Assembly: GCF_006716315.1 (NCBI RefSeq)
Contig: NZ_VFOV01000001.1
Location: forward strand, 2,806,501-2,870,500
Length of the DNA: 64,000 bases
Source: Nocardioides albertanoniae
GTDB lineage: Bacteria > Actinomycetota > Actinomycetes > Propionibacteriales > Nocardioidaceae
Direction: 5' to 3'
The notes under the pieces were generated by a model. That model searched no databases and was not told the DNA's origin. It was given only the letters and a program-made list of their open reading frames with translations. The position numbers and the translations under genes were made by a program. How positions within the stretch are numbered: the stretch's first letter is position 1; each line of letters starts with the position of its first letter. This document shows, piece by piece, positions 1 through 64,000 of the stretch.

Positions 1-129
1 GCCCCTCCCGTGCCTGCTCCCCCGGCGCCGTCTCGCGGCACGTCTGCCAGCGGGGAATTCCTGCGGCCGTTCCGGTTTCCGCGCTGATCTGAGCGTCTTC
101 AAGTCTCAGGTTTGAGTTGAGGGTGAGGG

Positions 130-531
130 TCAGGTGGCCGACCAGCCGGACCACCGGGCGACGTCGATGACGATCACCGGGCCGCGTGGGCGCTGTTCGC
201 GGTAGTGGTGGTACTTCTCGACCAACGCATCGACGTCATGGCTCTCGTGCACTCTCGCCGTGCCGTCGGCACGTGCCCACCACAGCTGCGACCAGTCGTC
301 GTCATACTCGTCGACGAGCACCGACACCGCGGGGTTCGCCTCGATGTCGGCCAGACGCCGCAGCCGGGTCGTCGACTTCGGCTTGTGGTCCACCGCTGTG
401 ATCAGCTGGTCGCCCAGCACCGCGAACACGATCGGCACGATCCTCGGCACACCATCAGCCGAAGCCGTCGCCAGCCGGGCCACGCGGGCGGCAGCGAACC
501 GCTCCGCCGCCCATCTCTCGTCTCGCTGCAC
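130..531 (-). CDS. PPOX-class F420-dependent enzyme (Rv0121-like)
   Basis: A 133-residue protein of the pyridoxamine-5'-phosphate oxidase split-barrel fold. The N-terminus resembles the actinobacterial TIGR03668 / Rv0121 group: an RVARLATA strand, then GVPRIVPIVFA, a HKPKSTTRLRRLADI segment, and VSVLVDEYDDDWSQLWWARADG. Members of this group are thought to bind the deazaflavin F420 or flavin and reduce small molecules; the substrate is unknown. The length is normal for the family. The start is a GTG. The gene stands alone on the minus strand, divergent from the next plus-strand gene. The family call is firm; the specific activity is an inference. Confidence 0.8.
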   Translation of the reverse strand: MQRDERWAAERFAAARVARLATASADGVPRIVPIVFAVLGDQLITAVDHKPKSTTRLRRLADIEANPAVSVLVDEYDDDWSQLWWARADGTARVHESHDVDALVEKYHHYREQRPRGPVIVIDVARWSGWSAT

Positions 532-642
532 CCTTCGAGAGTAGGTGACCCCGGATCGACCCGCCGCACGTGCGGGCGACGCGGACCGGTGGATACGGTT
601 CCTCCATGGTGACGCAACCCTCTGCCCGGCGTCCGGTGACCT

Positions 643-1365
643 GTGCTGCCTGCTGAGGCCGAGCGTCTCCTGGACGACGAGCTGGTGGAGTGGTTGGCAG
701 ATCTGGTCGACCCGGCGCTGATCCGGGAGGAGTCATCGAGAGCGCAACGGGCGGGCCTCGCCGCCGCGGTCGTCCACAGAGTCGGGGTCAACGAGGCCTT
801 CGGGCTGCTGCACTTCCGCGACGGGCTGGAGCACAACCCGCTGCCGTTGCGCGACCCCGAGGGGTTGCGGCTGGTGCTCGTCACCAGCCGTGGCGACGAC
901 CTCGCCATCGACGACGTCGAGTTCGTCGACTGGAGCCGCGACGACGACTGCCAGCGGTGCCGCACCGCGCTGGAGAGCTGGGACCCGCCGGCGCTGGACC
1001 TGACCTCGTCGATCACCTCGGTCGGGGCCCTCCACATCGCCTACGACCATGCCGACCGAGCCGGGATGGCGCCCGATCAGGTGCTCGCCCGCCTCCGGCC
1101 GGCGGTCGCCCGTGCCAACGCCGAGCTCAGTTCCTGGGACGCCTCGACCGTCGGCGCCTACTGGTATCCCGCCACCCAGACCTGGGCTCACGTCATCCCG
1201 CTGACCCTCGACCCGGACCAGGCCCCGGTCGCAGGCGTGCTCACCCGCCACCCGGACGGCTACCACCTCGTCACGATCCTGACCCGGCGTACGGCATTCT
1301 GGAACATCGTCAGCGTCGGCCGGGTGCCTCCGTCGTGGCTCGATGGAGCGCAGATCGCTCCGTGA
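643..1365 (+). CDS. hypothetical protein
   Basis: A 240-residue cytoplasmic-looking protein that I do not recognise. It starts at a GTG and opens with an acidic helix-like stretch (EAERLLDDELVEWLADL). It contains one CQRC pair near residue 105 but no signal peptide or membrane segment. Codon use matches the neighbouring core genes, so it is likely real. It converges on metH and is separated from it by a 20-bp inverted repeat. A GTG at 685 is a possible later start. Confidence 0.55.
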   Translation: MLPAEAERLLDDELVEWLADLVDPALIREESSRAQRAGLAAAVVHRVGVNEAFGLLHFRDGLEHNPLPLRDPEGLRLVLVTSRGDDLAIDDVEFVDWSRDDDCQRCRTALESWDPPALDLTSSITSVGALHIAYDHADRAGMAPDQVLARLRPAVARANAELSSWDASTVGAYWYPATQTWAHVIPLTLDPDQAPVAGVLTRHPDGYHLVTILTRRTAFWNIVSVGRVPPSWLDGAQIAP

Positions 1366-1383
1366 GGCCGGTCCCTCCGTGAG

Positions 1384-1433
1384 CCGAACGAAAGTTCGTT
1401 CGGCCCGCGTGGACCGAACGAACTTTCGTTCGC
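1384..1433. terminator. two-way hairpin terminator between convergent genes
   Basis: Bases 1384-1403 and 1414-1433 are inverted repeats of each other, matching over 19 of 20 bases, with a 10-base spacer. Each arm is itself almost palindromic (CGAACGAA...TTCGTTCG). The structure lies between the stop of the 643-1365 gene and the stop of metH. It has no T tract, so terminator function is inferred from position and stem strength. Confidence 0.55.
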
Positions 1434-1442
1434 CGGGAAGGA

Positions 1443-5165
<3,723 letters not shown>

Positions 5166-5355
5166 TTCGATCTTCCTCTCCCTTGGCGGGCAGGTGTGGC
5201 GGGCATGGCTTGCCTGAACACGCTACGGCGTAGGTGTGCGGGCCGAGCCATCTCATTCCGAATCCTGACACCCTTGTCCGCCAGATGGGAATTGCCCAGG
5301 TGTACGCGGGGTGAACGACACCTTCGGGCTGGTCCGCATGACTAGGCTGGAGAGC

Positions 5356-6204
5356 GTGATCGAGATCGAAGAGACCCGCGACCTGGTCGATCCTGTGGTG
5401 ATCGCCGCGTTCGAGGGCTGGAACGACGCAGCTGATTCCGCGTCCGGCACGGTTGACCATCTGATGGAGGTCTGGGGCGCGCGGGTGGTGGCCGAGATCG
5501 ATCCCGAGGAGTTCTACGACTATCAGGTCAACCGACCCTACACCGGCACCGACGAGAACGGGTTCCGCAAGATCACCTGGCCCACCACTCAGGTCGCGGT
5601 CTGCTCGCCGCCCGACCTCGACCGAGACATCATCCTCGTACGCGGCATCGAGCCCAACATGCGCTGGAAACAGTTCGTGCGCGAGATCCTCGAGTGCGTC
5701 GACGAGCTCGGCGGCCAGCTCGTGGTCACCCTCGGCGCGCTGCTCGCCGACGCGCCGCACACGCGCCCCATCCCGGTCTCCGGCACCGCCACCGAGCCCG
5801 ACCTCGTCGACCGGCTCAAGCTCGACTCGCCCTCCTACGAGGGTCCGACCGGCATCGTCGGCATCGTGCAGGAGGCGTGCGTCGCCTCCGACATCCCGGC
5901 CGTCTCCTACTGGGCCGCTGTCCCCCACTACGTCGCCGCCCCGCCCTGCCCCAAGGCCACCCTGGCGATCATCAGCAAGCTCGAAGACCTGCTGCAGTGC
6001 TCCGTGCCCCTCGGCGACCTCCCCGAGGACTCCCGAGCCTGGGAGCGCGGCGTCAACGAGCTCGCCGAAGAGGACGAGGACGTCTCCGACTACGTACGCT
6101 CCCTCGAAGAGGCCCGCGACACCGCCGACCTCCCGGAGGCCAGCGGCGACGCCATCGCCCGCGAGTTCGAGCGCTACCTCAAGCGCCGCTCCGACGACTC
6201 CTGA
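5356..6204 (+). CDS. PAC2 family protein
   Basis: A member of the PAC2 (proteasome assembly chaperone 2) fold family that is conserved in actinobacteria. Typical segments are DPVVIAAFEGWNDAADSAS near the start, then VNRPYTG, GIEPNMRWKQF, LVVTLGALLADAPHTRPIPV and SYWAAVPHYVAAPPCPKA. The molecular role in actinobacteria is unknown; a chaperone-like role is inferred from the fold. I chose the GTG at 5356 because family members usually begin with a (M/V)IEIE stretch and a TAGGCT -10-like box lies just upstream. In-frame ATGs at 5311 and 5338 are longer alternatives. The gene is divergent from metH. Confidence 0.88.
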   Translation: MIEIEETRDLVDPVVIAAFEGWNDAADSASGTVDHLMEVWGARVVAEIDPEEFYDYQVNRPYTGTDENGFRKITWPTTQVAVCSPPDLDRDIILVRGIEPNMRWKQFVREILECVDELGGQLVVTLGALLADAPHTRPIPVSGTATEPDLVDRLKLDSPSYEGPTGIVGIVQEACVASDIPAVSYWAAVPHYVAAPPCPKATLAIISKLEDLLQCSVPLGDLPEDSRAWERGVNELAEEDEDVSDYVRSLEEARDTADLPEASGDAIAREFERYLKRRSDDS

Positions 6205-6216
6205 CCACCCCGGGGT

Positions 6217-6305
6217 CGAGAAGTCACCCCTGCAGGACGAGAGGTCACCCGGGTGCCCGCTCGACCTGCAGACGTGACCTTTCGGCCTGCAGGGGTGACT
6301 TCTCG
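6217..6305. repeat. nested inverted repeats, four-copy GTCACC/CTGCAG motif
   Basis: A perfect 20-bp inverted repeat pairs 6217-6236 with 6286-6305. Between the arms sit two further diverged copies of the same unit (around 6238-6256 and 6264-6284), so the motif occurs four times in alternating orientation. It fills the gap between the convergent PAC2 and mshC genes. It could be a two-way terminator or a small extragenic palindromic repeat cluster. Confidence 0.6.
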
Positions 6306-6306
6306 G

Positions 6307-7539
6307 CTAGAGCTTGATGCCCAGCGCGGCGTCGACGACGGCCGCGATCGACTCGCCGGCGAGGGGGTCGGAGGTCTCGGCGAGGCCGCCCTCGCCGAGC
6401 GTGGCGGCCACCCAGGCGTCGATGGCCTGGACGGCGCGCGGGGCGTCGAGGTCGTCGGCGAGGGCACCGAGGACGGTCTCGACGACGGGCGCGGCGGGGG
6501 CGCCGCGGCCGAGGGTGACGGCCTTGCGCCACGCGGCAAGCTTGTCGACGGCGTCGAAGAGCTTGGCGTCGGTCCATTCCCAGTCGTCGCGGTAGTGGTG
6601 GCCCAGCAGCACCAGCCGGATCGCCATCGGGTCGATCTCGGAGTTGCGCAGTGCGGAGACGAAGACCAGGTTGCCGCGTGACTTGGACATCTTGTGGCCG
6701 TCGTAGGCGACCATCCCGCCGTGGGTGTAGATGTCGGCGAACGACTTGCCGGCCGAGCGGGCGTGGGAGCCCGACATCTCGTGGTGCGGGAAGACGAGGT
6801 CGGAGCCGCCGGCCTGCACGGTGAAGCCGGCACCGAGGTGCTCGAGGGCGATCGCGGTGCACTCGACGTGCCAACCAGGACGCCCCGGGCCCCAGGGCGA
6901 GGGCCACGACGGCTCACCGGGACGCTCGGCGCGCCACAGCAGCGCGTCGAGCGGGTCCTTCTTGCCGCCACGGTCGGGGTCGCCGCCGCGCTCGCCGAAG
7001 ATGGCCAGCATCTCCTTGCGGTCCATGCGCGACTCGTCTCCGAAGGCGTCGTCGACGGCCACGGAGGCGTAGACGTCGTCGTCGACCTTGTAGGTCGCGC
7101 CGGCGGCCTCCAGCTCACCGATCAGAGAGACGACGAGCGGGATCGACTCGACCGCGCCGACGTAGTGCTGCGGCGAGATCACGCGCAGCGCCTCCATGTC
7201 CTGGCGGAAGAGCTCGGTCTCACGCTCGGCCAGCGCCTCCCACTCGATGCCGACCTTCTCGGCTCGCTCGAGCAGCGGGTCGTCGACGTCGGTGACGTTC
7301 TCGGTGAAGTCGACCTCGTAGCCGGCGTTGCGCCATGCCCGGTGGAGCAGGTCGAAGGCGACGTAGGTGTTCGCGTGGCCCATGTGGGTCGCGTCGTAGG
7401 GCGTGATGCCACACACGTAGAGCGAACGCCGCCCGGATCCTGCCGTGGAGACCACCGCGTCTCGCTGGTGGTCATAGAGCTCCACCTCGGGCCCTGGGAT
7501 CGACAGCTCTGGGACGTCGGGTGCAGACCATGCGCGCAT
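6307..7539 (-). CDS. mshC: mycothiol ligase: cysteine:glucosaminyl-inositol ligase
   Basis: A 410-residue MshC, which joins L-cysteine to GlcN-inositol using ATP, the third committed step of mycothiol synthesis. It is a class I aminoacyl-tRNA synthetase relative. The HIGH-like signature is THMGHAN near residue 55, within [15 protein letters not shown]. The KMSKS loop is present as HKMSKSRGN. Zinc and cysteine-binding residues C44, C-x-H (WHVECTAIA) and H (FPHHEM) are visible. Length and motifs distinguish it from cysteinyl-tRNA synthetase, whose C-terminal anticodon domain is absent. The ATG start and the neighbouring SCO1664-family gene on the same strand match the usual actinobacterial arrangement. 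Confidence 0.96.
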
Positions 7540-7571
7540 GGGTGCAGCCTACTTGTCGCTGGTCGCGTGTC

Positions 7572-8354
7572 TCAGAAAGGCGGCCACGGGATGACATGGC
7601 GGTCGAACTCCGGCCGCGGGAAGACCCCCTCGGCGAGCAGCGCCTCGCAGCGCAGACCGAGCGCTTCGAAACCCGCACCCGAGACGTACGCCGCCAGCTC
7701 GCGCCCCAACGCACCGGAGAGCCCTTCGAGGATCGTCCGGATCCCGGCCAGCTCCTCCTCGGAGAACGCCAGCCCGTGCCAGCCCCACAAGATGGTGCGC
7801 AGCTTCGGCTCCTCGTGGAACGTCAGCCCGTGGTCGCAGCCGAACCTGTGCCCGCCGGCGACCGGAAGGATGTGGCCGCCCTTGCGGTCGGCGTTGTTGG
7901 TGATCGCGTCGAAGACCGCCATCCGCCGCAGCGCGGGCGTGTCCTCGTGGGCGAGGGAGACCTCCTGGTCGAGCGCGTCGTAGCCGTCGAAGACGTGCAT
8001 GAACCCGTCGGGCACCTCACCTGCCGGCACGATGGTCACTGGTTCGAGGCTCTCCTCGGAGGTGATCCAGCGCTGCACCATCCCGACTCCGTGCGGGCCA
8101 TCGCCGAGCCAGGTCTCGGGCACCACCGACCAGCCGAGTGCCTCGGAGACGAGATAGGAGGCGACCTCGCGGTTGGCCAGCGGGCCCTCGGGGAAGTCCC
8201 ACAGCGGCCGCTCCCCCGCGATCGGCTTGTAGACGACCTCGGTCTCGCCGACGGTGGCGAGGAAGGTCGCGTTCGAGGCCGTGGTCAGTCGCCCGACGAG
8301 CTCCATGGCACCGTCCTCGGCGCTGTGCCCGACCTCCGGTGCAGTCTCACCCAC
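7572..8354 (-). CDS. SCO1664-family protein (PI3/PI4-kinase-like fold)
   Basis: A 260-residue protein of the SCO1664 family found next to mshC and DUF3090 genes in many actinobacteria. Typical segments are LTTASNATFLATV, VVYKPIAGERPLWDFPEG with a probable ATP-binding lysine, AVFDAITNNADRKGGH and HRFGCDHGLTFH. The NNADRK and DHG patterns are the catalytic and metal-binding loops of the PI3/PI4-kinase-like fold. The substrate is unknown. The start is GTG. The stop of the upstream DUF3090 gene is only 4 bases away, which indicates co-transcription. Confidence 0.88.
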   Translation of the reverse strand: MGETAPEVGHSAEDGAMELVGRLTTASNATFLATVGETEVVYKPIAGERPLWDFPEGPLANREVASYLVSEALGWSVVPETWLGDGPHGVGMVQRWITSEESLEPVTIVPAGEVPDGFMHVFDGYDALDQEVSLAHEDTPALRRMAVFDAITNNADRKGGHILPVAGGHRFGCDHGLTFHEEPKLRTILWGWHGLAFSEEELAGIRTILEGLSGALGRELAAYVSGAGFEALGLRCEALLAEGVFPRPEFDRHVIPWPPF

Positions 8355-8358
8355 CGGC

Positions 8359-8964
8359 TCAGACCGGGTCGCGGCGCTTGAAGCCGTTGGCGCGCACGCA
8401 CAGGTGTCCCTCGGCGTCGATCGGGTTGCCGCAGAACGGGCAGTTGGGGCGTCCGGCGCCCAGCACGGCCTCGGCTCGCTTCACGAACGCACGGGCGCTG
8501 CCCGGCTCGATGCGCACCAGGAGCACCTCCTCGGGCTCCGGCTCATCCAGCTCGATCGCGGAGACGGCGTCCTCGTCGACCAGGTTGCCGGACTCGTCGA
8601 CCTCGGCGACGACCTCGGCCTCGCTGATCGGGAAGACCTCCAGCACGACCTTGTCCTCGTCGGGGTCCCAGGCCAGCGTCATCGTGCCGGCACGGAACTC
8701 CTCCTCGATCGGCTGCTCCAACGGCGCCTTGTCGTCAAGACCGTGCGGCGCGAGCGCGGGCACCACGGTGGGAGCCGACTTCATCACCTCGTCGAGGAGC
8801 TCGTCGAGCCGCTCGGCGAGCACGGTGACCTGCTGCTTCTCCAGAGCCACGGAGACGACGCGTGCACCCTGACGAGCCTGGAGGAAGAACGTACGCGCCC
8901 CGGGCTCGCCGACGGTGCCGACGACGAATCGTTCGGGCGGGTCGAAGGTGTGCATCAAGGGCAT
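8359..8964 (-). CDS. DUF3090 family protein with C-terminal zinc ribbon
   Basis: About 201 residues. It opens with the family signature FDPPERFVVGTVGEPG and continues FFLQARQGARVVSVALEKQQV. An acidic middle region follows. The C-terminus carries CPFCGNPI...HLC, a likely zinc ribbon. The biochemical role is not established. I placed the start at the ATG giving MPLMHTFDPPERF, which matches family proteins; a TTG six bases upstream is possible. The gene sits between the SCO1664-family gene and a histidine phosphatase on the same strand, the conserved order in actinobacteria. Confidence 0.92.
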   Translation of the reverse strand: MPLMHTFDPPERFVVGTVGEPGARTFFLQARQGARVVSVALEKQQVTVLAERLDELLDEVMKSAPTVVPALAPHGLDDKAPLEQPIEEEFRAGTMTLAWDPDEDKVVLEVFPISEAEVVAEVDESGNLVDEDAVSAIELDEPEPEEVLLVRIEPGSARAFVKRAEAVLGAGRPNCPFCGNPIDAEGHLCVRANGFKRRDPV

Positions 8965-8966
8965 GA

Positions 8967-9704
8967 TCAAACCTTATCCAGACCGTCCCCAGGACCCGAG
9001 CCACCGCCCACGACTGCGTCGTCGTTGCGGCGGCGAGACGACTTGCGGCCCTTCTTGGGAGCCAGCCACGACAGGTCGCCGGCGTGGGTGTTGGTCGAGA
9101 GCACCGAGGGCCGTCCCTCGCCGTAGCGGATCACCGAGATCGAGGCCGGGTCGACGTGGAGTCGCTGGAAGAGGTCGAGGTGCATGCCGAGCGCGTCGGC
9201 CAGGATCGCCTTGATCAGGTCGCCGTGGCTCACGCACAGCCAGACCGCCGAGTCACCATGAGCCGCCGTGACGGCAGCGTCGTGACGGCGTACGGCCTCG
9301 ACGCCTCGCGCCTGCATCGCCGCCATCGACTCACCGCCGGGGAAGGTCACCGCCGAGGGCTGGGTCTGCACGGTCTTCCAGAGCTTGCGGCGAGCCAGAG
9401 CGGAGATCTTCTCGCCCTGCCACTCGCCGTAGTCGCACTCCGCGAGACCGTCCTCGACGACCACCTTGGGGCCGTCGGCCACCTCGCCGGTGCGACCCTC
9501 GAGGATCGTGGACAGCGTCTGCTGGCAGCGCTCCATCGGGCTGGTCACGGCCAGCGCGAGCGGCACCGGAGCGATCCGCTCAGCGGCCGTGCGTGCCTGC
9601 TCGAGGCCGCGCTCGTCCAGCATCACCCCCGGCAGCCGGCCGGCCAGGGTGCCGGATGCGTTCGCCGTCGTACGGCCGTGTCTCACCAGGATCATCGTCG
9701 CCAC
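8967..9704 (-). CDS. histidine phosphatase family protein (MSMEG_4193-like phosphomutase)
   Basis: A phosphoglycerate-mutase-fold enzyme of about 245 residues. The catalytic histidine is in ILVRHGRTTANASG at the start, the second half-site is SPMERCQQT, the acid/base region is ECDYGEWQG, and the second histidine is in VSHGDLIKA. It matches the actinobacterial MSMEG_4193 group found with DUF3090. The substrate is unknown. I chose the GTG at 9704, ten residues into the open frame, because it places the RHG motif at the usual distance. It ends against the DUF3090 start. Confidence 0.88.
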   Translation of the reverse strand: MATMILVRHGRTTANASGTLAGRLPGVMLDERGLEQARTAAERIAPVPLALAVTSPMERCQQTLSTILEGRTGEVADGPKVVVEDGLAECDYGEWQGEKISALARRKLWKTVQTQPSAVTFPGGESMAAMQARGVEAVRRHDAAVTAAHGDSAVWLCVSHGDLIKAILADALGMHLDLFQRLHVDPASISVIRYGEGRPSVLSTNTHAGDLSWLAPKKGRKSSRRRNDDAVVGGGSGPGDGLDKV

Positions 9705-9768
9705 GATTGGCGACCCTATCCACCGCGTGGCCACGGATCACGTGGCCTCGATGTTCTAGCCTTGCGGG

Positions 9769-10749
9769 GTGATCGTCGACAGCGCCCTCTACCGCGGCGG
9801 CGCGCGTGCGGAGGTCGACTGCGCGCCCCACGACTACCCCACGCTTCGCGCCGGCGCGAAGCACGAGGGCGACTTCGTCTGGCTCGGCCTCTACCAACCC
9901 AGCCAGCACGAGCTCGAGGAGGTCGCCGCGGCCTTCGACCTGCACCCGCTCGCCGTCGAAGACGCCCTGACCGCCCACCAGCGACCGAAGCTGGAGCGCT
10001 ATGCCGGCGCGATGTTCCTGGTCGTGAAGACGCTGTGGTACGTCGATGCCGAAGACGCCGTCGAGACGGGCGAGGTCGCCTTCTTCATCGGCCCCGACCA
10101 CGTGATCACCGTCCGCCACGGGCGCGGCTCGAAGCTCGCGCCCGCTCGCGAGCTGCTCGAGAGCGGCGAGGAGCAGCTGCTCACCGAGGGCCCCTACTCC
10201 GCTGTCTACGCGGTCGTCGACTACATCGTCGACGGCTACGTCAACGTCATGGAAGGGCTCACCGAGGACGTCGACGAGGTCGAGACCTCCGTCTTCTCCG
10301 ACGAGCGCACGCAAGACTCCGCCCGCATCTACCGCCTGCGTCGCGAGCTCGCAGAGGTACGCCGCGCCGTGATGCCGCTGCGTGAGCCGGTGCGCCGCTT
10401 CGCCAACGGCGAGGACGGGATCGACCCCGACCTGCGCCCCTACTTCCGTGACGTGCTCGACCATCTCTCCTCGATCTCGGAGACGATCGAGAACCTCGAG
10501 TCGCTGCTGTCCTCGGCCTTCGAGGCCCACATGGCCCAGCTCTCGCTGCAGCAGAACGAAGACATGCGCAAGATCTCCGCCGGCGCCGCCCTGGTCGTGG
10601 TGCCGACCCTCATCGCCGGGGTCTACGGCATGAACTTCACCCACATGCCCGAGCTCGACTGGACCTTCGGCTACCCGTTCTCACTGCTGCTCATGGGCGT
10701 CGTCGTCGCAGGTCTGTGGGTCTTCTTCCGCAGGTCGGGCTGGCTCTGA
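9769..10749 (+). CDS. corA: CorA-family magnesium/divalent cation transporter
   Basis: A 326-residue CorA-type channel protein. The long acidic, helical cytoplasmic domain is followed by two C-terminal membrane segments. The first (AGAALVVVPTLIAGVYGMN) ends in the diagnostic YGMNF near residue 287, followed by the MPEL loop. The second membrane helix and a positively charged tail (FFRRSGWL) complete it. It forms pentameric channels that import Mg2+ and sometimes Co2+ or Ni2+. The start is GTG after a short leader, divergent from the phosphatase gene. Confidence 0.93.
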   Translation: MIVDSALYRGGARAEVDCAPHDYPTLRAGAKHEGDFVWLGLYQPSQHELEEVAAAFDLHPLAVEDALTAHQRPKLERYAGAMFLVVKTLWYVDAEDAVETGEVAFFIGPDHVITVRHGRGSKLAPARELLESGEEQLLTEGPYSAVYAVVDYIVDGYVNVMEGLTEDVDEVETSVFSDERTQDSARIYRLRRELAEVRRAVMPLREPVRRFANGEDGIDPDLRPYFRDVLDHLSSISETIENLESLLSSAFEAHMAQLSLQQNEDMRKISAGAALVVVPTLIAGVYGMNFTHMPELDWTFGYPFSLLLMGVVVAGLWVFFRRSGWL

Positions 10750-10802
10750 CCCGAGCACGACCGATCTGGCCTGCCTGACCGGTCAGTCAGTCCGGGCCGC
10801 GC

Positions 10803-11027
10803 CTATCCCTTGCGCCAGCGGCTGCGCGGCACATGCACGGTGGCGGCTTCGCGGGCGCACTCGCGAAGCTCGTGGGCGACGGCCCGGTAGACGGTCGCCC
10901 ACTGCTCGCCGGTGAGGCCGCCGACCTGGAGGTCGCTGCTTCTCGCGCTCGTGAAGACCTTGGCGTCTTCGACGTATTTCGCCGCTTTTGCTTCGAGCCA
11001 TGCCACCTGGCTCTGAGTCGTACTCAT
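10803..11027 (-). CDS. small hypothetical protein
   Basis: A 74-residue protein starting at an internal ATG (MSTTQSQVAWLEAKAAKYVEDAKVF). It is mainly helical with no membrane segment; the middle GGLTGEQWATVYRAVAHELRECAREA resembles small actinobacterial proteins of unknown function. The open frame extends upstream to 11084, but that extra 5' part overlaps the likely promoter and looks unlike coding sequence. It converges on corA. Confidence 0.5.
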   Translation of the reverse strand: MSTTQSQVAWLEAKAAKYVEDAKVFTSARSSDLQVGGLTGEQWATVYRAVAHELRECAREAATVHVPRSRWRKG

Positions 11028-11089
11028 CGCGGTCAGTATTTCATGTTTGCGCATGGTTGGGAGCCAAAACGCATGACATGACATCGACC

Positions 11090-12346
11090 TCAGTGCAAGA
11101 AGGTGAACAGCGGCGAGTCGGCCTCGATCCGCTCGATGACGAGGTCGCTGGCGCCCATCCGCTCGAGGAGGGCGCCGATCCCGTCGGCGGTGTCGAGGTC
11201 GATGCCGATCAGCGCCGGCCCGAGCTCGCGGTTGGACTTCTTGACGTACTCGAAGACGACGATGTCCTCACCGTCGGCCAGCACGTCGTCGAGGAAGCCG
11301 CGCAGCGCGCCGGGTGCCTGCGGGAACGAGACCAGGAAGTAGTGGCGCAGGCCCTGGTGGATCAGGGCGCGCTCGAGGATGTCGGAGTAGCGGGAGACGT
11401 CGTTGTTGCCGCCTGAGACGACCGTGCCGACCCGGGCCGCACCACGCAGGTCGATCTGCCCGAGCGCCGCCGCCGCGAGCGCGCCAGCAGGCTCCGCGAT
11501 GATCCCCTCGGTCTGGTAGAGCTCGAGCATCTCCACGCAGATCGCGCCGGTGGGCACCGCGACCAGCTCGTCGACGAGCTCGCTGACGATCGGGTAGGTC
11601 ACCGTGCCCGCGGTCGCGACGGCGGCACCGTCCACGAACGTGTCGAGCGCGTCGATCCGCACCGGGCCGCCGGCCTGGACCGCGGCCGCCATCGAGGCGG
11701 CACCAGCCGGCTCCACCCCGATGATCCGCGTCTGCGGCCAGACCTCGCGCACCCAGGTGGCCACTCCGGAGGCGAGGCCACCGCCGCCGATCGGCAGCAG
11801 CAGCACATCGAGGGGCTCCTCGCTCTGGGAGGTGAGCTCGTAGCCGACCGTGCCCTGCCCGGCGATCGTGCGCGGGTCGTCGAACGCCGAGACGTATCGG
11901 GCGCCGAGCCCGCGGCCGAGCTCGTAGGCGTAGGCCGAGGCCTCGTCGTAGGTCGAGCCGTGCAGGGTGAGCGTCACGTGCTCGCCGCCGAGGGCGACGA
12001 TCCGGTCGCGCTTCTGCTTGGGCGTGTTGGTCGGCACCACGATGTGACCGGGCACCCCGAGCCGGGCGCAGGAGATCGCGACACCCTGGGCGTGGTTGCC
12101 GGCCGAGGCGCACACGACGCCGCGCTCGAGCTCCTCAGGGCTCAGCGAGCTCATCAGGTTGAAGGCGCCACGCACCTTGTAGGAGCGGCCCAGCTGCAGG
12201 TCCTCCCGCTTGAGGAACACGTCGGCGGCGTATCTCTGCGAGAGCCTGACCGAGCGTTCGAGCGCCGTACGCGTGGCGATGGTGCGCGCGGCGGCTTCCT
12301 CGATGGCAGCGGGTGTTACGGCAGGCTTCGTCCCGGACTCAGACAC
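11090..12346 (-). CDS. ilvA: threonine ammonia-lyase (threonine dehydratase)
   Basis: A PLP enzyme of about 418 residues that deaminates L-threonine to 2-oxobutanoate, the first step toward isoleucine. The PLP lysine is in GRSYKVRGAFN, the phosphate-binding glycines in IGGGGLASG, and the SAGNHAQGVA loop is present. The C-terminal 80 residues (LRHYFLVSFPQAPGALRGFLDD) form a single ACT-like regulatory domain, which marks the medium form of the enzyme and implies allosteric control. I chose the GTG at 12346; the frame stays open to 12385, overlapping uppP. Confidence 0.93.
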   Translation of the reverse strand: MSESGTKPAVTPAAIEEAAARTIATRTALERSVRLSQRYAADVFLKREDLQLGRSYKVRGAFNLMSSLSPEELERGVVCASAGNHAQGVAISCARLGVPGHIVVPTNTPKQKRDRIVALGGEHVTLTLHGSTYDEASAYAYELGRGLGARYVSAFDDPRTIAGQGTVGYELTSQSEEPLDVLLLPIGGGGLASGVATWVREVWPQTRIIGVEPAGAASMAAAVQAGGPVRIDALDTFVDGAAVATAGTVTYPIVSELVDELVAVPTGAICVEMLELYQTEGIIAEPAGALAAAALGQIDLRGAARVGTVVSGGNNDVSRYSDILERALIHQGLRHYFLVSFPQAPGALRGFLDDVLADGEDIVVFEYVKKSNRELGPALIGIDLDTADGIGALLERMGASDLVIERIEADSPLFTFLH

Positions 12347-12365
12347 ATGAGTGAGTTTGGCACGC

Positions 12366-13190
12366 TCACCACTCGCTGAGCACACCCACGCCGACGAGCA
12401 CCAGAACCGCGAGACCGAGCACCACGCGGTAGATCACGAACGGGGTGTAGGTGTTGCGGGAGAGATACTTCAGCAGCCATGCGATCACCGCGTAGCCGAG
12501 CACGAACGAGACGATCGTGGCCACGATCGTCGGGCCCCAGCCGTAGAGGTTGTCCTCGTGGGCGATGTCCTTCATCTCGAACAGCCCGGCCCCGAAGACC
12601 GCCGGCAGCGCCAGCAGGAAGGCGTACTCGGTGGCCGTGGCGCGCTCGTAGCCGAGCGCCCGGCCCATCGAGATCGTCGCGCCCGAGCGGGAGACGCCGG
12701 GGATGAGCGCGCAGGCCTGGGCGCAGCCCATCAGGATCGCGTCGCGCCAGGACAGGTCGTCGAAGCGCTTGCGGTTCTCCCCGATCCGGTCGGCGATGCC
12801 GAGCACGATGCCCATCACGACGAGCATGGTGCCGACGATGTAGAGGCTGCGCAGGTCGTGCTCGATGACGTTCTGCAGCAGCAGCCCCATGACCACGATC
12901 GGGATCGACCCGACGATGATGAACCAGCCCATCCGGGCATCGGTGTGGCTGCGCAGCTCGGGATTGAACAGGCTGCGGGCCCAGGTGGAGAGGATGCTCC
13001 AGATGTGCTTGCCCATGTAGGCCAGCACCGCGAGCTCGGTGCCGATCTGGATCACCGCGGTGAACGCCGCACCCGGGTCGCCCCAGCCCAGCAGCTCGGG
13101 GAAGATGCGCAGGTGTGCGCTGGATGAGACGGGCAGAAACTCGGTGAGTGCCTGAAGAATGCCCAGTGCGATCGCCTGCAGATAATCCAC
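12366..13190 (-). CDS. uppP: undecaprenyl-diphosphatase
   Basis: A 274-residue integral membrane phosphatase that recycles undecaprenyl diphosphate for peptidoglycan and other wall polymers and gives bacitracin tolerance. Both family motifs are visible: ALTEFLPVSSSAHL near residue 16 and ALIPGVSRSGATISMGR near residue 165. About eight membrane segments are apparent, ending with VLGLAVLVLVGVGVLSEW. The length is normal. The ATG start agrees with family proteins. Its 3' end abuts ilvA on the same strand, so the two may share a transcript. Confidence 0.95.
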   Translation of the reverse strand: MDYLQAIALGILQALTEFLPVSSSAHLRIFPELLGWGDPGAAFTAVIQIGTELAVLAYMGKHIWSILSTWARSLFNPELRSHTDARMGWFIIVGSIPIVVMGLLLQNVIEHDLRSLYIVGTMLVVMGIVLGIADRIGENRKRFDDLSWRDAILMGCAQACALIPGVSRSGATISMGRALGYERATATEYAFLLALPAVFGAGLFEMKDIAHEDNLYGWGPTIVATIVSFVLGYAVIAWLLKYLSRNTYTPFVIYRVVLGLAVLVLVGVGVLSEW

Positions 13191-13286
13191 GGGCGCACTC
13201 TAGATGGCAGGTACGGGGCACCCAACCCGGCTCCCCCACAGCGTGTCCGGCGAGAGCCGCTCTGCATGCACCGATAGATTGGGTCC

Positions 13287-14237
13287 ATGCAGAGCCGACT
13301 CCTCGGAGCCACCGGGCTGCGAGTCTCGTCTCTCGCCCTGGGCACCATGACCTGGGGCAGCGTGACCGACGAGCACGAAGCCCGCGAACAGCTGACCGGA
13401 TTCACCCAGGCCGGCGGCACCCTCGTCGACACCGCGGCCGCCTACGGCGACGGAGCCTCCGAGTCGCTGCTCGGCTCGCTCCTGGCCGACGGGTCGGTGG
13501 CCCGCGACGAGATCGTCCTGGCCACCAAGGGCGGGATCACCTGGCGAGGCGGCAACCGTGGCGTCGACACCTCGCGGGGCGCGCTGCTCTCCGGCCTCGA
13601 CGCGTCGCTGAAGCGACTCGGCGTCGACCACGTCGACCTGTGGCAGGTGCACGTGTGGTCCCCCGACGTCCCGTTCGAGGAGACGCTCTCCGCGCTCGAT
13701 CTCGCGCTGAGCAGCGGTCGGGCCTCCTACGTGGGCGTCTCCAACTACAACGGATGGCAGACCGCCCAGGCGGCGACCTGGCAACGAGCCGTCCCGGGCC
13801 GCGCCACCCTCGCCTCGACGCAGGTGGAGTATTCGCTGCTGGCCCGCGACATCGAGTACGAGACGCTGCCGGCCGCCGAGGCGATGGGGATGGGCGTGCT
13901 GGCCTGGTCGCCGCTGGCCGGCGGCGTACTGACCGGGAAGTACCGCACCGGCACCCCTTCGCAGTCGCGCGGAGCCGACCCCGCGTTCGCCTCCCGCGTG
14001 GAGATCTACGAGGAGGATCGCAGCCGCGGCATCATCACCGCCGTCGCCAAGGCCGCCGAGGGTCTGGAGTGGACTCCGCTGCAGGTCTCCCTGGCCTGGG
14101 TCCGCGACCGACCCGGCGTCACCGCCCCGATCCTCGGCGCGCGCACGGCCGCTCAGCTCAAGGAGGCGCTCAGCGTCGCCGACCTCACCCTGCCTCCCGA
14201 GATCGCGCTCGCGCTCGACGACGTCTCCGCCGTCTGA
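13287..14237 (+). CDS. aldo/keto reductase
   Basis: A 316-residue TIM-barrel NADPH-dependent oxidoreductase. The catalytic tetrad is visible: Asp and Tyr in VDTAAAYGDGASE, Lys in VLATKGG and His in LWQVHVW. The NADPH-binding C-terminal part includes APILGARTAAQLKEAL. The substrate is not predictable. An ATG start follows a short leader with a TAGATTGGGT -10-like region. It is divergent from uppP. Confidence 0.92.
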   Translation: MQSRLLGATGLRVSSLALGTMTWGSVTDEHEAREQLTGFTQAGGTLVDTAAAYGDGASESLLGSLLADGSVARDEIVLATKGGITWRGGNRGVDTSRGALLSGLDASLKRLGVDHVDLWQVHVWSPDVPFEETLSALDLALSSGRASYVGVSNYNGWQTAQAATWQRAVPGRATLASTQVEYSLLARDIEYETLPAAEAMGMGVLAWSPLAGGVLTGKYRTGTPSQSRGADPAFASRVEIYEEDRSRGIITAVAKAAEGLEWTPLQVSLAWVRDRPGVTAPILGARTAAQLKEALSVADLTLPPEIALALDDVSAV

Positions 14238-14351
14238 GCTGCACCGTCTGAGCTGCGCGGCCAAGCTGCTCCGGCCAAGCTGTTCCGTCTGGCCCCGCGG
14301 GAACATCCGATCCGGCAGACTGGTTCTCCTGAAGCAGGAAAGGACACAGCC

Positions 14352-14570
14352 TTGGCCCGAGCCGAACGCCGCCCACCCCGCCCCGGCGTGATGTGGGAGT
14401 ACGACAAGGTGATCTTCACGCGCGAGTTCTCGCGCAACATCGTCACCAAGCTGCTCGTCGAGCGCGCCGAGCACGGCGGCTGGGAGCTCGACCGGGTGCG
14501 GATCACGGCCGACGGCACCCGCCGCGTGATCCTTCGCCGCAAGATCATCCGCCAGCGGCTCACGGTGTGA
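14352..14570 (+). CDS. DUF5703 family protein
   Basis: A 72-residue basic protein of the actinobacterial DUF5703 family, recognised by MWEYDKVIFTREFSRN and GGWELDRVRI. Its role is unknown. The start is a TTG with a good upstream AGGAAAGGA at 7-base spacing, which decides it over the internal ATG of MWEYDK. It precedes a histidine phosphatase on the same strand, an arrangement seen in other actinobacteria. Confidence 0.85.
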   Translation: MARAERRPPRPGVMWEYDKVIFTREFSRNIVTKLLVERAEHGGWELDRVRITADGTRRVILRRKIIRQRLTV

Positions 14571-14635
14571 GACTTTCCTTTCGGCGGCCGCGTCGCCGGC
14601 CTATGCCGTAGAGCAGGGCGGCTAGTGTCCATGGC

Positions 14636-15193
14636 GTGATCCATCTCGTACGCCACGGTGAAGCCGCCGGCGCGGAGGGCGCCGATCCCGGGCTCTCCGA
14701 CCTCGGTCGCCGTCAGGTCACGGCCCTCGCCAACCGTCTCTCCTTCAGGCCGGTGCGGCAGATCCTGCACGGCCCGAGCCGGCGCACCACCCAGACGGCC
14801 CAGGTGATCACCGAGGTGCTCGGAGCCGGCGCGCAGCGCTGTGACGCCCTCGCCGACCGCACCCCGGTGCCGTCGTTCGAGCGCCGTGGCGACTACCCGA
14901 CGCACCGGTGGGGCTGGCTCGAGGAGGTGCCGGAGGCCGAGCGCGACATCGACGGCGCCGAGCTCACCGCCGCCTGGCACAAGCTCTGGTTCGACCACCA
15001 CGACGACGAGGTCGTGCTGGTCACCCACGCGTTCGTCGCCGCATGGTTCGTACGCGAGGTGCTGGGTGCCCCGCCGGCGACCTGGATGCGCATCGGCCCG
15101 TTCGACAACGCCACCCTCACCACCATCGGCCCCAACCTCGCCGGCGAGCCCGTGGTCGAGACCTTCAACGCCGAAGTGATCCTCCCGGTCTGA
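14636..15193 (+). CDS. histidine phosphatase family protein
   Basis: A 185-residue phosphoglycerate-mutase-like protein with the catalytic IHLVRHGEA at the start and the second histidine in VLVTHAFVAAWFV. The conserved arginine region is PSRRTTQTAQV. It is shorter than the copy at 8967-9704 and not closely similar to it. The substrate is unknown. GTG start. It ends just before a strong hairpin. Confidence 0.85.
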   Translation: MIHLVRHGEAAGAEGADPGLSDLGRRQVTALANRLSFRPVRQILHGPSRRTTQTAQVITEVLGAGAQRCDALADRTPVPSFERRGDYPTHRWGWLEEVPEAERDIDGAELTAAWHKLWFDHHDDEVVLVTHAFVAAWFVREVLGAPPATWMRIGPFDNATLTTIGPNLAGEPVVETFNAEVILPV

Positions 15194-15203
15194 CCCACTC
15201 TCC

Positions 15204-15239
15204 CGTCGAGTCGGCTCGTCAGAACGAGCCGACTCGACG
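15204..15239. terminator. two-way hairpin terminator
   Basis: A perfect 16-bp inverted repeat (15204-15219 with 15224-15239) around a 4-base loop. It lies between the stops of the convergent phosphatase and M20 peptidase genes. It has no T tract. Terminator function is inferred from its position and stability. Confidence 0.7.
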
Positions 15240-15244
15240 CTGTC

Positions 15245-16537
15245 TCAGACCTGGTCCAGGAAGCGGTCCATCACCCGCGCGCCGAACTCGAGCGCGTCGA
15301 CCGGCACCCGCTCGTCGACACCGTGGAAGAGCGCGGTGAAGTCGAGATCCTCGGGCAGACGCAGGGGCGCGAAGCCGTACGTCCTCATCCCGAGCCGCTT
15401 GAAGTGCTTGGCGTCGGTGCCGGCCGACATCAGGTAGGGCGCCACGAGGGCGTCGGGATCCTCGGCGATCAGCGAGCTCTCCATGGCGGAGACGAGCGCG
15501 CCGTCGTAGGGCGTCTCCCACGGCATCTGGTTCTGGTCGAACTCGATGTCGATGCCCTCGCCGCACAGCTTGCGCAGGGTCTCGAAGAAGTCGTCCTCGT
15601 AACCGGGGAGGAAGCGGCCGTCGACGTGGGCGGTGGCCTCGGTGGGGATGACGTTGACCTTGTAGCCGGCGCCGGTCATGGTCGGGTTGGTCACGTTGCG
15701 CAGCGTCGCGCCGATCATCCGCGCGGCCGGACCGAACTCCTCGACGAGCCGCTCTGCGTTCTCCGGTGTCGGCTCCTCCCCCGCGATCTCACCGACCGCG
15801 GCGAGCAGAGCCTGCATCGTCGGGGTGAGGGTCACCGGCCACTCGTGGGCGCCGATGCGGGCGAGCGCGCCCGAGAGCCGGGTGATCGGGTTGTCATGGT
15901 TGATCATCGAGCCGTGGCCGGCGGTGCCGCGGGCGGTCAGCTTCATCCAGGCCATGCCCTTCTCGGCCGCCTCGATCAGATAGAGCCGGCGGCCCTTGAC
16001 CGTCGTCGAGAAGCCGCCGACCTCGCCGACCGCCTCGGTGCAGTGAGCCAGCAGGTCGGGGTGGTCCTCGACGAGCACGTTGGCGCCCTTCATCCCGCCG
16101 GCTTCCTCGTCGGCGGTGAAGGCGAGCGTGATCGGTCGCTCGGGGATCCGTCCGGTGCGCTGGCGCTCGCGCACCACCGCGAGCAGCATCGCGTTGAAGT
16201 CCTTCATGTCGACGGCGCCGCGGCCCCAGACGTAGCCGCCGTCGATCTCGCCCGAGAACGGGTCGACCTGCCAGTCCTCGGCGGCGGCCGGCACGACGTC
16301 GAGGTGGCCGTGGAGCAGGAGGCCGTCGCCGGTGGAGCCGCCCCACTGGGCGACGACCGAGGCGCGGCCCGGCTCGGACTCATAGATCTGCGAGGAGATC
16401 CCGACCTCGTCGAGCTGCGCGGCGACGTACTCGGCCGCCTTCCGCTCCCCCGGCCCCGGGTCGTTGCCATAGTTGCTGGTGTCGATGCGGATCAGGTCAC
16501 GGCAGAGGTCGACGACCTCGTTCTCGGCACTGGTCAT
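15245..16537 (-). CDS. M20/M25/M40 family metallopeptidase
   Basis: A di-zinc amidohydrolase or peptidase of about 430 residues. Zinc ligands and catalytic residues are visible in LLLHGHLDVVPA (His, Asp), YVWGRGAVDMKDFNA (Asp) and FTADEEAGG (Glu-Glu). A dimerisation lid domain lies in the middle, and the last zinc histidine is in YLMSAGTDAKHFKRLG. Such enzymes cleave amino acids or acyl groups from small peptides; the substrate here is unknown. I placed the start at the ATG at 16537 (MTSAENEVVDLC), where the fold begins; the frame is open for 16 more codons upstream. Confidence 0.9.
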   Translation of the reverse strand: MTSAENEVVDLCRDLIRIDTSNYGNDPGPGERKAAEYVAAQLDEVGISSQIYESEPGRASVVAQWGGSTGDGLLLHGHLDVVPAAAEDWQVDPFSGEIDGGYVWGRGAVDMKDFNAMLLAVVRERQRTGRIPERPITLAFTADEEAGGMKGANVLVEDHPDLLAHCTEAVGEVGGFSTTVKGRRLYLIEAAEKGMAWMKLTARGTAGHGSMINHDNPITRLSGALARIGAHEWPVTLTPTMQALLAAVGEIAGEEPTPENAERLVEEFGPAARMIGATLRNVTNPTMTGAGYKVNVIPTEATAHVDGRFLPGYEDDFFETLRKLCGEGIDIEFDQNQMPWETPYDGALVSAMESSLIAEDPDALVAPYLMSAGTDAKHFKRLGMRTYGFAPLRLPEDLDFTALFHGVDERVPVDALEFGARVMDRFLDQV

Positions 16538-16632
16538 ACGGCCACCGTAGCGACCGGGTGCGACAAACTGCCGCCTGACGTCCACCTATGCGCAACCTGA
16601 GGATTTCGGGCCGGTTCGGGGCGTACGTTTCC

Positions 16633-17409
16633 ATGGGACGCATGCACAAGCGCGCGCTCCTCTCCGCTCACCGTGCCGCGGCGCGGCAGTCGGGGCACCG
16701 CGACAACTCCTGGGAGTCGCTGGTGGAGGCCGCCACGATGGCGGTCGACTATGTGGAGTTCGACGTGCACAGGACGGTCGACGGCGAGTTCGTGCTCCAT
16801 CACGACAGCCACATCCGCGACCGCATCGGACGCAAGCACAGGATCGAGGAGTGCACCTACGCCGCGCTGTCCGCGCTCGCGCCGTTCCGCCTGGTGCGCT
16901 ACCGGGAGGCGCTCGAGCTGCTCGCCGCCCACGGCAAGCACGCCCACATCGACTACAAGTTCGCCTCGCCCGCAGGCCACATCGGCATCCCGCACGAGGT
17001 CGACGCCGCCGAGATCGCCCTCGAGGTGATGGACGCGAGCTTCATCCTCACCACGATGGTCGACGAGTCCGTACGCGTCCTGCGCGACTGGGCCGACCTC
17101 CGCGCCCCCTCCACGCTCGTCGGGCTCTCCCTCGGAGGTGTCGACTGGCGCCACCACCCGCTCGAGCTGATCCGCCTCAAGCTCTCGGAGTTCTTCCCCG
17201 AAGGCCGCATCCGCCGCTGCCGCTCCAACCTCGTCGTCGTCGAGCAGCGCCTCGCCGACGTCTGGCTGCTGCGCTGGGCCCACCGCCGCAACATCAAGGT
17301 GCTGGTCTGGACGGTCGACCACCCCGGCCGGCTGAACCGTTTCGTGCACGACAAACGCGTCTGGATGGTCACCAGCAACCACCCCGCCCGGGCGCTCGCG
17401 CCCGCCTGA
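16633..17409 (+). CDS. glycerophosphodiester phosphodiesterase family protein
   Basis: A TIM-barrel phosphodiesterase of about 258 residues. The N-terminal catalytic histidine is in LSAHRAAA. Metal-binding Glu/Asp appear in YVEFDVHRTVDGEFVLHHD. Late barrel strands are KVLVWTVDHPGRL and VWMVTSNHP. It would hydrolyse glycerophosphodiesters to glycerol-3-phosphate and an alcohol. The start is uncertain: ATGs at 16588, 16633 and 16642 are all in frame, and I favour the later ones because the extra residues look unlike the family. It is divergent from the M20 gene. Confidence 0.8.
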   Translation: MGRMHKRALLSAHRAAARQSGHRDNSWESLVEAATMAVDYVEFDVHRTVDGEFVLHHDSHIRDRIGRKHRIEECTYAALSALAPFRLVRYREALELLAAHGKHAHIDYKFASPAGHIGIPHEVDAAEIALEVMDASFILTTMVDESVRVLRDWADLRAPSTLVGLSLGGVDWRHHPLELIRLKLSEFFPEGRIRRCRSNLVVVEQRLADVWLLRWAHRRNIKVLVWTVDHPGRLNRFVHDKRVWMVTSNHPARALAPA

Positions 17410-17629
17410 TCCGGGCCTGGTCGCGGCTCCGCGCCGCCGGCCGTCGCGGCGCGCCCGTGTCTCCTCGTCGAGACGACGGCCGCCTCGATCTCAGCCGCGC
17501 ACGGGGCTCCGCACGGTCACGCTCCCGCGGTCACCCGAGCCGGTTCTCGCGGCCCCGGACGACACCCCACGCTGAGGGCAGCCCCGATTCGGCACCCTGA
17601 CCCCGTCCTGATAATGTTCTTCCTGTTGC

Positions 17630-17715
17630 GCGCGGGTGGCGGAATAGGCAGACGCGCTAGCTTGAGGTGCTAGTCCACGTACTAGTGGGTGGGGGTTCAA
17701 GTCCCCCCTCGCGCA
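17630..17715 (+). tRNA. tRNA-Leu (anticodon GAG)
   Basis: An 86-base class II tRNA. The acceptor stem pairs GCGCGGG with CTCGCGC, the anticodon arm reads CTAGC-TTGAGGT-GCTAG giving anticodon GAG, there is a long variable arm, and the T arm is GGGGG-TTCAAGT-CCCCC. CCA is not encoded. The gene is intact and serves as the left boundary, and by inference the attachment site, of the conjugative element that follows. Confidence 0.96.
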
Positions 17716-17726
17716 CGCAGAGAATT

Positions 17727-17770
17727 GTGGCCCTGACCTGAGGAAACTCAGGCGGGGCCACTCTTCATTT
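17727..17770 (+). terminator. tRNA-Leu terminator hairpin
   Basis: GTGGCCC at 17727-17733 pairs with GGGCCAC at 17755-17761. Inside it CCTGAG pairs with CTCAGG around a GAAA tetraloop. A short T-rich run (17762-17770) follows. It is a strong intrinsic terminator 12 bases after the tRNA. Confidence 0.8.
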
Positions 17771-18228
17771 CAGCCTGTCCGGGCACCGTTCGGGCACATC
17801 GGCTGGCACGGATCCGCTGTTGAACTGTCCCAACCAGCGTATCCGAACCATCACGAACGCTGTGACCGCCGGAGGAGTCGGTCGGGCAGAACTCCGCCCG
17901 CGGCCAGTTGGACCCACCTTCACGCCAAGCCCGACCCCCGGGATCCTCCGATCCACGCCATCCGGTGCCCAAAGTCGAGGCAAGCCCCTGCCGTTGGAAG
18001 CCGAGTCGATGGATCAACGTGCCTTAGCAAGTCGCGGGGCTTGACCGTTCTGGCGTGGACATGACCCCACATTGGCGCCGACAGGGCCGCCGTGAGCGAG
18101 GGTTCGGCCACTCAGCCCAGATCCCCTAAGGCCGCCGCCGCGAGCGCCACCGGGTGGGTATCCCGGCAAGGCGCCACAGGGGACGTCCGTCTGGTCGCGC
18201 GCAGCAGGCGGAGAGCGGTGCTCTGGGC
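17771..18228. other. gene-poor left arm of the element
   Basis: About 460 bases with no convincing full gene. On the minus strand a frame ending near 17,765 finishes with a VPERCPDRLK-like tail. I recall similar tails on actinobacterial tyrosine integrases lying next to tRNA genes, so this could be the last scrap of a lost integrase. That reading rests on memory of the family and is weak. Nothing else stands out. Confidence 0.35.
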
Positions 18229-19989
18229 TCAGGTCGCGTCTGTGAGCAAGTAGGGAATATCGTCGCGCTCAAGGAGCTGTTTGAGTAGCTTCAGCCTCGC
18301 CTTGGGCACCACCAAGATCAAGAGCTTTCGCGCCCTGCTGATTCCGACGTAGATAACGCGGCGCGCCTCGCTGTTCTCATCCGACATCCAATCGTCGAGA
18401 ACGTACGGTTCGCCTGCATTCGCTCGGGGCGGAAGGACGTAGATGACGGCTTCGAACTCGGAGCCCTTGACGGCATGCACGTGGGATGCACGAAGTCCCG
18501 GCGTCGTCCCGTAATGTATCTCGGATCGAAACGCGGCCCACGGCTCCCATATTTTGGCTGTGGGTTTCGCGAGGACCTTGTTGAGGTTGCTGACCACGTC
18601 CAGACTGGTCGCCTCCGCGAACCGGCGAACCAGATCTTGGACCGTAGTGCAGAACGCTTTCGCGTCGACTGCATCTCGCGCTACCCCGATAACCATCTTC
18701 GCCAGGATCCGGAGGCGGTCAACGGTGATGCCGAGCAATTCGACGCGCTCGCTCTTATCCGTTGGCTGTCCGTCGGCCCCCCAATCCAGCTGGTCCAGCA
18801 TGTGCTGCTCGATACGCCCTATCGCTTGCAGGCGGTGCTTGGTGTCCGTAGCCCGAAGGAACTGCGCTGCTGCAGCCAGGATGCTGCCTAGTACTGTCGC
18901 CGTGGCCGGGAGTTCCGTTGTCCCGGGACCAAGGCTCTGGGCATCTGCGCGGCGATGGGCGATGACCCGGCAGGCGACGGGATCGACGCCAGAGTCATTC
19001 AGGACACCCCGTGCCGCAATCTCTGCGGCCTGACCGCGTCCGACGACTACATGTATGGCCGGGAACGACATGTCACGAGGATCACTCGATTCGATGGCTT
19101 TCGGCGTGCTTCGCAAGCTCGTCACCGCAGCGCAGATCGCCGGCCTCGACCGATAACAGGTCGTGAGCGTGACCACCTCGTGGTCTTCCAAACCTGCGAG
19201 GTATTGATCGTAGAGGTTCGACGGGCCGACCTGACGGAACTCGTAGATTGCCTGATCGGGGTCTGCGACGGTCACCACATGGGTTCCGGCCTGCTGGAGG
19301 TGTCGCAGGATGCTGTGCTCTACGATGTCGCAGTCTTGGAACTCATCGACAATGACTTCGTTGAATCGCGTCACGAGGCGGTTTCGTAGGATTGACCCGG
19401 GTGTATCTAGCAACTTCAACGCAACTCGCCGGGATTCCTCGGCGCTGTATACGTGCCTCGCCAGCAGACTCTTGATAAGGCTCCGTCCTCTCTCGGTAAT
19501 GTCCCGCTGCGTCCACGGTGAGACTTGGTCCCAGGCACGACGCTCGTCGTAGCCGAGCCGCCTCACGTCGAGGGCGATCGACCCGTCCCCGGATCGCGTC
19601 CAGCGGGAGAGTCGGATACCCAGACCTCCGTTCGTGGGACGAACCCTTGAGAGCTCGGTCGGGAGGTCGTCCCAAGACGCGAGGTACTGAGGAGTGACCC
19701 CAGTGGCGCGCCGTACGCTGGGCGTAACGACATATCGGTTGAAGAAGGCATCGAAGGTACCCACGAAATTGGGCGTGCGCAGCAGATGTGGACTGCCTTT
19801 CGACCGCTCCCGCGCCACGTCGACAGCTGCGTTGGTGAAGGAGAGCAGCGCAACGCCTGGTCGAGCCTCGGCTTGCTGCTGGAATCGGGCGACCACAGCG
19901 CGGGTCTTCCCGGAGCCGGGGCCGGCCTCGACATGTCGAACGGTCTGCTCAAGGACCGCCGCCTGCTCAGCGCTCAGCGCAGCGTTCAC
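18229..19989 (-). CDS. gajB: UvrD/Rep-like superfamily 1 helicase, Gabija GajB-like
   Basis: A 586-residue SF1 helicase with all core motifs: Walker A EAGPGSGKT near residue 22, motif II VIVDEFQDCD, motif III VADPDQAIYEF, motif IV TTCYRSRPAI, motif V VHAVKGSEFEAV and motif VI VIYVGISRARK. Helicases of this compact type paired with a class 2 OLD nuclease form the Gabija anti-phage system, in which the helicase senses or processes DNA ends and the nuclease is activated. The GTG start overlaps the stop of the nuclease gene by 4 bases (GTGA), so the pair is translationally coupled. The length is somewhat larger than typical GajB. Family and pairing are solid; the defence role is inferred. Confidence 0.85.
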   Translation of the reverse strand: MNAALSAEQAAVLEQTVRHVEAGPGSGKTRAVVARFQQQAEARPGVALLSFTNAAVDVARERSKGSPHLLRTPNFVGTFDAFFNRYVVTPSVRRATGVTPQYLASWDDLPTELSRVRPTNGGLGIRLSRWTRSGDGSIALDVRRLGYDERRAWDQVSPWTQRDITERGRSLIKSLLARHVYSAEESRRVALKLLDTPGSILRNRLVTRFNEVIVDEFQDCDIVEHSILRHLQQAGTHVVTVADPDQAIYEFRQVGPSNLYDQYLAGLEDHEVVTLTTCYRSRPAICAAVTSLRSTPKAIESSDPRDMSFPAIHVVVGRGQAAEIAARGVLNDSGVDPVACRVIAHRRADAQSLGPGTTELPATATVLGSILAAAAQFLRATDTKHRLQAIGRIEQHMLDQLDWGADGQPTDKSERVELLGITVDRLRILAKMVIGVARDAVDAKAFCTTVQDLVRRFAEATSLDVVSNLNKVLAKPTAKIWEPWAAFRSEIHYGTTPGLRASHVHAVKGSEFEAVIYVLPPRANAGEPYVLDDWMSDENSEARRVIYVGISRARKLLILVVPKARLKLLKQLLERDDIPYLLTDAT

Positions 19990-21894
19990 TCGTCCTCACT
20001 CGTCTGCTCTGCCAGCGGCGCGATCGCCTCGAGGGCAGCCTGCAGGTATGTGGGAACAACAAAGCTGCCGTTGTCGTCTGCTTCGATCGCCTCTGCGACG
20101 AGATGCGCAAAGTCCCCCTTCGAGATGTCGAGCGTTGGCATCTCTACCGGCGTGGCCACCGTGTTGACGACGGTGTCAGTGGACTCGCCCTCGTCCCCCG
20201 TAGCGACCTGAGGCGCAGGCTTCTTCGGCTTGGTGATCGCGCAGGCGAAGATCGCGGCTCGTTCGTCAGGTGTAGAGCCGGCCGCTGCGCTGACTTGGTC
20301 CCACTTCGCGGCCGACTTCGAGTGCAACTTGAGGAAGGCATTGCGCAAGACAGACTCGTTTGCTTGTTCACCGAACAGCTCAGCTTCCAGCGTGGTGCCG
20401 CCGACGCATACTATCAGTCGCCCGTCGGTTACCTGGGTCTTAAAAGCGTCCTCGTACGCAGACCGTCGACGGTCGCCTTGGCCGTTGTCGCCGTCGGTTA
20501 TCACCACCACACGGTCCACTCGCTGACGTGAACCATTGAGTAAGAGCTTCAGGTACGGACCAAAGTCAACCCCCTCCACCGACACGAACGTCAGCCCGCG
20601 AAGATGCCGTCGAGCGGCTGCTTCGTCGCTAGAAGGCAGCGCCGCCTGCTTTAGCCGGAGTGCCGCTAGCACCGGAAGCAGAAGCATCTCGGCAGTTCCT
20701 TCGACGAGGACAACGTGCCGGGCGAACAGCAGGGATGCCCGGGTGACGCTGAGGTAGCGATCGATCTTGCGTACCTCTGGCGCCGTGAGGCCGAGACCGG
20801 CCAAGGAGATGGCCTGGGTCTGCCATGTCGACTCGCACTTCTCCCGCGCGACGACCACGACATTCTTGATCGAAACCTCGCTAGCGAGGTTGGGCGAGTG
20901 GGTGGTGACGACAACCTGGACCCTGCCAGTGGGATGCAGGCCATCGGAGTCGACTCCGCTCTTTTCCGCCTGGTCACGCAGGAAGCCGAGCAACACCACT
21001 TGGAGCTGCGGGTGGAGATGAGCCTCCGGCTCCTCGACGAGCAGGATCGTCAAGTCGTTCTCGCGGGCGCGGACCAACTCGAGCACGATCATGGCGACGT
21101 ACAGCAAGTTCGCGTAGCCCAGGCCAGCGGAGGCGATGTCCCCGATGGAGGTGCCCGATTCGAAAAGCTGGATGCGGAGCATCCTGACGATCTGCCTGAG
21201 CCGAAGGTCCCGCCCGCTGAGCGAAAGGTCGTGTTCTCGATCGGGCGGCGTGGTCTGCCCGAAGTAGTCCTGGATGACGTCACGGGTGGTGGTCGCAACC
21301 TCGTGCTTGGCGATCGTGCCTACGGCTTCCTGGGCGGTTGCGACGAACCCGTCTTCGTCGATCCCGTTATCGGGATCACTGAGCAGGATGCGCACCACGT
21401 CGTGCAGCAGGTCCGAGGTACCGCTGTCGATGTCGCGCACCGCATCGCGAAGCGGCGGGAGGTAGACGTGGCTGATCCGGCTACGTGCTACTGGCTCAGG
21501 ATCGTCGGCGCCGGCGTCACCGATGCTCCACGTCTGAACTTGGCGGCGCGGCACGGCCGGGTCGGTCGCGAACGTCGTGCGGTAGACGAGGTCGTCGTGG
21601 GTGTCGACAAGCTGCGCCATGTATACCGCCTCTTCGGACACGGTCAGGCCCGAATAGCGAGCCGCGATCTCCACCGGCTCACCGATGTCGACCCCCCCGA
21701 GTCAGGTCTCGGTCGGCTCGAAACCATGCTGTCTGCTGGCGCCCGGTCGCTGGGGCGACCAACCGCATGGCGTCGATGATGGCGCTCTTCCCCGAGGCGT
21801 TCTCGCCGACCAGCACCGAAAGCAACGGGTCGAGGTCAAGTGTTGTGTCCCCGCAGGATCGGAAGTTTCGCAGCTTCAGACGGTTCAGGTGCAC
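19986..21894 (-). pseudogene. gajA: OLD-family ATP-dependent endonuclease, Gabija GajA-like, frameshifted
   Basis: The N-terminal ABC-type ATPase begins HLNRLKLRNFRSCGD and carries Walker A LVGENASGKSAIIDA. That frame ends at 21,679 just after a run of seven G (minus strand; 21,692-21,698). The rest continues in another frame from about 21,690 to the stop at 19,986. It has the ABC signature and D-loop regions (LLVEEPEAHLHPQ, TTHSP) and a C-terminal TOPRIM nuclease with VVLVEGTAEMLLLP and VVVITDGDN. Removing one G restores a single protein of about 635 residues. The start is probably the GTG at 21,894 behind GGGGGGAA; a TTG at 21,999 is also in frame. It could be a true mutation, a phase-variable tract or a sequencing error. 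Confidence 0.82.
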
Positions 21895-22279
21895 CGAGAA
21901 TTCCCCCCACGTGGTTGACTTACCCGAAACGTAACGGCGTTCGTTCGTCCGCGAAGCTGCTTCGATCGCTTGCCGCTGGATCTCACCGATGTTGGGCAAC
22001 TTCGCGGCGCCCAGTTCCGCCGGCGCAACCCTGGAAGCGCGCTGGACCAGGCAGTGGATTCGCTCTGCATCCCACCCCTCTAATCCCCTAGGTCCGGCGC
22101 CGGGTCAGCTAGCAGGATGCTCCAACTCCGCGGCCGATTTCAGACCGTGGCAAGGCCGCGGACGCCTAGCCAACTGCACGACCCCTTCGTGGCTGTTAAT
22201 GCTCTGGAGGTTCCTTACGCTGGAGCCGGTGACTGCGTTCTCGGTTCGGCTGATTACAGAGATGAATCCAGGATTCCGG

Positions 22280-22618
22280 TCACTTGGAGCAGCGTGTCGC
22301 TCGGTGCGTGTCAAGCCGTCTCCAAACCAGCAGCGGCGGCGTGAGCGCAGCGAGGGCCGCAAACTTCAAGGCATCGATGAATGCAACGAGCGCGACCAGC
22401 AGAAACCAATCGGTTGCTCCCCCGTCGACGAAGGTGGTCACCAATCGGGCGACGAACAGGTAGACAGGAACCGCTATCACGGCCACTGGAATCGCCAACT
22501 TGAGGCCGGGCTCAGAGCGTAGGTAGTCGATGGCGATGTTGGACGGGGCGTACGCCCTGACATAGCCGTGGACGGTGGCCACTGTTCGCCAGACGCATAG
22601 GAAGAGAATCGTGAGCAC
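22280..22618 (-). CDS. small membrane protein conserved beside actinobacterial relaxases
   Basis: A 112-residue protein with a PSNIAIDYLRSEPGLKLAIPVA segment leading into two or three hydrophobic helices (VAVIAVPVYLFVARL and DWFLLVALVAFIDALKFAALAAL). Similar small proteins with a P-[ST]-N-I-x-[IL]-D-x-L-R motif are common next to TrwC-type relaxases in actinobacterial mobile elements, sometimes misnamed sulfate permease. The function is unknown. It lies directly downstream of the relaxase on the same strand, with about 95 bases between. Confidence 0.7.
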   Translation of the reverse strand: MLTILFLCVWRTVATVHGYVRAYAPSNIAIDYLRSEPGLKLAIPVAVIAVPVYLFVARLVTTFVDGGATDWFLLVALVAFIDALKFAALAALTPPLLVWRRLDTHRATRCSK

Positions 22619-22712
22619 AGATCGACCTCCGGTTGGGGCAGGGGTTGCAGTCCACGATGCAACCGGTCGCTCGTTTGCGTCGTGGCCTGTGGAGAAACGT
22701 CCGCTGAGGCGA

Positions 22713-25700
22713 CTATCTGAGGCCCGACTGCAAGGACGCCGCGGGCTTTGCTCGGTCTGCGGCCAGGGTCACGGCAAGGCTTTCCGCTCGCCGCTGGGCG
22801 ATAAGGGCGAGGGTCCGATCAGCTCGTTCTGCTTCACTTCGCGCGCCCGGGCCGAGTGGGATGTCGCTGGTGATCTGGTAGCGGTCGCGGTAGGCGGCGA
22901 TGGTTCCGACCGCGGCGATCCAGTCACGGCGGACCGCGGGCGATGTCGGTGGTTCGCCCAGCCGACGGGTCCAGGCAGGGCGCTCAAGCACCGCGGTCTC
23001 GGCGAGGGCCTTGGCTCGTGCTTCGACCAGGCCCCTGCGCTCGTCGAGGGCTTCGCGCATCGCGGTGGGCATCTCGCCGATTGCTTCGGGGATCATGCCC
23101 GCGATGAAGCGCTGGGCTGAGGCCACTCCCCTGCGGGTCGGCTTCGCGTTCGTGGCGAGGCGGAGTCGGTATTGAAGGACAGCAGCAACATCCTCTGCGT
23201 CGGTGAGGTCGCGTTGGGCTACGAGGCGTGGGAGGAGTCGGTCTACCGCGTGGCCATTGGCTTCGGCGCGGCGCAGCGACGCGGTCAGGGGCCCAAAGGC
23301 ATCACCTGCGACGACGTCGTCGGCTTGAGAATCGGTCAGACCGGAGCGGCGGACGAGGTCGGCCCACCGGTCGCGTTGGGCGACGGCGGCGATGGTGTCG
23401 TACTCAGCTGCGAGTTGAGCGATGGAGCTCCAGGTCTCGTGTTCGGCCGTGATGGTCTGATGCGCGGAGAGCTCGGCGCTGGAGTGTTGGAGTACGCCGC
23501 AGAGCACGGTGTGGGCGTTCGTCTCGCCGTCGTCGGGGTGGCCGGCGTGGGTGTCATCGGGCTGGTCGAGGGCGACGTAGGCGGTGTTGGCGTCGCGGCC
23601 ACGGGTCATGGAGACGTACAGGTTCTCTCTGGTTGTTCTCGAGGATGCGAGGACGTGGGCGGTGTCGACGGTGATACCTTGGGCGCGATGGGCGGTGATG
23701 GCGTATCCGAGGTCTACGTGTTCGGAGACGTAGTCGGCGGGAAGGATGACGGTCGCGGCGTGGTTGGCCCGGCGGGAGACGACGAGGGTTCCATCTTTGC
23801 CGACGTCGTCGATGCACCATCGGTCGCCGTTGCGGACCCAAGCGCCACGCAGGGAACGGAGGCGGCGGTCGTTCCGGCGGGTGATCACGATGTCACCGAC
23901 TGAGGCGGGTTCCCCGCTGGCGAGGGTGACTTCGCGGGAGGCTTGGGTCTGGCCGGTGAGGATGCGTTCTGCTCTTGCGCGGGCGTTGAGGGCGTGGACG
24001 GTTTCGGTGGTTTCGGTGACGAGAACGCTCGCTCGGCCGTTGGCCTGGTCGTTCAGCCAGGCGGTGTAGGCGGCTTCGAGCATCTCGTCGGTGGTGCCAT
24101 CGCGGAGGCGGTCGTGTCGGGCATACGCCGTTATGGCCTCAAGGCGACCGGCCCGGAGGTCGAGGCTGGTTTCGCGTTCCCACTCGTTGCGGAAGCGGTG
24201 GACCTCGGCGAGTTCGGGGACGTCTGTTCTGGCGGCGGCGAGCAGGGTGAAGGCACCGCCGGCATCGACGGACTGGAGTTGTGCCCAGTCCCCCACGAGC
24301 AGGACCTTCGCGCCGGCGATGGCGGCGAGGCTGGTGATCTGGTCGAGGGTGGTGGTGTCGGCGAGGGTGGCTTCGTCGATGATGACGAGCTGGCCTCGGT
24401 GGAGGCGCACGTTGCCGGCGGTGTGTTCGTGGAGCCATTTCGCGGTGTTCTCGCAGCGGATGCCGAGGTCTCCGGCGAGTACGTCGGCTGCGGCTGCGGA
24501 GGGTGCGAGGCCGACGACGCTGCCTCGGCCGTGCTCGCGCCGCCAGGCGGTGAGGAGGGCGTGCATGGCGGTGGTCTTCCCGGCGCCGGCTGGACCGACA
24601 AGGAGGTCGACCAGTCTGCTGGAGTTGGCAATGGATTCGAGGGCGTCGGCTTGGTTGCGGGTGATGCGACGGCCCTGGTAATTGCAGCGTACGGCGCGGG
24701 CGACCGTTTCGGGGCCTAGCCTCGGGGCCGTGCGGGACTCGGCGCGTTCCAGGAGCCGGCCCTCGGCCGCCATCACCGCGGTTGATGAGTATTTGGTGGC
24801 GTGGCGCGGCCGGAACACCGACGTGCCGTCTTCCATCTGGTACTCAGGCGGGCTCGGGGTCAGTTCGGGCGGAGTGAGCGCGACCGAGTGGGCTTCGGCC
24901 GCTTCGACGATCTTGCTGACGACGTATTCACGTTCGGCGGCGTTGGGGAAGCGCCAATGCATGGTTTGGCGGGAGGCTTCTGCCCATAGGTTCCAGTGGC
25001 GCCAGGTCGACCGCTTCCGTTCGACCTCGGCCACGACGCTGCGGCCGATCTCTTCGATGAGCTCAGCCGGAATCTGCTCGGCCCTCACGATCGCCGGGAG
25101 GCAAGGCCGCGTCAAGCCGCGCGCCCAGGACATGGCGTCGCAACGAAGAAGCCGTCCGGCACGGAGGCGCCATTCGGTAGTCAGGTCGAGCAGTGACCGC
25201 AACTGCTTCTCGGGACGGGTAGCTAGGGTCGCTCGGGCGCGGAAGACGACGATGGTGGCGTTGCTGGGGCGGCGACCGTGGCGGGCGACGTACTCGTCGA
25301 TCATCCGGTTCTTCTCCACCTCGATGGAGCGGGACCGGTTGGAGAACTCCTTGATCAGCGCCTCGTCGACGCCGGCAATCTCCCACTGCGGGTTGCGATC
25401 AGCGTCCCTCCCCCGCTGCTCCCACGCGAGCCCGAAGGTTCCGGTGATCCGGTCGGCGAGCACCGCGTTGTAGTGCGCGGAGACGGCGGTGACCGCGGCG
25501 TGCATCGGCCGGCTGTCGAGGCTGCGCCACCGACCGTCGAGCGCGGCTTGGACCTTGTTGGAAATGACCACGTGGGTGTGAAGTTGAGGGTCGCCGGCGC
25601 GCGAGTCCCAATGGTCGAAGGCGGCCGCGATGATGCCCTCAACGCCGACCTGCGAGACGGCACCGTCGGCATTGGCAACCCCGGCCCTTGTCGCGGCCAC

Positions 25701-26252
25701 CTCGCGCTCCATGTAGTCGATGACGTCGGCGACCGCCGCATGGTGCGCCGCCAGGAGCAGTTCCTGGGTGTTCGCATCGGCCACGCCCCACATCACTGAG
25801 ACCGACTTGGGGACGCTGAAAGTGAAGTCGTACGCCGCCACCGCCCGCCGTCCGGACTGGGCGGCCTCCTCGGCCTCGATCCGCGCCGTCTCCGTCGCTC
25901 GATCGTCGTCGCTGAGGTTGGAGTCGAGGTGGCGTACACGGTCAGCGATTCGCTCCTCGGTCGGCTTGTATTCGGGGTACGCCCGGCCGAGCGGCTCGCC
26001 GGTCACCGGGTCACGGCCAGCGCCGATCAAGAGCGCGAGCTGTGTCTCGGTCACCTGGGCGCCCTGCCTGATCCTGCCTCCGCCGACGCCCGGTAGCCCA
26101 GATCCCATCCACCGTCCCGGCGGGGTGCCCGCTTCGGCGTAGTAGCGGGTCAGCGGCGTGGACAGCGCTCGGTTGCCGTCGCCGGCGGCCACACTCTTCA
26201 GGAGATACTTGTAGCCGTCGCCCGCGTGCATCACCCGCATCGACACCACCAC
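22713..26252 (-). CDS. MobF conjugative relaxase-helicase (TrwC/TraI family)
   Basis: About 1179 residues. It nicks the transfer origin and unwinds the transferred strand. The N-terminal TrwC relaxase domain has the catalytic tyrosines in TRYYAEAGTPPG (about residue 40) and the metal-binding histidines in HWDSRAGDPQLHTHV. A C-terminal RecD-like helicase has Walker A LVGPAGAGKTTAMHA, Walker B VIIDEATLAD and the late motif YAITAHRAQGITVD. I chose the GTG at 26,252 because GAGGAGGGG lies six bases upstream and the mature N-terminus MRVMHAGDGYKYLL follows; the frame is open to 26,324. It is divergent from the pilus operon. MobF places the element in the same relaxase class as many actinobacterial ICEs. 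Confidence 0.95.
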   Translation of the reverse strand: MVVSMRVMHAGDGYKYLLKSVAAGDGNRALSTPLTRYYAEAGTPPGRWMGSGLPGVGGGRIRQGAQVTETQLALLIGAGRDPVTGEPLGRAYPEYKPTEERIADRVRHLDSNLSDDDRATETARIEAEEAAQSGRRAVAAYDFTFSVPKSVSVMWGVADANTQELLLAAHHAAVADVIDYMEREVAATRAGVANADGAVSQVGVEGIIAAAFDHWDSRAGDPQLHTHVVISNKVQAALDGRWRSLDSRPMHAAVTAVSAHYNAVLADRITGTFGLAWEQRGRDADRNPQWEIAGVDEALIKEFSNRSRSIEVEKNRMIDEYVARHGRRPSNATIVVFRARATLATRPEKQLRSLLDLTTEWRLRAGRLLRCDAMSWARGLTRPCLPAIVRAEQIPAELIEEIGRSVVAEVERKRSTWRHWNLWAEASRQTMHWRFPNAAEREYVVSKIVEAAEAHSVALTPPELTPSPPEYQMEDGTSVFRPRHATKYSSTAVMAAEGRLLERAESRTAPRLGPETVARAVRCNYQGRRITRNQADALESIANSSRLVDLLVGPAGAGKTTAMHALLTAWRREHGRGSVVGLAPSAAAADVLAGDLGIRCENTAKWLHEHTAGNVRLHRGQLVIIDEATLADTTTLDQITSLAAIAGAKVLLVGDWAQLQSVDAGGAFTLLAAARTDVPELAEVHRFRNEWERETSLDLRAGRLEAITAYARHDRLRDGTTDEMLEAAYTAWLNDQANGRASVLVTETTETVHALNARARAERILTGQTQASREVTLASGEPASVGDIVITRRNDRRLRSLRGAWVRNGDRWCIDDVGKDGTLVVSRRANHAATVILPADYVSEHVDLGYAITAHRAQGITVDTAHVLASSRTTRENLYVSMTRGRDANTAYVALDQPDDTHAGHPDDGETNAHTVLCGVLQHSSAELSAHQTITAEHETWSSIAQLAAEYDTIAAVAQRDRWADLVRRSGLTDSQADDVVAGDAFGPLTASLRRAEANGHAVDRLLPRLVAQRDLTDAEDVAAVLQYRLRLATNAKPTRRGVASAQRFIAGMIPEAIGEMPTAMREALDERRGLVEARAKALAETAVLERPAWTRRLGEPPTSPAVRRDWIAAVGTIAAYRDRYQITSDIPLGPGARSEAERADRTLALIAQRRAESLAVTLAADRAKPAASLQSGLR

Positions 26253-26570
26253 GGCGCCCCTCCTCTGGGTCCGGGGATGCGTGTCTGCACCCCGCTCACC
26301 ACTGAGGTGCCCTCGATCTGCCAATCGTGTGCTGCCGTGAGGGGCGCAAGGGGAACCTGGGAAGGTCGGAGCACCTTGGAGCGAGGCGGGCTGGGCCAGA
26401 GAGAGCAGCAGATGAGCAAGCTCGGCGACTGTCCGTTAATGGTTGCAAACAAAGATTAGCGTTGCAATTTGGGTAAAGGTCAGTGAAGACTGAGGACCAG
26501 TCTGCGTCGCCGCTGGGCACCAGCGGGGCGCATTCTGCGTCCTCCAGCCGGAGGAAGCAGGTACCCCATC
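26253..26570. promoter_or_regulatory. divergent promoter region and candidate transfer origin
   Basis: This gap separates the relaxase (minus) from the pilus operon (plus). It contains an AT-richer stretch with two copies of TTGCAA (26,443-26,448 and 26,462-26,467), and a perfect CCGCTGG-GCA-CCAGCGG hairpin at 26,510-26,526. A GGAGG ribosome site lies near 26,550. oriT sites of MobF systems often lie beside the relaxase gene, so this is the best candidate in the window, but no known nic consensus was recognised. Confidence 0.4.
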
Positions 26571-27185
26571 ATGAGGATCACGGCAAGAACGTTCAGCGCC
26601 ACGACAGCAGTTCTACTGTTCGCCGTCGCTACTTCTTGCGCCCAGTCACCGGACGGGACGGGTCCGACGAGCAAGCCGGATTCGTCGTCGAAGGAGCCGA
26701 TTTCGACGGCGCCGGAGTCTCAGGAGGATCGCGCCTCGGCCGATGCGGAAGACGCTGTGCGGGCATTCTTCAAGACGGTCGATGAGCTTCAGCAGGATCC
26801 TGACAAGGATCTTGAAGGACTTGCGAACGTTGCGATCGGCGTCCAGCTCAATGCCCAGAAGCTGTCGATCGAGCAGCTCCGGAAGGCTGGCCAGCATCAG
26901 ACCGGCAGTACCGACGTCGCTGAGATGAAGGTGCAGTCGGTGAGCTTGGACAACTCCGACCCGAAAGCCGGGAAGGTGCCGACGGTAACGGTGGATGCCT
27001 GCTGGGATGTCGCCGACGTTGATGTCGTCGACAAGAACGGGAAGTCGGTGGTGAGTCCGGATCGACCGGATGACGGCTGGACACGTTTCACCGTGGCCAA
27101 CTACCACTGGTCCAAGAATCCGAGCGGCGGCTGGCGCATCGCCAACGGCCAAGACCTCGAGCAACCGTCATGCAAGGTTTCCTGA
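26571..27185 (+). CDS. putative lipoprotein
   Basis: 204 residues. The N-terminal signal (MRITARTFSATTAVLLFAVATSC) ends in a lipobox-like VATSC, so it is probably lipid-anchored outside the membrane. A low-complexity Ser/Pro linker follows, then a domain of about 140 residues with DAVRAFFKTVDELQ, VTVDACWDVADVDVVDKNGK and a C-terminal NPSGGWRIANGQDL, resembling small NTF2-like accessory proteins of actinobacterial secretion and pilus loci. The function is unknown. It is the first gene of the plus-strand pilus operon and overlaps the next gene by 16 bases. Confidence 0.7.
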   Translation: MRITARTFSATTAVLLFAVATSCAQSPDGTGPTSKPDSSSKEPISTAPESQEDRASADAEDAVRAFFKTVDELQQDPDKDLEGLANVAIGVQLNAQKLSIEQLRKAGQHQTGSTDVAEMKVQSVSLDNSDPKAGKVPTVTVDACWDVADVDVVDKNGKSVVSPDRPDDGWTRFTVANYHWSKNPSGGWRIANGQDLEQPSCKVS

Positions 27186-28153
27186 CACGCGTCTTCATCA
27201 TCGTCCTCCTCGCGGCGGGCGCAACTCTTCTCGGCACCGGCACGGCGTCGGCCGACACTCGATGTCAGCAGACCAACAAGTCGACCGGCGAGTGCATCCT
27301 CTGGGTTGAGACCGGATCGCCTGGTGGCGGCGCCGGCGGATCGGGTGGTGAGGGGAAGCCGGCTGGGTCGACCAGTGGACCGAAGGACTCCGGCTCGGGG
27401 AACAGTTGCTACTGGGACCCGGCCAAGCAAGGAGTTGGCGGGCCACCGGCTGGTCCGGTGCCGTGCACATCGTCCTATGGCACCTGGAGCAATGACCGCA
27501 ACTGCTATGTGGAGGCGTATGACCCTCCTCCCCCACCGGGTGACCCTGCTTGGGAGGGACACGAACCCGATGATGGCGCGGTCTACAACTGCTACCAGCC
27601 GCAGACGTCGCTGCTGGTGACCTTCTGGTCCCAGACACCTCCAGAGGCTGCGGAGGCCGGACCATCGCCACGTGAGGTCGCGCTGATGGCGATCGAGAAG
27701 ATGAACCTTCGAGCCATCGACATCGGGATCACCCCGGAGGCCGGCGAGGACCGCGTCGGGCTGGTCGGGATGCCGGTGTGGCTATGGGTGAACGACCCGG
27801 GTCCGTCCACGTTCGGTCCGGCGACGGCATCAGCGTCGGCCGGTGGGATCACGGTGTCTGCAACGGCGCGGGTGCATGAGATCACCTGGGACATGGGAGA
27901 TGGCACGCAGGTCGTGTGCCGGAGCGCGGGGACGCCGTACGAGCCGAGGTTCGGGAAGCGGAAGTCGCCGGACTGTGGCCACGTTTATGAGAAGTCGAGC
28001 GCGCACCAGCGCGGCGAGAAGTACACCGTGACGGCGACCTCGGACTGGGTGATCACCTGGGCCGGCGCGGGACAGACCGGAACGATCCGGCTGGGCGGCC
28101 TGGCCCGTTCGGTCGACATCACGGTTGGGGAAGCGCAGGTGCTCGTGAGCTGA
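27170..28153 (+). CDS. secreted protein of the pilus operon
   Basis: 327 residues with a clear Sec signal (VFIIVLLAAGATLLGTGTASADT). The mature part is Cys-containing and Gly/Pro-rich for about 130 residues, followed by a beta-rich domain with TWDMGDGTQVVC, which resembles a PKD-like fold, and VTATSDWVITWAG. I do not know a specific role. Its position between the lipoprotein and the CpaB-like gene suggests a surface component of the pilus machine. Similar genes occur upstream of SAF-domain genes in related elements. Confidence 0.65.
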   Translation: MQGFLTRVFIIVLLAAGATLLGTGTASADTRCQQTNKSTGECILWVETGSPGGGAGGSGGEGKPAGSTSGPKDSGSGNSCYWDPAKQGVGGPPAGPVPCTSSYGTWSNDRNCYVEAYDPPPPPGDPAWEGHEPDDGAVYNCYQPQTSLLVTFWSQTPPEAAEAGPSPREVALMAIEKMNLRAIDIGITPEAGEDRVGLVGMPVWLWVNDPGPSTFGPATASASAGGITVSATARVHEITWDMGDGTQVVCRSAGTPYEPRFGKRKSPDCGHVYEKSSAHQRGEKYTVTATSDWVITWAGAGQTGTIRLGGLARSVDITVGEAQVLVS

Positions 28154-28180
28154 GGCCCGTGAGCAGGAGAGGGACCACCG

Positions 28181-28840
28181 ATGACCAGCACCACAGTACG
28201 CAGCGACCGAGCCACGCCGTCCGAGGGCCCGAAGGCGTTGCCGCCGCCAAAGCTGCGCCGCCGGCCGTGGCTATCGGTCGCCGCCGCAGCCGCGATCGCG
28301 CTCGGCGCGTTCGGAGGCACGTGGGTCTGGGCGGCGACCACGGACACGGTCGAGGTGCTGGCGGCGCGTACAACGATTCCTCGCGGTGCGCTGATCACGC
28401 ACGACGACCTCGAGCGGGTGCGGATCACCACCGACCCAGCTCTTGCTCCCCTTCCGGCGAATGCTCTGGATGACGTGGTGGGCAAGCGAGCGGCGTACGA
28501 CATCTTGTCCGGGGGTCTGATCACTGCTGAGGCTGCGACGGATGACCCGGTGCCCGGTGAGGGGAAGTCGGTGGTCGGGGTGGCGCTGACTCCGGCGCAG
28601 GAGCCGGGGGTGGCGCTTCGCAGTGGGGATCTCGTCCGGGTCGTGGTCGCTCCGGCCGTCGGCGAGGAGGTGCCGAGCGGTACGCCGCAGTTCTCCGAGG
28701 CGGAAGTCGTCGAGTCCCACCGCGGCGAGGATGGGACGCTGGTGGTCAGCGTGATGGTGCCGCATGCCGAGGCGACGCTGCTGGCAGCACGTGCTGCCAG
28801 CGGCAACGTGGCGCTCGTGCTCGACTCCGGGGTCGAGTGA
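28181..28840 (+). CDS. SAF-domain pilus assembly protein (CpaB/RcpC-like)
   Basis: 219 residues. One N-terminal membrane helix (LSVAAAAAIALGAFGGTWVWA) is followed by an SAF domain: VLAARTTIPRGALITHDDLERVRI, then LDDVVGKRAAYDILSGGLITAEA. CpaB proteins sit at the cell envelope in Tad (tight adherence) pilus systems and contact the secretion channel. The C-terminal part is a beta-rich RcpC-like extension. ATG start. The stop overlaps the next start (TGATG). Confidence 0.82.
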   Translation: MTSTTVRSDRATPSEGPKALPPPKLRRRPWLSVAAAAAIALGAFGGTWVWAATTDTVEVLAARTTIPRGALITHDDLERVRITTDPALAPLPANALDDVVGKRAAYDILSGGLITAEAATDDPVPGEGKSVVGVALTPAQEPGVALRSGDLVRVVVAPAVGEEVPSGTPQFSEAEVVESHRGEDGTLVVSVMVPHAEATLLAARAASGNVALVLDSGVE

Positions 28841-29607
28841 TGGCGGTCATCGCGCTCGCGTCGGCAGGCGGATCACCTGGAGTCACGACCACGAGTCTAG
28901 GGCTCGCGTTGGCCTGGCCACGCCCGGTCTTACTCGTTGACGCGGATCCGACCGGAACCGCCGGGGTGTTGTCGGGATTCTTCCGCGGTACGTGGGCACC
29001 CGAGCTGTCCTTGATCGACCTGGCGCTGAGTCCCCTCGGTGTCGCTGACGCTCTACCAACGGTGGCGCAGAGACTGGAGGGCACCTCGGTCTCGATCGTC
29101 GCTGGCATCCGCGATCACGCACAGGCAACTGGCCTTCGAGATCTCTGGGCTCCGCTCGCCGAGGCGCTGGCTGCCTTGGAGTCGACGGGCCAGGATGTGA
29201 TCGTGGACGGCGGCCGGCTCGGGCTTCCCGGTTACCCGGAACCGCTGCTCGATGCCGCGGACCTGACCTTGATGGTGACGCGCTCGCCGCTTCCGGCCCT
29301 GGCCGCGGCGCGTACGTGGTCGGCGACGGTACGCCGCCAAGACTCCGGATGGCGGAACCCTGGCGCGCTCCTGATCGGTGAGGGCCAGCCCTACAAGGCG
29401 GCCGATGTCGCCAGGGTGATCGGCATACCAGTGATCGGAGTTCTACCGGACGAGCCGGAGGCCGCGGCGGTCTACTACCGCGGTGCCCATGCTCCAGCGC
29501 AGTTCGAGAACGGGACGTACGTCCGCTCACTGATCGCACTGACAGAAGTCATCCAGGCGTGCGTCGCCCGCAGTCGCGCCCAGCTGATCGAGGAGGTGAC
29601 TCGATGA
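28840..29607 (+). CDS. CpaE/TadZ-like P-loop ATPase
   Basis: 255 residues of the MinD/ParA fold: AVIALASAGGSPGVTTTSLGLALAW is a deviant Walker A, PVLLVDADPTGTAG carries the Walker A' aspartate, and DVIVDGGRLG is in the Walker B position. TadZ proteins localise Tad pilus machines at the cell pole. The canonical lysine of the Walker motif (GKGGxGKT) is absent here (GGSPGVTTT), so ATP hydrolysis may be weak. An overlapping GTG start exists three bases upstream. The stop overlaps the next gene by ATGA. Confidence 0.82.
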   Translation: MAVIALASAGGSPGVTTTSLGLALAWPRPVLLVDADPTGTAGVLSGFFRGTWAPELSLIDLALSPLGVADALPTVAQRLEGTSVSIVAGIRDHAQATGLRDLWAPLAEALAALESTGQDVIVDGGRLGLPGYPEPLLDAADLTLMVTRSPLPALAAARTWSATVRRQDSGWRNPGALLIGEGQPYKAADVARVIGIPVIGVLPDEPEAAAVYYRGAHAPAQFENGTYVRSLIALTEVIQACVARSRAQLIEEVTR

Positions 29608-31121
29608 ACGACCACCGTCCGCGGACGAGCAACATCGAGCCGCCAGATCCGAACCGGTTGCCGCTGTTCGCGCCGCAACGGACCATGCCGACATCAACGG
29701 CACCGCGGAACGGTCACCGGGTGGGGTCCGGGCCGCTCGCTTCCTCCGAGACTGGTATCGGTTCTGTCGAGGTTGACTGGTCGCTGGTCGCTGCGCTCCG
29801 TGCTCAGGCTTCGGAGCAGCTGAGCCAGGCGGTGGCCGCTGACGGCGTACGTCTGGACAAAGAGTCGCAGGAGGAGCTGGCCAAGGCGATCGTGCTGGAC
29901 CTGATCGAGGCCGCGATGGCGGACGACATGGACGTCGGCGCGCCGACCTGGACCGCGGCGAAGCAACGCGCGGTCTTCAAGGCGGTGCTTGACTCGCTCT
30001 TTCGACTCGGCAGGCTGCAACCGTTGGTAGAGCGTGAGGATGTCGAGAACATCCTGGTCACCGGATGTGACGAGGTCTTCCTCGAGCTCGTCGACGGGAC
30101 CCTCCTCGCCGGACCACCAGTGGCGGATTCGGATGAGGAGCTGATCGAGTTCCTCGTGTTCCTCTCCTCTCGAGGCGAAGGGTCCTCGCGGCCGTTCTCG
30201 CCGGCGCGACCGACGTTGCATCTGACCTTGGGTGAGTACGCCCGCCTCGCCGCCGTGGCCTGGCGGATGCCTCGACCCTCCATGGTGATCCGCCTGCACC
30301 GCATGGTCGAAGTCACCCTCGATGACTTGGTGGACATGCAGATGCTCACCCCTGTCGCGGCCTCGTTCCTCCGCGCCGCCGTCAGAGCCCGGGAGTCGAT
30401 CGTCGTCTCAGGGGTCCAGGGAGCTGGCAAGACAACCGTCGTCCGTGCGCTGTGCAACGAGATCCCGCCACGCGAGGTGCTCGGCACCTTCGAGACCGAG
30501 TACGAGCTGTACCTGCACAAGCTCAAGACCCAGCACCCGATCGTCTACCCGTGGGAGGCCCGACCGGGCTCGGGCGAGTACGGCCCCGACGGACGCCAGG
30601 CTGGTGAGTTCACCCTGGACGAGGCGCTGTATGACTCCTTCCGGTTCAACCTGTCGCGCCAGATCGTCGGCGAGGTCCGAGGCAAGGAGGTCTGGCCGAT
30701 GATCAAAGCGATGGAGTCCGGCCCCGGCTCGATCTCGACCACTCACGCCTCCGATGGCGTCGCGGCCCTGCGCAAGCTGGTCACCTGCGCCATGGAGGCC
30801 GGGCCTCACGTCACTCACACGCTGGCCACCGCCAAGCTCGCCGCAACCCTGCGCCTGATCGTCCACCTGGAACTGCACACCACCCAGATTGCCGACGGCG
30901 AGTGGCAGCGCACCCGCCGAGTCGCAGAGATCGTCGCGGTCGAGCCCGGCGAGCACGAGCTCGGGTACGCCACGACCCCCGTCTTCACCACAGACCCCGC
31001 CACCGGGATGGCAACGCCTACGACCCTTCCGGACAGGTATCGTGCCCTCGCCGCGTACGGGTTCGACTATGCCGGGTACCTCGCGACGCAGACTCCCTAC
31101 CGCCCGGACGGTGTCTCATGA
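29604..31121 (+). CDS. TadA/CpaF-type secretion ATPase
   Basis: 505 residues of the VirB11/TadA hexameric ATPase family that powers pilus extension. The N-terminal domain is followed by Walker A VVSGVQGAGKTTVVRA (about residue 275), the Asp box GTFETEYELYLHKL, Walker B and the catalytic region RQIVGEVRGKEVW, and the His box GSISTTHASD. The start is the ATG at 29,604, which has AGGAGGTG upstream and overlaps the CpaE stop by ATGA. Homologues are the actinobacterial CpaF type. Confidence 0.92.
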   Translation: MNDHRPRTSNIEPPDPNRLPLFAPQRTMPTSTAPRNGHRVGSGPLASSETGIGSVEVDWSLVAALRAQASEQLSQAVAADGVRLDKESQEELAKAIVLDLIEAAMADDMDVGAPTWTAAKQRAVFKAVLDSLFRLGRLQPLVEREDVENILVTGCDEVFLELVDGTLLAGPPVADSDEELIEFLVFLSSRGEGSSRPFSPARPTLHLTLGEYARLAAVAWRMPRPSMVIRLHRMVEVTLDDLVDMQMLTPVAASFLRAAVRARESIVVSGVQGAGKTTVVRALCNEIPPREVLGTFETEYELYLHKLKTQHPIVYPWEARPGSGEYGPDGRQAGEFTLDEALYDSFRFNLSRQIVGEVRGKEVWPMIKAMESGPGSISTTHASDGVAALRKLVTCAMEAGPHVTHTLATAKLAATLRLIVHLELHTTQIADGEWQRTRRVAEIVAVEPGEHELGYATTPVFTTDPATGMATPTTLPDRYRALAAYGFDYAGYLATQTPYRPDGVS

Positions 31122-31990
31122 CGCCGCTCATTCCCGCGATCTCCGGAGCGCTCATCGTCGCCGGGGCCATAGGCCTCACCGCCGGCCTTCGCCGCGCGCC
31201 GGTCGTCGAGCGCGTCCCGACCCGGTCGAGGTCGTTGAACCGGATTCAGTCACTCCCCCGCCAGACTCGCCTATTGCTCGCTGGCGGGTTCATGGCCGGC
31301 GTGCTCGGCTGGCTGGTGACCGGCTGGCTGCTAGCTCTCATCATCGGCCCGGCGGCGGTCATCGGACTCCCTTACCTCTTGGCCACCTCGCCCGCCAAGG
31401 CACGCATCGCCCGCCTCGAAGCACTCGAGGAGTGGTCCAGGTCCCTCTCGGGCGTACTCACCGTCGGGGCCGGCCTGGAACAGGCCCTCATCGCCACGCT
31501 GCGCTCCACTCCAGCGCCTATCGCCGGCGAGGTCGGGCGCCTCGCAGCTCGCCTGCGTGCCCGGTGGCGCACTGAGGATGCGCTCCGGGCCTTCGCCGAT
31601 GAGCTCGATGACGCCACCGGCGACCTGGTCGCGGCGAACCTCATCCTGGGTTCCCGGCGTCGTGGGGCTGGTCTCTCGGCCGTGCTCGACTCGCTGGCCG
31701 AGTCGGTCGCTGCCGACGTACGCGCTCGGCGTCAGGTCGAGGCCGACCGCGCCAAGCCGCGCGCGACCGCGCGGTGGGTGACGATCATCAGTGCCACCGT
31801 GCTGCTGGTCCTGGCGCTCTCCGGCGGCTACGTCGAGCCGTACTCCACCCCGCTCGGCCAAATCATCCTGACCATCCTGCTCGCTGCCTACGCCGCGCTG
31901 CTGGTGTGGATGCGCCGGATGGCTGAGGGCAGGCCGCCGCCCCGAATCCTCGGCAACCGCCGCGAGCTCGCGAAGGCTGAGCTGTCATGA
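31118..31990 (+). CDS. TadB-like type II secretion F-domain protein
   Basis: 290 residues. Membrane helices occur near residues 4-22 and 46-80, followed by the cytoplasmic GspF-type domain (RIARLEALEEWSRSLSG, VGAGLEQALIA, RRRGAGLSAVLDSLAE) and two C-terminal helices (WVTIISATVLLVLALSG, IILTILLAAYAALLVWM). TadB forms the inner-membrane platform with TadC. The ATG overlaps the TadA stop (ATGA). A longer in-frame upstream extension lies inside tadA and is not used. Confidence 0.88.
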   Translation: MTPLIPAISGALIVAGAIGLTAGLRRAPVVERVPTRSRSLNRIQSLPRQTRLLLAGGFMAGVLGWLVTGWLLALIIGPAAVIGLPYLLATSPAKARIARLEALEEWSRSLSGVLTVGAGLEQALIATLRSTPAPIAGEVGRLAARLRARWRTEDALRAFADELDDATGDLVAANLILGSRRRGAGLSAVLDSLAESVAADVRARRQVEADRAKPRATARWVTIISATVLLVLALSGGYVEPYSTPLGQIILTILLAAYAALLVWMRRMAEGRPPPRILGNRRELAKAELS

Positions 31991-32883
31991 CCGGTCTGCA
32001 GATCATGATGGCCTCCGGCGCGCTGATCGGGCTCGGCATCGTGCTGCTCCTGGCCCGCGTACTGCCGGCGCATCCCGATCCGGTCGACGCGCTTGACCGG
32101 CTCACTGCCAAGGCGGCACCAACCAGGGCGGTTGCGACTCCGGCGAACCGGACAGAACGGCTCGGCACCTGGGCGATCCGCGCTCTCCCGCCGGCGATCT
32201 GGGTGCGTACGCCAACACGCGAGCTCGCGCTCCTACGGCTCTCGCTGGCTCGGTTCTACGGCGAGAAGATCATCTTCGCGGCACTCGGGCTGGTCATCGC
32301 GCCCGTGTTCGCAGTCTTCCTCTCACTCATCGGCCTCGGGCTCCCCGTCGCAATCCCTGCCATCGGTTCGGTTGCTCTTGCCGTGGTGATGTTCTTCATT
32401 CCGAACTACAACGCGCTCGACGATGCCCGTGCAGCGCGGCTCGAGTTCACCCGGGCATTGGGGGCCTATACCGAGCTGGTCGCGCTCGAGCGCAACAACG
32501 GATCTGGTGTACGCCAGGCCATGGAGGCCGCTGCCGAGATCGGCGACTCGTGGGTCTTCACCCGGCTGACCGAGGAGCTCACCCGCTCACGCTGGTCCGG
32601 CCTACCACCCTGGGAAGCGCTCCACGCGTTGTCGGAGGAACTCGGCCTTCCCGAGCTCGATGACTTCGCCGACATCATGCGTCTCTCCGGTGAAGAGGGC
32701 GCGTCGGTCTACTCGACCCTGCGCGCCCGCTCCGCGGCGATGCGCACCGCCATGCTCAACGACGAGATCACCGAGGCCAACGCCGTCGGTGAACGTATGT
32801 CCATCCCCGGCTCACTGCTCGGGGTGGTCTTCATGGGGCTGCTCCTGGCTCCATCACTGCTCCGGATGGTCATGCCCACCTGA
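31987..32883 (+). CDS. TadC-like type II secretion F-domain protein
   Basis: 298 residues. It has an N-terminal helix, a hydrophobic pair around residues 95-140 (IIFAALGLVIAPVFAVFLSL, AIGSVALAVVMFFIPNY), a cytoplasmic F domain (NGSGVRQAMEAAAEIGD, LPELDDFADIMRLSGEEGASVYSTL) and a C-terminal helix (LLGVVFMGLLLAPSLLRMV). It is the second platform subunit beside TadB. The ATG start overlaps the previous stop by ATGA. Confidence 0.88.
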   Translation: MTGLQIMMASGALIGLGIVLLLARVLPAHPDPVDALDRLTAKAAPTRAVATPANRTERLGTWAIRALPPAIWVRTPTRELALLRLSLARFYGEKIIFAALGLVIAPVFAVFLSLIGLGLPVAIPAIGSVALAVVMFFIPNYNALDDARAARLEFTRALGAYTELVALERNNGSGVRQAMEAAAEIGDSWVFTRLTEELTRSRWSGLPPWEALHALSEELGLPELDDFADIMRLSGEEGASVYSTLRARSAAMRTAMLNDEITEANAVGERMSIPGSLLGVVFMGLLLAPSLLRMVMPT

Positions 32884-32928
32884 GACGTACGAAAGGGCTC
32901 ACCGACACACGAAACGAGATATCTCCTC

Positions 32929-33138
32929 ATGCACCGACTCATCACCTTCATCCTCGGACTCATCCTGATCGGCCAGCACCATCTGGACGTGGCCATCGAG
33001 GGTCGCCGGCGGCGCGACGAGCGCGGCTCGGTGACCATCGAGAACGTCCTGTGGGCCGTCGCCGTGATCGCGATCGTCGCCATCGTCGTCGCCGCGATCA
33101 GGACCTTCGTCACCAATGAGTCCAACAAGATCAGATAG
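32929..33138 (+). CDS. Flp-like pilin precursor
   Basis: A 69-residue protein with a class III prepilin layout: a basic leader ending RRRDERG, then SVTIEN with Glu at position +5 of the predicted mature protein, and one hydrophobic helix (VLWAVAVIAIVAIVVAAI). Flp pilins normally have Glu-Tyr at +5/+6; here it is Glu-Asn. The leader is unusually long and partly hydrophobic. It is the most likely major or minor pilin of the system. The gene follows tadC by 45 bases and overlaps the next gene by 23 bases. Confidence 0.72.
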   Translation: MHRLITFILGLILIGQHHLDVAIEGRRRRDERGSVTIENVLWAVAVIAIVAIVVAAIRTFVTNESNKIR

Positions 33139-33520
33139 GCACCGCCGGGCTCGCAACGAACGAGGCGCCGCCTCGATCGAGCTCGTCATTCTGCTACCCG
33201 CCCTGTTCGCGGTCATGTTCCTCGGAATGCAGGCCGCGCTCTATTACCACGCCCGCACGATCGCGATCGCCGCTGCACAAGAGGGTGCCCGAGCGGCCGG
33301 CGCAGAGGGCGCGACCTCAACCGATGGCAGGCGATCGGCTCGCGCCTATCTCGCCGACGTCGGCGGAGACGCACTGAAGTCGAGCCGCGTCAACGTCACC
33401 CGAACCGGGACAACAGCCACAGCGACAGTCACCGGGCGGAGCCTGAGCGTATTGCCCGGGTGGCAGCCTCGAGTTCGGCAGTCTGCGAGCGTGACCGTCG
33501 AAAGGCTCACTGCGCCATGA
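33116..33520 (+). CDS. TadE-like pseudopilin
   Basis: 134 residues with leader RRARNERG, then AASIELVILLPALFAVMFLGMQ, which is the TadE signature: small residues, Glu at +5 and a single hydrophobic helix. A periplasmic or external domain follows, with YYHARTIAIAAAQEGARAAG and a beta-rich tail. TadE-family proteins are minor pilins of Tad systems. The ATG at 33,116 overlaps the Flp-like gene. Confidence 0.85.
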   Translation: MSPTRSDRHRRARNERGAASIELVILLPALFAVMFLGMQAALYYHARTIAIAAAQEGARAAGAEGATSTDGRRSARAYLADVGGDALKSSRVNVTRTGTTATATVTGRSLSVLPGWQPRVRQSASVTVERLTAP

Positions 33521-33954
33521 CCTCGAGACGACGAGATGAGCGTGGATCCTCCGCGATCGAGGCAGCCATCGGCGTACCTGCCTTCGGTCTCTTCGTCGGC
33601 CTGATCATCTTCGGTGGACGTATGGCCGTCGCGCACGAGTCGGTGCAGTCGGCCGCAGCGGAGGCCGCGCGTACGGCTTCGATCGCCCGGTCCTCCTCCG
33701 ACGCGACGCGAACCGCGACCGACGCGGCACGAGCGAGCCTCAAGAGCCAAGGAATCAACTGTCGTACGGTCTCGGTTCGAATCGACACCCGGGCATTCCA
33801 GACAGCCGTCGGAGAGCCGGGCGCGGTGGCCGCCACCGTCACCTGTCGCCTGGATCTGACCGACCTGTCCGCGCCCGTGCCAGGGAGTCGCACGATTCGG
33901 GCCACGATGTCCTCGCCAGTTGACACCTGGCGGGAGCGAGGTGATTCACGATGA
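33517..33954 (+). CDS. TadE/TadF-like pseudopilin
   Basis: 145 residues. It has the same leader design: SRRRDERG then SSAIEAAIGVPAFGLFVGL, with Glu at +5, then AVAHESVQSAAAEAARTASIAR and a short beta domain with two cysteines. It is paralogous in layout to the gene before it. The start at 33,517 forms an ATGA overlap with the upstream stop; the frame is open to 33,460 but that part lies inside tadE. Confidence 0.8.
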   Translation: MTSRRRDERGSSAIEAAIGVPAFGLFVGLIIFGGRMAVAHESVQSAAAEAARTASIARSSSDATRTATDAARASLKSQGINCRTVSVRIDTRAFQTAVGEPGAVAATVTCRLDLTDLSAPVPGSRTIRATMSSPVDTWRERGDSR

Positions 33955-34373
33955 ATCACCTCCGCGATGAGCGCGGTTCGGTCACAGCCTGGATGGCGAC
34001 CGGAGCCTTCGTCATGGCCACTCTTGTCGGGCTGGCCGTCGACCTCGGTGGGCAGGTTCACGCCCAGCAGCGAGCCCACGATGTCGCCGCCCAGGCAGCG
34101 CGCACCGGCGCCCAGGAAGTGCAGGCGGCACCCGCGGTCCAGGGCCGGTACGCCCGGATCGACACCAGTGCCGCACGCCAGGCAGCCCAGGCGTACCTCT
34201 CCGCCGCCGGCATGCGGGGCACGGTCTCGATCAGTAACGGCGACCGGATCGTCGTCGAGACCCGCGACACCTACCGCACCAAATTCCTCGGGATCATCGG
34301 TATCACCAGGGTCACGGTCCATGGCGAAGCGACCGGCCACCTCGTACGCAGCCTCGGAGGTAACCAGCGATGA
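33951..34373 (+). CDS. TadG-like pilus assembly protein
   Basis: 140 residues. It opens NHLRDERGSVTAWMATGAFVMATLVGLAVDLGG, close to the N-termini of TadG/RcpC-associated Flp assembly proteins. It lacks the +5 glutamate found in its three neighbours, so it may not be processed as a pilin. The remainder (AHDVAAQAARTGAQEV...) is a small alpha/beta domain. The full-length TadG von Willebrand domain is missing. ATGA overlaps at both ends show tight coupling. Confidence 0.78.
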   Translation: MNHLRDERGSVTAWMATGAFVMATLVGLAVDLGGQVHAQQRAHDVAAQAARTGAQEVQAAPAVQGRYARIDTSAARQAAQAYLSAAGMRGTVSISNGDRIVVETRDTYRTKFLGIIGITRVTVHGEATGHLVRSLGGNQR

Positions 34374-37300
34374 TCACCAGGCTCCGCGGACTCGCCGCCA
34401 CCCTCGCCCTCGCGGTCTTCGTGATGGGCGGTCCAATCTTCCTTGTCTATGCCCGGTCGCTGCCTGACTTCAGCGCCTTCACCTGGGACCGGCTCCAGGA
34501 CCGCGACGACGGCACCGTGGCGCTCGCGGTCATCTACGTCGCGTGCTGGGTCTGCTGGGCGCTGTTCACTATCTCGGTCTTCGTGTCCATTGCATCGATG
34601 CTGCGAGGGATCCGGGTCCCTCGCCTGCCGGGTCTCAGCCTTCCTCAGGGTGCAGCGAACCATCTCGTCGCCTCCGCCGCGCTTCTGTTCATCAGCGCAC
34701 CCGCAGTGACGCAGACGATGACTTCGCCCCCGGCGGATGCATACGTCCCTCAGGACGTGCCGGTTCAACTGGTCAGCGACCCTTCGGGCGACGAGCCACC
34801 CGAACCACGCAACCCGACTGCCGCGCAGCCCACCCCAAAGGCGACAGCCTCCGGCGAGACCGTGGCCTACACCGTCAAACGCGGCGACAGCCTGTGGCGG
34901 ATCGCCGAAAAGCACCTGGGCAGCGGCGAGCGGTTCAAGGAGATCGCAGCCTTGAACACGTACGTCCTCTCGAAGAATCCCGACTACCTCGAAGCAGGTC
35001 TCATCCTTCGCCTTCCCGCTCCCGCGAAACCGGCCGAGAACACCGACGCCGGCGACGACACTTACGTCGTTGAACCGGGTGACACTCTCTCGGAGATCGC
35101 CGAGGAGGAATTGGGGGATGCCGAGAGATACACCCAGATCTTCAACGCCTCCACCAACACGGTTCAGCCCGACGGCGCTCGGTTGACCGATCCCGACCTG
35201 ATCCGCCCAGGCTGGACGCTGCAGCTCCCCACGACAACGAAACCCCAGGTCAGGAAAGGGGGGCCTCCCGCAGCACCGCCTCCGATCTCGCCGACCCCAT
35301 CGAAGTCCCCCACCCCTGAGACATCACCACAGACGTCACCTTCGACATCCCCCTCACCCGTCCCGGCAACACAAGCACCCGACGACGCGAGTGACAACGC
35401 CTCACACACTCCAGCCTGGGTGCTCCCCGGGCTCACCGGTGCCGGCGCGGTCCTCGCCGGCCTGGTCTTCCTCGCGCTGCGCTCCTACCGACGCACCGCG
35501 CTCCGCTTCCGCCGCCCGGGCCACATCCTCTCCACTCCCCCAGAGATCACCGACGTGGCCAAGACCGCTCAGTTCGCCGGCAGCGTCACCGGCCCGAACA
35601 TCCTTGGCCTCAACCACCTTCTCGAAACGCTCGAGAAGACGGAGGACTCGATGCCAACGCTGAGCTGGGTCGCCCTCGGGAAACGCACCGCGACCCTGCA
35701 CCTAACGGAGAGCGCGCACCTTCCAGACCCCTGGACCGGTGACGGAAAGATCTGGATGGCCCCGCTGCCAGAGAACCCATCCGATCCCGAGTACTCCTGC
35801 CCTTACCCCCTCCTCGTCGGGATCGGCTCCAACAACAGCGGCGACCATGTCCTGCTTAATCTCGAGGAACACTCCTACGTCGCCGTCACCGGTGAGCCTG
35901 CCAGGAGGGCGGCGTTCGCGAGGTACGTGAGCGCCGAGCTCGCCTTCAACCCCTGGTCGATCGTCGCCACCGTCGACACCTTCGGCGTGGCCTCTGAGGT
36001 CACCTTCTGGTGCGACGACCTCTCAGGAGGCGACCAGGGCGGGGCCAACCACCACCCGGCCCACGACGACCGCTTCGTAACTGAGCTCGCCCAAGTGCTC
36101 GACCCCAAGTTCGCTCATTCAGAGATCGACACCTACCACGCCGTCATCGCGACCAGCGACCACGCCGACCTGGCCCAGCAGGTGGCCGAGATCATCGCGG
36201 CGTACCCCTCCCGATCCGGCGCCACTGTCCTTCTCCTCGCAGACACCATCCCACCAGGAAGCACCCCCATCGCACTCACCCACGACGGACGCCTCCACCT
36301 GACCGTCCTGGACCTCGACCTGACCGCGGCCGGGCTCACCGAATCCGAAGCAGCCGCCTGTGCCACCCTCTTCGCTCTCGACCCGGTCCCCGACAACATC
36401 ACGTTGCCCACCTCCAAGAACGCGAACGGCCGGAAGGCCACCACCGACGAGGCCGGCGCACTCGTCCCCGAGCAGACCGAAGCGCGCCCCATCGACCAAC
36501 CAGCAGGACCCGGTTCACTCCTCCCAAAGGAAACCAAGCAGTACGTCGCAGCCGCGGCCACCACGACCGACGACATCGATCAGCTGGCTCCCGTCACGAC
36601 CCACCCACGTCCAGACCTGTCGGCGGACGCTGAGCCCACCGATCTGAACACGCCTGCGGATCCTGCTGCCGCGTCCGAGAAGGAAGGTGCCGGAGGCACC
36701 GCCGAAGACGATGACGCGAGCCTCAACGGCACCGTCGACACCTGGTATGACGATGACTGCCCCTACCCCCGCCTCACCCTCCTCGGCCCGCTGGCCGCCC
36801 GAACCCACGGCGACCACAAAGCAGTGGCCCGGCGACGCCCGTTCTACCTCGAGCTCCTGACGTACCTCGTCCTCCACCCGCAGGGTGTCACCGGCGCCCA
36901 GATGGCCGAAGACTTCGGCCTCAAGATCCAGCGCCTGCGCACCGACATCGCAGAGGTACGCAAGTGGCTCGGCACCAACCCAGACACCGGCGAACTCCAC
37001 CTGCCCAAAGCCGACACGACCGACGCCACCGGCTCCCGCGGCTCGTCCCTCTACCGGGTCGATGGCGTCCTCACCGACTGGGATCTCTTCAAACGACTCC
37101 GCGCCCGCGGTCAACGCCGCGGTGCCGACGGCATCGAAGACCTCATCGCCGCCCTCGACCTCGTCACGGGCGAACCCTTCACCCACCTACGCCCCGCCGG
37201 ATGGGCCTGGCTCAACGACCTACGCACCAACGACATCGCCCAATGCGCCATCGTCGACACCGCCCACATCGTCACCGCCCACGCCTTGGAGAAGCACGAC

Positions 37301-37546
37301 ACCAACCTCGCTCTCGTCACCGTCCAGATCGCCACCAAGGCGTCCCCCTACGACGAGATCTGCCGCCTCGACCTCGCCCGCGTCAAAGATGCCATCGGAG
37401 ACATCAGTGGCGCCGAGGAGATCGTGCGGCAGGAGATTTTCAATCGCACCGATGATCACCAAGGCCCGATCGAAGAGTCCGCCAGAACGAGGGCAGTCGC
37501 TACCGATGCCGGCTGGATCCGCGGGGACGGCCGGCGCGGTTCTTGA
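34370..37546 (+). CDS. large membrane protein with LysM repeats and a C-terminal BTAD domain
   Basis: 1058 residues. Three N-terminal membrane helices (about 7-30, 56-82, 98-120) are followed by two LysM peptidoglycan-binding repeats (YTVKRGDSLWRIAEKHLG near 165 and YVVEPGDTLSEIAEEELG near 230), a Pro/Ser/Thr-rich linker, a fourth helix (LPGLTGAGAVLAGLVFLAL near 350), a long middle region with no Walker motif, and a C-terminal bacterial transcriptional activator domain with TPR-like helices (from about 797: LTLLGPLAARTHG to the end). This pairing links the cell wall to a cytoplasmic BTAD. Such proteins end actinobacterial Tad operons; the role is unknown. Confidence 0.85.
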   Translation: MITRLRGLAATLALAVFVMGGPIFLVYARSLPDFSAFTWDRLQDRDDGTVALAVIYVACWVCWALFTISVFVSIASMLRGIRVPRLPGLSLPQGAANHLVASAALLFISAPAVTQTMTSPPADAYVPQDVPVQLVSDPSGDEPPEPRNPTAAQPTPKATASGETVAYTVKRGDSLWRIAEKHLGSGERFKEIAALNTYVLSKNPDYLEAGLILRLPAPAKPAENTDAGDDTYVVEPGDTLSEIAEEELGDAERYTQIFNASTNTVQPDGARLTDPDLIRPGWTLQLPTTTKPQVRKGGPPAAPPPISPTPSKSPTPETSPQTSPSTSPSPVPATQAPDDASDNASHTPAWVLPGLTGAGAVLAGLVFLALRSYRRTALRFRRPGHILSTPPEITDVAKTAQFAGSVTGPNILGLNHLLETLEKTEDSMPTLSWVALGKRTATLHLTESAHLPDPWTGDGKIWMAPLPENPSDPEYSCPYPLLVGIGSNNSGDHVLLNLEEHSYVAVTGEPARRAAFARYVSAELAFNPWSIVATVDTFGVASEVTFWCDDLSGGDQGGANHHPAHDDRFVTELAQVLDPKFAHSEIDTYHAVIATSDHADLAQQVAEIIAAYPSRSGATVLLLADTIPPGSTPIALTHDGRLHLTVLDLDLTAAGLTESEAAACATLFALDPVPDNITLPTSKNANGRKATTDEAGALVPEQTEARPIDQPAGPGSLLPKETKQYVAAAATTTDDIDQLAPVTTHPRPDLSADAEPTDLNTPADPAAASEKEGAGGTAEDDDASLNGTVDTWYDDDCPYPRLTLLGPLAARTHGDHKAVARRRPFYLELLTYLVLHPQGVTGAQMAEDFGLKIQRLRTDIAEVRKWLGTNPDTGELHLPKADTTDATGSRGSSLYRVDGVLTDWDLFKRLRARGQRRGADGIEDLIAALDLVTGEPFTHLRPAGWAWLNDLRTNDIAQCAIVDTAHIVTAHALEKHDTNLALVTVQIATKASPYDEICRLDLARVKDAIGDISGAEEIVRQEIFNRTDDHQGPIEESARTRAVATDAGWIRGDGRRGS

Positions 37547-37697
37547 CCAGGGTGCGAGTTCAGCACAACCATCCACCGAAACATCAGCCTCGAATAGGCG
37601 CTCTCCACTCATGCCGCAGGCAGCCCGCCCAACAAGAACTTGCAGATAGTCCTTCATGCCGCCACCCTCAACGCTCCCGATACATCTGCTCTGGCGG

Positions 37698-37785
37698 TGA
37701 CAGTCTGATTCGGGACCAGTGTGACGGTCTGATTCGGACCCACCCGGGCTTCGGCGTGGCGTCGTGACGGCTTGATCTGGACCCA
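37698..37785 (+). repeat. left end of the IS21-mer transposon: three 21-bp repeats
   Basis: Three direct copies of a unit of form TGAC-(A/G)-G-(T/C)-(C/T)-TGAT-...-GGACCCA occur at 37,698-37,718, 37,722-37,742 and 37,765-37,785. They are the probable IstA binding sites. The first two match the right end in spacing and sequence; the third has no clear partner there. Confidence 0.8.
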
Positions 37786-37848
37786 CTTCCGTGGCGTCAG
37801 GAGGACCCGCATCCAGCGGTCCTCGCGGCACCGGAAGTGGGTTTCGGG

Positions 37849-39566
37849 ATGAGGGTGCGTGTGGAACTGTTCGCTGCGATCCGTCGGGACGCCCGGGTCG
37901 AGGGCATGTCGATCCGAGCGCTCGCACGCAAGCACCAAGTCGGACGCGGCACCGTTCGCCAGGCCCTCACGTCCGCGGAACCACCGCCGCGGAAGACCCC
38001 GGTGCGTTCCTCGCCCCGGTTGGATCCGTTCAAGTCGGCCATCGACGACATGCTCCGCGCCGACCTTGAGGCGCCGCGGAAGCAACGGCACACCGCCCGC
38101 CGGATCCACGTCCGCCTCATCGAGGAACACGACGCCATTGAGGTGTCGTACTCGACGGTTCGCGACTACGTCCGCATCCGCCGCACGCAGATCGGCCTCG
38201 AAGCTGGCCGCCGGGTCGAAGTCATGATCCCCAGGAGCACGCACCAGGCGCAGAAGCAGAAGTCGACTTCGGCGAGCTCTACGTCATCCTGGCCGGGGTG
38301 AAGACGAAGGTCTTCCTCTTCACATTCAGGTTGAGTTACTCCGGGAAGGCGGTGCACCGGATCTACGCCACCCAAGGCCAAGAGGCGTTCCTCGAGGGCC
38401 ACATCGCCGCGTTCAACGAGATCGGCGGCATCCCCACCCGGCACGTCCGGTACGACAACCTCACCGCCGCAGTCACCCGGGTCGTCAACGCGCGCGGTCG
38501 TGAGCGGGTAGAGAACGACCGCTGGGTGCTGTTCCGCTCCCACTTCGGGTTCGACGCGTTCTACTGCCAGCCGGGCATCGCCGGGGCACATGAGAAGGGC
38601 GGCGTGGAAGGCGACGTCGGCCGGTTCCGCCGCCAGCACCTCGTGCCCATGCCCGTCGTCGACTCGCTCGACGAGCTGAACGAGAAGGTCCGTGCCTTGG
38701 ACGCCGCCGACGACCGCCGACGGATCTCGTCGCGGATCCGGACCGTCGGCGAGGACTTCGCGACCGAACGCGAGAACCTCGCGCCGCTCCCGGTCGAGGG
38801 GTTCGACCCCGGGCTGATGCTGAACCCGATGGTCGACCGCTCCGCGATGATCACCGTCCGCATGGCCCGGTACTCCGTCCCGGCGCGGTTCATCCACCGC
38901 CGCGTCCGCGTCTCCTTGCGCGCATCCGAAGTCGTCGTGTTCGACGGCCGACTCCAGATCGCCCGGCACCCCCGCGTCATCACAAGGGGTGGCCAGTCGG
39001 TGAACCTCGACCACTACCTCGAGGTGCTCAAGGGTAAGCCGGGCGCATTGCCAGGCTCCACCGCGTTGGCGCAGGCCCGCGAATCGGGGGCGTTCACGCC
39101 TGCGCATGAGGCGTTCTGGGCGAACGCCCGCAAGCGGCTCGGGGATGCGGTCGGCACCCGGGAACTGATCGACGTGCTCCTACTGCACCGCGCCATGGCC
39201 GCCGACGAAGTCGAAGCCGGGCTGCTCGCCGCAGTGAGCGTCGGTGCAGTCTCAGCTGACGTGGTCGCGGTCGAAGCACGCCTGCACACCACCCGCGCAG
39301 CGCCCACCGGGGCCAGTTCAGACCGTCATCCCGTTGCGCAGCGCAGCGATGGCGAACGACGAGATGTCGACACCAAGCGCAGCCGGAAGGTCGTGTCCCT
39401 CACCGAACGCCTGCTGCTCGACCCGGCCGCGGTCATCGCCGGCCTCCCGCCCGACACCCGGCCGCTGCCGTCGATGGAGAAATACCAGCAACTGCTCGGC
39501 CGCCGCACCGGCACCGACCACCACCCCGACCCGATGAGTCCCTATGAGAGCGGAGCACCCCGATGA
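37849..39566 (+). pseudogene. istA: IS21-family transposase IstA, frameshifted
   Basis: The N-terminal part (37,849-38,301) has the helix-turn-helix MSIRALARKHQVGRGTVRQAL and the linker RRIHVRLIEEHDAIEVSYSTV. At CCCC (38,229-38,232) one C seems missing. The other frame continues with EVDFGEL, the catalytic Asp of the DDE core, then VRYDNLTAAV (second Asp) and AHEKGGVEGDVG (Glu), and a beta-barrel C-terminal domain. Adding one base gives a normal IstA of about 570 residues. The downstream frame could start at a GTG at 38,298 but would lack the first Asp and the DNA-binding domain. It may be inactive, rescued by slippage, or a sequencing error. Confidence 0.85.
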
Positions 39567-40372
39567 GCACAGTCACCAGCGTGACAACCACCTTGCGCCG
39601 CCGCCGCGGCCTGACCGAGGAAGCCGCCGTAGCGGCGGTCGACCAGGCCTGCCGGAGGCTCCGGCTCCCGACCATGCGGGCCCTGCTTGGCGACGCGGTC
39701 GCGGCGGCGAACAAGGACCAGTTGACCTACACCGGATTCCTCGCCGAGCTGCTCCTGGCCGAGTGCGACGACCGCGACCGTCGGTCCACCATCCGGCGCG
39801 TGAACGGCGCCGGGTTCCCGCGGAGCAAGTTCCTCGCGGACTTCGACTTCGACGCCAACTCGAACATCATCCCCGCCACCATCCACCAGTTGGCGACCGG
39901 CGAGTGGGTGCGGAAGGGCCAGCCGCTGTGCCTGATCGGGGATTCCGGCACCGGCAAGTCTCACCTGCTCATCGGCCTGGGGACCGCAGCCGCGGAAAAG
40001 GGATTCCGGGTAAAGTACACCCTCGCCACGAGGCTGGTGAACGAGCTTGTAGAAGCAGCCGATGAGAAGCAGTTGGCCCGCACGATCGCTCGTTACGGCC
40101 GCGTCGACCTGCTCTGCATTGACGAGCTCGGCTACATGGAACTGGACCGCCGCGGCGCCGAACTCCTCTTCCAGGTCCTCACCGAGCGAGAGGAGAAGAA
40201 CAGCGTGGCAATCGCGTCCAACGAGGGCTTCGCCGGCTGGACCAAGACCTTCACGGACCCGCGCCTGTGCGCGGCCATCGTCGACCGCCTCACCTTCGGC
40301 GGCAACATCATCGAAACTGGTACCGACTCCTACCGGCTGGCGTCGACCCGGTCAGGGAACGCGTCGCGGTGA
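39563..40372 (+). CDS. istB: IS21-family helper ATPase IstB
   Basis: A 269-residue AAA+ ATPase of the DnaC/IstB type. Walker A is LIGDSGTGKSHLL near residue 125; Walker B is LLCIDELGYMEL; sensor regions include VAIASNEGFAGW and the C-terminal DRLTFGGNIIETG. IstB loads on target DNA and directs IstA-mediated insertion. The start overlaps the istA stop by ATGA, the standard IS21 arrangement. It is intact and full-length. Confidence 0.95.
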   Translation: MSTVTSVTTTLRRRRGLTEEAAVAAVDQACRRLRLPTMRALLGDAVAAANKDQLTYTGFLAELLLAECDDRDRRSTIRRVNGAGFPRSKFLADFDFDANSNIIPATIHQLATGEWVRKGQPLCLIGDSGTGKSHLLIGLGTAAAEKGFRVKYTLATRLVNELVEAADEKQLARTIARYGRVDLLCIDELGYMELDRRGAELLFQVLTEREEKNSVAIASNEGFAGWTKTFTDPRLCAAIVDRLTFGGNIIETGTDSYRLASTRSGNASR

Positions 40373-40420
40373 CGCAATCAACCGAGCCTGCTTCGTGCGC
40401 ACGCCGCACCCGGTGGGCTG

Positions 40421-41299
40421 TCACTGCGTGCTGTCCCGCGTGGTCATCGGGCGCCCCTGAAGGATCCGGCGGCGTCGCTGGAGAACCCCGAGCGCCAGCA
40501 CTACCAGCACAGACGCGGCGGCGAGCGCGCCGATGAGTGTCGTCCGTGTCTGGATCCAGCTGGAGACCACCGCGGAGACGTCAGTGAGTCCGCCACCACG
40601 ACCCGCGGCGACCGGGGCGTCGCTGGTGGCCGCCGGATACCAGTACCAGGCCAGATAGGCGCCGGTGAGCAACAGGACGACAGCGGTGACCCTTGGGCCA
40701 TGACGGGCCAATCGCGCGACGTGGCGGGTGAGTCCGCTGCCTGCCGCGGCGGTGGCCAGGGCGAGCAGCAGCAGGACGGTCGCCGAGCCAGCAGCGTAGA
40801 CACCGAAGACGAGCAGGAGCCCGGCATAGCTGGCGGTGGCCTGCGCCTGCGCGATGACCGCGAGGATCACCCCGAACGTGCACGACAGCGAAGCCAGCGC
40901 GTAGCCGACCCCAAACGCAGCCATCCGGGCAGTGGGTGGGAGTCCCGCGGCTGCCCGGCCGGGGATCCGAGGCACCCGCACCGAGACCGAGCGTCCGGCT
41001 AGCATCCACAGGCCGAGAACCACCAGCAGGATGCCGACGGCCAGGCCGAGCGACGGCGCGGCGCGAATCAGCCCTCGGGCGCCGGCGCTGACTACCAGGC
41101 CAGCTGCCGCGAGGGTGCCGGCGAACCCCACCGCCAACACGAGACCGGCCCGCAGCGCCCGCAGCAGCCGCACCGGGACCGTTGAGGCATCGGTGTCGCC
41201 GAGGGTGTGGGTGATCCAGGCCGGGAGTAGCGCGAACCCGCACGGGTTCACGGGCGCGACCATGCCGGCCGCGAAGGCGAGGGTGAGCAGTCCGCCCAT
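40421..41299 (-). CDS. CcdA-like membrane protein of the mer locus
   Basis: 292 residues with about seven membrane helices in the DsbD/CcdA pattern. Conserved cysteines occur in VAPVNPCGFALLPAW near residue 20 and in ALASLSCTFGVILAV, the pair that passes electrons across the membrane from thioredoxin. It would keep the neighbouring exported thioredoxin-like protein reduced. A CcdA/redoxin pair is a recurring part of actinobacterial mer loci. It is last in the minus-strand operon, 3 bases after the redoxin gene. The C-terminal 60 residues extend past the usual CcdA core with an extra helix. Confidence 0.8.
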   Translation of the reverse strand: MGGLLTLAFAAGMVAPVNPCGFALLPAWITHTLGDTDASTVPVRLLRALRAGLVLAVGFAGTLAAAGLVVSAGARGLIRAAPSLGLAVGILLVVLGLWMLAGRSVSVRVPRIPGRAAAGLPPTARMAAFGVGYALASLSCTFGVILAVIAQAQATASYAGLLLVFGVYAAGSATVLLLLALATAAAGSGLTRHVARLARHGPRVTAVVLLLTGAYLAWYWYPAATSDAPVAAGRGGGLTDVSAVVSSWIQTRTTLIGALAAASVLVVLALGVLQRRRRILQGRPMTTRDSTQ

Positions 41300-41302
41300 G
41301 GA

Positions 41303-41827
41303 TCAGGCTCCGGCCTTTGCCAGTTCGGCGGTGATCGTCGCGGCGTCGGGGTCGGTGGCGCGGAAGGTCACCGTGCCGTCGGCGTCGACGACGATCAGGG
41401 TGGACAGAGCGGCCACCTCGAATCGCCGGGAGAGTGCCGCGCCATCGTCGATTGCGGCCGGTACGTGTTCGGCGTCGACGGACTCCATGAAGTCGCCGAT
41501 CAGGGCCTTGGATTCGCCGGGGTCCATGTCGACGGCGAGGAAGCTTGCCACGGTGCCGGCGTTCTCGGCGGTGGTGGCTGCCTCGCCGAGGGACCGGACG
41601 CCGTTCACGCATTCGCCGCACCCGACGGAGAAGAAGAACACCGTGGTGGGCTTCCCGTTTGCGGGCAGGCTGATCTGCTGGCCATCGACGCTGGTCACGG
41701 TGGCGGGTGAACCGGAACCGGCGGTCGCGGGGTCGGCACTGTTGCCGCAGGCGGTCAGGGCAAGCGATCCGGCGGCGAGTACGGCGGCGATCGAGAGCGC
41801 GGCGCGGTGGCGGCGGGTGATTCTCAT
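41303..41827 (-). CDS. thioredoxin-like lipoprotein (TlpA/redoxin type)
   Basis: 174 residues. The signal ends in lipobox LTAC. The mature protein has a thioredoxin fold: TTVFFFSVGCGECVNGV (CxxC as CGEC), then ASFLAVDMDPGESKA and a cis-Pro-position strand TLIVVDADGTVTF. It is probably anchored on the outer face of the membrane and handles Hg(II) or thiol exchange with CcdA. The start is the ATG at 41,827, overlapping the stop of the MerT-like gene by ATGA; an upstream extension in the same frame is antisense to that gene and is rejected. Confidence 0.82.
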   Translation of the reverse strand: MRITRRHRAALSIAAVLAAGSLALTACGNSADPATAGSGSPATVTSVDGQQISLPANGKPTTVFFFSVGCGECVNGVRSLGEAATTAENAGTVASFLAVDMDPGESKALIGDFMESVDAEHVPAAIDDGAALSRRFEVAALSTLIVVDADGTVTFRATDPDAATITAELAKAGA

Positions 41828-42117
41828 CGGTTCTGCTCGTCCTTCGGGTCGACGTTTTCGTTGGTGGGCATGGGCGGGCAGCAGCCGTGGCCGGCGGTGT
41901 CGCCGCCGCGGCGGGAGATGGCAATCAGCGCGAGGATCGCCAGGGCGATCCCGGCGCCGATGACCCACGGGTTGCGGAGGAACGCGCCGATACCGGCGAT
42001 CGCGCCACCGGCGATGAGGATGGGGGGCAGGGCGCAACAGGCGACCATGAGCAGCGCGGCGCCGGCTCCGAGGAGCAGGCCGCTGCCTCCCGGGCGGTCG
42101 TCGTGGTTGGACATCAT
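41824..42117 (-). CDS. MerT-like mercury transport membrane protein
   Basis: 97 residues with two or three membrane helices. The first carries a vicinal cysteine pair (LMVACCALPPILIAGGA), as in MerT-type mercury importers that pass Hg(II) through paired cysteines. A second pair lies in the tail (AGHGCCPPMP). It brings Hg(II) in for MerA to reduce. The start is one of two adjacent ATGs at 42,117 and 42,114; an ATG at 42,129 has a ribosome-site-like sequence placed too close. The family is inferred from the cysteine pattern and operon position. Confidence 0.75.
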   Translation of the reverse strand: MMSNHDDRPGGSGLLLGAGAALLMVACCALPPILIAGGAIAGIGAFLRNPWVIGAGIALAILALIAISRRGGDTAGHGCCPPMPTNENVDPKDEQNR

Positions 42118-42148
42118 CGGTGTTCTCATTCCCTTCAGTGGGTATGGG

Positions 42149-42808
42149 TCAGCAGCAGCTGTGGCTGTCGTCGGCCGCGGCGGGCGCCTGGAGGCGGTTG
42201 AGCAGGCCGATGGTGAGGGCGGCCCCGATCCGGTATGCCTCGGCCACCGGGACCACCTCCGCGACGGGGTGCTCGGCCAGCCAGCCCGCGGCGTCCTCGG
42301 CGGAGGTGAAGTAGTGCACCTGGCTGCAGAAGGAGGAACGGATCGAGGTGATCTGCTCCGGGTTCACCAGCGACACCACCGCGGTGGGCGGATCGACGCT
42401 GGTTGCACCTTGTGTGGGGTCGACGTTGACCCGAACCGGCTCGCCGCTGACCGGGGAGGCCGACTCCACGCGTGCCGGGCGGTCCAGCAGGGCGGGGAAG
42501 ATCAGGGTGTCCAGCGCACACCAGGTGTAGAGCTCCTCACCGGCCACGATGAACCGGTGCGGGGTGGGGCGCAGGGTGAGGCCCTGGCCGATGATCCGGC
42601 CCTGGTCGTCGTACTCGGTGTCCGGCACCGCGGCGAGCCCACGCCGTACCTCGTCGATCGGACGTCCGGCGGCCGCGGCGAGTTGCTCGACGGCGACGGG
42701 GTCGCCGTCGACGAGCAGTCGCAGCAGCGGGACCAGCAGGCCTGCGTTGAGGCCGGTCTCCTCGGGTCGGGTGAGTCGTTGGGGTAGTTGCGTGCTGAGG
42801 TCCGACAT
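42149..42808 (-). CDS. merB: alkylmercury (organomercurial) lyase
   Basis: 219 residues. MerB cleaves the carbon-mercury bond of organomercurials. All three catalytic residues are visible: the Cys and Asp of LYTWCALDTLIFPAL and the second Cys of IRSSFCSQVHYF. The N-terminal winged-helix-like region (VEQLAAAAGRPIDEVRRGLA) and central segment TLRPTPHRF are typical. The protein ends SHSCC, an extra cysteine pair that may pass Hg(II) on to MerA. It lies 48 bases from merA in the same operon. Confidence 0.94.
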   Translation of the reverse strand: MSDLSTQLPQRLTRPEETGLNAGLLVPLLRLLVDGDPVAVEQLAAAAGRPIDEVRRGLAAVPDTEYDDQGRIIGQGLTLRPTPHRFIVAGEELYTWCALDTLIFPALLDRPARVESASPVSGEPVRVNVDPTQGATSVDPPTAVVSLVNPEQITSIRSSFCSQVHYFTSAEDAAGWLAEHPVAEVVPVAEAYRIGAALTIGLLNRLQAPAAADDSHSCC

Positions 42809-42855
42809 GGCGGATGCCTCCTTCAGGAGTGGGGTGGGCGCTGTGTGGGTGCTGG

Positions 42856-44280
42856 TCAGGCGCAGCAGGACAGCTTCGAGACGTCGGTGGTGAAGGCCTT
42901 GGCAACGATCCGGATGCCCTCGGCCATGGTCAGGTAGGGCGCCCAGGCGTCGGCGACCTCGGCGATGGTCTTGCCGAGGATGTGCACGCCCGCGGCGGCG
43001 AGCTCGCCGGCGTCCTTGGCGACCGCTGTCAGGCCGAGGATCTCGCCGGTGTCTGCGTTGGCGACCATCTTGATGAAGCCGCGCGTGTCCCGGTTGACCA
43101 GCGCCCGGGGCACGTATTCCAGCGGTAGCACGCGGCAGTCGCAGCGGATCCCGGCCGCGAGGACTTGGGCCTCAGTCATCCCGACTGCGCCGATCGCGGG
43201 ACTGGTGAACGTGACCCGCGGCAGCCGCATGTAGTCCACGGACTTCTCGGCGTCGGTGAAGGCGTTCTCGGCGACCAGGGTGCCGTGGTGGGCGGCGACG
43301 TAGACGAACTCGGGCTGCCCGGTCACGTCTCCGGCCGCCCAGATCCGGGGGTTGGAGGACTGCAGCTGGTCGGTGACCACGATCTCACCGACCTCGCCAG
43401 TTTTAACCTCGACCGCGTTGAGGTTGAGCCCGTCGGTGACCGGCCGGCGGCCGAGCGCGACGAGGAGCTGGTCGGCGCGGAACTCCTGCTCGCCACCGGA
43501 GACGTCCGCTGTGACGGCCACCTGGCCGGTGGCCGCGTCGCGGGTCGCGCGGGTCGGGACCGCGCGGCGGACCACCCGGATGCCCTCGTCGGCGAAGACC
43601 TCCTGAAGTGTCTTGGAGACTTCCGGCTCCTCCTGCGACGCCAGCCGGGAGCGAACCAGCAGGGTCACCTTCGACCCGATCCGGGCGAACATCTGGGCCT
43701 GCTCCAGCGCCACGTAGCCGCCGCCGAGGACGAGCAGAGAGTCGGGGACCTCGGCGAGCTCCATCGCTGTGGTCGAGGTCAGGTACCCGGCCTCGTCCAG
43801 TCCGTCGATCGGCGGGGTCCAGGGCCGGGAGCCGGTGGCCACCAGGTAGTGCTCGGCCGCGATGGTCTCGACGCTGCCATCCGCCGCGGCGACCTCGAGC
43901 AGGGGCGAATCCGGAGTGCCGGCGAACGCGGCGTTGCCGCGGCGGATCTCCCAACCGTAGGAGTCGGCGACGTCGACGTACTTCTCACCCCGCAGGGCCT
44001 CGACGAGATCCTGCTTTCCGCCGATCAGGGCCGGCATGTCCACCGGGTCGGCGGCAGCGGCGATGCCCGGGAACCGCTTCGACGCGTCCGCGGCGACGTG
44101 CCGGACCTCCGCGGCTGCGATCAGTGCCTTGGACGGCACGCAGCCGGTGTTCACACACGTGCCGCCGAACGTGTCGCGCTCGACCATCACCACCGACTTG
44201 CCCAGCGTGGTCGCGCGAATGGCCGCGGCGAACGCACCGCCGCCGGATCCGATGATCGCGAGGTCGTACCTGGTCTGCAT
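42856..44280 (-). CDS. merA: mercuric reductase
   Basis: A 474-residue flavoprotein disulfide reductase that reduces Hg(II) to Hg(0) with NADPH. The FAD-binding GSGGGAFAAAIRA is near residue 10, the redox-active CVNTGCVPSK near 42, the NAD(P)H-binding LVLGGGYVALEQAQ in the middle, and the second FAD motif RIWAAGDVTG later. The C-terminal KLSCCA holds the mercury-binding cysteine pair that distinguishes MerA from lipoamide dehydrogenase. The N-terminal HMA domain found in many MerA proteins is absent. The ATG start has GAGGA six bases upstream. Confidence 0.97.
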   Translation of the reverse strand: MQTRYDLAIIGSGGGAFAAAIRATTLGKSVVMVERDTFGGTCVNTGCVPSKALIAAAEVRHVAADASKRFPGIAAAADPVDMPALIGGKQDLVEALRGEKYVDVADSYGWEIRRGNAAFAGTPDSPLLEVAAADGSVETIAAEHYLVATGSRPWTPPIDGLDEAGYLTSTTAMELAEVPDSLLVLGGGYVALEQAQMFARIGSKVTLLVRSRLASQEEPEVSKTLQEVFADEGIRVVRRAVPTRATRDAATGQVAVTADVSGGEQEFRADQLLVALGRRPVTDGLNLNAVEVKTGEVGEIVVTDQLQSSNPRIWAAGDVTGQPEFVYVAAHHGTLVAENAFTDAEKSVDYMRLPRVTFTSPAIGAVGMTEAQVLAAGIRCDCRVLPLEYVPRALVNRDTRGFIKMVANADTGEILGLTAVAKDAGELAAAGVHILGKTIAEVADAWAPYLTMAEGIRIVAKAFTTDVSKLSCCA

Positions 44281-44331
44281 CCCGATTCCTCACCGAGTGT
44301 GTTGGGAAACGCTTCTGATGCAGCCACAATG

Positions 44332-44357
44332 GACCTTCCAGTACAGGGGAAGGTCAA
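44332..44357. promoter_or_regulatory. MerR operator and overlapping mer promoter
   Basis: A perfect 8-bp dyad GACCTTCC (44,332-44,339) / GGAAGGTC (44,348-44,355). Read on the minus strand, TTGACC is a -35 element and CATTGT lies 19-20 bases on, giving the over-long spacer typical of MerR-controlled promoters. It drives merA onward; merR diverges from the other side. MerR would bend this DNA when Hg(II) binds. Confidence 0.8.
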
Positions 44358-44386
44358 GCGAGACCTGCGACACGATGGAGGCCGGG

Positions 44387-44776
44387 ATGCGGATCGGAGA
44401 ACTCGCCGAGGCGGCAGGCACGACCACCAAGACCCTGCGGTTTTACGAAGAGCAAGGGCTGCTGCCCCCGGCCGAACGCACACCGGCCGGCTACCGCGAC
44501 TACACCCCCGACGCGGTCAGCCGGATCGACTTCGTCCACCGCGGCCAAGCGGCCGGGCTCACCCTCGCCCAGATCAAGCAGATCCTCGACATCCGCGACC
44601 ACGGCCAAGCTCCCTGCGGCCACGTACGTGACCTGCTGGACGCGCGCCTTGCCGACATCGACGCGCAGATCGCCGACCTCACAACACTTCGCGACAACGT
44701 GGCTGCGCTCCGCGACGATGCAGCCCTCCCAGAGCCCGAAACCTGTAGCCCCGATCAGGTCTGCAGATACCTATAG
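44387..44776 (+). CDS. merR: mercury-responsive MerR-family regulator
   Basis: 129 residues. The N-terminal winged helix is MRIGELAEAAGTTTKTLRFYEEQGLLP. A dimerisation helix follows. The three mercury-binding cysteines of MerR proteins appear in QAPCGHV, ETCSPDQVC. This spacing supports Hg(II) rather than another metal. The start is ATG 44,387; an in-frame ATG at 44,375 is possible. It diverges from the mer structural genes and lies just inside the right end of the transposon. Confidence 0.92.
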   Translation: MRIGELAEAAGTTTKTLRFYEEQGLLPPAERTPAGYRDYTPDAVSRIDFVHRGQAAGLTLAQIKQILDIRDHGQAPCGHVRDLLDARLADIDAQIADLTTLRDNVAALRDDAALPEPETCSPDQVCRYL

Positions 44777-44830
44777 CCCTCGCCAATCGGCAGTGACCAC
44801 CGAGACCAAGGGCGTGATTAGCCGGTGCCA

Positions 44831-44877
44831 GGTGGGTCCGAGTCAGACCGTCATCGTGGTCCCAGATCGGGTTGACA
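44831..44877 (-). repeat. right end of the IS21-mer transposon
   Basis: Two 21-base units in inverted orientation to the left end, separated by 3 bases as on the left. The inner unit and next two bases match the left end at 22 of 23 positions; the outer unit matches at 15 of 21. It begins 54 bases after merR and runs into the 3' end of the TetR gene. Confidence 0.8.
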
Positions 44878-45570
44878 CAGCCACATCTGCCCCACCGCGG
44901 CAACTGCCACCTTTGCCGCAACCTCGATCTGCGCCTGGGGCACCCCGCAGATACGGAGGCTGGAGACCGCAACGCCGTGGAGCTCCTTGTTGGTCACCGT
45001 GTCGCCGGAGGCACGCGTGCCGATGACGCTCTCGACAGCATTCAGGATCAACTCACCCAGTTGGAGCATGGCGACTGTGTCTGTCACCGCCTGCGATCCA
45101 CACGAGATGCCGAGCGACCCGTACGCCTCCCGCAGTTGGCCACGCGCAGCGGCGTACTCCCGAGCTTCGGGCGTCTGGGAGACGTCGGGGCATGCGGGCA
45201 ACATCCCAATGTTGTGCATGAGCGTGGCAAGAGATTCGGCGTCGTGAAAAGCGAGGAGGTAGAGCGCTGCCTCCGGGCTCTCGATCCGGGCCAGGTCGCC
45301 GACCCTGTCCAGCGCCGGCCGCACGGTCATCTCGAGAAGCTCGGCGAGGATCCCGGGCTTGCCGGCGAAGTGGTAGTAGAGGCTCGCTTGTCGGATCCCG
45401 ACCGCTTCGGCGATGTCGCGGGTGGAGGTGCCGGCGTAGCCCTGGCCGACGAACAGGCGAGCGGAGACGGCGAGGATCTGGTCACGCGGGTCTGCGTGGG
45501 TGTCGGAGGCCGGAATGTGTCGGGGACGGCCCGGGCCCGGACGGCGATTGTTGGAGGCTGCGGAACTCAT
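44851..45570 (-). CDS. TetR/AcrR-family regulator with a transposon-derived C-terminus
   Basis: 239 residues. The N-terminal helix-turn-helix is ILAVSARLFVGQGYAGTSTRDIAEAVGIRQASLYYHF, a standard TetR DNA-binding domain. A helical ligand domain follows with several cysteines (LPACPDV, ISCGSQ, RICGV). The ATG at 45,570 has GGAG upstream. The last eight codons and the stop (44,851-44,877) lie inside the transposon right end, so the original C-terminus was replaced when the transposon inserted. The truncation seems small. Its ligand and targets are unknown, and any partner gene once downstream is now separated from it. Confidence 0.85.
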   Translation of the reverse strand: MSSAASNNRRPGPGRPRHIPASDTHADPRDQILAVSARLFVGQGYAGTSTRDIAEAVGIRQASLYYHFAGKPGILAELLEMTVRPALDRVGDLARIESPEAALYLLAFHDAESLATLMHNIGMLPACPDVSQTPEAREYAAARGQLREAYGSLGISCGSQAVTDTVAMLQLGELILNAVESVIGTRASGDTVTNKELHGVAVSSLRICGVPQAQIEVAAKVAVAAVGQMWLCQPDLGPR

Positions 45571-45799
45571 GTTGCTCCGTCGCAGATGTGGTGGATGGAT
45601 CCCGGGGCCACCGATCGGAGCCAACCATTCGGGACCCCGGGTTCTCCCAGTCTTCAATAATATTCATTCTATTACAAGGACCTTGCACGCATTACGTTCA
45701 AGGAACCCTTGCGAACACGCATGTCTTGCGACCATGATGGATAGCCCAACGCCACCCCGAAGCACCTCGGGCGGGCACACAACAACGGAGGCACTCGGC
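45571..45799. promoter_or_regulatory. AT-rich divergent promoter region
   Basis: An AT-rich stretch around 45,652-45,678 stands out sharply from the surrounding high-GC DNA and includes an AATAATATTCATT run with local dyad symmetry. It lies between the TetR gene (minus) and the small gene at 45,800 (plus). It is a good candidate for the TetR operator and promoter. GGAG lies upstream of the plus-strand start. Confidence 0.5.
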
Positions 45800-46018
45800 A
45801 TGGCTCTCACACGTATCGCTGTCAGTAACGACTGCAACGGTGGCAACTGCCCCTCGGTCCACACGACCGACGACCCTTCGGTCGTTGTCGTCCAGGGCAT
45901 CAAGCTCGAGGACGCCACCCGCACCGAGCTTGTCGGCATGCCCGACCATGAGGACGCCGTCACCATCCCGACCGAGGTGATCCTCCAGGCGGCTCGAGCC
46001 CTCGAGGGGAGGGCCTGA
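45800..46018 (+). CDS. small protein of the DUF6879/XRE regulatory set
   Basis: 72 residues beginning MALTRIAVSNDCNGGNCPSV and ending in a helix (PTEVILQAARALEGRA). It is a short beta-rich protein with a Cys-Asn-Gly-Gly-Asn-Cys loop. Small proteins with this DCNGGNCP start commonly precede DUF6879 and XRE-DUF5753 genes in actinobacteria; the function is unknown. The ATG follows GGAGG by nine bases. The frame is open further upstream, but that part has no ribosome site. Confidence 0.65.
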   Translation: MALTRIAVSNDCNGGNCPSVHTTDDPSVVVVQGIKLEDATRTELVGMPDHEDAVTIPTEVILQAARALEGRA

Positions 46019-46023
46019 TCGGC

Positions 46024-46551
46024 GTGGCAGACCTCGGATCCGCGTTCCAGAACCTGACCACCTCGTGGTTCCGCCTGGAGACGCTCCAGGCCTACGACGT
46101 CAAGGAAGAGCACGAGTCCTTCGCCGAGTTCCTGCGCACCGGGCGGCTCGACTCGCCCGGTGATGTTGGGTGGCGGGAGATGATCGCCGGGCATGTGGCC
46201 GCCGGCCGGTCTCTGCAACGGGTCCACGTCGTCGAGGTGCCGCTCACCGACTACGTTCGCTACGAGATCGCCGAGTACGTCCGCAACCACGAGGCCGGAG
46301 AAGACATCCGCCTACTGTCGGTTCCAGCCGGCGACTGGCCAGAGGACCTCCCCCAGGGCACAGACTTCTGGCTGCTCGACGACGGCCAGCCCAGTCAGTC
46401 GGCGTGGGCAATGGACTACGACAACGAGGGTCGCTTTCTGGGCGTCAAGGAGGTCCAGGACCCTGACTTGATCGACACCTACCGAAAGTGGCGCGACACC
46501 GCCCTTGGCCTCTCCGTGCCGTTGAATGGCTATCGTCGCAAGGACGCATAA
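46024..46551 (+). CDS. DUF6879 family protein
   Basis: 175 residues with the family pattern FRLETLQAYDVKEEHESFAEFL, then HVVEVPLTDYVRYEIAEYVRNHEAGEDIRLL and WLLDDGQPSQSAWAMDYDNEGRFLG. DUF6879 genes are almost always next to an XRE regulator with a DUF5753 domain, as here, and are thought to act together with it. The start is GTG, five bases after the previous stop. Confidence 0.88.
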   Translation: MADLGSAFQNLTTSWFRLETLQAYDVKEEHESFAEFLRTGRLDSPGDVGWREMIAGHVAAGRSLQRVHVVEVPLTDYVRYEIAEYVRNHEAGEDIRLLSVPAGDWPEDLPQGTDFWLLDDGQPSQSAWAMDYDNEGRFLGVKEVQDPDLIDTYRKWRDTALGLSVPLNGYRRKDA

Positions 46552-46602
46552 TTTGCACGACCAAGACGAATAGTCAGGCAAGACGACCAGGAGGAACCCA
46601 CC

Positions 46603-47469
46603 ATGGGTAGCGCGACACGGCGAGCACGAGAGGCGCTCGGTGACGCACTGAGAACTGCCAGGCGAGAGGCCGGGATCACCGGCATCGCCCTCGCCGCGCA
46701 ACTCCAGCAGTCCGGCCAGACCTGGTCACAGTCCAAGGTCTCCAAGATCGAGGCCGGTCGCCAGATGCCCACAGAGGACGAGGTCCGCGCCTGGGCGGAT
46801 GCTGTTGGCGCTGACCCAGAACGACTCCTGGCCATCCAGGAACGCGCATCCTGGGAATACTCGGTGTTCCGCGACACCTTCGGGCAGGACGACGGCCCAG
46901 CCGCCGTGCAGCGCGCCTACGAGGCAGCCGAAAGGGCTGCTTCAACGGTGTTCAGCTTCCACCCGACCGTCATCCCCGGCCTGTGCCAAACCGCCGACTA
47001 CGCCGCCGCGCTGCTCAAACTGATCGGCGGCCCGGTCGAGCACGGCGCATCCGAAGACGACATCGCCCACATGGTCGCCGCCCGGACGCGGCGCAGCGCC
47101 ATCCTGTACGAACCCGGGCGCGACGTCACCGTCCTCGTCGCCGAGACCGCGCTGTACCCACGGATCGGTGGCCCAGACGTGATGCGAACCCAGCTCGAGC
47201 ACCTCGCTGGTCTGGCGACCCGCGCGAAGGCGGTGGTCGGGATCGTGCCGCTCGACCAGTTCCCGGTCTTGGTCGGGCAAGCCTGGGACCAGCGTGACCA
47301 AGTCGTCACGATCGAGACCACCGCCGGCGATCTCGAGATCGCTGACCCCATCGAGGTTGCGCAGTACCAGCGATGGGCTGAGGCACTGACCTCAGTCGCA
47401 CTCACCGGCTCCGACGCCGCACGCAAATGCGTTGAACTCGCAGCCCGAGACGTAAGCAGCACCGACTAG
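46603..47469 (+). CDS. XRE-family regulator with DUF5753 ligand-sensing domain
   Basis: 288 residues. The N-terminal helix-turn-helix (LRTARREAGITGIALAAQL...SQSKVSKIEAGRQMPTEDEVRAW) is followed by the DUF5753 domain typical of actinobacterial regulators (FSFHPTVIPGLCQTADYAAALL, LVAETALYPRIGG, LEHLAGLATRAKAVVGIVPLDQ). These proteins usually regulate a neighbouring small gene. The ATG follows AGGAGG by about eight bases, 51 bases after the DUF6879 gene. Confidence 0.92.
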   Translation: MGSATRRAREALGDALRTARREAGITGIALAAQLQQSGQTWSQSKVSKIEAGRQMPTEDEVRAWADAVGADPERLLAIQERASWEYSVFRDTFGQDDGPAAVQRAYEAAERAASTVFSFHPTVIPGLCQTADYAAALLKLIGGPVEHGASEDDIAHMVAARTRRSAILYEPGRDVTVLVAETALYPRIGGPDVMRTQLEHLAGLATRAKAVVGIVPLDQFPVLVGQAWDQRDQVVTIETTAGDLEIADPIEVAQYQRWAEALTSVALTGSDAARKCVELAARDVSSTD

Positions 47470-47549
47470 CAGGGATACAACCTTGAGTCTCGTCCCCCGG
47501 TCCACATCGACCCCGACCCGGCACAAGAGTGGCAACGTCGTCGACCTCA

Positions 47550-47569
47550 GTGATGTCTTCAGACATCAC
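47550..47569. promoter_or_regulatory. palindromic site upstream of the primase gene
   Basis: GTGATGTC (47,550-47,557) and GACATCAC (47,562-47,569) form a perfect 8-bp dyad with a 4-base centre. Further short inverted repeats of ACATCCCCC / GGGGGATGT type lie at about 47,679-47,712 next to the primase start. It could be an operator for the XRE regulator, or part of an origin for the prim-pol. Confidence 0.45.
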
Positions 47570-47708
47570 AAAGATGGGCCCGGAGGCCGCTGGCCAACGC
47601 CTCCAAAACCCTGCGGTGAATTTCTTGGGGAATGTCATCTGACCTGCGGAGACGCTGAGATTCCCCCAACATCCCCCCTGCCTGAGGGTATGAATCGGGT
47701 GATGGGGG

Positions 47709-48644
47709 ATGTCCATCGTGGAAGGCATGAACGTCCAATCCACGCCCACCGCGAGACGGGTCGCCGAGGCGATGCGGAGAGCGCAGAACCAGCAGCTGCG
47801 TGATGCCGCGCTGATCCTGGCTCATGCCGGCGTACCGGTCTTCCCGTGTGCCCCGTATGGCAAGCAGCCGCTGACCCGCAGCGGATTCCTTGCCGCCACC
47901 ACTGATCCTCGCCAAGTCGGGCGTTGGTGGCTGCGCTCCCCCTCCGCGAACATCGGGATGCCGACCGGCACCACCTCCGGCGTCGTCGTGGTCGACGTCG
48001 ATGTTCACGCCACCGGCAACGGGTTCAGCGCCTTCGCGCGGACCGAGCGTGCCGGGATCACCTCTCAGTGGTCGTTCCTGGTCCGTACGCCCTCGGGTGG
48101 CATTCACGCCTACTTCACCCCCGCTGGCGAAGACCAACGTAACTGGCAGGCCAACGGGACCCACGTCGACTTCCGCGGCGAGGGAGGATACGTCGTCATA
48201 CCGCCCTCACAGATCCGCGGCCCGGGCGACAACACACGGTCGTACGAACTGATCGCGATTGCCCAGCATGGCGACAAGGCGCTCGACGCCGACCGACTCC
48301 GAGACTTCCTCGTCCCACCACGTCAGGTGCGTGAACCGGTTGGGATGCCCGCTCGCGGGGCACGCCCTGACCGGCTGGTCGCGTGGATGGCCAACCGCCC
48401 CGAGGGCACCAGGAACAGCAGCCTGTTCTGGGCAGCGTGCCGGATGGTTGAAGACGGGCAGCGCTACGACGCCACGCTCTCGGTCCTCGGCGATGCCGCC
48501 CGGTCGGCGGGGCTGGGTGAGCACGAGGTGGAGTCGACGATCCGGTCGGCCTACCGGATCGCGTCCCGACTCGGTCCGGGGAGCCGCTTGGGCCCTACCC
48601 AGGCCCGCACGGCGACAGCGAGCAGTGAGGCGGTGGCGTTGTGA
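47709..48644 (+). CDS. bifunctional DNA primase/polymerase (prim-pol) domain protein
   Basis: 311 residues. The N-terminal prim-pol domain of the archaeo-eukaryotic primase superfamily is visible: LAHAGVPVFPCAPYGKQPLT, then the catalytic acidic pair in GVVVVDVDVHATG, the histidine in TPSGGIHAYF and the DFRGEGGYVVIPPS loop. The C-terminal part (GTRNSSLFWAACRMVEDGQ, EVESTIRSAYRIA) is the small helical PriCT-like domain. It lacks an attached helicase. It likely starts replication of the excised element. The start is ATG 47,709; ATG 47,727 is also possible. Confidence 0.88.
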   Translation: MSIVEGMNVQSTPTARRVAEAMRRAQNQQLRDAALILAHAGVPVFPCAPYGKQPLTRSGFLAATTDPRQVGRWWLRSPSANIGMPTGTTSGVVVVDVDVHATGNGFSAFARTERAGITSQWSFLVRTPSGGIHAYFTPAGEDQRNWQANGTHVDFRGEGGYVVIPPSQIRGPGDNTRSYELIAIAQHGDKALDADRLRDFLVPPRQVREPVGMPARGARPDRLVAWMANRPEGTRNSSLFWAACRMVEDGQRYDATLSVLGDAARSAGLGEHEVESTIRSAYRIASRLGPGSRLGPTQARTATASSEAVAL

Positions 48645-48985
48645 ACAGCGGAGTCTTCTACCGGCGTCACGCGATGCCGCCACGCCAGAAGCCGGTCGAC
48701 ATTCCCCCGGCCGAGGTCTCCAAACTCGCCATCCACGGCGACCCCTCCCAGCAGACAAGCGAGCCCGCACCCGAGCGGGACCAGAACGCGGTGCGATGGG
48801 TGCGGCCCAGCGAGCTGCCCACGATGGTCGCCAACCGCTATGTACGCCGCCTCGTGGCCTCGAACGAGGCTGCTGTGCGGCAGGCGCGCCAGCTACCACG
48901 GCGTGCGATAGCGCGTGTGCGCATCGCGAGAACGCAAACCGCGAGCAACACTGCGCCAGACCGACTGGGAGGGATCGGGCAATGA
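48641..48985 (+). CDS. hypothetical protein
   Basis: 114 residues, unrecognised. It is basic at the C-terminus (RQARQLPRRAIARVRIARTQ) and proline-rich at the start. A GTG start overlaps the prim-pol stop by 4 bases and its stop overlaps the next gene by ATGA, so it is translated as part of the replication operon. Confidence 0.6.
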   Translation: MNSGVFYRRHAMPPRQKPVDIPPAEVSKLAIHGDPSQQTSEPAPERDQNAVRWVRPSELPTMVANRYVRRLVASNEAAVRQARQLPRRAIARVRIARTQTASNTAPDRLGGIGQ

Positions 48986-49941
48986 GCTTCGTCGACTCCG
49001 AGGGACTGCGGTCCCTGCTCTTCCGGCTCTACGGCGCCGGCCCCGACGCCTGGCGTGATGATCCCGAGGTAGCCGAACTGATGGCGTACACGATGGAGAA
49101 GTACGGCGCTCTGGCCCGCCGCCACGGGTTCGAGCCCGCAGACGCGGCCGCCGCGGCCTACGAGGTACTTCGGACCCGTCCCGTGCGGAAAGCCGAGGAT
49201 CCGTGGGCCGTGGTCACCCACGCGGTTCAGCTCACGATGAGCGCCGAGGACCGCGCGGCCGGACTGCTCTGTGCGGAGGCTCGCGTGCGGAAGGCTGACC
49301 TGGCTGGGTTCCACGATGCCCAGCGACTCAGCGACCGCGAGCACTCCCTGGCCGACTACCACCCAGCCTTCCAAGTGGCGCCCGCCCACGATCTCGCCAT
49401 CCTTCTCGCTGATGCCGAGCGGGCGAAGAGGGAACAGGAGAAGGAGAACGCAGCCAAGGCTCACCGAGATCACGAGGCCCACGACGGCGGCGAGGAACCT
49501 GACGCAGACGCCGTCGGAAACGTCGATGAGCCGGTCGAGGATAAGCCCGAGAAGGAAGCCCCGAACGCGTTCTTCGCGCTCGACCAGATTGTCGAGATTC
49601 TCGTCGAGTTCGGCTGGCCGGAGCAGACCGCACGCGCGGCGATGGAGTACATCGGATCGCGGCTGATGATGTCGGGCACCAGGCAGGCGGCGTACGAACG
49701 CCTGCGCCGCGAACGCCAGCCATGGCTCCGGTTCGACCTCGACCTGGAAGTCTGGGGGACGCTCCTGCGCGCGGTTCTGGGCTCACCGGACCCCGACCGA
49801 GCCAAGACCCTCACTGGCAAGGGCATGTGGTGGAGGTTCTGCAAGGGCCACGAGACCGAGCAGGTCCTCGCCGACACCTCCCTGCGCCGGGCGCTGGTGA
49901 CCTCAGCCCGCTACGTACGTCGCAGGAGGTCCCATGTCTGA
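48982..49941 (+). CDS. hypothetical protein of the replication module
   Basis: 319 residues from the ATG at 48,982 (MSFVDSEGLRSLLFRLYGAG). The N-terminal half is helical (DPEVAELMAYTMEKYGALARRHG, PADAAAAAYEVLRTR); a charged, low-complexity stretch (EKENAAKAHRDHEAHDGGEE) follows at about 155-190; the C-terminal half has WPEQTARAAMEYIGSRLM and LEVWGTLLRAVLGS. Similar genes lie beside prim-pol genes in actinobacterial elements, sometimes under low-complexity-derived names. The function is unknown. It overlaps parB by 8 bases. Confidence 0.72.
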   Translation: MSFVDSEGLRSLLFRLYGAGPDAWRDDPEVAELMAYTMEKYGALARRHGFEPADAAAAAYEVLRTRPVRKAEDPWAVVTHAVQLTMSAEDRAAGLLCAEARVRKADLAGFHDAQRLSDREHSLADYHPAFQVAPAHDLAILLADAERAKREQEKENAAKAHRDHEAHDGGEEPDADAVGNVDEPVEDKPEKEAPNAFFALDQIVEILVEFGWPEQTARAAMEYIGSRLMMSGTRQAAYERLRRERQPWLRFDLDLEVWGTLLRAVLGSPDPDRAKTLTGKGMWWRFCKGHETEQVLADTSLRRALVTSARYVRRRRSHV

Positions 49942-50911
49942 CCTCGGCCACTTCGAGCTCGAGCGGACCCTTGACTCGATCGCCATCGGCGTACGCCACC
50001 GCAAGGACCTCGGCGACCTGGCGACCCTGAAAGAGTCCATCGAGAGCCTCGGCCTGCTCCAGCCCATCACCGTCACTCCCGACGGCACACTCCTGTGCGG
50101 ACGCCGACGGCTGGAGGCGGTCAAGGAAATCGGCTGGCGGACCGTGCGCGTCTGGGTACGCTCCGGGATCTCCGACGAACTCAAGGGGCTGATGGCGCTC
50201 CAAGACGAGAACCTGCTCCACAAGCCGTTCTCCCCCACCGAGGCCGAGACGCTCTACCGGGAACTCAAGAAGGTGCTCGCCGAGGACGCCGCGCGACGTC
50301 AGGAGGCGACGCGTTTCGGCGCCGACCCCACTGCCGGCGTCGGGGCGGAAGACGGTGCTGATGAATCATCAGCACCGTCAGGGGCTGGTTACACCCGCAA
50401 TCAGGCGGCCACGCTCGTCACCGGAGCCAACTCCCACCAGCGTCTCGAACGCATCGGCCGCATCAAAGACATCGCTGACGACCCCACTCGACCGGCGCAT
50501 GTACGCCAGGTCGCTAGCGAAGCGCTCGACCAGATCGACCACGGCGCACCGGTGTCCTCGACGTACGAGCGAGTTATGGACCTCGCCCGCCAAGCCGACG
50601 CCGACCCTTCCCTCCCCGACCTCGACGCCCTCGCCGAAGAAGCACTCAAGCGCATCTCCGCGCCACGTACGCGACGTACGAACCCGTCCGGCACCCCGCG
50701 CAAGTCAGAGTGGTCAACGCGATCCTTCGTCCTGATGTGGACCGACCTGGACGGCTGGTGGACCCACTATGACGCCGCTGAGATCGGCGCCGACCTCAAC
50801 GACGGCGACTGGGAGCTCCTCGAGCGGATATACGGCGAGCTCGATGCGTTCGTCGAAGCCGCTCGCCGGGCTCGCGAATCCAAGGTGCCAGCGGGCACGG
50901 CTGCGTCCTAG
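49934..50911 (+). CDS. parB: ParB/Srx-domain partition-like protein
   Basis: 325 residues. The N-terminal ParB/Srx nuclease-like domain has SIAIGVRHRKDLGDLATLKESIESLGLLQPI and the CTP/phosphate-binding motif LLCGRRRLEAVKEIG (a variant of GERR). A helix-turn-helix-like region with GYTRNQAATLVTGANSHQRLERI follows. The C-terminal 90 residues are element-specific. No ParA partner is present nearby, so it may act as a DNA-binding regulator or nuclease rather than in classic partition. It is tightly coupled to the gene before it. Confidence 0.85.
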   Translation: MSDLGHFELERTLDSIAIGVRHRKDLGDLATLKESIESLGLLQPITVTPDGTLLCGRRRLEAVKEIGWRTVRVWVRSGISDELKGLMALQDENLLHKPFSPTEAETLYRELKKVLAEDAARRQEATRFGADPTAGVGAEDGADESSAPSGAGYTRNQAATLVTGANSHQRLERIGRIKDIADDPTRPAHVRQVASEALDQIDHGAPVSSTYERVMDLARQADADPSLPDLDALAEEALKRISAPRTRRTNPSGTPRKSEWSTRSFVLMWTDLDGWWTHYDAAEIGADLNDGDWELLERIYGELDAFVEAARRARESKVPAGTAAS

Positions 50912-51024
50912 AATTCTGAGCATGTTGCTGTGCAGACCACGTGACGCCGGGTTCATACCCAGGCGGCGGTGACCTACCTGCAATCCCGCGGGATGGACGC
51001 CGTCGCAGGAATCCGGAGCGTCAC

Positions 51025-51363
51025 GTGTCCCGTACCGACAAGACCCAGCCCTTCCGCGTCCGTCTGTGGGATGGCACTCTCACCCGCGTCCCTGTTCACG
51101 ACCACAGCGACGGCGCCTGTGATCTTCCTGCAACCTATCTCGACGACCTCGCCCAGTACGCCACCGATGGAGGTCGCTTCTCTCGCGGCTCCTGCTACTG
51201 GGCCATGCGCTTCACCGGCACCACCACCATGGCGTGCTGTTGCGGAATGTGCCACGACGCCGCTGGCCTTCGCGCTGAGCGCCGCGCCGATCGTCACCGC
51301 ACCCGCCGTGAGCTCGCCGACCTCGTGAAGGAGGCGAACGCCGGCTCGCACGATCTGGATTAA
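51025..51363 (+). CDS. hypothetical protein with cysteine cluster
   Basis: 112 residues starting at a GTG (SRTDKTQPFRVRLWDGTLTRV) with GGAG upstream. A central cluster, MACCCGMCHDAAGLRAERR, could bind a metal. Proteins of this size and cysteine cluster recur after parB in actinobacterial elements. The function is unknown. Confidence 0.6.
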   Translation: MSRTDKTQPFRVRLWDGTLTRVPVHDHSDGACDLPATYLDDLAQYATDGGRFSRGSCYWAMRFTGTTTMACCCGMCHDAAGLRAERRADRHRTRRELADLVKEANAGSHDLD

Positions 51364-51402
51364 CGAGGCGATGAAGCCGGCGCCTGCGGGCACCTTGCCC
51401 CC

Positions 51403-51837
51403 ATGAACACTCCCACGAACGAACGTGCCTCAGGCACCGCCGGGTCCCTTCACCTTCAGGTCCGCTACGTCGGCGATAGCCCCGAGGAGGACGGTGGATT
51501 CCGCCGCAGCTACCGCTACCAGATCGACGACACCGGCTCCCCCGACGGTCCCGTCGTCGGCACGGACCTGTACTCCGGAGTCGGCGCTCCCGTCGACGCC
51601 CGGGCCGCGTTGGCCACCCTCGTTGCGTTCGTCTCCGCCGCTGGTGAGGCTTACGGCCACACGATGCGTGGCGGACAGTCGGAGAATCAGCATCTGTTCC
51701 GCCGAGGTATCGCTGAGGCGGCGTACATGAACTCTGATGAGCTCCAGGTCCTCGCGATGGACCTGGAACGACTCTCCACGCGATCCGCTCAAGCCAACAC
51801 GCGGTCGACACCTCGGCCGGACACGCCGACCCTGTAA
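51403..51837 (+). CDS. hypothetical protein
   Basis: 144 residues, unrecognised. Beta-rich at the start (LHLQVRYVGDSPEEDGGFRRSYRYQIDDTG), helical later (ARAALATLVAFVSAAGEAYG). No signal or membrane helix. It lies between the replication and transfer modules, same strand as both. Confidence 0.55.
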   Translation: MNTPTNERASGTAGSLHLQVRYVGDSPEEDGGFRRSYRYQIDDTGSPDGPVVGTDLYSGVGAPVDARAALATLVAFVSAAGEAYGHTMRGGQSENQHLFRRGIAEAAYMNSDELQVLAMDLERLSTRSAQANTRSTPRPDTPTL

Positions 51838-51887
51838 ACCTCGGGGGTCACGGCGCACCTCTCCTGCAACCCACTCATTCAGGAGAA

Positions 51888-52556
51888 ATGATGCGAACCC
51901 GGACCTACACCGCCCGACGTCGGCGACTCCTCCGTGCAGCTGTCCTTGTCGGCGGCCTCACCGCCGTGCTCTTCATTCTCAGCGGCATTCTGATCGCGAC
52001 CACCGACGGCGCACACGCCCCGAACCAGCGCCCGAGCCAGGCCCCGGAACCGCTGACATCTCCGCCCTCGGGTGAACCATCAAGCGCAGGTCACGATGAG
52101 GCTCGGGCGTTCGCGATCGAAGCGGCACAAATGGTCTTCGACTGGGACACGACCACCTCCTCGAACACCGACGGCTACTTCGCACGTCTCGTCGCGATCG
52201 CCGACCCAGGCGGAGTCGAGTCGGACGGGCTGGTGGCTGACCTGAACATCTACCTGCCGAACCCGGAGGCGTGGCGCGAACTGCGGGCGTACGAGACCCG
52301 TCAGTGGCTCGAGATCACCTCCGCCATGGTGCCCTCCACCTGGGAGGCAACCGCTCGCGAAGGCGAGGCGTACGGGCTCGAGCGTGGCACGACCGCGTAC
52401 ACGATCACGGGGATCCGCCACCGCGCCGGCACCTGGAACGGCGAACCGGTCACCAGCCGCCACCGGGTTAGCTTCACCGTCTTCATCCTCTGCGTGCCGC
52501 GCGAACCATCCTGTTACCTGCTCCGGCTCTCCCGGCTCGACCACCCGCTGCTTTAG
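51888..52556 (+). CDS. membrane-anchored transfer protein (VirB8/TcpC-like position)
   Basis: 222 residues: a basic N-terminus, one membrane helix (AAVLVGGLTAVLFILSGILIA), a Pro/Ser linker, then an extracellular domain with FDWDTTTSSNTDGYFARLVAIADP, LEITSAMVPSTWEAT and TAYTITGIRHRAGTWNGEPV. The layout (helix plus NTF2-like domain) matches conjugation subunits in the VirB8/TcpC role, but the family is not certain. It is the first gene of the type IV secretion operon, 13 bases before the M23 gene. Confidence 0.7.
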   Translation: MMRTRTYTARRRRLLRAAVLVGGLTAVLFILSGILIATTDGAHAPNQRPSQAPEPLTSPPSGEPSSAGHDEARAFAIEAAQMVFDWDTTTSSNTDGYFARLVAIADPGGVESDGLVADLNIYLPNPEAWRELRAYETRQWLEITSAMVPSTWEATAREGEAYGLERGTTAYTITGIRHRAGTWNGEPVTSRHRVSFTVFILCVPREPSCYLLRLSRLDHPLL

Positions 52557-52569
52557 AAGGATCGGTGAG

Positions 52570-53727
52570 ATGCGGAAGGTGCTCATCGTGGTCGTGGTCT
52601 TCCTGGTCCTGATCGCTCCGGCTGCCCAGGCAAGCGCCTTCACGCTCGCCGTGACTTTCGCTGCCAAGCCCACCTGGAGCTGCCGCCTCGGGGAGACCGG
52701 ACCTGTCCCCAACAGCCTCACCGCCACAGCGGCAGACGGGGTGAAGATCCGTCTGGATCGGTCTCAGCTCACCCACGCCGCGACCATCGTGGAGGTCGGT
52801 GGACGTACGCCCGGAGTCGGACGTGACGGCGTGCTCGTCGCGTTGATGGCCGCGCTGACCGAGTCCAGCCTCCGGATGCTCGCCAACACCAGCGCCTGGC
52901 CGCAGTCCGCGAGTTTTCCCAACGACGGGAACGGTGGCGACCACGACTCGCTCGGCCTCTTTCAGATGCGACCCCGCGCCGGGTGGGGAACCATGGCCGA
53001 GCTCATGAACTCCACCTACCAAGCACGCGCCTTCTTCGGCGGCCAAGACGGGCCCAACCATGGCTCACCCCGCGGCCTGCGCGACATCCCCGGCTGGCGT
53101 AGCCTCCCCAAAGGCGCCGCGGCGCAAGCCGTGGAGGTCTCGGCCTTCCCGGACCGCTACGCCCGCTTCGAACCGGTCGCTGAGCAGATCCTCGACGCAC
53201 TGACCGTCCGCGCGGACCGCGGCGCCAACTCCCCCCAGGTCCCCGAGACCGGGCAAGTCGTGTTCCCACTCCCCGCCCGAACCTGGACCGCGACCAGCCC
53301 ATTCGGGATGCGCACCGACCCGGTCACCGGCGCCCACACTCTGCACACCGGCTCCGACTACGCCGCACCCAAGGGCACTCCCGTCCTCGCCGCCGCCGAC
53401 GGCATCGTGGTCTTCGCCGGCGACGTGACCTCAGGCTACGGCCACCTCATCCTCATCAAGCACACCGTCAACTCCGCCACGGTCCACTCCGGTTACGCCC
53501 ACATGTACGCCGCCGGCATCCATGTCCGCAAAGGACAGCGTGTGACCGCCGGTCAGCACATCGCCGACGTCGGCACCGACGGCAAGTCCACCGGCCCACA
53601 CCTCCACTTCGAGATTCGGCCCGGAGGCGCGTACGCCTCCCCCGTCGACGCCAACAACTGGCTCACCGAACACGGCGCGGCCAGCCGCTCAAATTCCACG
53701 TCCGAGGAACTTTCTGAAAGTTGCTGA
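52570..53727 (+). CDS. conjugation-associated M23 peptidase with N-terminal muramidase-like domain
   Basis: 385 residues with a signal peptide (VLIVVVVFLVLIAPAAQA). The first domain (ALMAALTESSLRMLANTS, HDSLGLFQMRPRAGWGTMAEL) is a lysozyme-like fold with its catalytic Glu in ESSL. The C-terminal M23 domain carries the zinc ligands in HTGSDYAAPKGTP and GPHLHFEIRP. It opens peptidoglycan for the transfer apparatus. The start is ATG 52,570. It fits the usual order before the DUF6112 genes. Confidence 0.92.
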   Translation: MRKVLIVVVVFLVLIAPAAQASAFTLAVTFAAKPTWSCRLGETGPVPNSLTATAADGVKIRLDRSQLTHAATIVEVGGRTPGVGRDGVLVALMAALTESSLRMLANTSAWPQSASFPNDGNGGDHDSLGLFQMRPRAGWGTMAELMNSTYQARAFFGGQDGPNHGSPRGLRDIPGWRSLPKGAAAQAVEVSAFPDRYARFEPVAEQILDALTVRADRGANSPQVPETGQVVFPLPARTWTATSPFGMRTDPVTGAHTLHTGSDYAAPKGTPVLAAADGIVVFAGDVTSGYGHLILIKHTVNSATVHSGYAHMYAAGIHVRKGQRVTAGQHIADVGTDGKSTGPHLHFEIRPGGAYASPVDANNWLTEHGAASRSNSTSEELSESC

Positions 53728-53827
53728 CAACGCCTGGGGGTATGATCCATCATCCTCTTGCCTCGCTGGTGACCCGAGACGCCAGCGGGGTTCCTCCTTC
53801 CCGGGCACAGACGCCCACCTGCTGGCC

Positions 53828-54115
53828 ATGAGTCCCACCCTCCCCCGCGGACAGGTCCACCCAGACCTCGGCGCGATCTCCGGGACTGGGGATCTGCGCG
53901 ACATCGTGGGAGCACTTCTCACCTACGGTTTGCTGCTCTCGGTCGCGATGCTGATCATCAGCGCAATCACGTGGGCTATCGCATCTGGGGCGGGAAGCTG
54001 GCATGGCGCCTCTCGGGCGAAGGTGGGTGTGCTCGTGGCTCTCGGTGGCGCGGTCCTCGCAGGAGGAACGCTCGCCTGGGCGAACTGGCTTGTCGGGATA
54101 GGAGCTCGCCTGTGA
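53828..54115 (+). CDS. DUF6112 small membrane protein (VirB2-like), copy 1
   Basis: 95 residues with two hydrophobic helices (IVGALLTYGLLLSVAMLIISAITWAIA and VGVLVALGGAVLAGGTLAWANWLVGIG). DUF6112 proteins lie between M23 and VirB6-like genes in actinobacterial elements and resemble VirB2 pilins in layout. The sequence HPDLGAISGTGDLRDIVGALL is shared in pattern with copy 2 at 54,842. Confidence 0.8.
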   Translation: MSPTLPRGQVHPDLGAISGTGDLRDIVGALLTYGLLLSVAMLIISAITWAIASGAGSWHGASRAKVGVLVALGGAVLAGGTLAWANWLVGIGARL

Positions 54116-54118
54116 GCA

Positions 54119-54607
54119 TCAGCGCTGAGCCGCGATCAACGCCGCCAGCTCAGCCTCGGGCCGTACGTGACGCTTGAAGAGCGGTCCGCACGGAACGCGG
54201 GCCAGCTCCTTCGACACTTGAGGCAGGTCGGGGACACCATCGCGACGATGGTCGGCGAGGAAGATGAAGTCCTTCATTGACCCGACCACGCTCCGATCAA
54301 CGGTCGGACCGACTCGTACCTCTTTCATCTGCTCGATCTCGGCATCGATGATCTCCGGCGGCACGTTCTGGTCGATCAGAGCCTCAGCGATCACCTCCGC
54401 GATGCGGCCCGGCAGGCCTTTGGCAGGAGCAAGCGGGGTCAGGACCGGGAGCAGCGTGCGCGCGTTGACCAGGATCGCGGTCTGGGGACGCCACGGCAGA
54501 AAATTCGCGTACCAGTCACCGAGCAATGTCGTCGACGTCTCCCCGTCCACTGGCGGCAGACCGCCGATGCGATCGCGCAGCTTCTTGGTCGCACGCAGAA
54601 CGAGCAT
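54119..54607 (-). CDS. DUF6933 family protein
   Basis: 162 residues on the opposite strand, inserted between the two DUF6112 genes. It begins MLVLRATKKLRDRIG, continues DWYANFLPWRPQTAILVNARTLLPVL and ends LPQVSKELARVPCGPLFKRHV, the DUF6933 pattern. The function is unknown; such genes are scattered in mobile and accessory DNA. It interrupts an otherwise collinear transfer operon, so it is probably cargo. It ends four bases from the end of copy 1. Confidence 0.82.
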   Translation of the reverse strand: MLVLRATKKLRDRIGGLPPVDGETSTTLLGDWYANFLPWRPQTAILVNARTLLPVLTPLAPAKGLPGRIAEVIAEALIDQNVPPEIIDAEIEQMKEVRVGPTVDRSVVGSMKDFIFLADHRRDGVPDLPQVSKELARVPCGPLFKRHVRPEAELAALIAAQR

Positions 54608-54693
54608 GGAGCAATCATCTCCAATCGTCGTCTGAGTCCAGAGGCGACGCCACGATCCCCTACCGCTGACATACGACCCAGCCGTCGTCAGTA

Positions 54694-54724
54694 CCGGGCG
54701 GGGCTCCAGTAGGAGACCGCCCGG
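54694..54724. promoter_or_regulatory. hairpin upstream of the second DUF6112 gene
   Basis: CCGGGCGG (54,694-54,701) pairs with CCGCCCGG (54,717-54,724); inside, CTCC pairs with GGAG. It sits in the 234-base divergent gap between DUF6933 and DUF6112 copy 2. It may be a terminator, attenuator or operator. Confidence 0.4.
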
Positions 54725-54841
54725 ACCGCACGACGTAGTGACAGCACGCCCGGAAGTGGCTTCACCGGCGATTCGTGAGCATCACGGGAAAGCCAACCCA
54801 CCTGCTGGGCATCCAGCCCCTTCTCACTCGTGGAGCTACCC

Positions 54842-55150
54842 GTGAGCATTCACCCGCCGACCTATAAGGGTCCTGCGGCTCAGATCGACATCAGTCCGAA
54901 CTCCAGCGGCTTGCCCGGCATCGCCGAGCTACGCGAGATCGTCGGCGCGACGATGACGATCGGCCTGATCCTCGCCGTCCTCGCCCTGATCATCTCCGCA
55001 GTTGTGTGGGCCCTGGGGTCGAACACCTCCAACCCTCACCTCGCCGGCCGCGGCAAGCTCGGTGTCCTGATCGCCCTCGGCGCAGCGATCGTCTGCGGCG
55101 CCTCAGTCAGCCTGGTCAACTTCTTCTGGAACGTCGGCCAGGCCGTCTGA
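54842..55150 (+). CDS. DUF6112 small membrane protein (VirB2-like), copy 2
   Basis: 102 residues from the GTG at 54,842 (SIHPPTYKGPAAQIDISPN). Two membrane helices are visible: IVGATMTIGLILAVLALIISAVVWALG and LGVLIALGAAIVCGASVSLVNFFW. It matches copy 1 in helix layout and in the LREIVGA / LRDIVGA entry to helix 1. It lies directly upstream of the VirB6-like gene, the conserved position. Confidence 0.85.
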   Translation: MSIHPPTYKGPAAQIDISPNSSGLPGIAELREIVGATMTIGLILAVLALIISAVVWALGSNTSNPHLAGRGKLGVLIALGAAIVCGASVSLVNFFWNVGQAV

Positions 55151-55166
55151 AGACGAGGAGCGAGCG

Positions 55167-56465
55167 ATGGGTCTGTGCGACGTACCCGGCGCCAACGAGG
55201 TCTGCAACCAAGCCACGGAGGCCACCACCAGCGCCGTCGAAGGCTCCTTCACCTGGCTCGCGACAGCGATGGGTGAACTGGCCAAGGCGGTGTTCGAGAT
55301 GACCTGGAAGGTGCTCGACGACACGACGTATGTCGACGTCACCTCCAGCGGCTACACACGCGTCTACAACCTGATCTTCGGCATCGCGCTCTTGATCATG
55401 ATCGGGTTCTTCCTGCTCCAGGTCATGGCCGCGATGATCCGCCGCGAACCGGCCGGCCTGAGTCGAGCCGCGCTCGGCCTGGGCAAGTCGATCCTCGGCT
55501 CCTTCCTCGCCCTCGCCCTGGTCGGCACTGCACTGGAAGTCACCGACCGGCTCTGCATCGGCATCGTCCACGCCGCCGGCACGAACATGAGCGAGCTCGG
55601 CGACCGGATCGCCGTCCTGGTCGCGGTCGGCACCGTCGCCGGCGTCGCCAACCCCGGCGCCGCAAGCCTGGCGAGCGTGTTCCTCACCAGCCTCGCCGTC
55701 GGAGCGACCTTCTTCATCTGGATCAGCCTGCTCGTACGCAAAGCCCTCCTGCTCGTCGCGATCGTCTTCGCCCCCGTCGCCCTCGCCGGCTCCTCGTGGG
55801 ACCACGCCCGCGCGTGGGCCGGACGATGGGCTTCGTTCGTGATCGCGTTGATCCTGTCCAAGCTCGTCGTCGTGGTCATCTTCCTCATCGCCAGCACCCA
55901 GGTCTCTGCACCGATCGATGCCGATCTGAAGTCGCTGAGCGAACCCCTCTCCGGCATCGTGCTCCTGCTCGTGGCCGGGTTTGCGCCCTACATCGCCTAT
56001 AAGGCGATCAGCTTCATCGGCTTCGACATGTACCACGCCATGTCCGCCGAACAAGAAGCCAAGAACGCCCTCAACCGCCCCGTCCCCCTTTCCGCCCGCT
56101 CGCCCGGGATCCAGCCTCGCAAGGTCCTCGATGAAGGTGGCGGAGAAGAATCGGCTGGTACGCCGCCAGCAACCCACTCGCCGAAGCCAGGCTCGAGTTC
56201 GACCGTCGTGGAGGGGCCAACCACGGAGATAGCCCCCATGACGCCCGAAGCGGCGGCGCCGGAGACATCCACAGCCGTCGCGGGTCCAGCCGCTGCCGCC
56301 GTGGCGGGCGCCGAACTCGTGAAGTCGTCATCAACCGCCGGCCAGCGGACTGGCCAGACCATCGGCGGTGCCACAGAGGAACAGGCGGCCGCCGGTGACG
56401 GCGCTCCACCACCTCGCGTGCCCATGCCCCACACCGCCGACCCAACCCCGGGTGACCAGCGATGA
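55167..56465 (+). CDS. VirB6/TrbL-like conjugal transfer membrane protein
   Basis: 432 residues. It starts MGLCDVPGANEVCNQATEATTSA and has about six membrane helices between residues 70 and 290 (LIFGIALLIMIGFFLLQVMAA, ILGSFLALALVGTAL, ALLLVAIVFAPVALAGSSW, FVIALILSKLVVVVIFLIAS, GIVLLLVAGFAPYIAYKAI). A proline/alanine-rich cytoplasmic tail of about 130 residues follows. It forms the inner-membrane channel of the type IV secretion system. The stop overlaps the next start by ATGA. Confidence 0.88.
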   Translation: MGLCDVPGANEVCNQATEATTSAVEGSFTWLATAMGELAKAVFEMTWKVLDDTTYVDVTSSGYTRVYNLIFGIALLIMIGFFLLQVMAAMIRREPAGLSRAALGLGKSILGSFLALALVGTALEVTDRLCIGIVHAAGTNMSELGDRIAVLVAVGTVAGVANPGAASLASVFLTSLAVGATFFIWISLLVRKALLLVAIVFAPVALAGSSWDHARAWAGRWASFVIALILSKLVVVVIFLIASTQVSAPIDADLKSLSEPLSGIVLLLVAGFAPYIAYKAISFIGFDMYHAMSAEQEAKNALNRPVPLSARSPGIQPRKVLDEGGGEESAGTPPATHSPKPGSSSTVVEGPTTEIAPMTPEAAAPETSTAVAGPAAAAVAGAELVKSSSTAGQRTGQTIGGATEEQAAAGDGAPPPRVPMPHTADPTPGDQR

Positions 56466-57904
56466 CCACCGACCTCGCACCGGTCAAGTTCTCCCGCCTG
56501 TCCCGCCGCGGCGTACTCCTCGGCCTCTCCCCCAGTCAACTTGCCACAGTCGGCATCGCGGCGGTCACGCTGGTCATCGCCCTCTACGCTGGCGGCACCT
56601 CCGCCCTCGCCGGCGCAGTCCCAATCATCGGCGCCTGCACGGCCCTTTCGTTCCTGAAGGTCGCCGGACGGCCCGTGGTTGCCTGGCTACCGATCGGCAC
56701 TGTGTGGCTCCGGCGCTCGATGACCGGGCAGCTCGACTACCGCCGCAACTTCACCCGCCCGCGTCAGGCCGGAACCCTCGCCCTCCCCGGCGACGCCGCC
56801 CGCCTCCAGCAGTGGGAGGACGCCGAGACCGGCGCCGTCATGGTCCACGACCCTCACGCCGCCACCCTCACCGCGATCGTCGCGGTCACCCACCCGGCCT
56901 TCGTGCTCCTCGACCCGGCGGAACAACAGCGCCGCGTCACCGGCTGGGGCCGCGTACTCGCCACCGCCTGCCGCTCCGGACGCCTTGCCGCCGTCCAGGT
57001 CACCGAACGTACGCTGCCCGACTCCGGCAAGAGCCTCACCGAATGGTGGGAGACCCACGGCACCGACGACGACACCTGGGCCGCCCGCACCTACGCCGAG
57101 CTCATCGACCGAGCCGGTCCCGCCTCCGAACGCCACGCCACCACCATCTCCATCGCCCTCGACATGCGCGCCGCCTCCCGAGTAATCCGAGCCGCCGGCG
57201 GAGGCCGCAAAGGCGCCGCCGCTGTGCTCCGCCAAGAGATGAGCGCCCTCACCGCGGCGCTGCGCTCGGCCGAGCTAAACCCTGAGGGCTGGCTTACCCC
57301 GGCCGACCTCGCCGTCGTCCTACGCTCCGCCTACGACCTTGACGCCGCACCCGCTCGCGAGCGCCACCCCGACCTCGGCCGCGACCTCACCCAAGCCGGC
57401 CCGATCGCAGTCTCCGAAAGTTGGGGATCGCTGCGCTCCGACTCCGCCCACCACGCCGTCCTCTGGATCAGCGAGTGGCCACGCTCCCAGGTCTACCCCG
57501 GCTTCCTCGCACCCCTCCTACTCACCTCGGGCATACGCCGCGCCCTCACCCTCTATTACCAACCGCTCCGCACCGACACCGCCGCCCGCGACATCCGGAG
57601 AAAGAAGACCGAATACGTCTCCGACGCCACCCAACGCGCAAAACTCGGCCAGATCGAAGACGCTCAGCAAAGCGCCGAATACCGCGATGTCCTCCAGCAA
57701 GAAGCAGAACTCACCGCCGGCCACGGCATCCTCCGCACCACCGGCCTCATCACCATCAGCGCCCCCGACGATCACGAACTAGAGAAGGCCATCGCCACCG
57801 TTGAGCAGGCGGCGATCCAGTCATGCTGCGAGACCCGCCGACTCTGGGGCCAACAGGCCCGGAGCTTCGCCACAGCGCTACCGCTCAGTCGGCGGCTTTC
57901 GTAG
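56462..57904 (+). CDS. SCO6880-family conjugation protein
   Basis: 480 residues. The N-terminal PrgI-like part has two short helices (LATVGIAAVTLVIALYAG, GAVPIIGACTALSFLKVAG). The remainder contains the SCO6880 pattern: GTVWLRRSMTGQLDYRRNF, DPHAATLTAIVAVTHPAFVLLD, GWGRVLATACRSGRLAAVQV, ESWGSLRSDSAHHAVLWISEWPR. It resembles the N-terminal half of VirB4-type ATPases without the P-loop and works with the VirB4 partner two genes downstream. It is usually followed directly by the small gene and VirB4; here a minus-strand gene intervenes. Confidence 0.93.
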   Translation: MTTDLAPVKFSRLSRRGVLLGLSPSQLATVGIAAVTLVIALYAGGTSALAGAVPIIGACTALSFLKVAGRPVVAWLPIGTVWLRRSMTGQLDYRRNFTRPRQAGTLALPGDAARLQQWEDAETGAVMVHDPHAATLTAIVAVTHPAFVLLDPAEQQRRVTGWGRVLATACRSGRLAAVQVTERTLPDSGKSLTEWWETHGTDDDTWAARTYAELIDRAGPASERHATTISIALDMRAASRVIRAAGGGRKGAAAVLRQEMSALTAALRSAELNPEGWLTPADLAVVLRSAYDLDAAPARERHPDLGRDLTQAGPIAVSESWGSLRSDSAHHAVLWISEWPRSQVYPGFLAPLLLTSGIRRALTLYYQPLRTDTAARDIRRKKTEYVSDATQRAKLGQIEDAQQSAEYRDVLQQEAELTAGHGILRTTGLITISAPDDHELEKAIATVEQAAIQSCCETRRLWGQQARSFATALPLSRRLS

Positions 57905-58010
57905 ATGATCCGACGTCGCCCAAATCGTGTTCGCCAAGACGAGTCCGACATGCCCTGGCGAGTGAGGCCCACGGCCTCATTGTCATAGCCGATCGGGTTT
58001 GGCCACCCGC

Positions 58011-59081
58011 TCAAGCCGCAGGAACTGCTGTAGCGGGCTTCACCACCGGCCCCCGTCCGATAGCCGCTCGGTAGCCATCCGCGGTCGCAACGAGGTCGGC
58101 AACCTGGCGAATGAACTTCTGCGTGTAGACCCACTGCTTCGTGGACTCGATCCAAACGCACAGTTCGCTCGTGCTCTTCGGCAGCCGTCCTTTGCCACCC
58201 TTGTCCGGCCCCACGCCGAGATGATGGCGTGCTGCCGTGAAGTCGTTGGTGCTGAACTTGAACGGGATCAGGCACTCCACTGCCCGCGCCGCCGCGGCTG
58301 GCAGAAGCTCATCCTTCAGCGCTACATCACGCAGCTTCTCGATGATGACCGCGCGGCCCTCGCTCTCGATCATCACGCGCTGGTCCTCGGCCGAGAGATC
58401 TTCCATGCGCACGAATCTCAGCGCCATGTCAGCCTCGGTCTTAGGCCCCTTGATCGGGGTCATCATGACTCTGTACACGAATCGCTCATCGGCCAAGACA
58501 GCGGGATCGAGACTCGCCTCGAACTTAGTCACGTACGACTTGGTCGCTGCGGGAACACCGCGGCGCAGCGCCTTCTGCTGCTTGAGCCCTTCAGGCGTCA
58601 GCGATTGAACGAAGACCGGGAAACGGAGCTCAGACCCCAGGCTGTACACGGAACCGAAACGCCGGACTAACTCGGCCTCGAAGTTGATGACCAATGCGTG
58701 CGCGTGCGGCGCGGTCTCGATCATCGTCGCGGTCTGAAACCTGTGCTCGATCTTGTTGCGCAGTCCGATGAAGAACTCGATGTTGGCGCGGGTGGGGTCG
58801 CTCGCGGAGAACTCCTCCTTCAGACACTTCGCGAGATCCCAAGACTTCTTGTCGCCATTCGGCAAACGCTCGTAGCGACGGCTGCCCTTCTGCCGGTAGT
58901 GCAAGTTCACGCCGCGTCGCGTCAGATCAGCGTGGAGCAGGTCCTGCCAGGCGAGGTGCATGTGCACCACGAAGTCTAGGTAGCTCGCGCGGTCGCCCGG
59001 TCGGTTGTAGAAGTCCACGGCCAGGCACGCCTGCCGACGCGCCTCCTGCATGGTGTGCCACCAGGCGGGTCGCTTCGCCAT
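58011..59081 (-). CDS. DUF3644 protein with HEPN-type motif
   Basis: 356 residues. The N-terminal 150 residues are helical (ARRQACLAVDFYNRPG, DFVVHMHLAWQDLLHADL). The HEPN RNase signature RNKIEH appears near residue 107 within EFFIGLRNKIEHRF. The C-terminal half includes ELCVWIESTKQWVYTQKFIRQVADLV. DUF3644 is a HEPN-superfamily group linked with defence or toxin functions. It lies antisense between two transfer genes, is not needed for conjugation, and probably is cargo such as an RNA-targeting defence gene. ATG start. The activity is inferred from the motif. Confidence 0.8.
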   Translation of the reverse strand: MAKRPAWWHTMQEARRQACLAVDFYNRPGDRASYLDFVVHMHLAWQDLLHADLTRRGVNLHYRQKGSRRYERLPNGDKKSWDLAKCLKEEFSASDPTRANIEFFIGLRNKIEHRFQTATMIETAPHAHALVINFEAELVRRFGSVYSLGSELRFPVFVQSLTPEGLKQQKALRRGVPAATKSYVTKFEASLDPAVLADERFVYRVMMTPIKGPKTEADMALRFVRMEDLSAEDQRVMIESEGRAVIIEKLRDVALKDELLPAAAARAVECLIPFKFSTNDFTAARHHLGVGPDKGGKGRLPKSTSELCVWIESTKQWVYTQKFIRQVADLVATADGYRAAIGRGPVVKPATAVPAA

Positions 59082-59392
59082 TGCATCTTCTCCTGATCTT
59101 CATCTACACACATGATCTTGCCCTTATACGGCCTTCCACGCGATCAGGTTTCTGCGTTTAGCGGCCACATAGCCAGAAATGATGGACTTGATCGACTGAG
59201 CTGCTGACACACGGTGTGATCTCATCGCGCGACGTATCCCCGCGAGACGACCAGCGCGAGCGATGCCGAGGGCGAACGGGAGGCTTTCGCCGAACTCATC
59301 TCGTCACCGACCAAGTCTGACCCGCGCGGCGTCCCTGCTGGAGTCAAGGTCGCACCTGCCTGCTGATCACCCTTTCAAAGCAGGAGGACACG
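59082..59392. other. divergent intergenic region
   Basis: About 310 bases between the DUF3644 gene (minus) and the next transfer gene (plus). The first 120 bases are AT-richer than the surroundings and presumably hold the DUF3644 promoter. A GGAGG site lies before the 59,393 start. No gene or strong repeat was seen. Confidence 0.4.
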
Positions 59393-59800
59393 ATGCCGAC
59401 CTTCAACGACCCGACCAAGGACGCAGAGGAAGCCCGCCAAGCACTGCGCGGCCTCGCGCACGCGACCAGGAACCTCGAGGACCCCTCGGTGGTCTACGAC
59501 CTGCTGGGTGCCCTCTCCCAAGCGATCACCTCGATGGGGCAGACGCTCAACCAGATCGGTGGCTTCCACGACACCCTGAAACGGCACGACATCCGGCCCG
59601 TCGTGGCCGACAGCTCGCGGACTGGGTACAGCGCCTCCTATCAGGTGTCGTGGGAACTCCACCGGGCCGCCGAGATGACCCGCCAGATTGCCAAAGTCGT
59701 CGACCACGCCCACGAGATCGAGGCCAGAATCGCATACTCACGTCCCGTCGAACAGACCGCCCGAACCACCAGCATCCCCGGCAACGGGATCACACTGTGA
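59393..59800 (+). CDS. small conserved transfer-operon protein
   Basis: 135 residues, soluble and helical (DAEEARQALRGLAHATRNLED, VVYDLLGALSQAITSMGQTLNQIGGFHD, SYQVSWELHRAAEMTRQIAKVVDHAHEIE). Proteins of this type lie between SCO6880 and VirB4-like genes in actinobacterial elements; the role is unknown. The stop overlaps the next start by GTGA. Confidence 0.75.
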   Translation: MPTFNDPTKDAEEARQALRGLAHATRNLEDPSVVYDLLGALSQAITSMGQTLNQIGGFHDTLKRHDIRPVVADSSRTGYSASYQVSWELHRAAEMTRQIAKVVDHAHEIEARIAYSRPVEQTARTTSIPGNGITL

Positions 59801-61266
59801 CCCGAGAGGAACGGCTCCACGCTGCCACGCTTGTTTCTCCTGCCCACGAGCGTCGGCGAGACCGCAAGAAGCGACGCCGTGCCACCGCCCAACTGCTCTC
59901 CGACTGGCACGCACGGAACCGGGCCGCCGACCTTGCCTCGGATGTCGAGCACGAGCCGCCGATGATCGGTCCAGCAGGTGAGGCCGGACCGGCCATGCTG
60001 CGTACGCATGGACGACTCCGCCTTCCGAAGCACCAAGACACCTCCGCAACTTGGGGCGGCGCGTACCCCTTCCTCGCCGAGGGCGGACTCGGCGCCGACG
60101 GCATCTTCGTCGGCCAGGACCTCTACTCCGGCAGCTCGTTCGTCTACGACCCCTGGGTCCTCTACGCCCGCGGACAGATCACCGCCCCCAACGTCGTCCT
60201 CGCCGGAATCGTCGGCTCCGGGAAGTCATCACTGGCCAAGAGCCTCTATAGCCGGTCCATCCCGTTCGGGAGACGTGTGTACGTCCCCGGCGACCCCAAA
60301 GGCGAACACACCCCTGTGGCCGAAGCCGTCGGCGGACGCGCCATCGCCCTCGGCCACGGCATGCCCAACCGCCTCAACCCCCTCGACGAGGGTCACCGCC
60401 CGGCGGGGCTCGACGACGTCCAGTGGGCCGCTCAGGTCACCGCACGCCGCCGCGACCTCCTCGGAGCTCTCGCCGAAACCGTCCTCGACAGGGCCCTCAC
60501 ACCACTCGAGCACACTGCGATCGACGTCGCGCTGGGCGCAGTCGTCCGGTCGTACGAGGTCCCGATCCTCCCCCTCGTCGTCGACCGGCTTCTTTCCCCC
60601 GACCCCGCCGACGACCCGGACCACCGGCTCACCGACGATGGCCGCCTCGCCGCCCATGCCCTCCGCCGACTCGTTGCGGGTGACCTCGCCGGACTTTTCG
60701 ACGGACCCTCAACCGTACGGTTCGACCCCACGCTGCCCATGATCTCGCTGGACCTGTCCCGCGTCACCGAGAACGCCATGCTGATCTCCGTGCTGATGAC
60801 CTGCGCCTCAGCCTGGATGGAATCCGCGCTCCTGGACCCCGACGGCGGGCAGCGGTGGGTCGTGTACGACGAAGCCTGGCGCCTCATGTCCCACCCCGCC
60901 CTGCTCCGCCGGATGGACGCCCACTGGCGACTCGCCCGCCACTATGGGATCGCCAACATGCTGATCTTCCACAAGCTGAGCGACCTCGACAACGTCGGCG
61001 ACTCCGGCACCGCCATGCGCGCCCTCGCCTCATCCCTGCTCTCCAACGCCGAAACCCGGATCATCTACCGGCAGGAAGCCGACCAACTCGGCAACACCGC
61101 AGCGGCGCTCGGACTCACCTCGACCGAGCAAAGCCTGCTTCCAACGCTAAGCACGGGTCGGGGGCTGTGGCGGATCAAGGAACGATCCTTCGTCTGCCAG
61201 CACCAGCTCCATCCCGCCGAACTATCCCTCTTCGACACCGCTGGGCGCATGCGCGATCGCCGCTAA
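59797..61266 (+). CDS. VirB4-like conjugation ATPase
   Basis: 489 residues from the GTG at 59,797. Walker A is LAGIVGSGKSSLAKSL near residue 137, with the VirB4/TraC-type lead-in FVYDPWVLYARGQITAPN. Walker B is WVVYDEAWRLMSHPALLRRMD. The C-terminal SLLSNAETRIIYRQ and LPTLSTGRGLWRI are the arginine-finger region. It powers type IV secretion. The N-terminal VirB4 half is supplied by the separate SCO6880 protein. A longer upstream frame overlaps the previous gene and is rejected. A VirD4 coupling-protein gene, expected next, is absent. Confidence 0.9.
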   Translation: MTREERLHAATLVSPAHERRRDRKKRRRATAQLLSDWHARNRAADLASDVEHEPPMIGPAGEAGPAMLRTHGRLRLPKHQDTSATWGGAYPFLAEGGLGADGIFVGQDLYSGSSFVYDPWVLYARGQITAPNVVLAGIVGSGKSSLAKSLYSRSIPFGRRVYVPGDPKGEHTPVAEAVGGRAIALGHGMPNRLNPLDEGHRPAGLDDVQWAAQVTARRRDLLGALAETVLDRALTPLEHTAIDVALGAVVRSYEVPILPLVVDRLLSPDPADDPDHRLTDDGRLAAHALRRLVAGDLAGLFDGPSTVRFDPTLPMISLDLSRVTENAMLISVLMTCASAWMESALLDPDGGQRWVVYDEAWRLMSHPALLRRMDAHWRLARHYGIANMLIFHKLSDLDNVGDSGTAMRALASSLLSNAETRIIYRQEADQLGNTAAALGLTSTEQSLLPTLSTGRGLWRIKERSFVCQHQLHPAELSLFDTAGRMRDRR

Positions 61267-61406
61267 CTGGTTACGACTGCACCTGCCATTCCAACCAACG
61301 TGCCGTTCCCGAAACTGAGGTCGCCCGACTGTCGAATCTAGCCGCGCCCGTTCGTGGAACAGTAGAGAGCGGACATCCAGTCCGCCCTGCCCTTCGAGGA
61401 GTCGAC

Positions 61407-62006
61407 ATGGCGAACTACATCATCTACTTCAACGCCCCATGGTGCGGCGACCACACCGAAGAGTGGTTCCAGAGCAGAGTGGAGCCGTCCAGCGCCGTCA
61501 GCCGCGAGATGATGGACGCCGGCGTCTGGGTGTTCGGCGGTGGCCTGGCAGACGGCCACACCGTCCACAGCGCCGACGCCACCAGCGGCACCGCCGTGGT
61601 CACCGACGGCCCCTACGTCGAGACCAAAGAGCACATCGGCGGCTTCGTCGTCATCGACGTACCCGACGTCGAGACCGCCAAGTACTGGGCCGGCCGACTC
61701 GCGGAGGGGTGCGGCTGGCCACAAGAAGTCCGCGGGCCAGTCTGTAGGTTCCGCAGGTCGCAATACCGGACCACGAATGTACAGCGCATTACTCATGCCG
61801 GTCGAGTAGCAGCAGCGTACGGGCGATCAGACAGCCATCGTCGAGCAAGACGTGCGTTCCAGCGACCCAATCGATCTACAACGGGTTTGTCGGAACTGGA
61901 CACCGTCAGCGTCGCGCGCGATCTGGCGACGCTGACCGGTCCAGTTGCTTCTACCTCATGCGCGCGGTCACAACGAGCGTCGTTCCGTCGAGTGTGTCTC
62001 CGATAG
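61407..62006 (+). CDS. YCII-like protein with an anomalous C-terminal extension
   Basis: 199 residues. Residues 1-112 form a YCII-related domain (MANYIIYFNAPWCG, VFGGGLADGHTVHSADA, VVTDGPYVETKEHIGGFVVIDVPDVETAKYWAGRLAEGCGWPQEVR), which normally ends at about 115-125 residues. The remaining 80 residues are basic, low in hydrophobics, match no known domain, and are read through a strong hairpin (61,894-61,946) into the end of the opposite-strand gene. The normal stop has probably been lost by a frameshift or recombination. The role is unknown; YCII proteins are ferredoxin-like and may be dehydrases or sigma-factor partners. Confidence 0.65.
   Translation: MANYIIYFNAPWCGDHTEEWFQSRVEPSSAVSREMMDAGVWVFGGGLADGHTVHSADATSGTAVVTDGPYVETKEHIGGFVVIDVPDVETAKYWAGRLAEGCGWPQEVRGPVCRFRRSQYRTTNVQRITHAGRVAAAYGRSDSHRRARRAFQRPNRSTTGLSELDTVSVARDLATLTGPVASTSCARSQRASFRRVCLR
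61894..61946. terminator. long hairpin between convergent genes
   Basis: An outer stem (AACTGGAC at 61,894-61,901 with GTCCAGTT at 61,939-61,946) and an 11-bp inner stem (61,905-61,915 with 61,926-61,936) around a 10-base loop. It is a likely two-way terminator for the YCII-like and unknown genes that converge here. The YCII frame passes through it. Confidence 0.65.
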
Positions 62007-62847
62007 CAGCCGTCGCCCACGATGCGATCTGGCTGTGGCTGGCTTCGAGCAGCGCGGTGAGATCGGCGGTTCGTGGGCGGTCCGAGAACGAGGCATCGAG
62101 GAACGTCGAGCCCGTCGCTCCGATCGCCTCGCCGTCGTCATCGACCTCATCGACTTCCCACCGGCCGATCGAGATTCCCCACCCAGGCAGGCCAAGCGGG
62201 TTCACCGACATCTTGGGCCCGACCTCGAGATAGAAGTCGTGGTTTCCGGAGTCGTCGTCGAACGGATCGATGAAGAAGTCGAGGCCCTCCAGACTGATGG
62301 ATACGAATGCGTCCGGTGAGCATCGCGTGTAGGCGTCGAGCATCATGCGGAGATCGTCAGCGGCGACCTGGCGATCCGCGTCGGTGTCGTAGTCGTCGTG
62401 CTGATCGAGATACTCACGGTCGCGCTCCTTGAGCCCGAGATCCTCGGTGTAGACGAACGGCTCGTCGCGTTCCCAAAGGCGCTGGCCAGGTTCCTCTGAC
62501 ACGTCGGCTCCCTCCTCCTCCGCGAGGGCGACCCGGAGCCACTTTGCTTCGGTCGCCAACTCGGCCTCAACGGCCGTGCGCACCGGCGGTGGCACCGTCG
62601 TCAACTCCTGGTCGAGATCGGCGAGGGCGTCGTGCAACTGCCACATTGCCAGGACGTACCAGAGGCTGTGGGCACAGTCGAGAAGCTGCGAGCGTTCCTT
62701 CGGATTGGACAGCACATCGAGGTGGTCACGCGGATAGTCGTCTGCAGGTTCGAATCGTGTGTCCCAGGTGCTTACTGGCGTGGTCGCGCTTGCGGAGACC
62801 CGGTTGAGTGCGTCCACGATCGGCTCCGCGAGAGCGACAGACTCCAC
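61951..62847 (-). CDS. hypothetical protein
   Basis: 298 residues, unrecognised and acidic. Helical at the start (AHSLWYVLAMWQLHDALADLDQE), with a highly charged middle (ERDREYLDQHDDYDTDADRQVAADDLRMMLDAY) and a beta-rich C-terminal half (ISLEGLDFFIDPFDDDSGNHDFYLEVG, GWGISIGRWEVDEVDDDGEAIG). No signal peptide or membrane segment. The start may be a few codons upstream. It looks like a real gene from its coding bias. Confidence 0.6.
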   Translation of the reverse strand: MESVALAEPIVDALNRVSASATTPVSTWDTRFEPADDYPRDHLDVLSNPKERSQLLDCAHSLWYVLAMWQLHDALADLDQELTTVPPPVRTAVEAELATEAKWLRVALAEEEGADVSEEPGQRLWERDEPFVYTEDLGLKERDREYLDQHDDYDTDADRQVAADDLRMMLDAYTRCSPDAFVSISLEGLDFFIDPFDDDSGNHDFYLEVGPKMSVNPLGLPGWGISIGRWEVDEVDDDGEAIGATGSTFLDASFSDRPRTADLTALLEASHSQIASWATAAIGDTLDGTTLVVTARMR

Positions 62848-63353
62848 GCTCGTGACGGTCGACGACGCGAGTCAGGACCGTCCACGGAACGTCGCCAGGA
62901 TCTGGACCTTGCCGCGGTGGGCATGGTGCGAATAGATGGTCATTACAGGTGGCTCCCTTGCGGCCATCGCACACACAGTGTGCGCGACAGCCTGAAGTAA
63001 CGAAACGAGAAGGCGGCGGTAGCGCAGGCGCAATCCAACGCCCCGTGCCGCGAGACCGACGGTGGTGGTTCAGGTGCTTTCCCGAACTCCTTGCCTGTCC
63101 CCACAGTACAAGACCGACCATGCCGCCTCACGCTGGTTCGGATACGCGTGTCACCAACTCGAACGTGCCTGACGTGCGCGCAGCATGCGCAGGTCCTTCC
63201 CACTCAGACGTCCCCGGTTTCGAGGGCGTCAGGCGCAGGCTGCCGTTCCAGGTCGATGTTGTAGATGCGTTCTTCGGTGCCGGTAAGGCATCGAACCCGC
63301 TGACGCGGACCCGCGGGAGCACCTGCTGTTCGACACGACAGCTGGAGGCGACG
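62848..63353. other. intergenic region before the ArdC-like gene
   Basis: About 500 bases with no clear gene. On the minus strand a 23-codon frame at 62,872-62,943 (MTIYSHHAHRGKVQ...) has a GGGAG-like site upstream but is too short to support alone. A GGAGG ribosome site lies just before 63,354. Nothing else stands out. Confidence 0.4.
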
Positions 63354-64000
63354 ATGTCGACGACACTCACCGAGCGACAGGCACGCAAGCAAGCCGAGCG
63401 CGAAGCGAAGTTGGAAGCGGTCCAGCAACGGCTGACGACCGCGGTAGAGCAACTGGTGACCGGCGACGACTGGCGCCGCGCGCTGGAGTTCTCGGCAAAG
63501 TTTCGGAGCCGCAGCTTTCGGAACTCGATGCTCATCGCGGTCCAGCATGCCGAGGCATACGAGCAGGGTCGCGTTCCGACCCCGTTCCCGACCTACGTCG
63601 CAGGCTACAAGCAATGGCTCACCCTCGGTCGTCAGGTTCGCAAAGGAGAGGCCGGCTACCAGATCCTCTCGCCGAAGACGGCACGGTTCGCCACGTCCAC
63701 TCCGTCCGACCCGTCGTCGTGGCGGCGCCTGGCAACCAACGAGAAGGCACAGCCGGGCGAGACAGTCCGGACCCGGATGACCGGGGTCCGCTTGGCGTAC
63801 GTCTGGGACATCTCCTTGACCGAAGGAGACGATCTGCCGACTACTCCCGCACCGCAGATTCTGAAAGGCGAGGCACCCGAAGGGCTCTGGGATGGGTTGG
63901 CAGACCTCATCACCGAGGAGGGATACGAACTGCGACTGGTCTCGAACGCCACGGCGATCGGCGGCGCCAACGGGCTGACCGACTTCCAGACCCGGGAGGT
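63354..64000 (+). CDS. ArdC-like antirestriction / ssDNA-binding protein (partial, cut by window end)
   Basis: An open frame of 215 codons that runs off the window. It begins MSTTLTERQARKQAEREAKL behind GGAGG. The N-terminal ArdC-type domain pattern is present: VEQLVTGDDWRRALEFSAKFRSRSFRNSMLI, then EAYEQGRVPTPFPTYVAGYKQW and LGRQVRKGEAGYQILSP, followed by TGVRLAYVWDIS. ArdC proteins bind single-stranded DNA and protect incoming conjugative DNA from restriction; many carry a C-terminal metallopeptidase-like domain, which would lie beyond the window. Strong fit with the conjugative element. Confidence 0.85.
   Translation, partial: MSTTLTERQARKQAEREAKLEAVQQRLTTAVEQLVTGDDWRRALEFSAKFRSRSFRNSMLIAVQHAEAYEQGRVPTPFPTYVAGYKQWLTLGRQVRKGEAGYQILSPKTARFATSTPSDPSSWRRLATNEKAQPGETVRTRMTGVRLAYVWDISLTEGDDLPTTPAPQILKGEAPEGLWDGLADLITEEGYELRLVSNATAIGGANGLTDFQTRE

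Follow-up and report, generated by a model that had tools for sequence, protein, structure and literature searches.

Does a mercury-resistance (mer) operon that lies behind istA and istB genes in Nocardioides albertanoniae move as internal cargo of an IS21-type transposon, as an initial annotation of the locus had proposed? The locus falls within a window of 64,000 nucleotides (GCF_006716315.1, contig NZ_VFOV01000001.1, positions 2,806,501-2,870,500 of the forward strand), whose numbering we use throughout. We conclude with high confidence that positions 37,692-44,883 are an IS21-family unit transposon in which the mer operon moves as cargo, and that mer is one of several alternative cargos.

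An IS21-type unit with 56-bp inverted ends

The unit spans about 7.2 kb, with TGG at its left end and CCA at its right, and its ends form an inverted repeat (37,692-37,747 and 44,828-44,883) that matches at 44 of 56 positions. Its ends and flanks comprise the following features:

37683..37689, no strand: probable target duplication, left copy, CATCTGC (same 7-mer at 44884-44890)
37692..37747, plus strand: left terminal inverted repeat, 56 bp, starting TGG, a start common to 13 of the 13 other copies that retain a left end
37698..37717, plus strand: end sub-repeat L1, from the pattern search
37722..37741, plus strand: end sub-repeat L2, from the pattern search
37765..37784, plus strand: end sub-repeat L3, a third, internal and more divergent one
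44828..44883, minus strand: right terminal inverted repeat, ending in CCA, with sub-repeats R2 (44834-44853) and R1 (44858-44877), placed also by the right ends of the copies
44884..44890, no strand: probable target duplication, right copy, CATCTGC, directly abutting the right end

The initial annotation had reported 47-bp ends matching in inverted orientation at 37 of 47 positions, a figure that our recount reproduced exactly, and no further antisense position in the 64-kb window exceeds 26 of 47 against the left one. Its boundaries at 37,698 and 44,877 were each 6 bp too short, with the repeat continuing to 37,692 and 44,883. The sub-repeat pattern TGACNGTCTGATTCGGNACC, allowing up to three mismatches, turns up at three places in the window, all inside the two ends, compared with a chance expectation of 0.12 from shuffles. 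Multiple end sub-repeats (L1-L3, R2-R1) and terminal TG/CA are thus present as in IS21-type ends. On the left, TC (37690-37691) intervenes between the 7-bp duplication and the end of the unit, a two-base offset.

The host genome contains a single copy of the unit, with no others found. A right-flank query against 58 genomes, the host included, found none in which the window's insertion site is empty; outside the host it returned partial matches only (at most ~320 of 817 bases, 67-96%, in 42 genomes).

The same unit at unrelated sites

The same unit at unrelated sites, or a site lacking it, had been proposed as a check on the cargo reading. Other actinobacterial records, from different genera, hold 14 further near-identical copies (4 of 94 PLSDB records with a match and 10 of 24 genome_contigs loci). 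All align to window positions 37,692-44,883 and end there, except for two truncated where a contig or record stops; the 12 that span both ends include one (L010) split by another insertion. Among the 11 full-length copies that we aligned, any pair differs by 0-6 substitutions over ~7.2 kb. Two contigs, L014 (7,184 bp) and L018 (7,183 bp), contain nothing but the unit, which is how a repeated element would be expected to come out of an assembly.

Target duplications of 6-9 bp flank 9 of the 10 copies with sequence on both sides, including all nine with plain flanks (6 bp in seven, 7 bp in one, 9 bp in one). The tenth, L015, has no duplication, and its junctions contain an N and fragments of the unit. 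IS21 target duplications measure 4-8 bp, so those found here are short and IS21-like, with the 9-bp case lying beyond that range. The nine plain-flanked copies have nine different flank sequences, and the unit thus lies at unrelated sites, as the proposed check had anticipated.

Empty sites were found for two of these insertions. Plasmid pMSPYR101 of M. gilvum Spyr1 (L117) matches the sequence around the L022 insertion without a difference for 1,500 bp in both directions and carries its 9-bp target once; the empty form of the L010 site (L118) lies on a R. qingshengii plasmid. The search for an empty site thus succeeded on two plasmids, though not for the insertion in the window itself. Of 391 genomes from the host's order, the host alone contains the full unit, and 77 others show partial matches to mer genes or istAB (E of 1e-50 or better). 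Similarly, in the order of G706, the genome of copy L017, only G706 itself does so (1 of 397), with partial matches in 13 others (E of 1e-200 or better).

Together, the constant boundaries, target duplications and empty sites indicate repeated movement of an IS21 unit with mer as its internal cargo, the passenger genes being enclosed by one pair of ends and moving with the element. The proposal of a mer operon internal to an IS21-type transposon is supported by the same evidence.

Transposition genes

Three reading frames next to the left end encode the transposition machinery:

37837..38301, plus strand: istA first frame, N-terminal part (NF033546, profile positions 2-105)
38298..39566, plus strand: istA second frame, catalytic and C-terminal part (NF033546, profile positions 135-293; Mu-transpos_C_2)
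39563..40372, plus strand: istB, AAA+ helper ATPase (NF038214, 242 bits, cut-off 200)

An IS21-type IstA transposase is thus followed by an IstB AAA+ helper downstream. The window's istA is frameshifted into two overlapping frames (37,837-38,301 and 38,298-39,566), which score 70 and 128 bits against NF033546, both under its 160-bit cut-off. In copies L008, L010 and L011 it is a single 572-aa frame, named IS21 family transposase by RefSeq, and the istA of L076, a relative at 64%, scores 254 bits, above the cut-off. From its broken istA we infer that the window copy would be immobile alone, barring a sequencing error behind the frameshift or a supply of IstA in trans. The description of the unit as self-contained therefore holds for other copies, and not surely for that in the window. 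Two further copies also depart from the intact form: L009 is 10 bases shorter and lacks an annotated istA or istB, and in L010 the second insertion splits istB.

A mer operon between istB and the right end

The cargo is a 4.4-kb divergent mer operon (merR, merA, merB, a MerT-like gene, redoxin, ccdA) between istB and the right end:

40421..41299, minus strand: CcdA-like membrane protein, named as its counterparts in the copies are in RefSeq
41303..41827, minus strand: redoxin-family protein with CxxC (Cys70, Cys73), Pfam match above cut-off
41824..42129, minus strand: MerT/MerE-like small membrane protein with Cys-Cys pairs 31-32 and 83-84, weak match
42149..42808, minus strand: merB, organomercurial lyase (NF009710, 285 bits, cut-off 193)
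42856..44280, minus strand: merA, mercuric reductase with a C-terminal Cys-Cys pair (TIGR02053, 552 bits, cut-off 454)
44326..44357, minus strand: putative MerR-type promoter/operator, read by eye from the sequence
44387..44776, plus strand: merR-family regulator, 129 aa, with Cys77, 120 and 126, Pfam match above cut-off
42200..44344, no strand: segment with most of merB, merA and the operator, differing by 5-8% from the other copies (remainder 0-3%)

The claim that a complete mer set accompanies istA-istB between the ends stands for IstB, MerA and MerB, which all exceed curated cut-offs, with the reservation that istA is frameshifted. MerA lacks the N-terminal domain of longer MerA proteins, its PRK13748 match starting at profile position 97. 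The MerT-like protein has only a weak match, to MerE (E 8e-4, below cut-off), and ccdA matched nothing in Pfam or NCBIfam. Profile scores of the regulator are higher for CadR/ZntR than for MerR, all of them below cut-off. The set has the merR, merA, merB and transport genes of a broad-spectrum mer operon, the transport gene by that weak match. On the minus strand, the putative promoter consists of a -35 TTGACC (44352-44357) and a -10-like CATTGT (44326-44331) with a 20-bp spacer, and it overlaps a putative operator dyad, GACCTTCC-N8-GGAAGGTC (44332-44355), also read by eye. The divergent segment in the window copy is of different ancestry and was probably replaced by recombination. From its gene content, the operon would be expected to confer mercury resistance.

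By analogy with the IS21 literature, IstA, a DDE transposase, would bind the sub-repeats in both 56-bp ends, and IstA with the AAA+ protein IstB would insert all DNA between the ends into a target, usually with a 6-bp duplication. The MerT-like protein may import mercury, MerB would split organomercury and MerA would reduce Hg(II) to Hg(0); the redoxin and CcdA-like proteins probably maintain thiols in the reduced state.

Relatives with other cargo

We surveyed related loci for their own ends, and 45 of 47 yielded istA and istB (L075 and L087 were dropped). Loci were called delimited if their 26-bp ends matched at 17 or more positions and were flanked by a duplication of at least 5 bp, which held for 17 of the 45; six weaker loci with 15-16 matches (L084, L094, L110, L112, L113, L114) were left uncounted, and 22 of the 45 gave no ends. 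As a control, left ends were compared with the downstream sequence of other loci, and 4 of 267 pairs passed the threshold of 17 and 26 of 267 that of 15.

Among the delimited relatives, six stop 41-367 bp past istB and 11 carry 0.9-7.3 kb beyond it, though the loci were picked by likeness to the unit, so that the proportion of 11 in 17 cannot be extended to IS21 in general. The cargo-free relatives measure 2.5-3.1 kb and end shortly after istB; they include the sisters L064 (2,860 bp) and L065 (3,065 bp), with similar ends and 6-bp duplications. Relatives that end just after istB, together with a mer locus at the same place without the unit, had been named as evidence against the cargo reading; the former exist and the latter was not seen. 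In other relatives with duplications, the slot behind istB holds copper genes, acetyltransferases or single genes, and it also holds an arsenic set, there without target duplication. Three loci were not counted as delimited for lack of a duplication: L077 (9,930 bp) and L078 (8,794 bp), with matching ends, and L083, with ends 10.4 kb apart. A Propionibacteriales subgroup shares a nearly constant left end and istAB with differing cargo. Judged from these sequences, an actinobacterial branch of IS21 has several alternative cargos, of which mer is one.

Alternative explanations

Mer could have come to lie by chance between two unrelated IS21 ends, in a composite or patchwork whose true IS21 stops just past istB, as the six short delimited relatives do. 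Within the window, however, the sub-repeat (at most three mismatches) is found only at the outer ends and nowhere after istB; the host's one copy of the unit leaves no second IS, the 14 copies share whatever outer boundaries they retain, and both empty sites lack the entire unit. The empty sites and target duplications refute such an assembly, to which we give almost no credence. Less improbable, although still unlikely, is a unit that was formerly IS21 cargo and now spreads mainly by plasmids and homologous recombination, with transposition minor and past. PLSDB plasmid records supply four of the 14 copies, and the title of a fifth, L022, names a plasmid; in the window copy istA is broken and the merB-merA stretch recombined, istB is interrupted in L010, and the unit is rare in the two even species samples. 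Yet nine plain-flanked copies with nine different flanks and nine direct duplications, and full-length copies with so few substitutions, indicate that transposition has been recent and repeated.

How the cargo was acquired bears on the wider branch. IstA may have captured it by using a right-end-like sequence past mer as a surrogate right end, instead of recombination into a cargo-free IS21, a route that we hold possible but on balance doubtful. Within the Propionibacteriales subgroup, six of eight loci lose their same-strand homology to L079 at the end of istB; left ends there deviate from the search pattern at 0-2 of 42 bases, versus 0-6 of 26 for right ends, as if the cargo brought its own right end; and L082 and L079 have homologous copper cargos that lie inverted relative to each other, an arrangement not expected from a simple collinear exchange. 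Recombinational block exchange, or inversion of cargo inside the ends, would nevertheless give the same patterns, and L080, L081 and L084 yielded no right end in the pattern search. We lean towards viewing the branch as a modular transposon platform, with a near-constant left end and istA-istB and a slot behind istB in which blocks are exchanged. The blocks of such a platform would be cargo with its own right end, with mercury, copper, arsenic and other forms all moving in the same manner.

Comparison with known elements

Mercury transposons of the Tn5053/Tn402 (tni) type carry mer inside inverted ends with a DDE transposase and an AAA+ ATPase. The unit resembles them in this pairing, but its IstA and IstB are IS21-type, with no TniQ or resolvase among the scanned ORFs. 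A tni-linked actinobacterial mer set was also seen, at L012. Tn3-family Tn21 and Tn501 are likewise unit transposons with an internal mer operon, and Tn3 duplications are 5 bp; the unit differs in its 6-9-bp duplications, and a scan of ten ORFs, of which nine lie inside the unit, gave no match to a Tn3 transposase or resolvase. With one copy in the host genome, it is not a composite transposon of two flanking IS copies. A closer parallel in cargo is an IS481-type unit (L024-L030, L032), whose homologous merR-merA-merB-merT-redoxin-ccdA set, 80-84% identical in DNA, is likewise internal; it has a single IS481 transposase (NF033577, 296 bits, cut-off 224), different ends, and 6-bp duplications around CTAG in five of eight loci.

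The accessible part of PMC10122671 introduces IS21 elements as a pair of reading frames flanked by two ends and gives 55-bp ends with two sub-repeats each and terminal CA, a 5-bp target duplication, and the roles of IstA and IstB. The unit shares with IS21 and IS5376, as covered there, the istA-istB order, overlapping frames, at least two sub-repeats per end and terminal TG/CA, and the chemistry of an IstA tetramer with IstB would by analogy be expected for it too (PMC10122671). It differs in the resistance operon between istB and the right end; having only istA and istB between the ends is the usual composition and not a defining feature. Transporter ISs (tIS) also combine one transposition module and one pair of ends with internal passenger genes, and the accessible part of PMC9330008 names no IS21-family tIS with mer; the unit is driven by the two-protein, target-capturing IS21 machinery.

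The unit is thus a cargo-bearing IS21 unit transposon, a known kind whose mer version appears not to have been described before. Among the papers listed in our search of the open-licence literature, with ISfinder outside its scope, no title, opening of an abstract or passage presented an IS21 unit with mer. PMC6498646 and PMC6357080 contain both IS21 and mercury, and the passages of PMC9330008, PMC10122671, PMC11877719, PMC7371123, PMC11092175, PMC6723982 and PMC6305408 describe no such unit.

Implications

IS21 is usually described and annotated as a two-gene IS, which makes it easy to separate cargo behind istB from the element that carries it. If the platform reading is true, it would represent a missed route by which mercury, copper and arsenic resistance spread in actinobacteria. 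Closely related transposition modules with varied cargo furthermore amount to a natural experiment, both on the conversion of an IS into a transposon and on whether IstA and IstB tolerate from 2.5 to 10 kb between the ends.

Structure of the IS21-mer unit

The initial annotation placed 47-bp inverted ends, matching at 37 of 47 positions, around the unit. This match was borne out, the next best antisense match to the 47-bp arm within the window reaching 26 positions, but the boundaries were too short, as the full inverted repeat spans 56 bp:

37,692-37,747 and 44,828-44,883: terminal inverted repeat, 56 bp, 44 of 56 positions matching
37,765-37,784: third left sub-repeat, more divergent

The window contains the end motif three times, always inside the ends (0.12 expected by chance). 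Between the ends, istA and istB lie on the + strand, and merA, merB, the MerT-like gene, the redoxin gene and ccdA run on the - strand towards istB, with merR divergent from merA. Because only 48 bp separate the end of ccdA from istB and 51 bp the end of merR from the right repeat, the mer cargo packs the available space tightly. Within the merA-merR gap lies a putative promoter, read as a dyad in the 20-bp spacer between -35-like and -10-like hexamers, an arrangement typical of MerR-type promoters.

Copies, target duplications and empty sites

A plasmid DNA search returned 94 records with any match, four with one place covering at least 80% of the query, and a genome-contig scan with the redoxin returned 24 loci, 10 of these at 98%. 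The 14 further copies comprise these four plasmid records and 10 contig loci, from Rhodococcus, Mycobacterium, Mycolicibacterium, Mycolicibacter and Mycolicibacillus. Each boundary is reached in 13 of the 14, the left being cut by the contig in L013 and the right by the record in L011; the contigs of L014 and L018 are made up of the unit alone. Alignments overshoot the left boundary (37,692) by 0-3 bases and the right one (44,883) by 0-7 bases, which is compatible with chance identity of the flanks. Among 11 aligned full-length copies, pairs differ by 0-6 substitutions (L009 additionally by a 10-base gap). The istB of the L010 copy is interrupted by 3.2 kb of inserted DNA that encodes two site-specific integrases (L010:6537-9763).

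Of the ten copies with both flanks present, nine show direct duplications, with differing flanks:

6 bp: L008, L009, L016, L017, L019, L020, L021
7 bp: L010
9 bp: L022

The tenth, L015, is flanked on both sides by the unit's own fragments, with pieces of its right and left ends adjoining it (L015:3846-3971 and beyond 11153) and an N at one junction, suggestive of an assembly fault or a partial tandem. The L022 insertion site is found empty in plasmid pMSPYR101 (L117), which matches each flank perfectly over 1,500 bp and contains the 9-bp target once. An unoccupied L010 site occurs in a plasmid of Rhodococcus qingshengii CX-1 (L118), its flanks matching at 93.5% over 1,186 bp and 95.7% over 323 bp. 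Judged from these sequence comparisons, the IS21-mer element moves as one unit.

Divergence of the window copy

Between the window copy and each of the others there are 197-200 substitutions, spread unevenly:

Divergence of the window copy by part
Left 158 bp: 0
istA: 0.8%
istB: 0.4%
ccdA to merT: 1.3-1.4%
merB: 5.3%
merA: 7.2%
merA-merR gap: 8.5%
merR: 0.5%
Right end: 2.8%

The shift is abrupt near 44,344-44,434 and gradual within merB. On the simplest reading, the 5-8% divergent merB-merA-operator stretch (42200-44344) is probably a recombination tract; either version may be the replaced one, since the window and majority versions are about equally distant from other cassettes.

The istA of this copy carries a one-base frameshift relative to the majority of aligned copies, and intact istA copies exist. 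The unit sits where a TetR-family gene (44851-45657, - strand) has its 3′ end, and the frame of that gene now terminates within the unit. A probable duplication, CATCTGC, adjoins the right end directly; at the left end two additional bases (37690-37691) intervene, which could be the remnant of a tandem-junction insertion.

IS21 relatives with and without cargo

In a survey of 45 istA-istB loci, 17 were delimited by 26-bp ends matching at 17 or more positions plus a duplication of at least 5 bp, a threshold met by 4 of 267 mismatched control pairs; 11 of the 17 hold 0.9-7.3 kb behind istB. Three loci, L086, L101 and L104, are without an assigned cargo; of these, the protein scan covered L101 and gave no match.

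IS21 relatives and their cargo
L064 (R. opacus plasmid): 2,860 bp, duplication, cargo-free
L065 (Tsukamurella plasmid): 3,065 bp, duplication, cargo-free
L092, L093: 2,509 and 2,518 bp, duplications, cargo-free
L102, L111: 2,687 and 2,552 bp, duplications, cargo-free
L008: mer
L076: 3,917 bp, duplication GGCTAC, two GNAT acetyltransferases
L079: 9,930 bp, duplication CCTGTCG, copper-type P-type ATPase, multicopper oxidase, sensor kinase
L082: 9,578 bp, duplication ACCAGG, cargo types of L079 plus response regulator
L085: MarR regulator
L106: TauE-family transporter
L107: SDR and LuxR-type regulator
L115: FAD oxidoreductase
L078: 8,794 bp, ends match, no duplication, ArsA (812 bits against a cut-off of 650) together with an SBF-family transporter, which we take to be an Acr3-like arsenite exporter

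Other carriers of mer

Eight loci (L024-L030, L032) have, inside a 5.5-kb IS481-transposase unit, a mer set whose DNA is 80-84% identical to that of the window. Two unrelated IS families have thus acquired one type of mer operon. CTAG-centred 6-bp duplications flank five of the eight, L024 and L027 sharing one common site; L025 and L029 have no duplication, and no right end was found in L028. On a Micropruina contig with no istAB match, an R1-like IS21 end (L033:3524, 5 mismatches in 26) lies beside merR. On a Cellulosimicrobium plasmid, merB-merA-merR adjoins recombinase, TniQ, TniB and Mu-type transposase genes (L012:5877-13246), an arrangement like that of Tn5053.

IS elements with passengers are an established class (PMC9330008), with an IS481-family case known from an Arthrobacter plasmid (PMC6305408); in the portions of the literature examined, no description of an IS21 unit carrying mer was found.

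One engine with several cargos

The Propionibacteriales subgroup (L076-L084) forms nine tree rows with support 100/100; the mer units L008 and L098 cluster with L099 in a neighbouring branch. L098 is the Arsenicicoccus locus also listed as L031, with 88% IstA identity and a mer set cut in merA. Within the subgroup, the left end and istAB are much alike, right ends are more variable than left ends, and the cargo consists of copper genes, which occur in two orientations, of arsenic genes or of acetyltransferases. Across the left end, istA and istB, L079 is 87-90% identical to seven others, and most pairs among L076, L078, L082 and L083 reach 92-96%. Two pairs are closer still: L077 and L079 (99.6% across all 9,930 bp), and L080 and the arsenic element L078 (99.3% across 5.5 kb).

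Same-strand homology of L079 to L076, L078, L080, L082, L083 and L084 ends where istB ends. When both strands were compared, the L082 copper cargo proved 72-78% identical in DNA to that of L079 and inverted relative to istAB; the L081 copper cargo is collinear with that of L079, mostly at 74-77%, and L076 and L078 share no cargo above 60 bp with L079. Cargo and engine thus differ in orientation as well as in divergence.

Because a like left end and istAB accompany differing cargo, cargo orientation and right ends in this subgroup, we lean slightly towards a platform, in which exchangeable cargo blocks, each with its own right end, would sit behind istB of a near-constant left end and istA-istB. 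If true, this reading reaches beyond a single IS21-mer unit.
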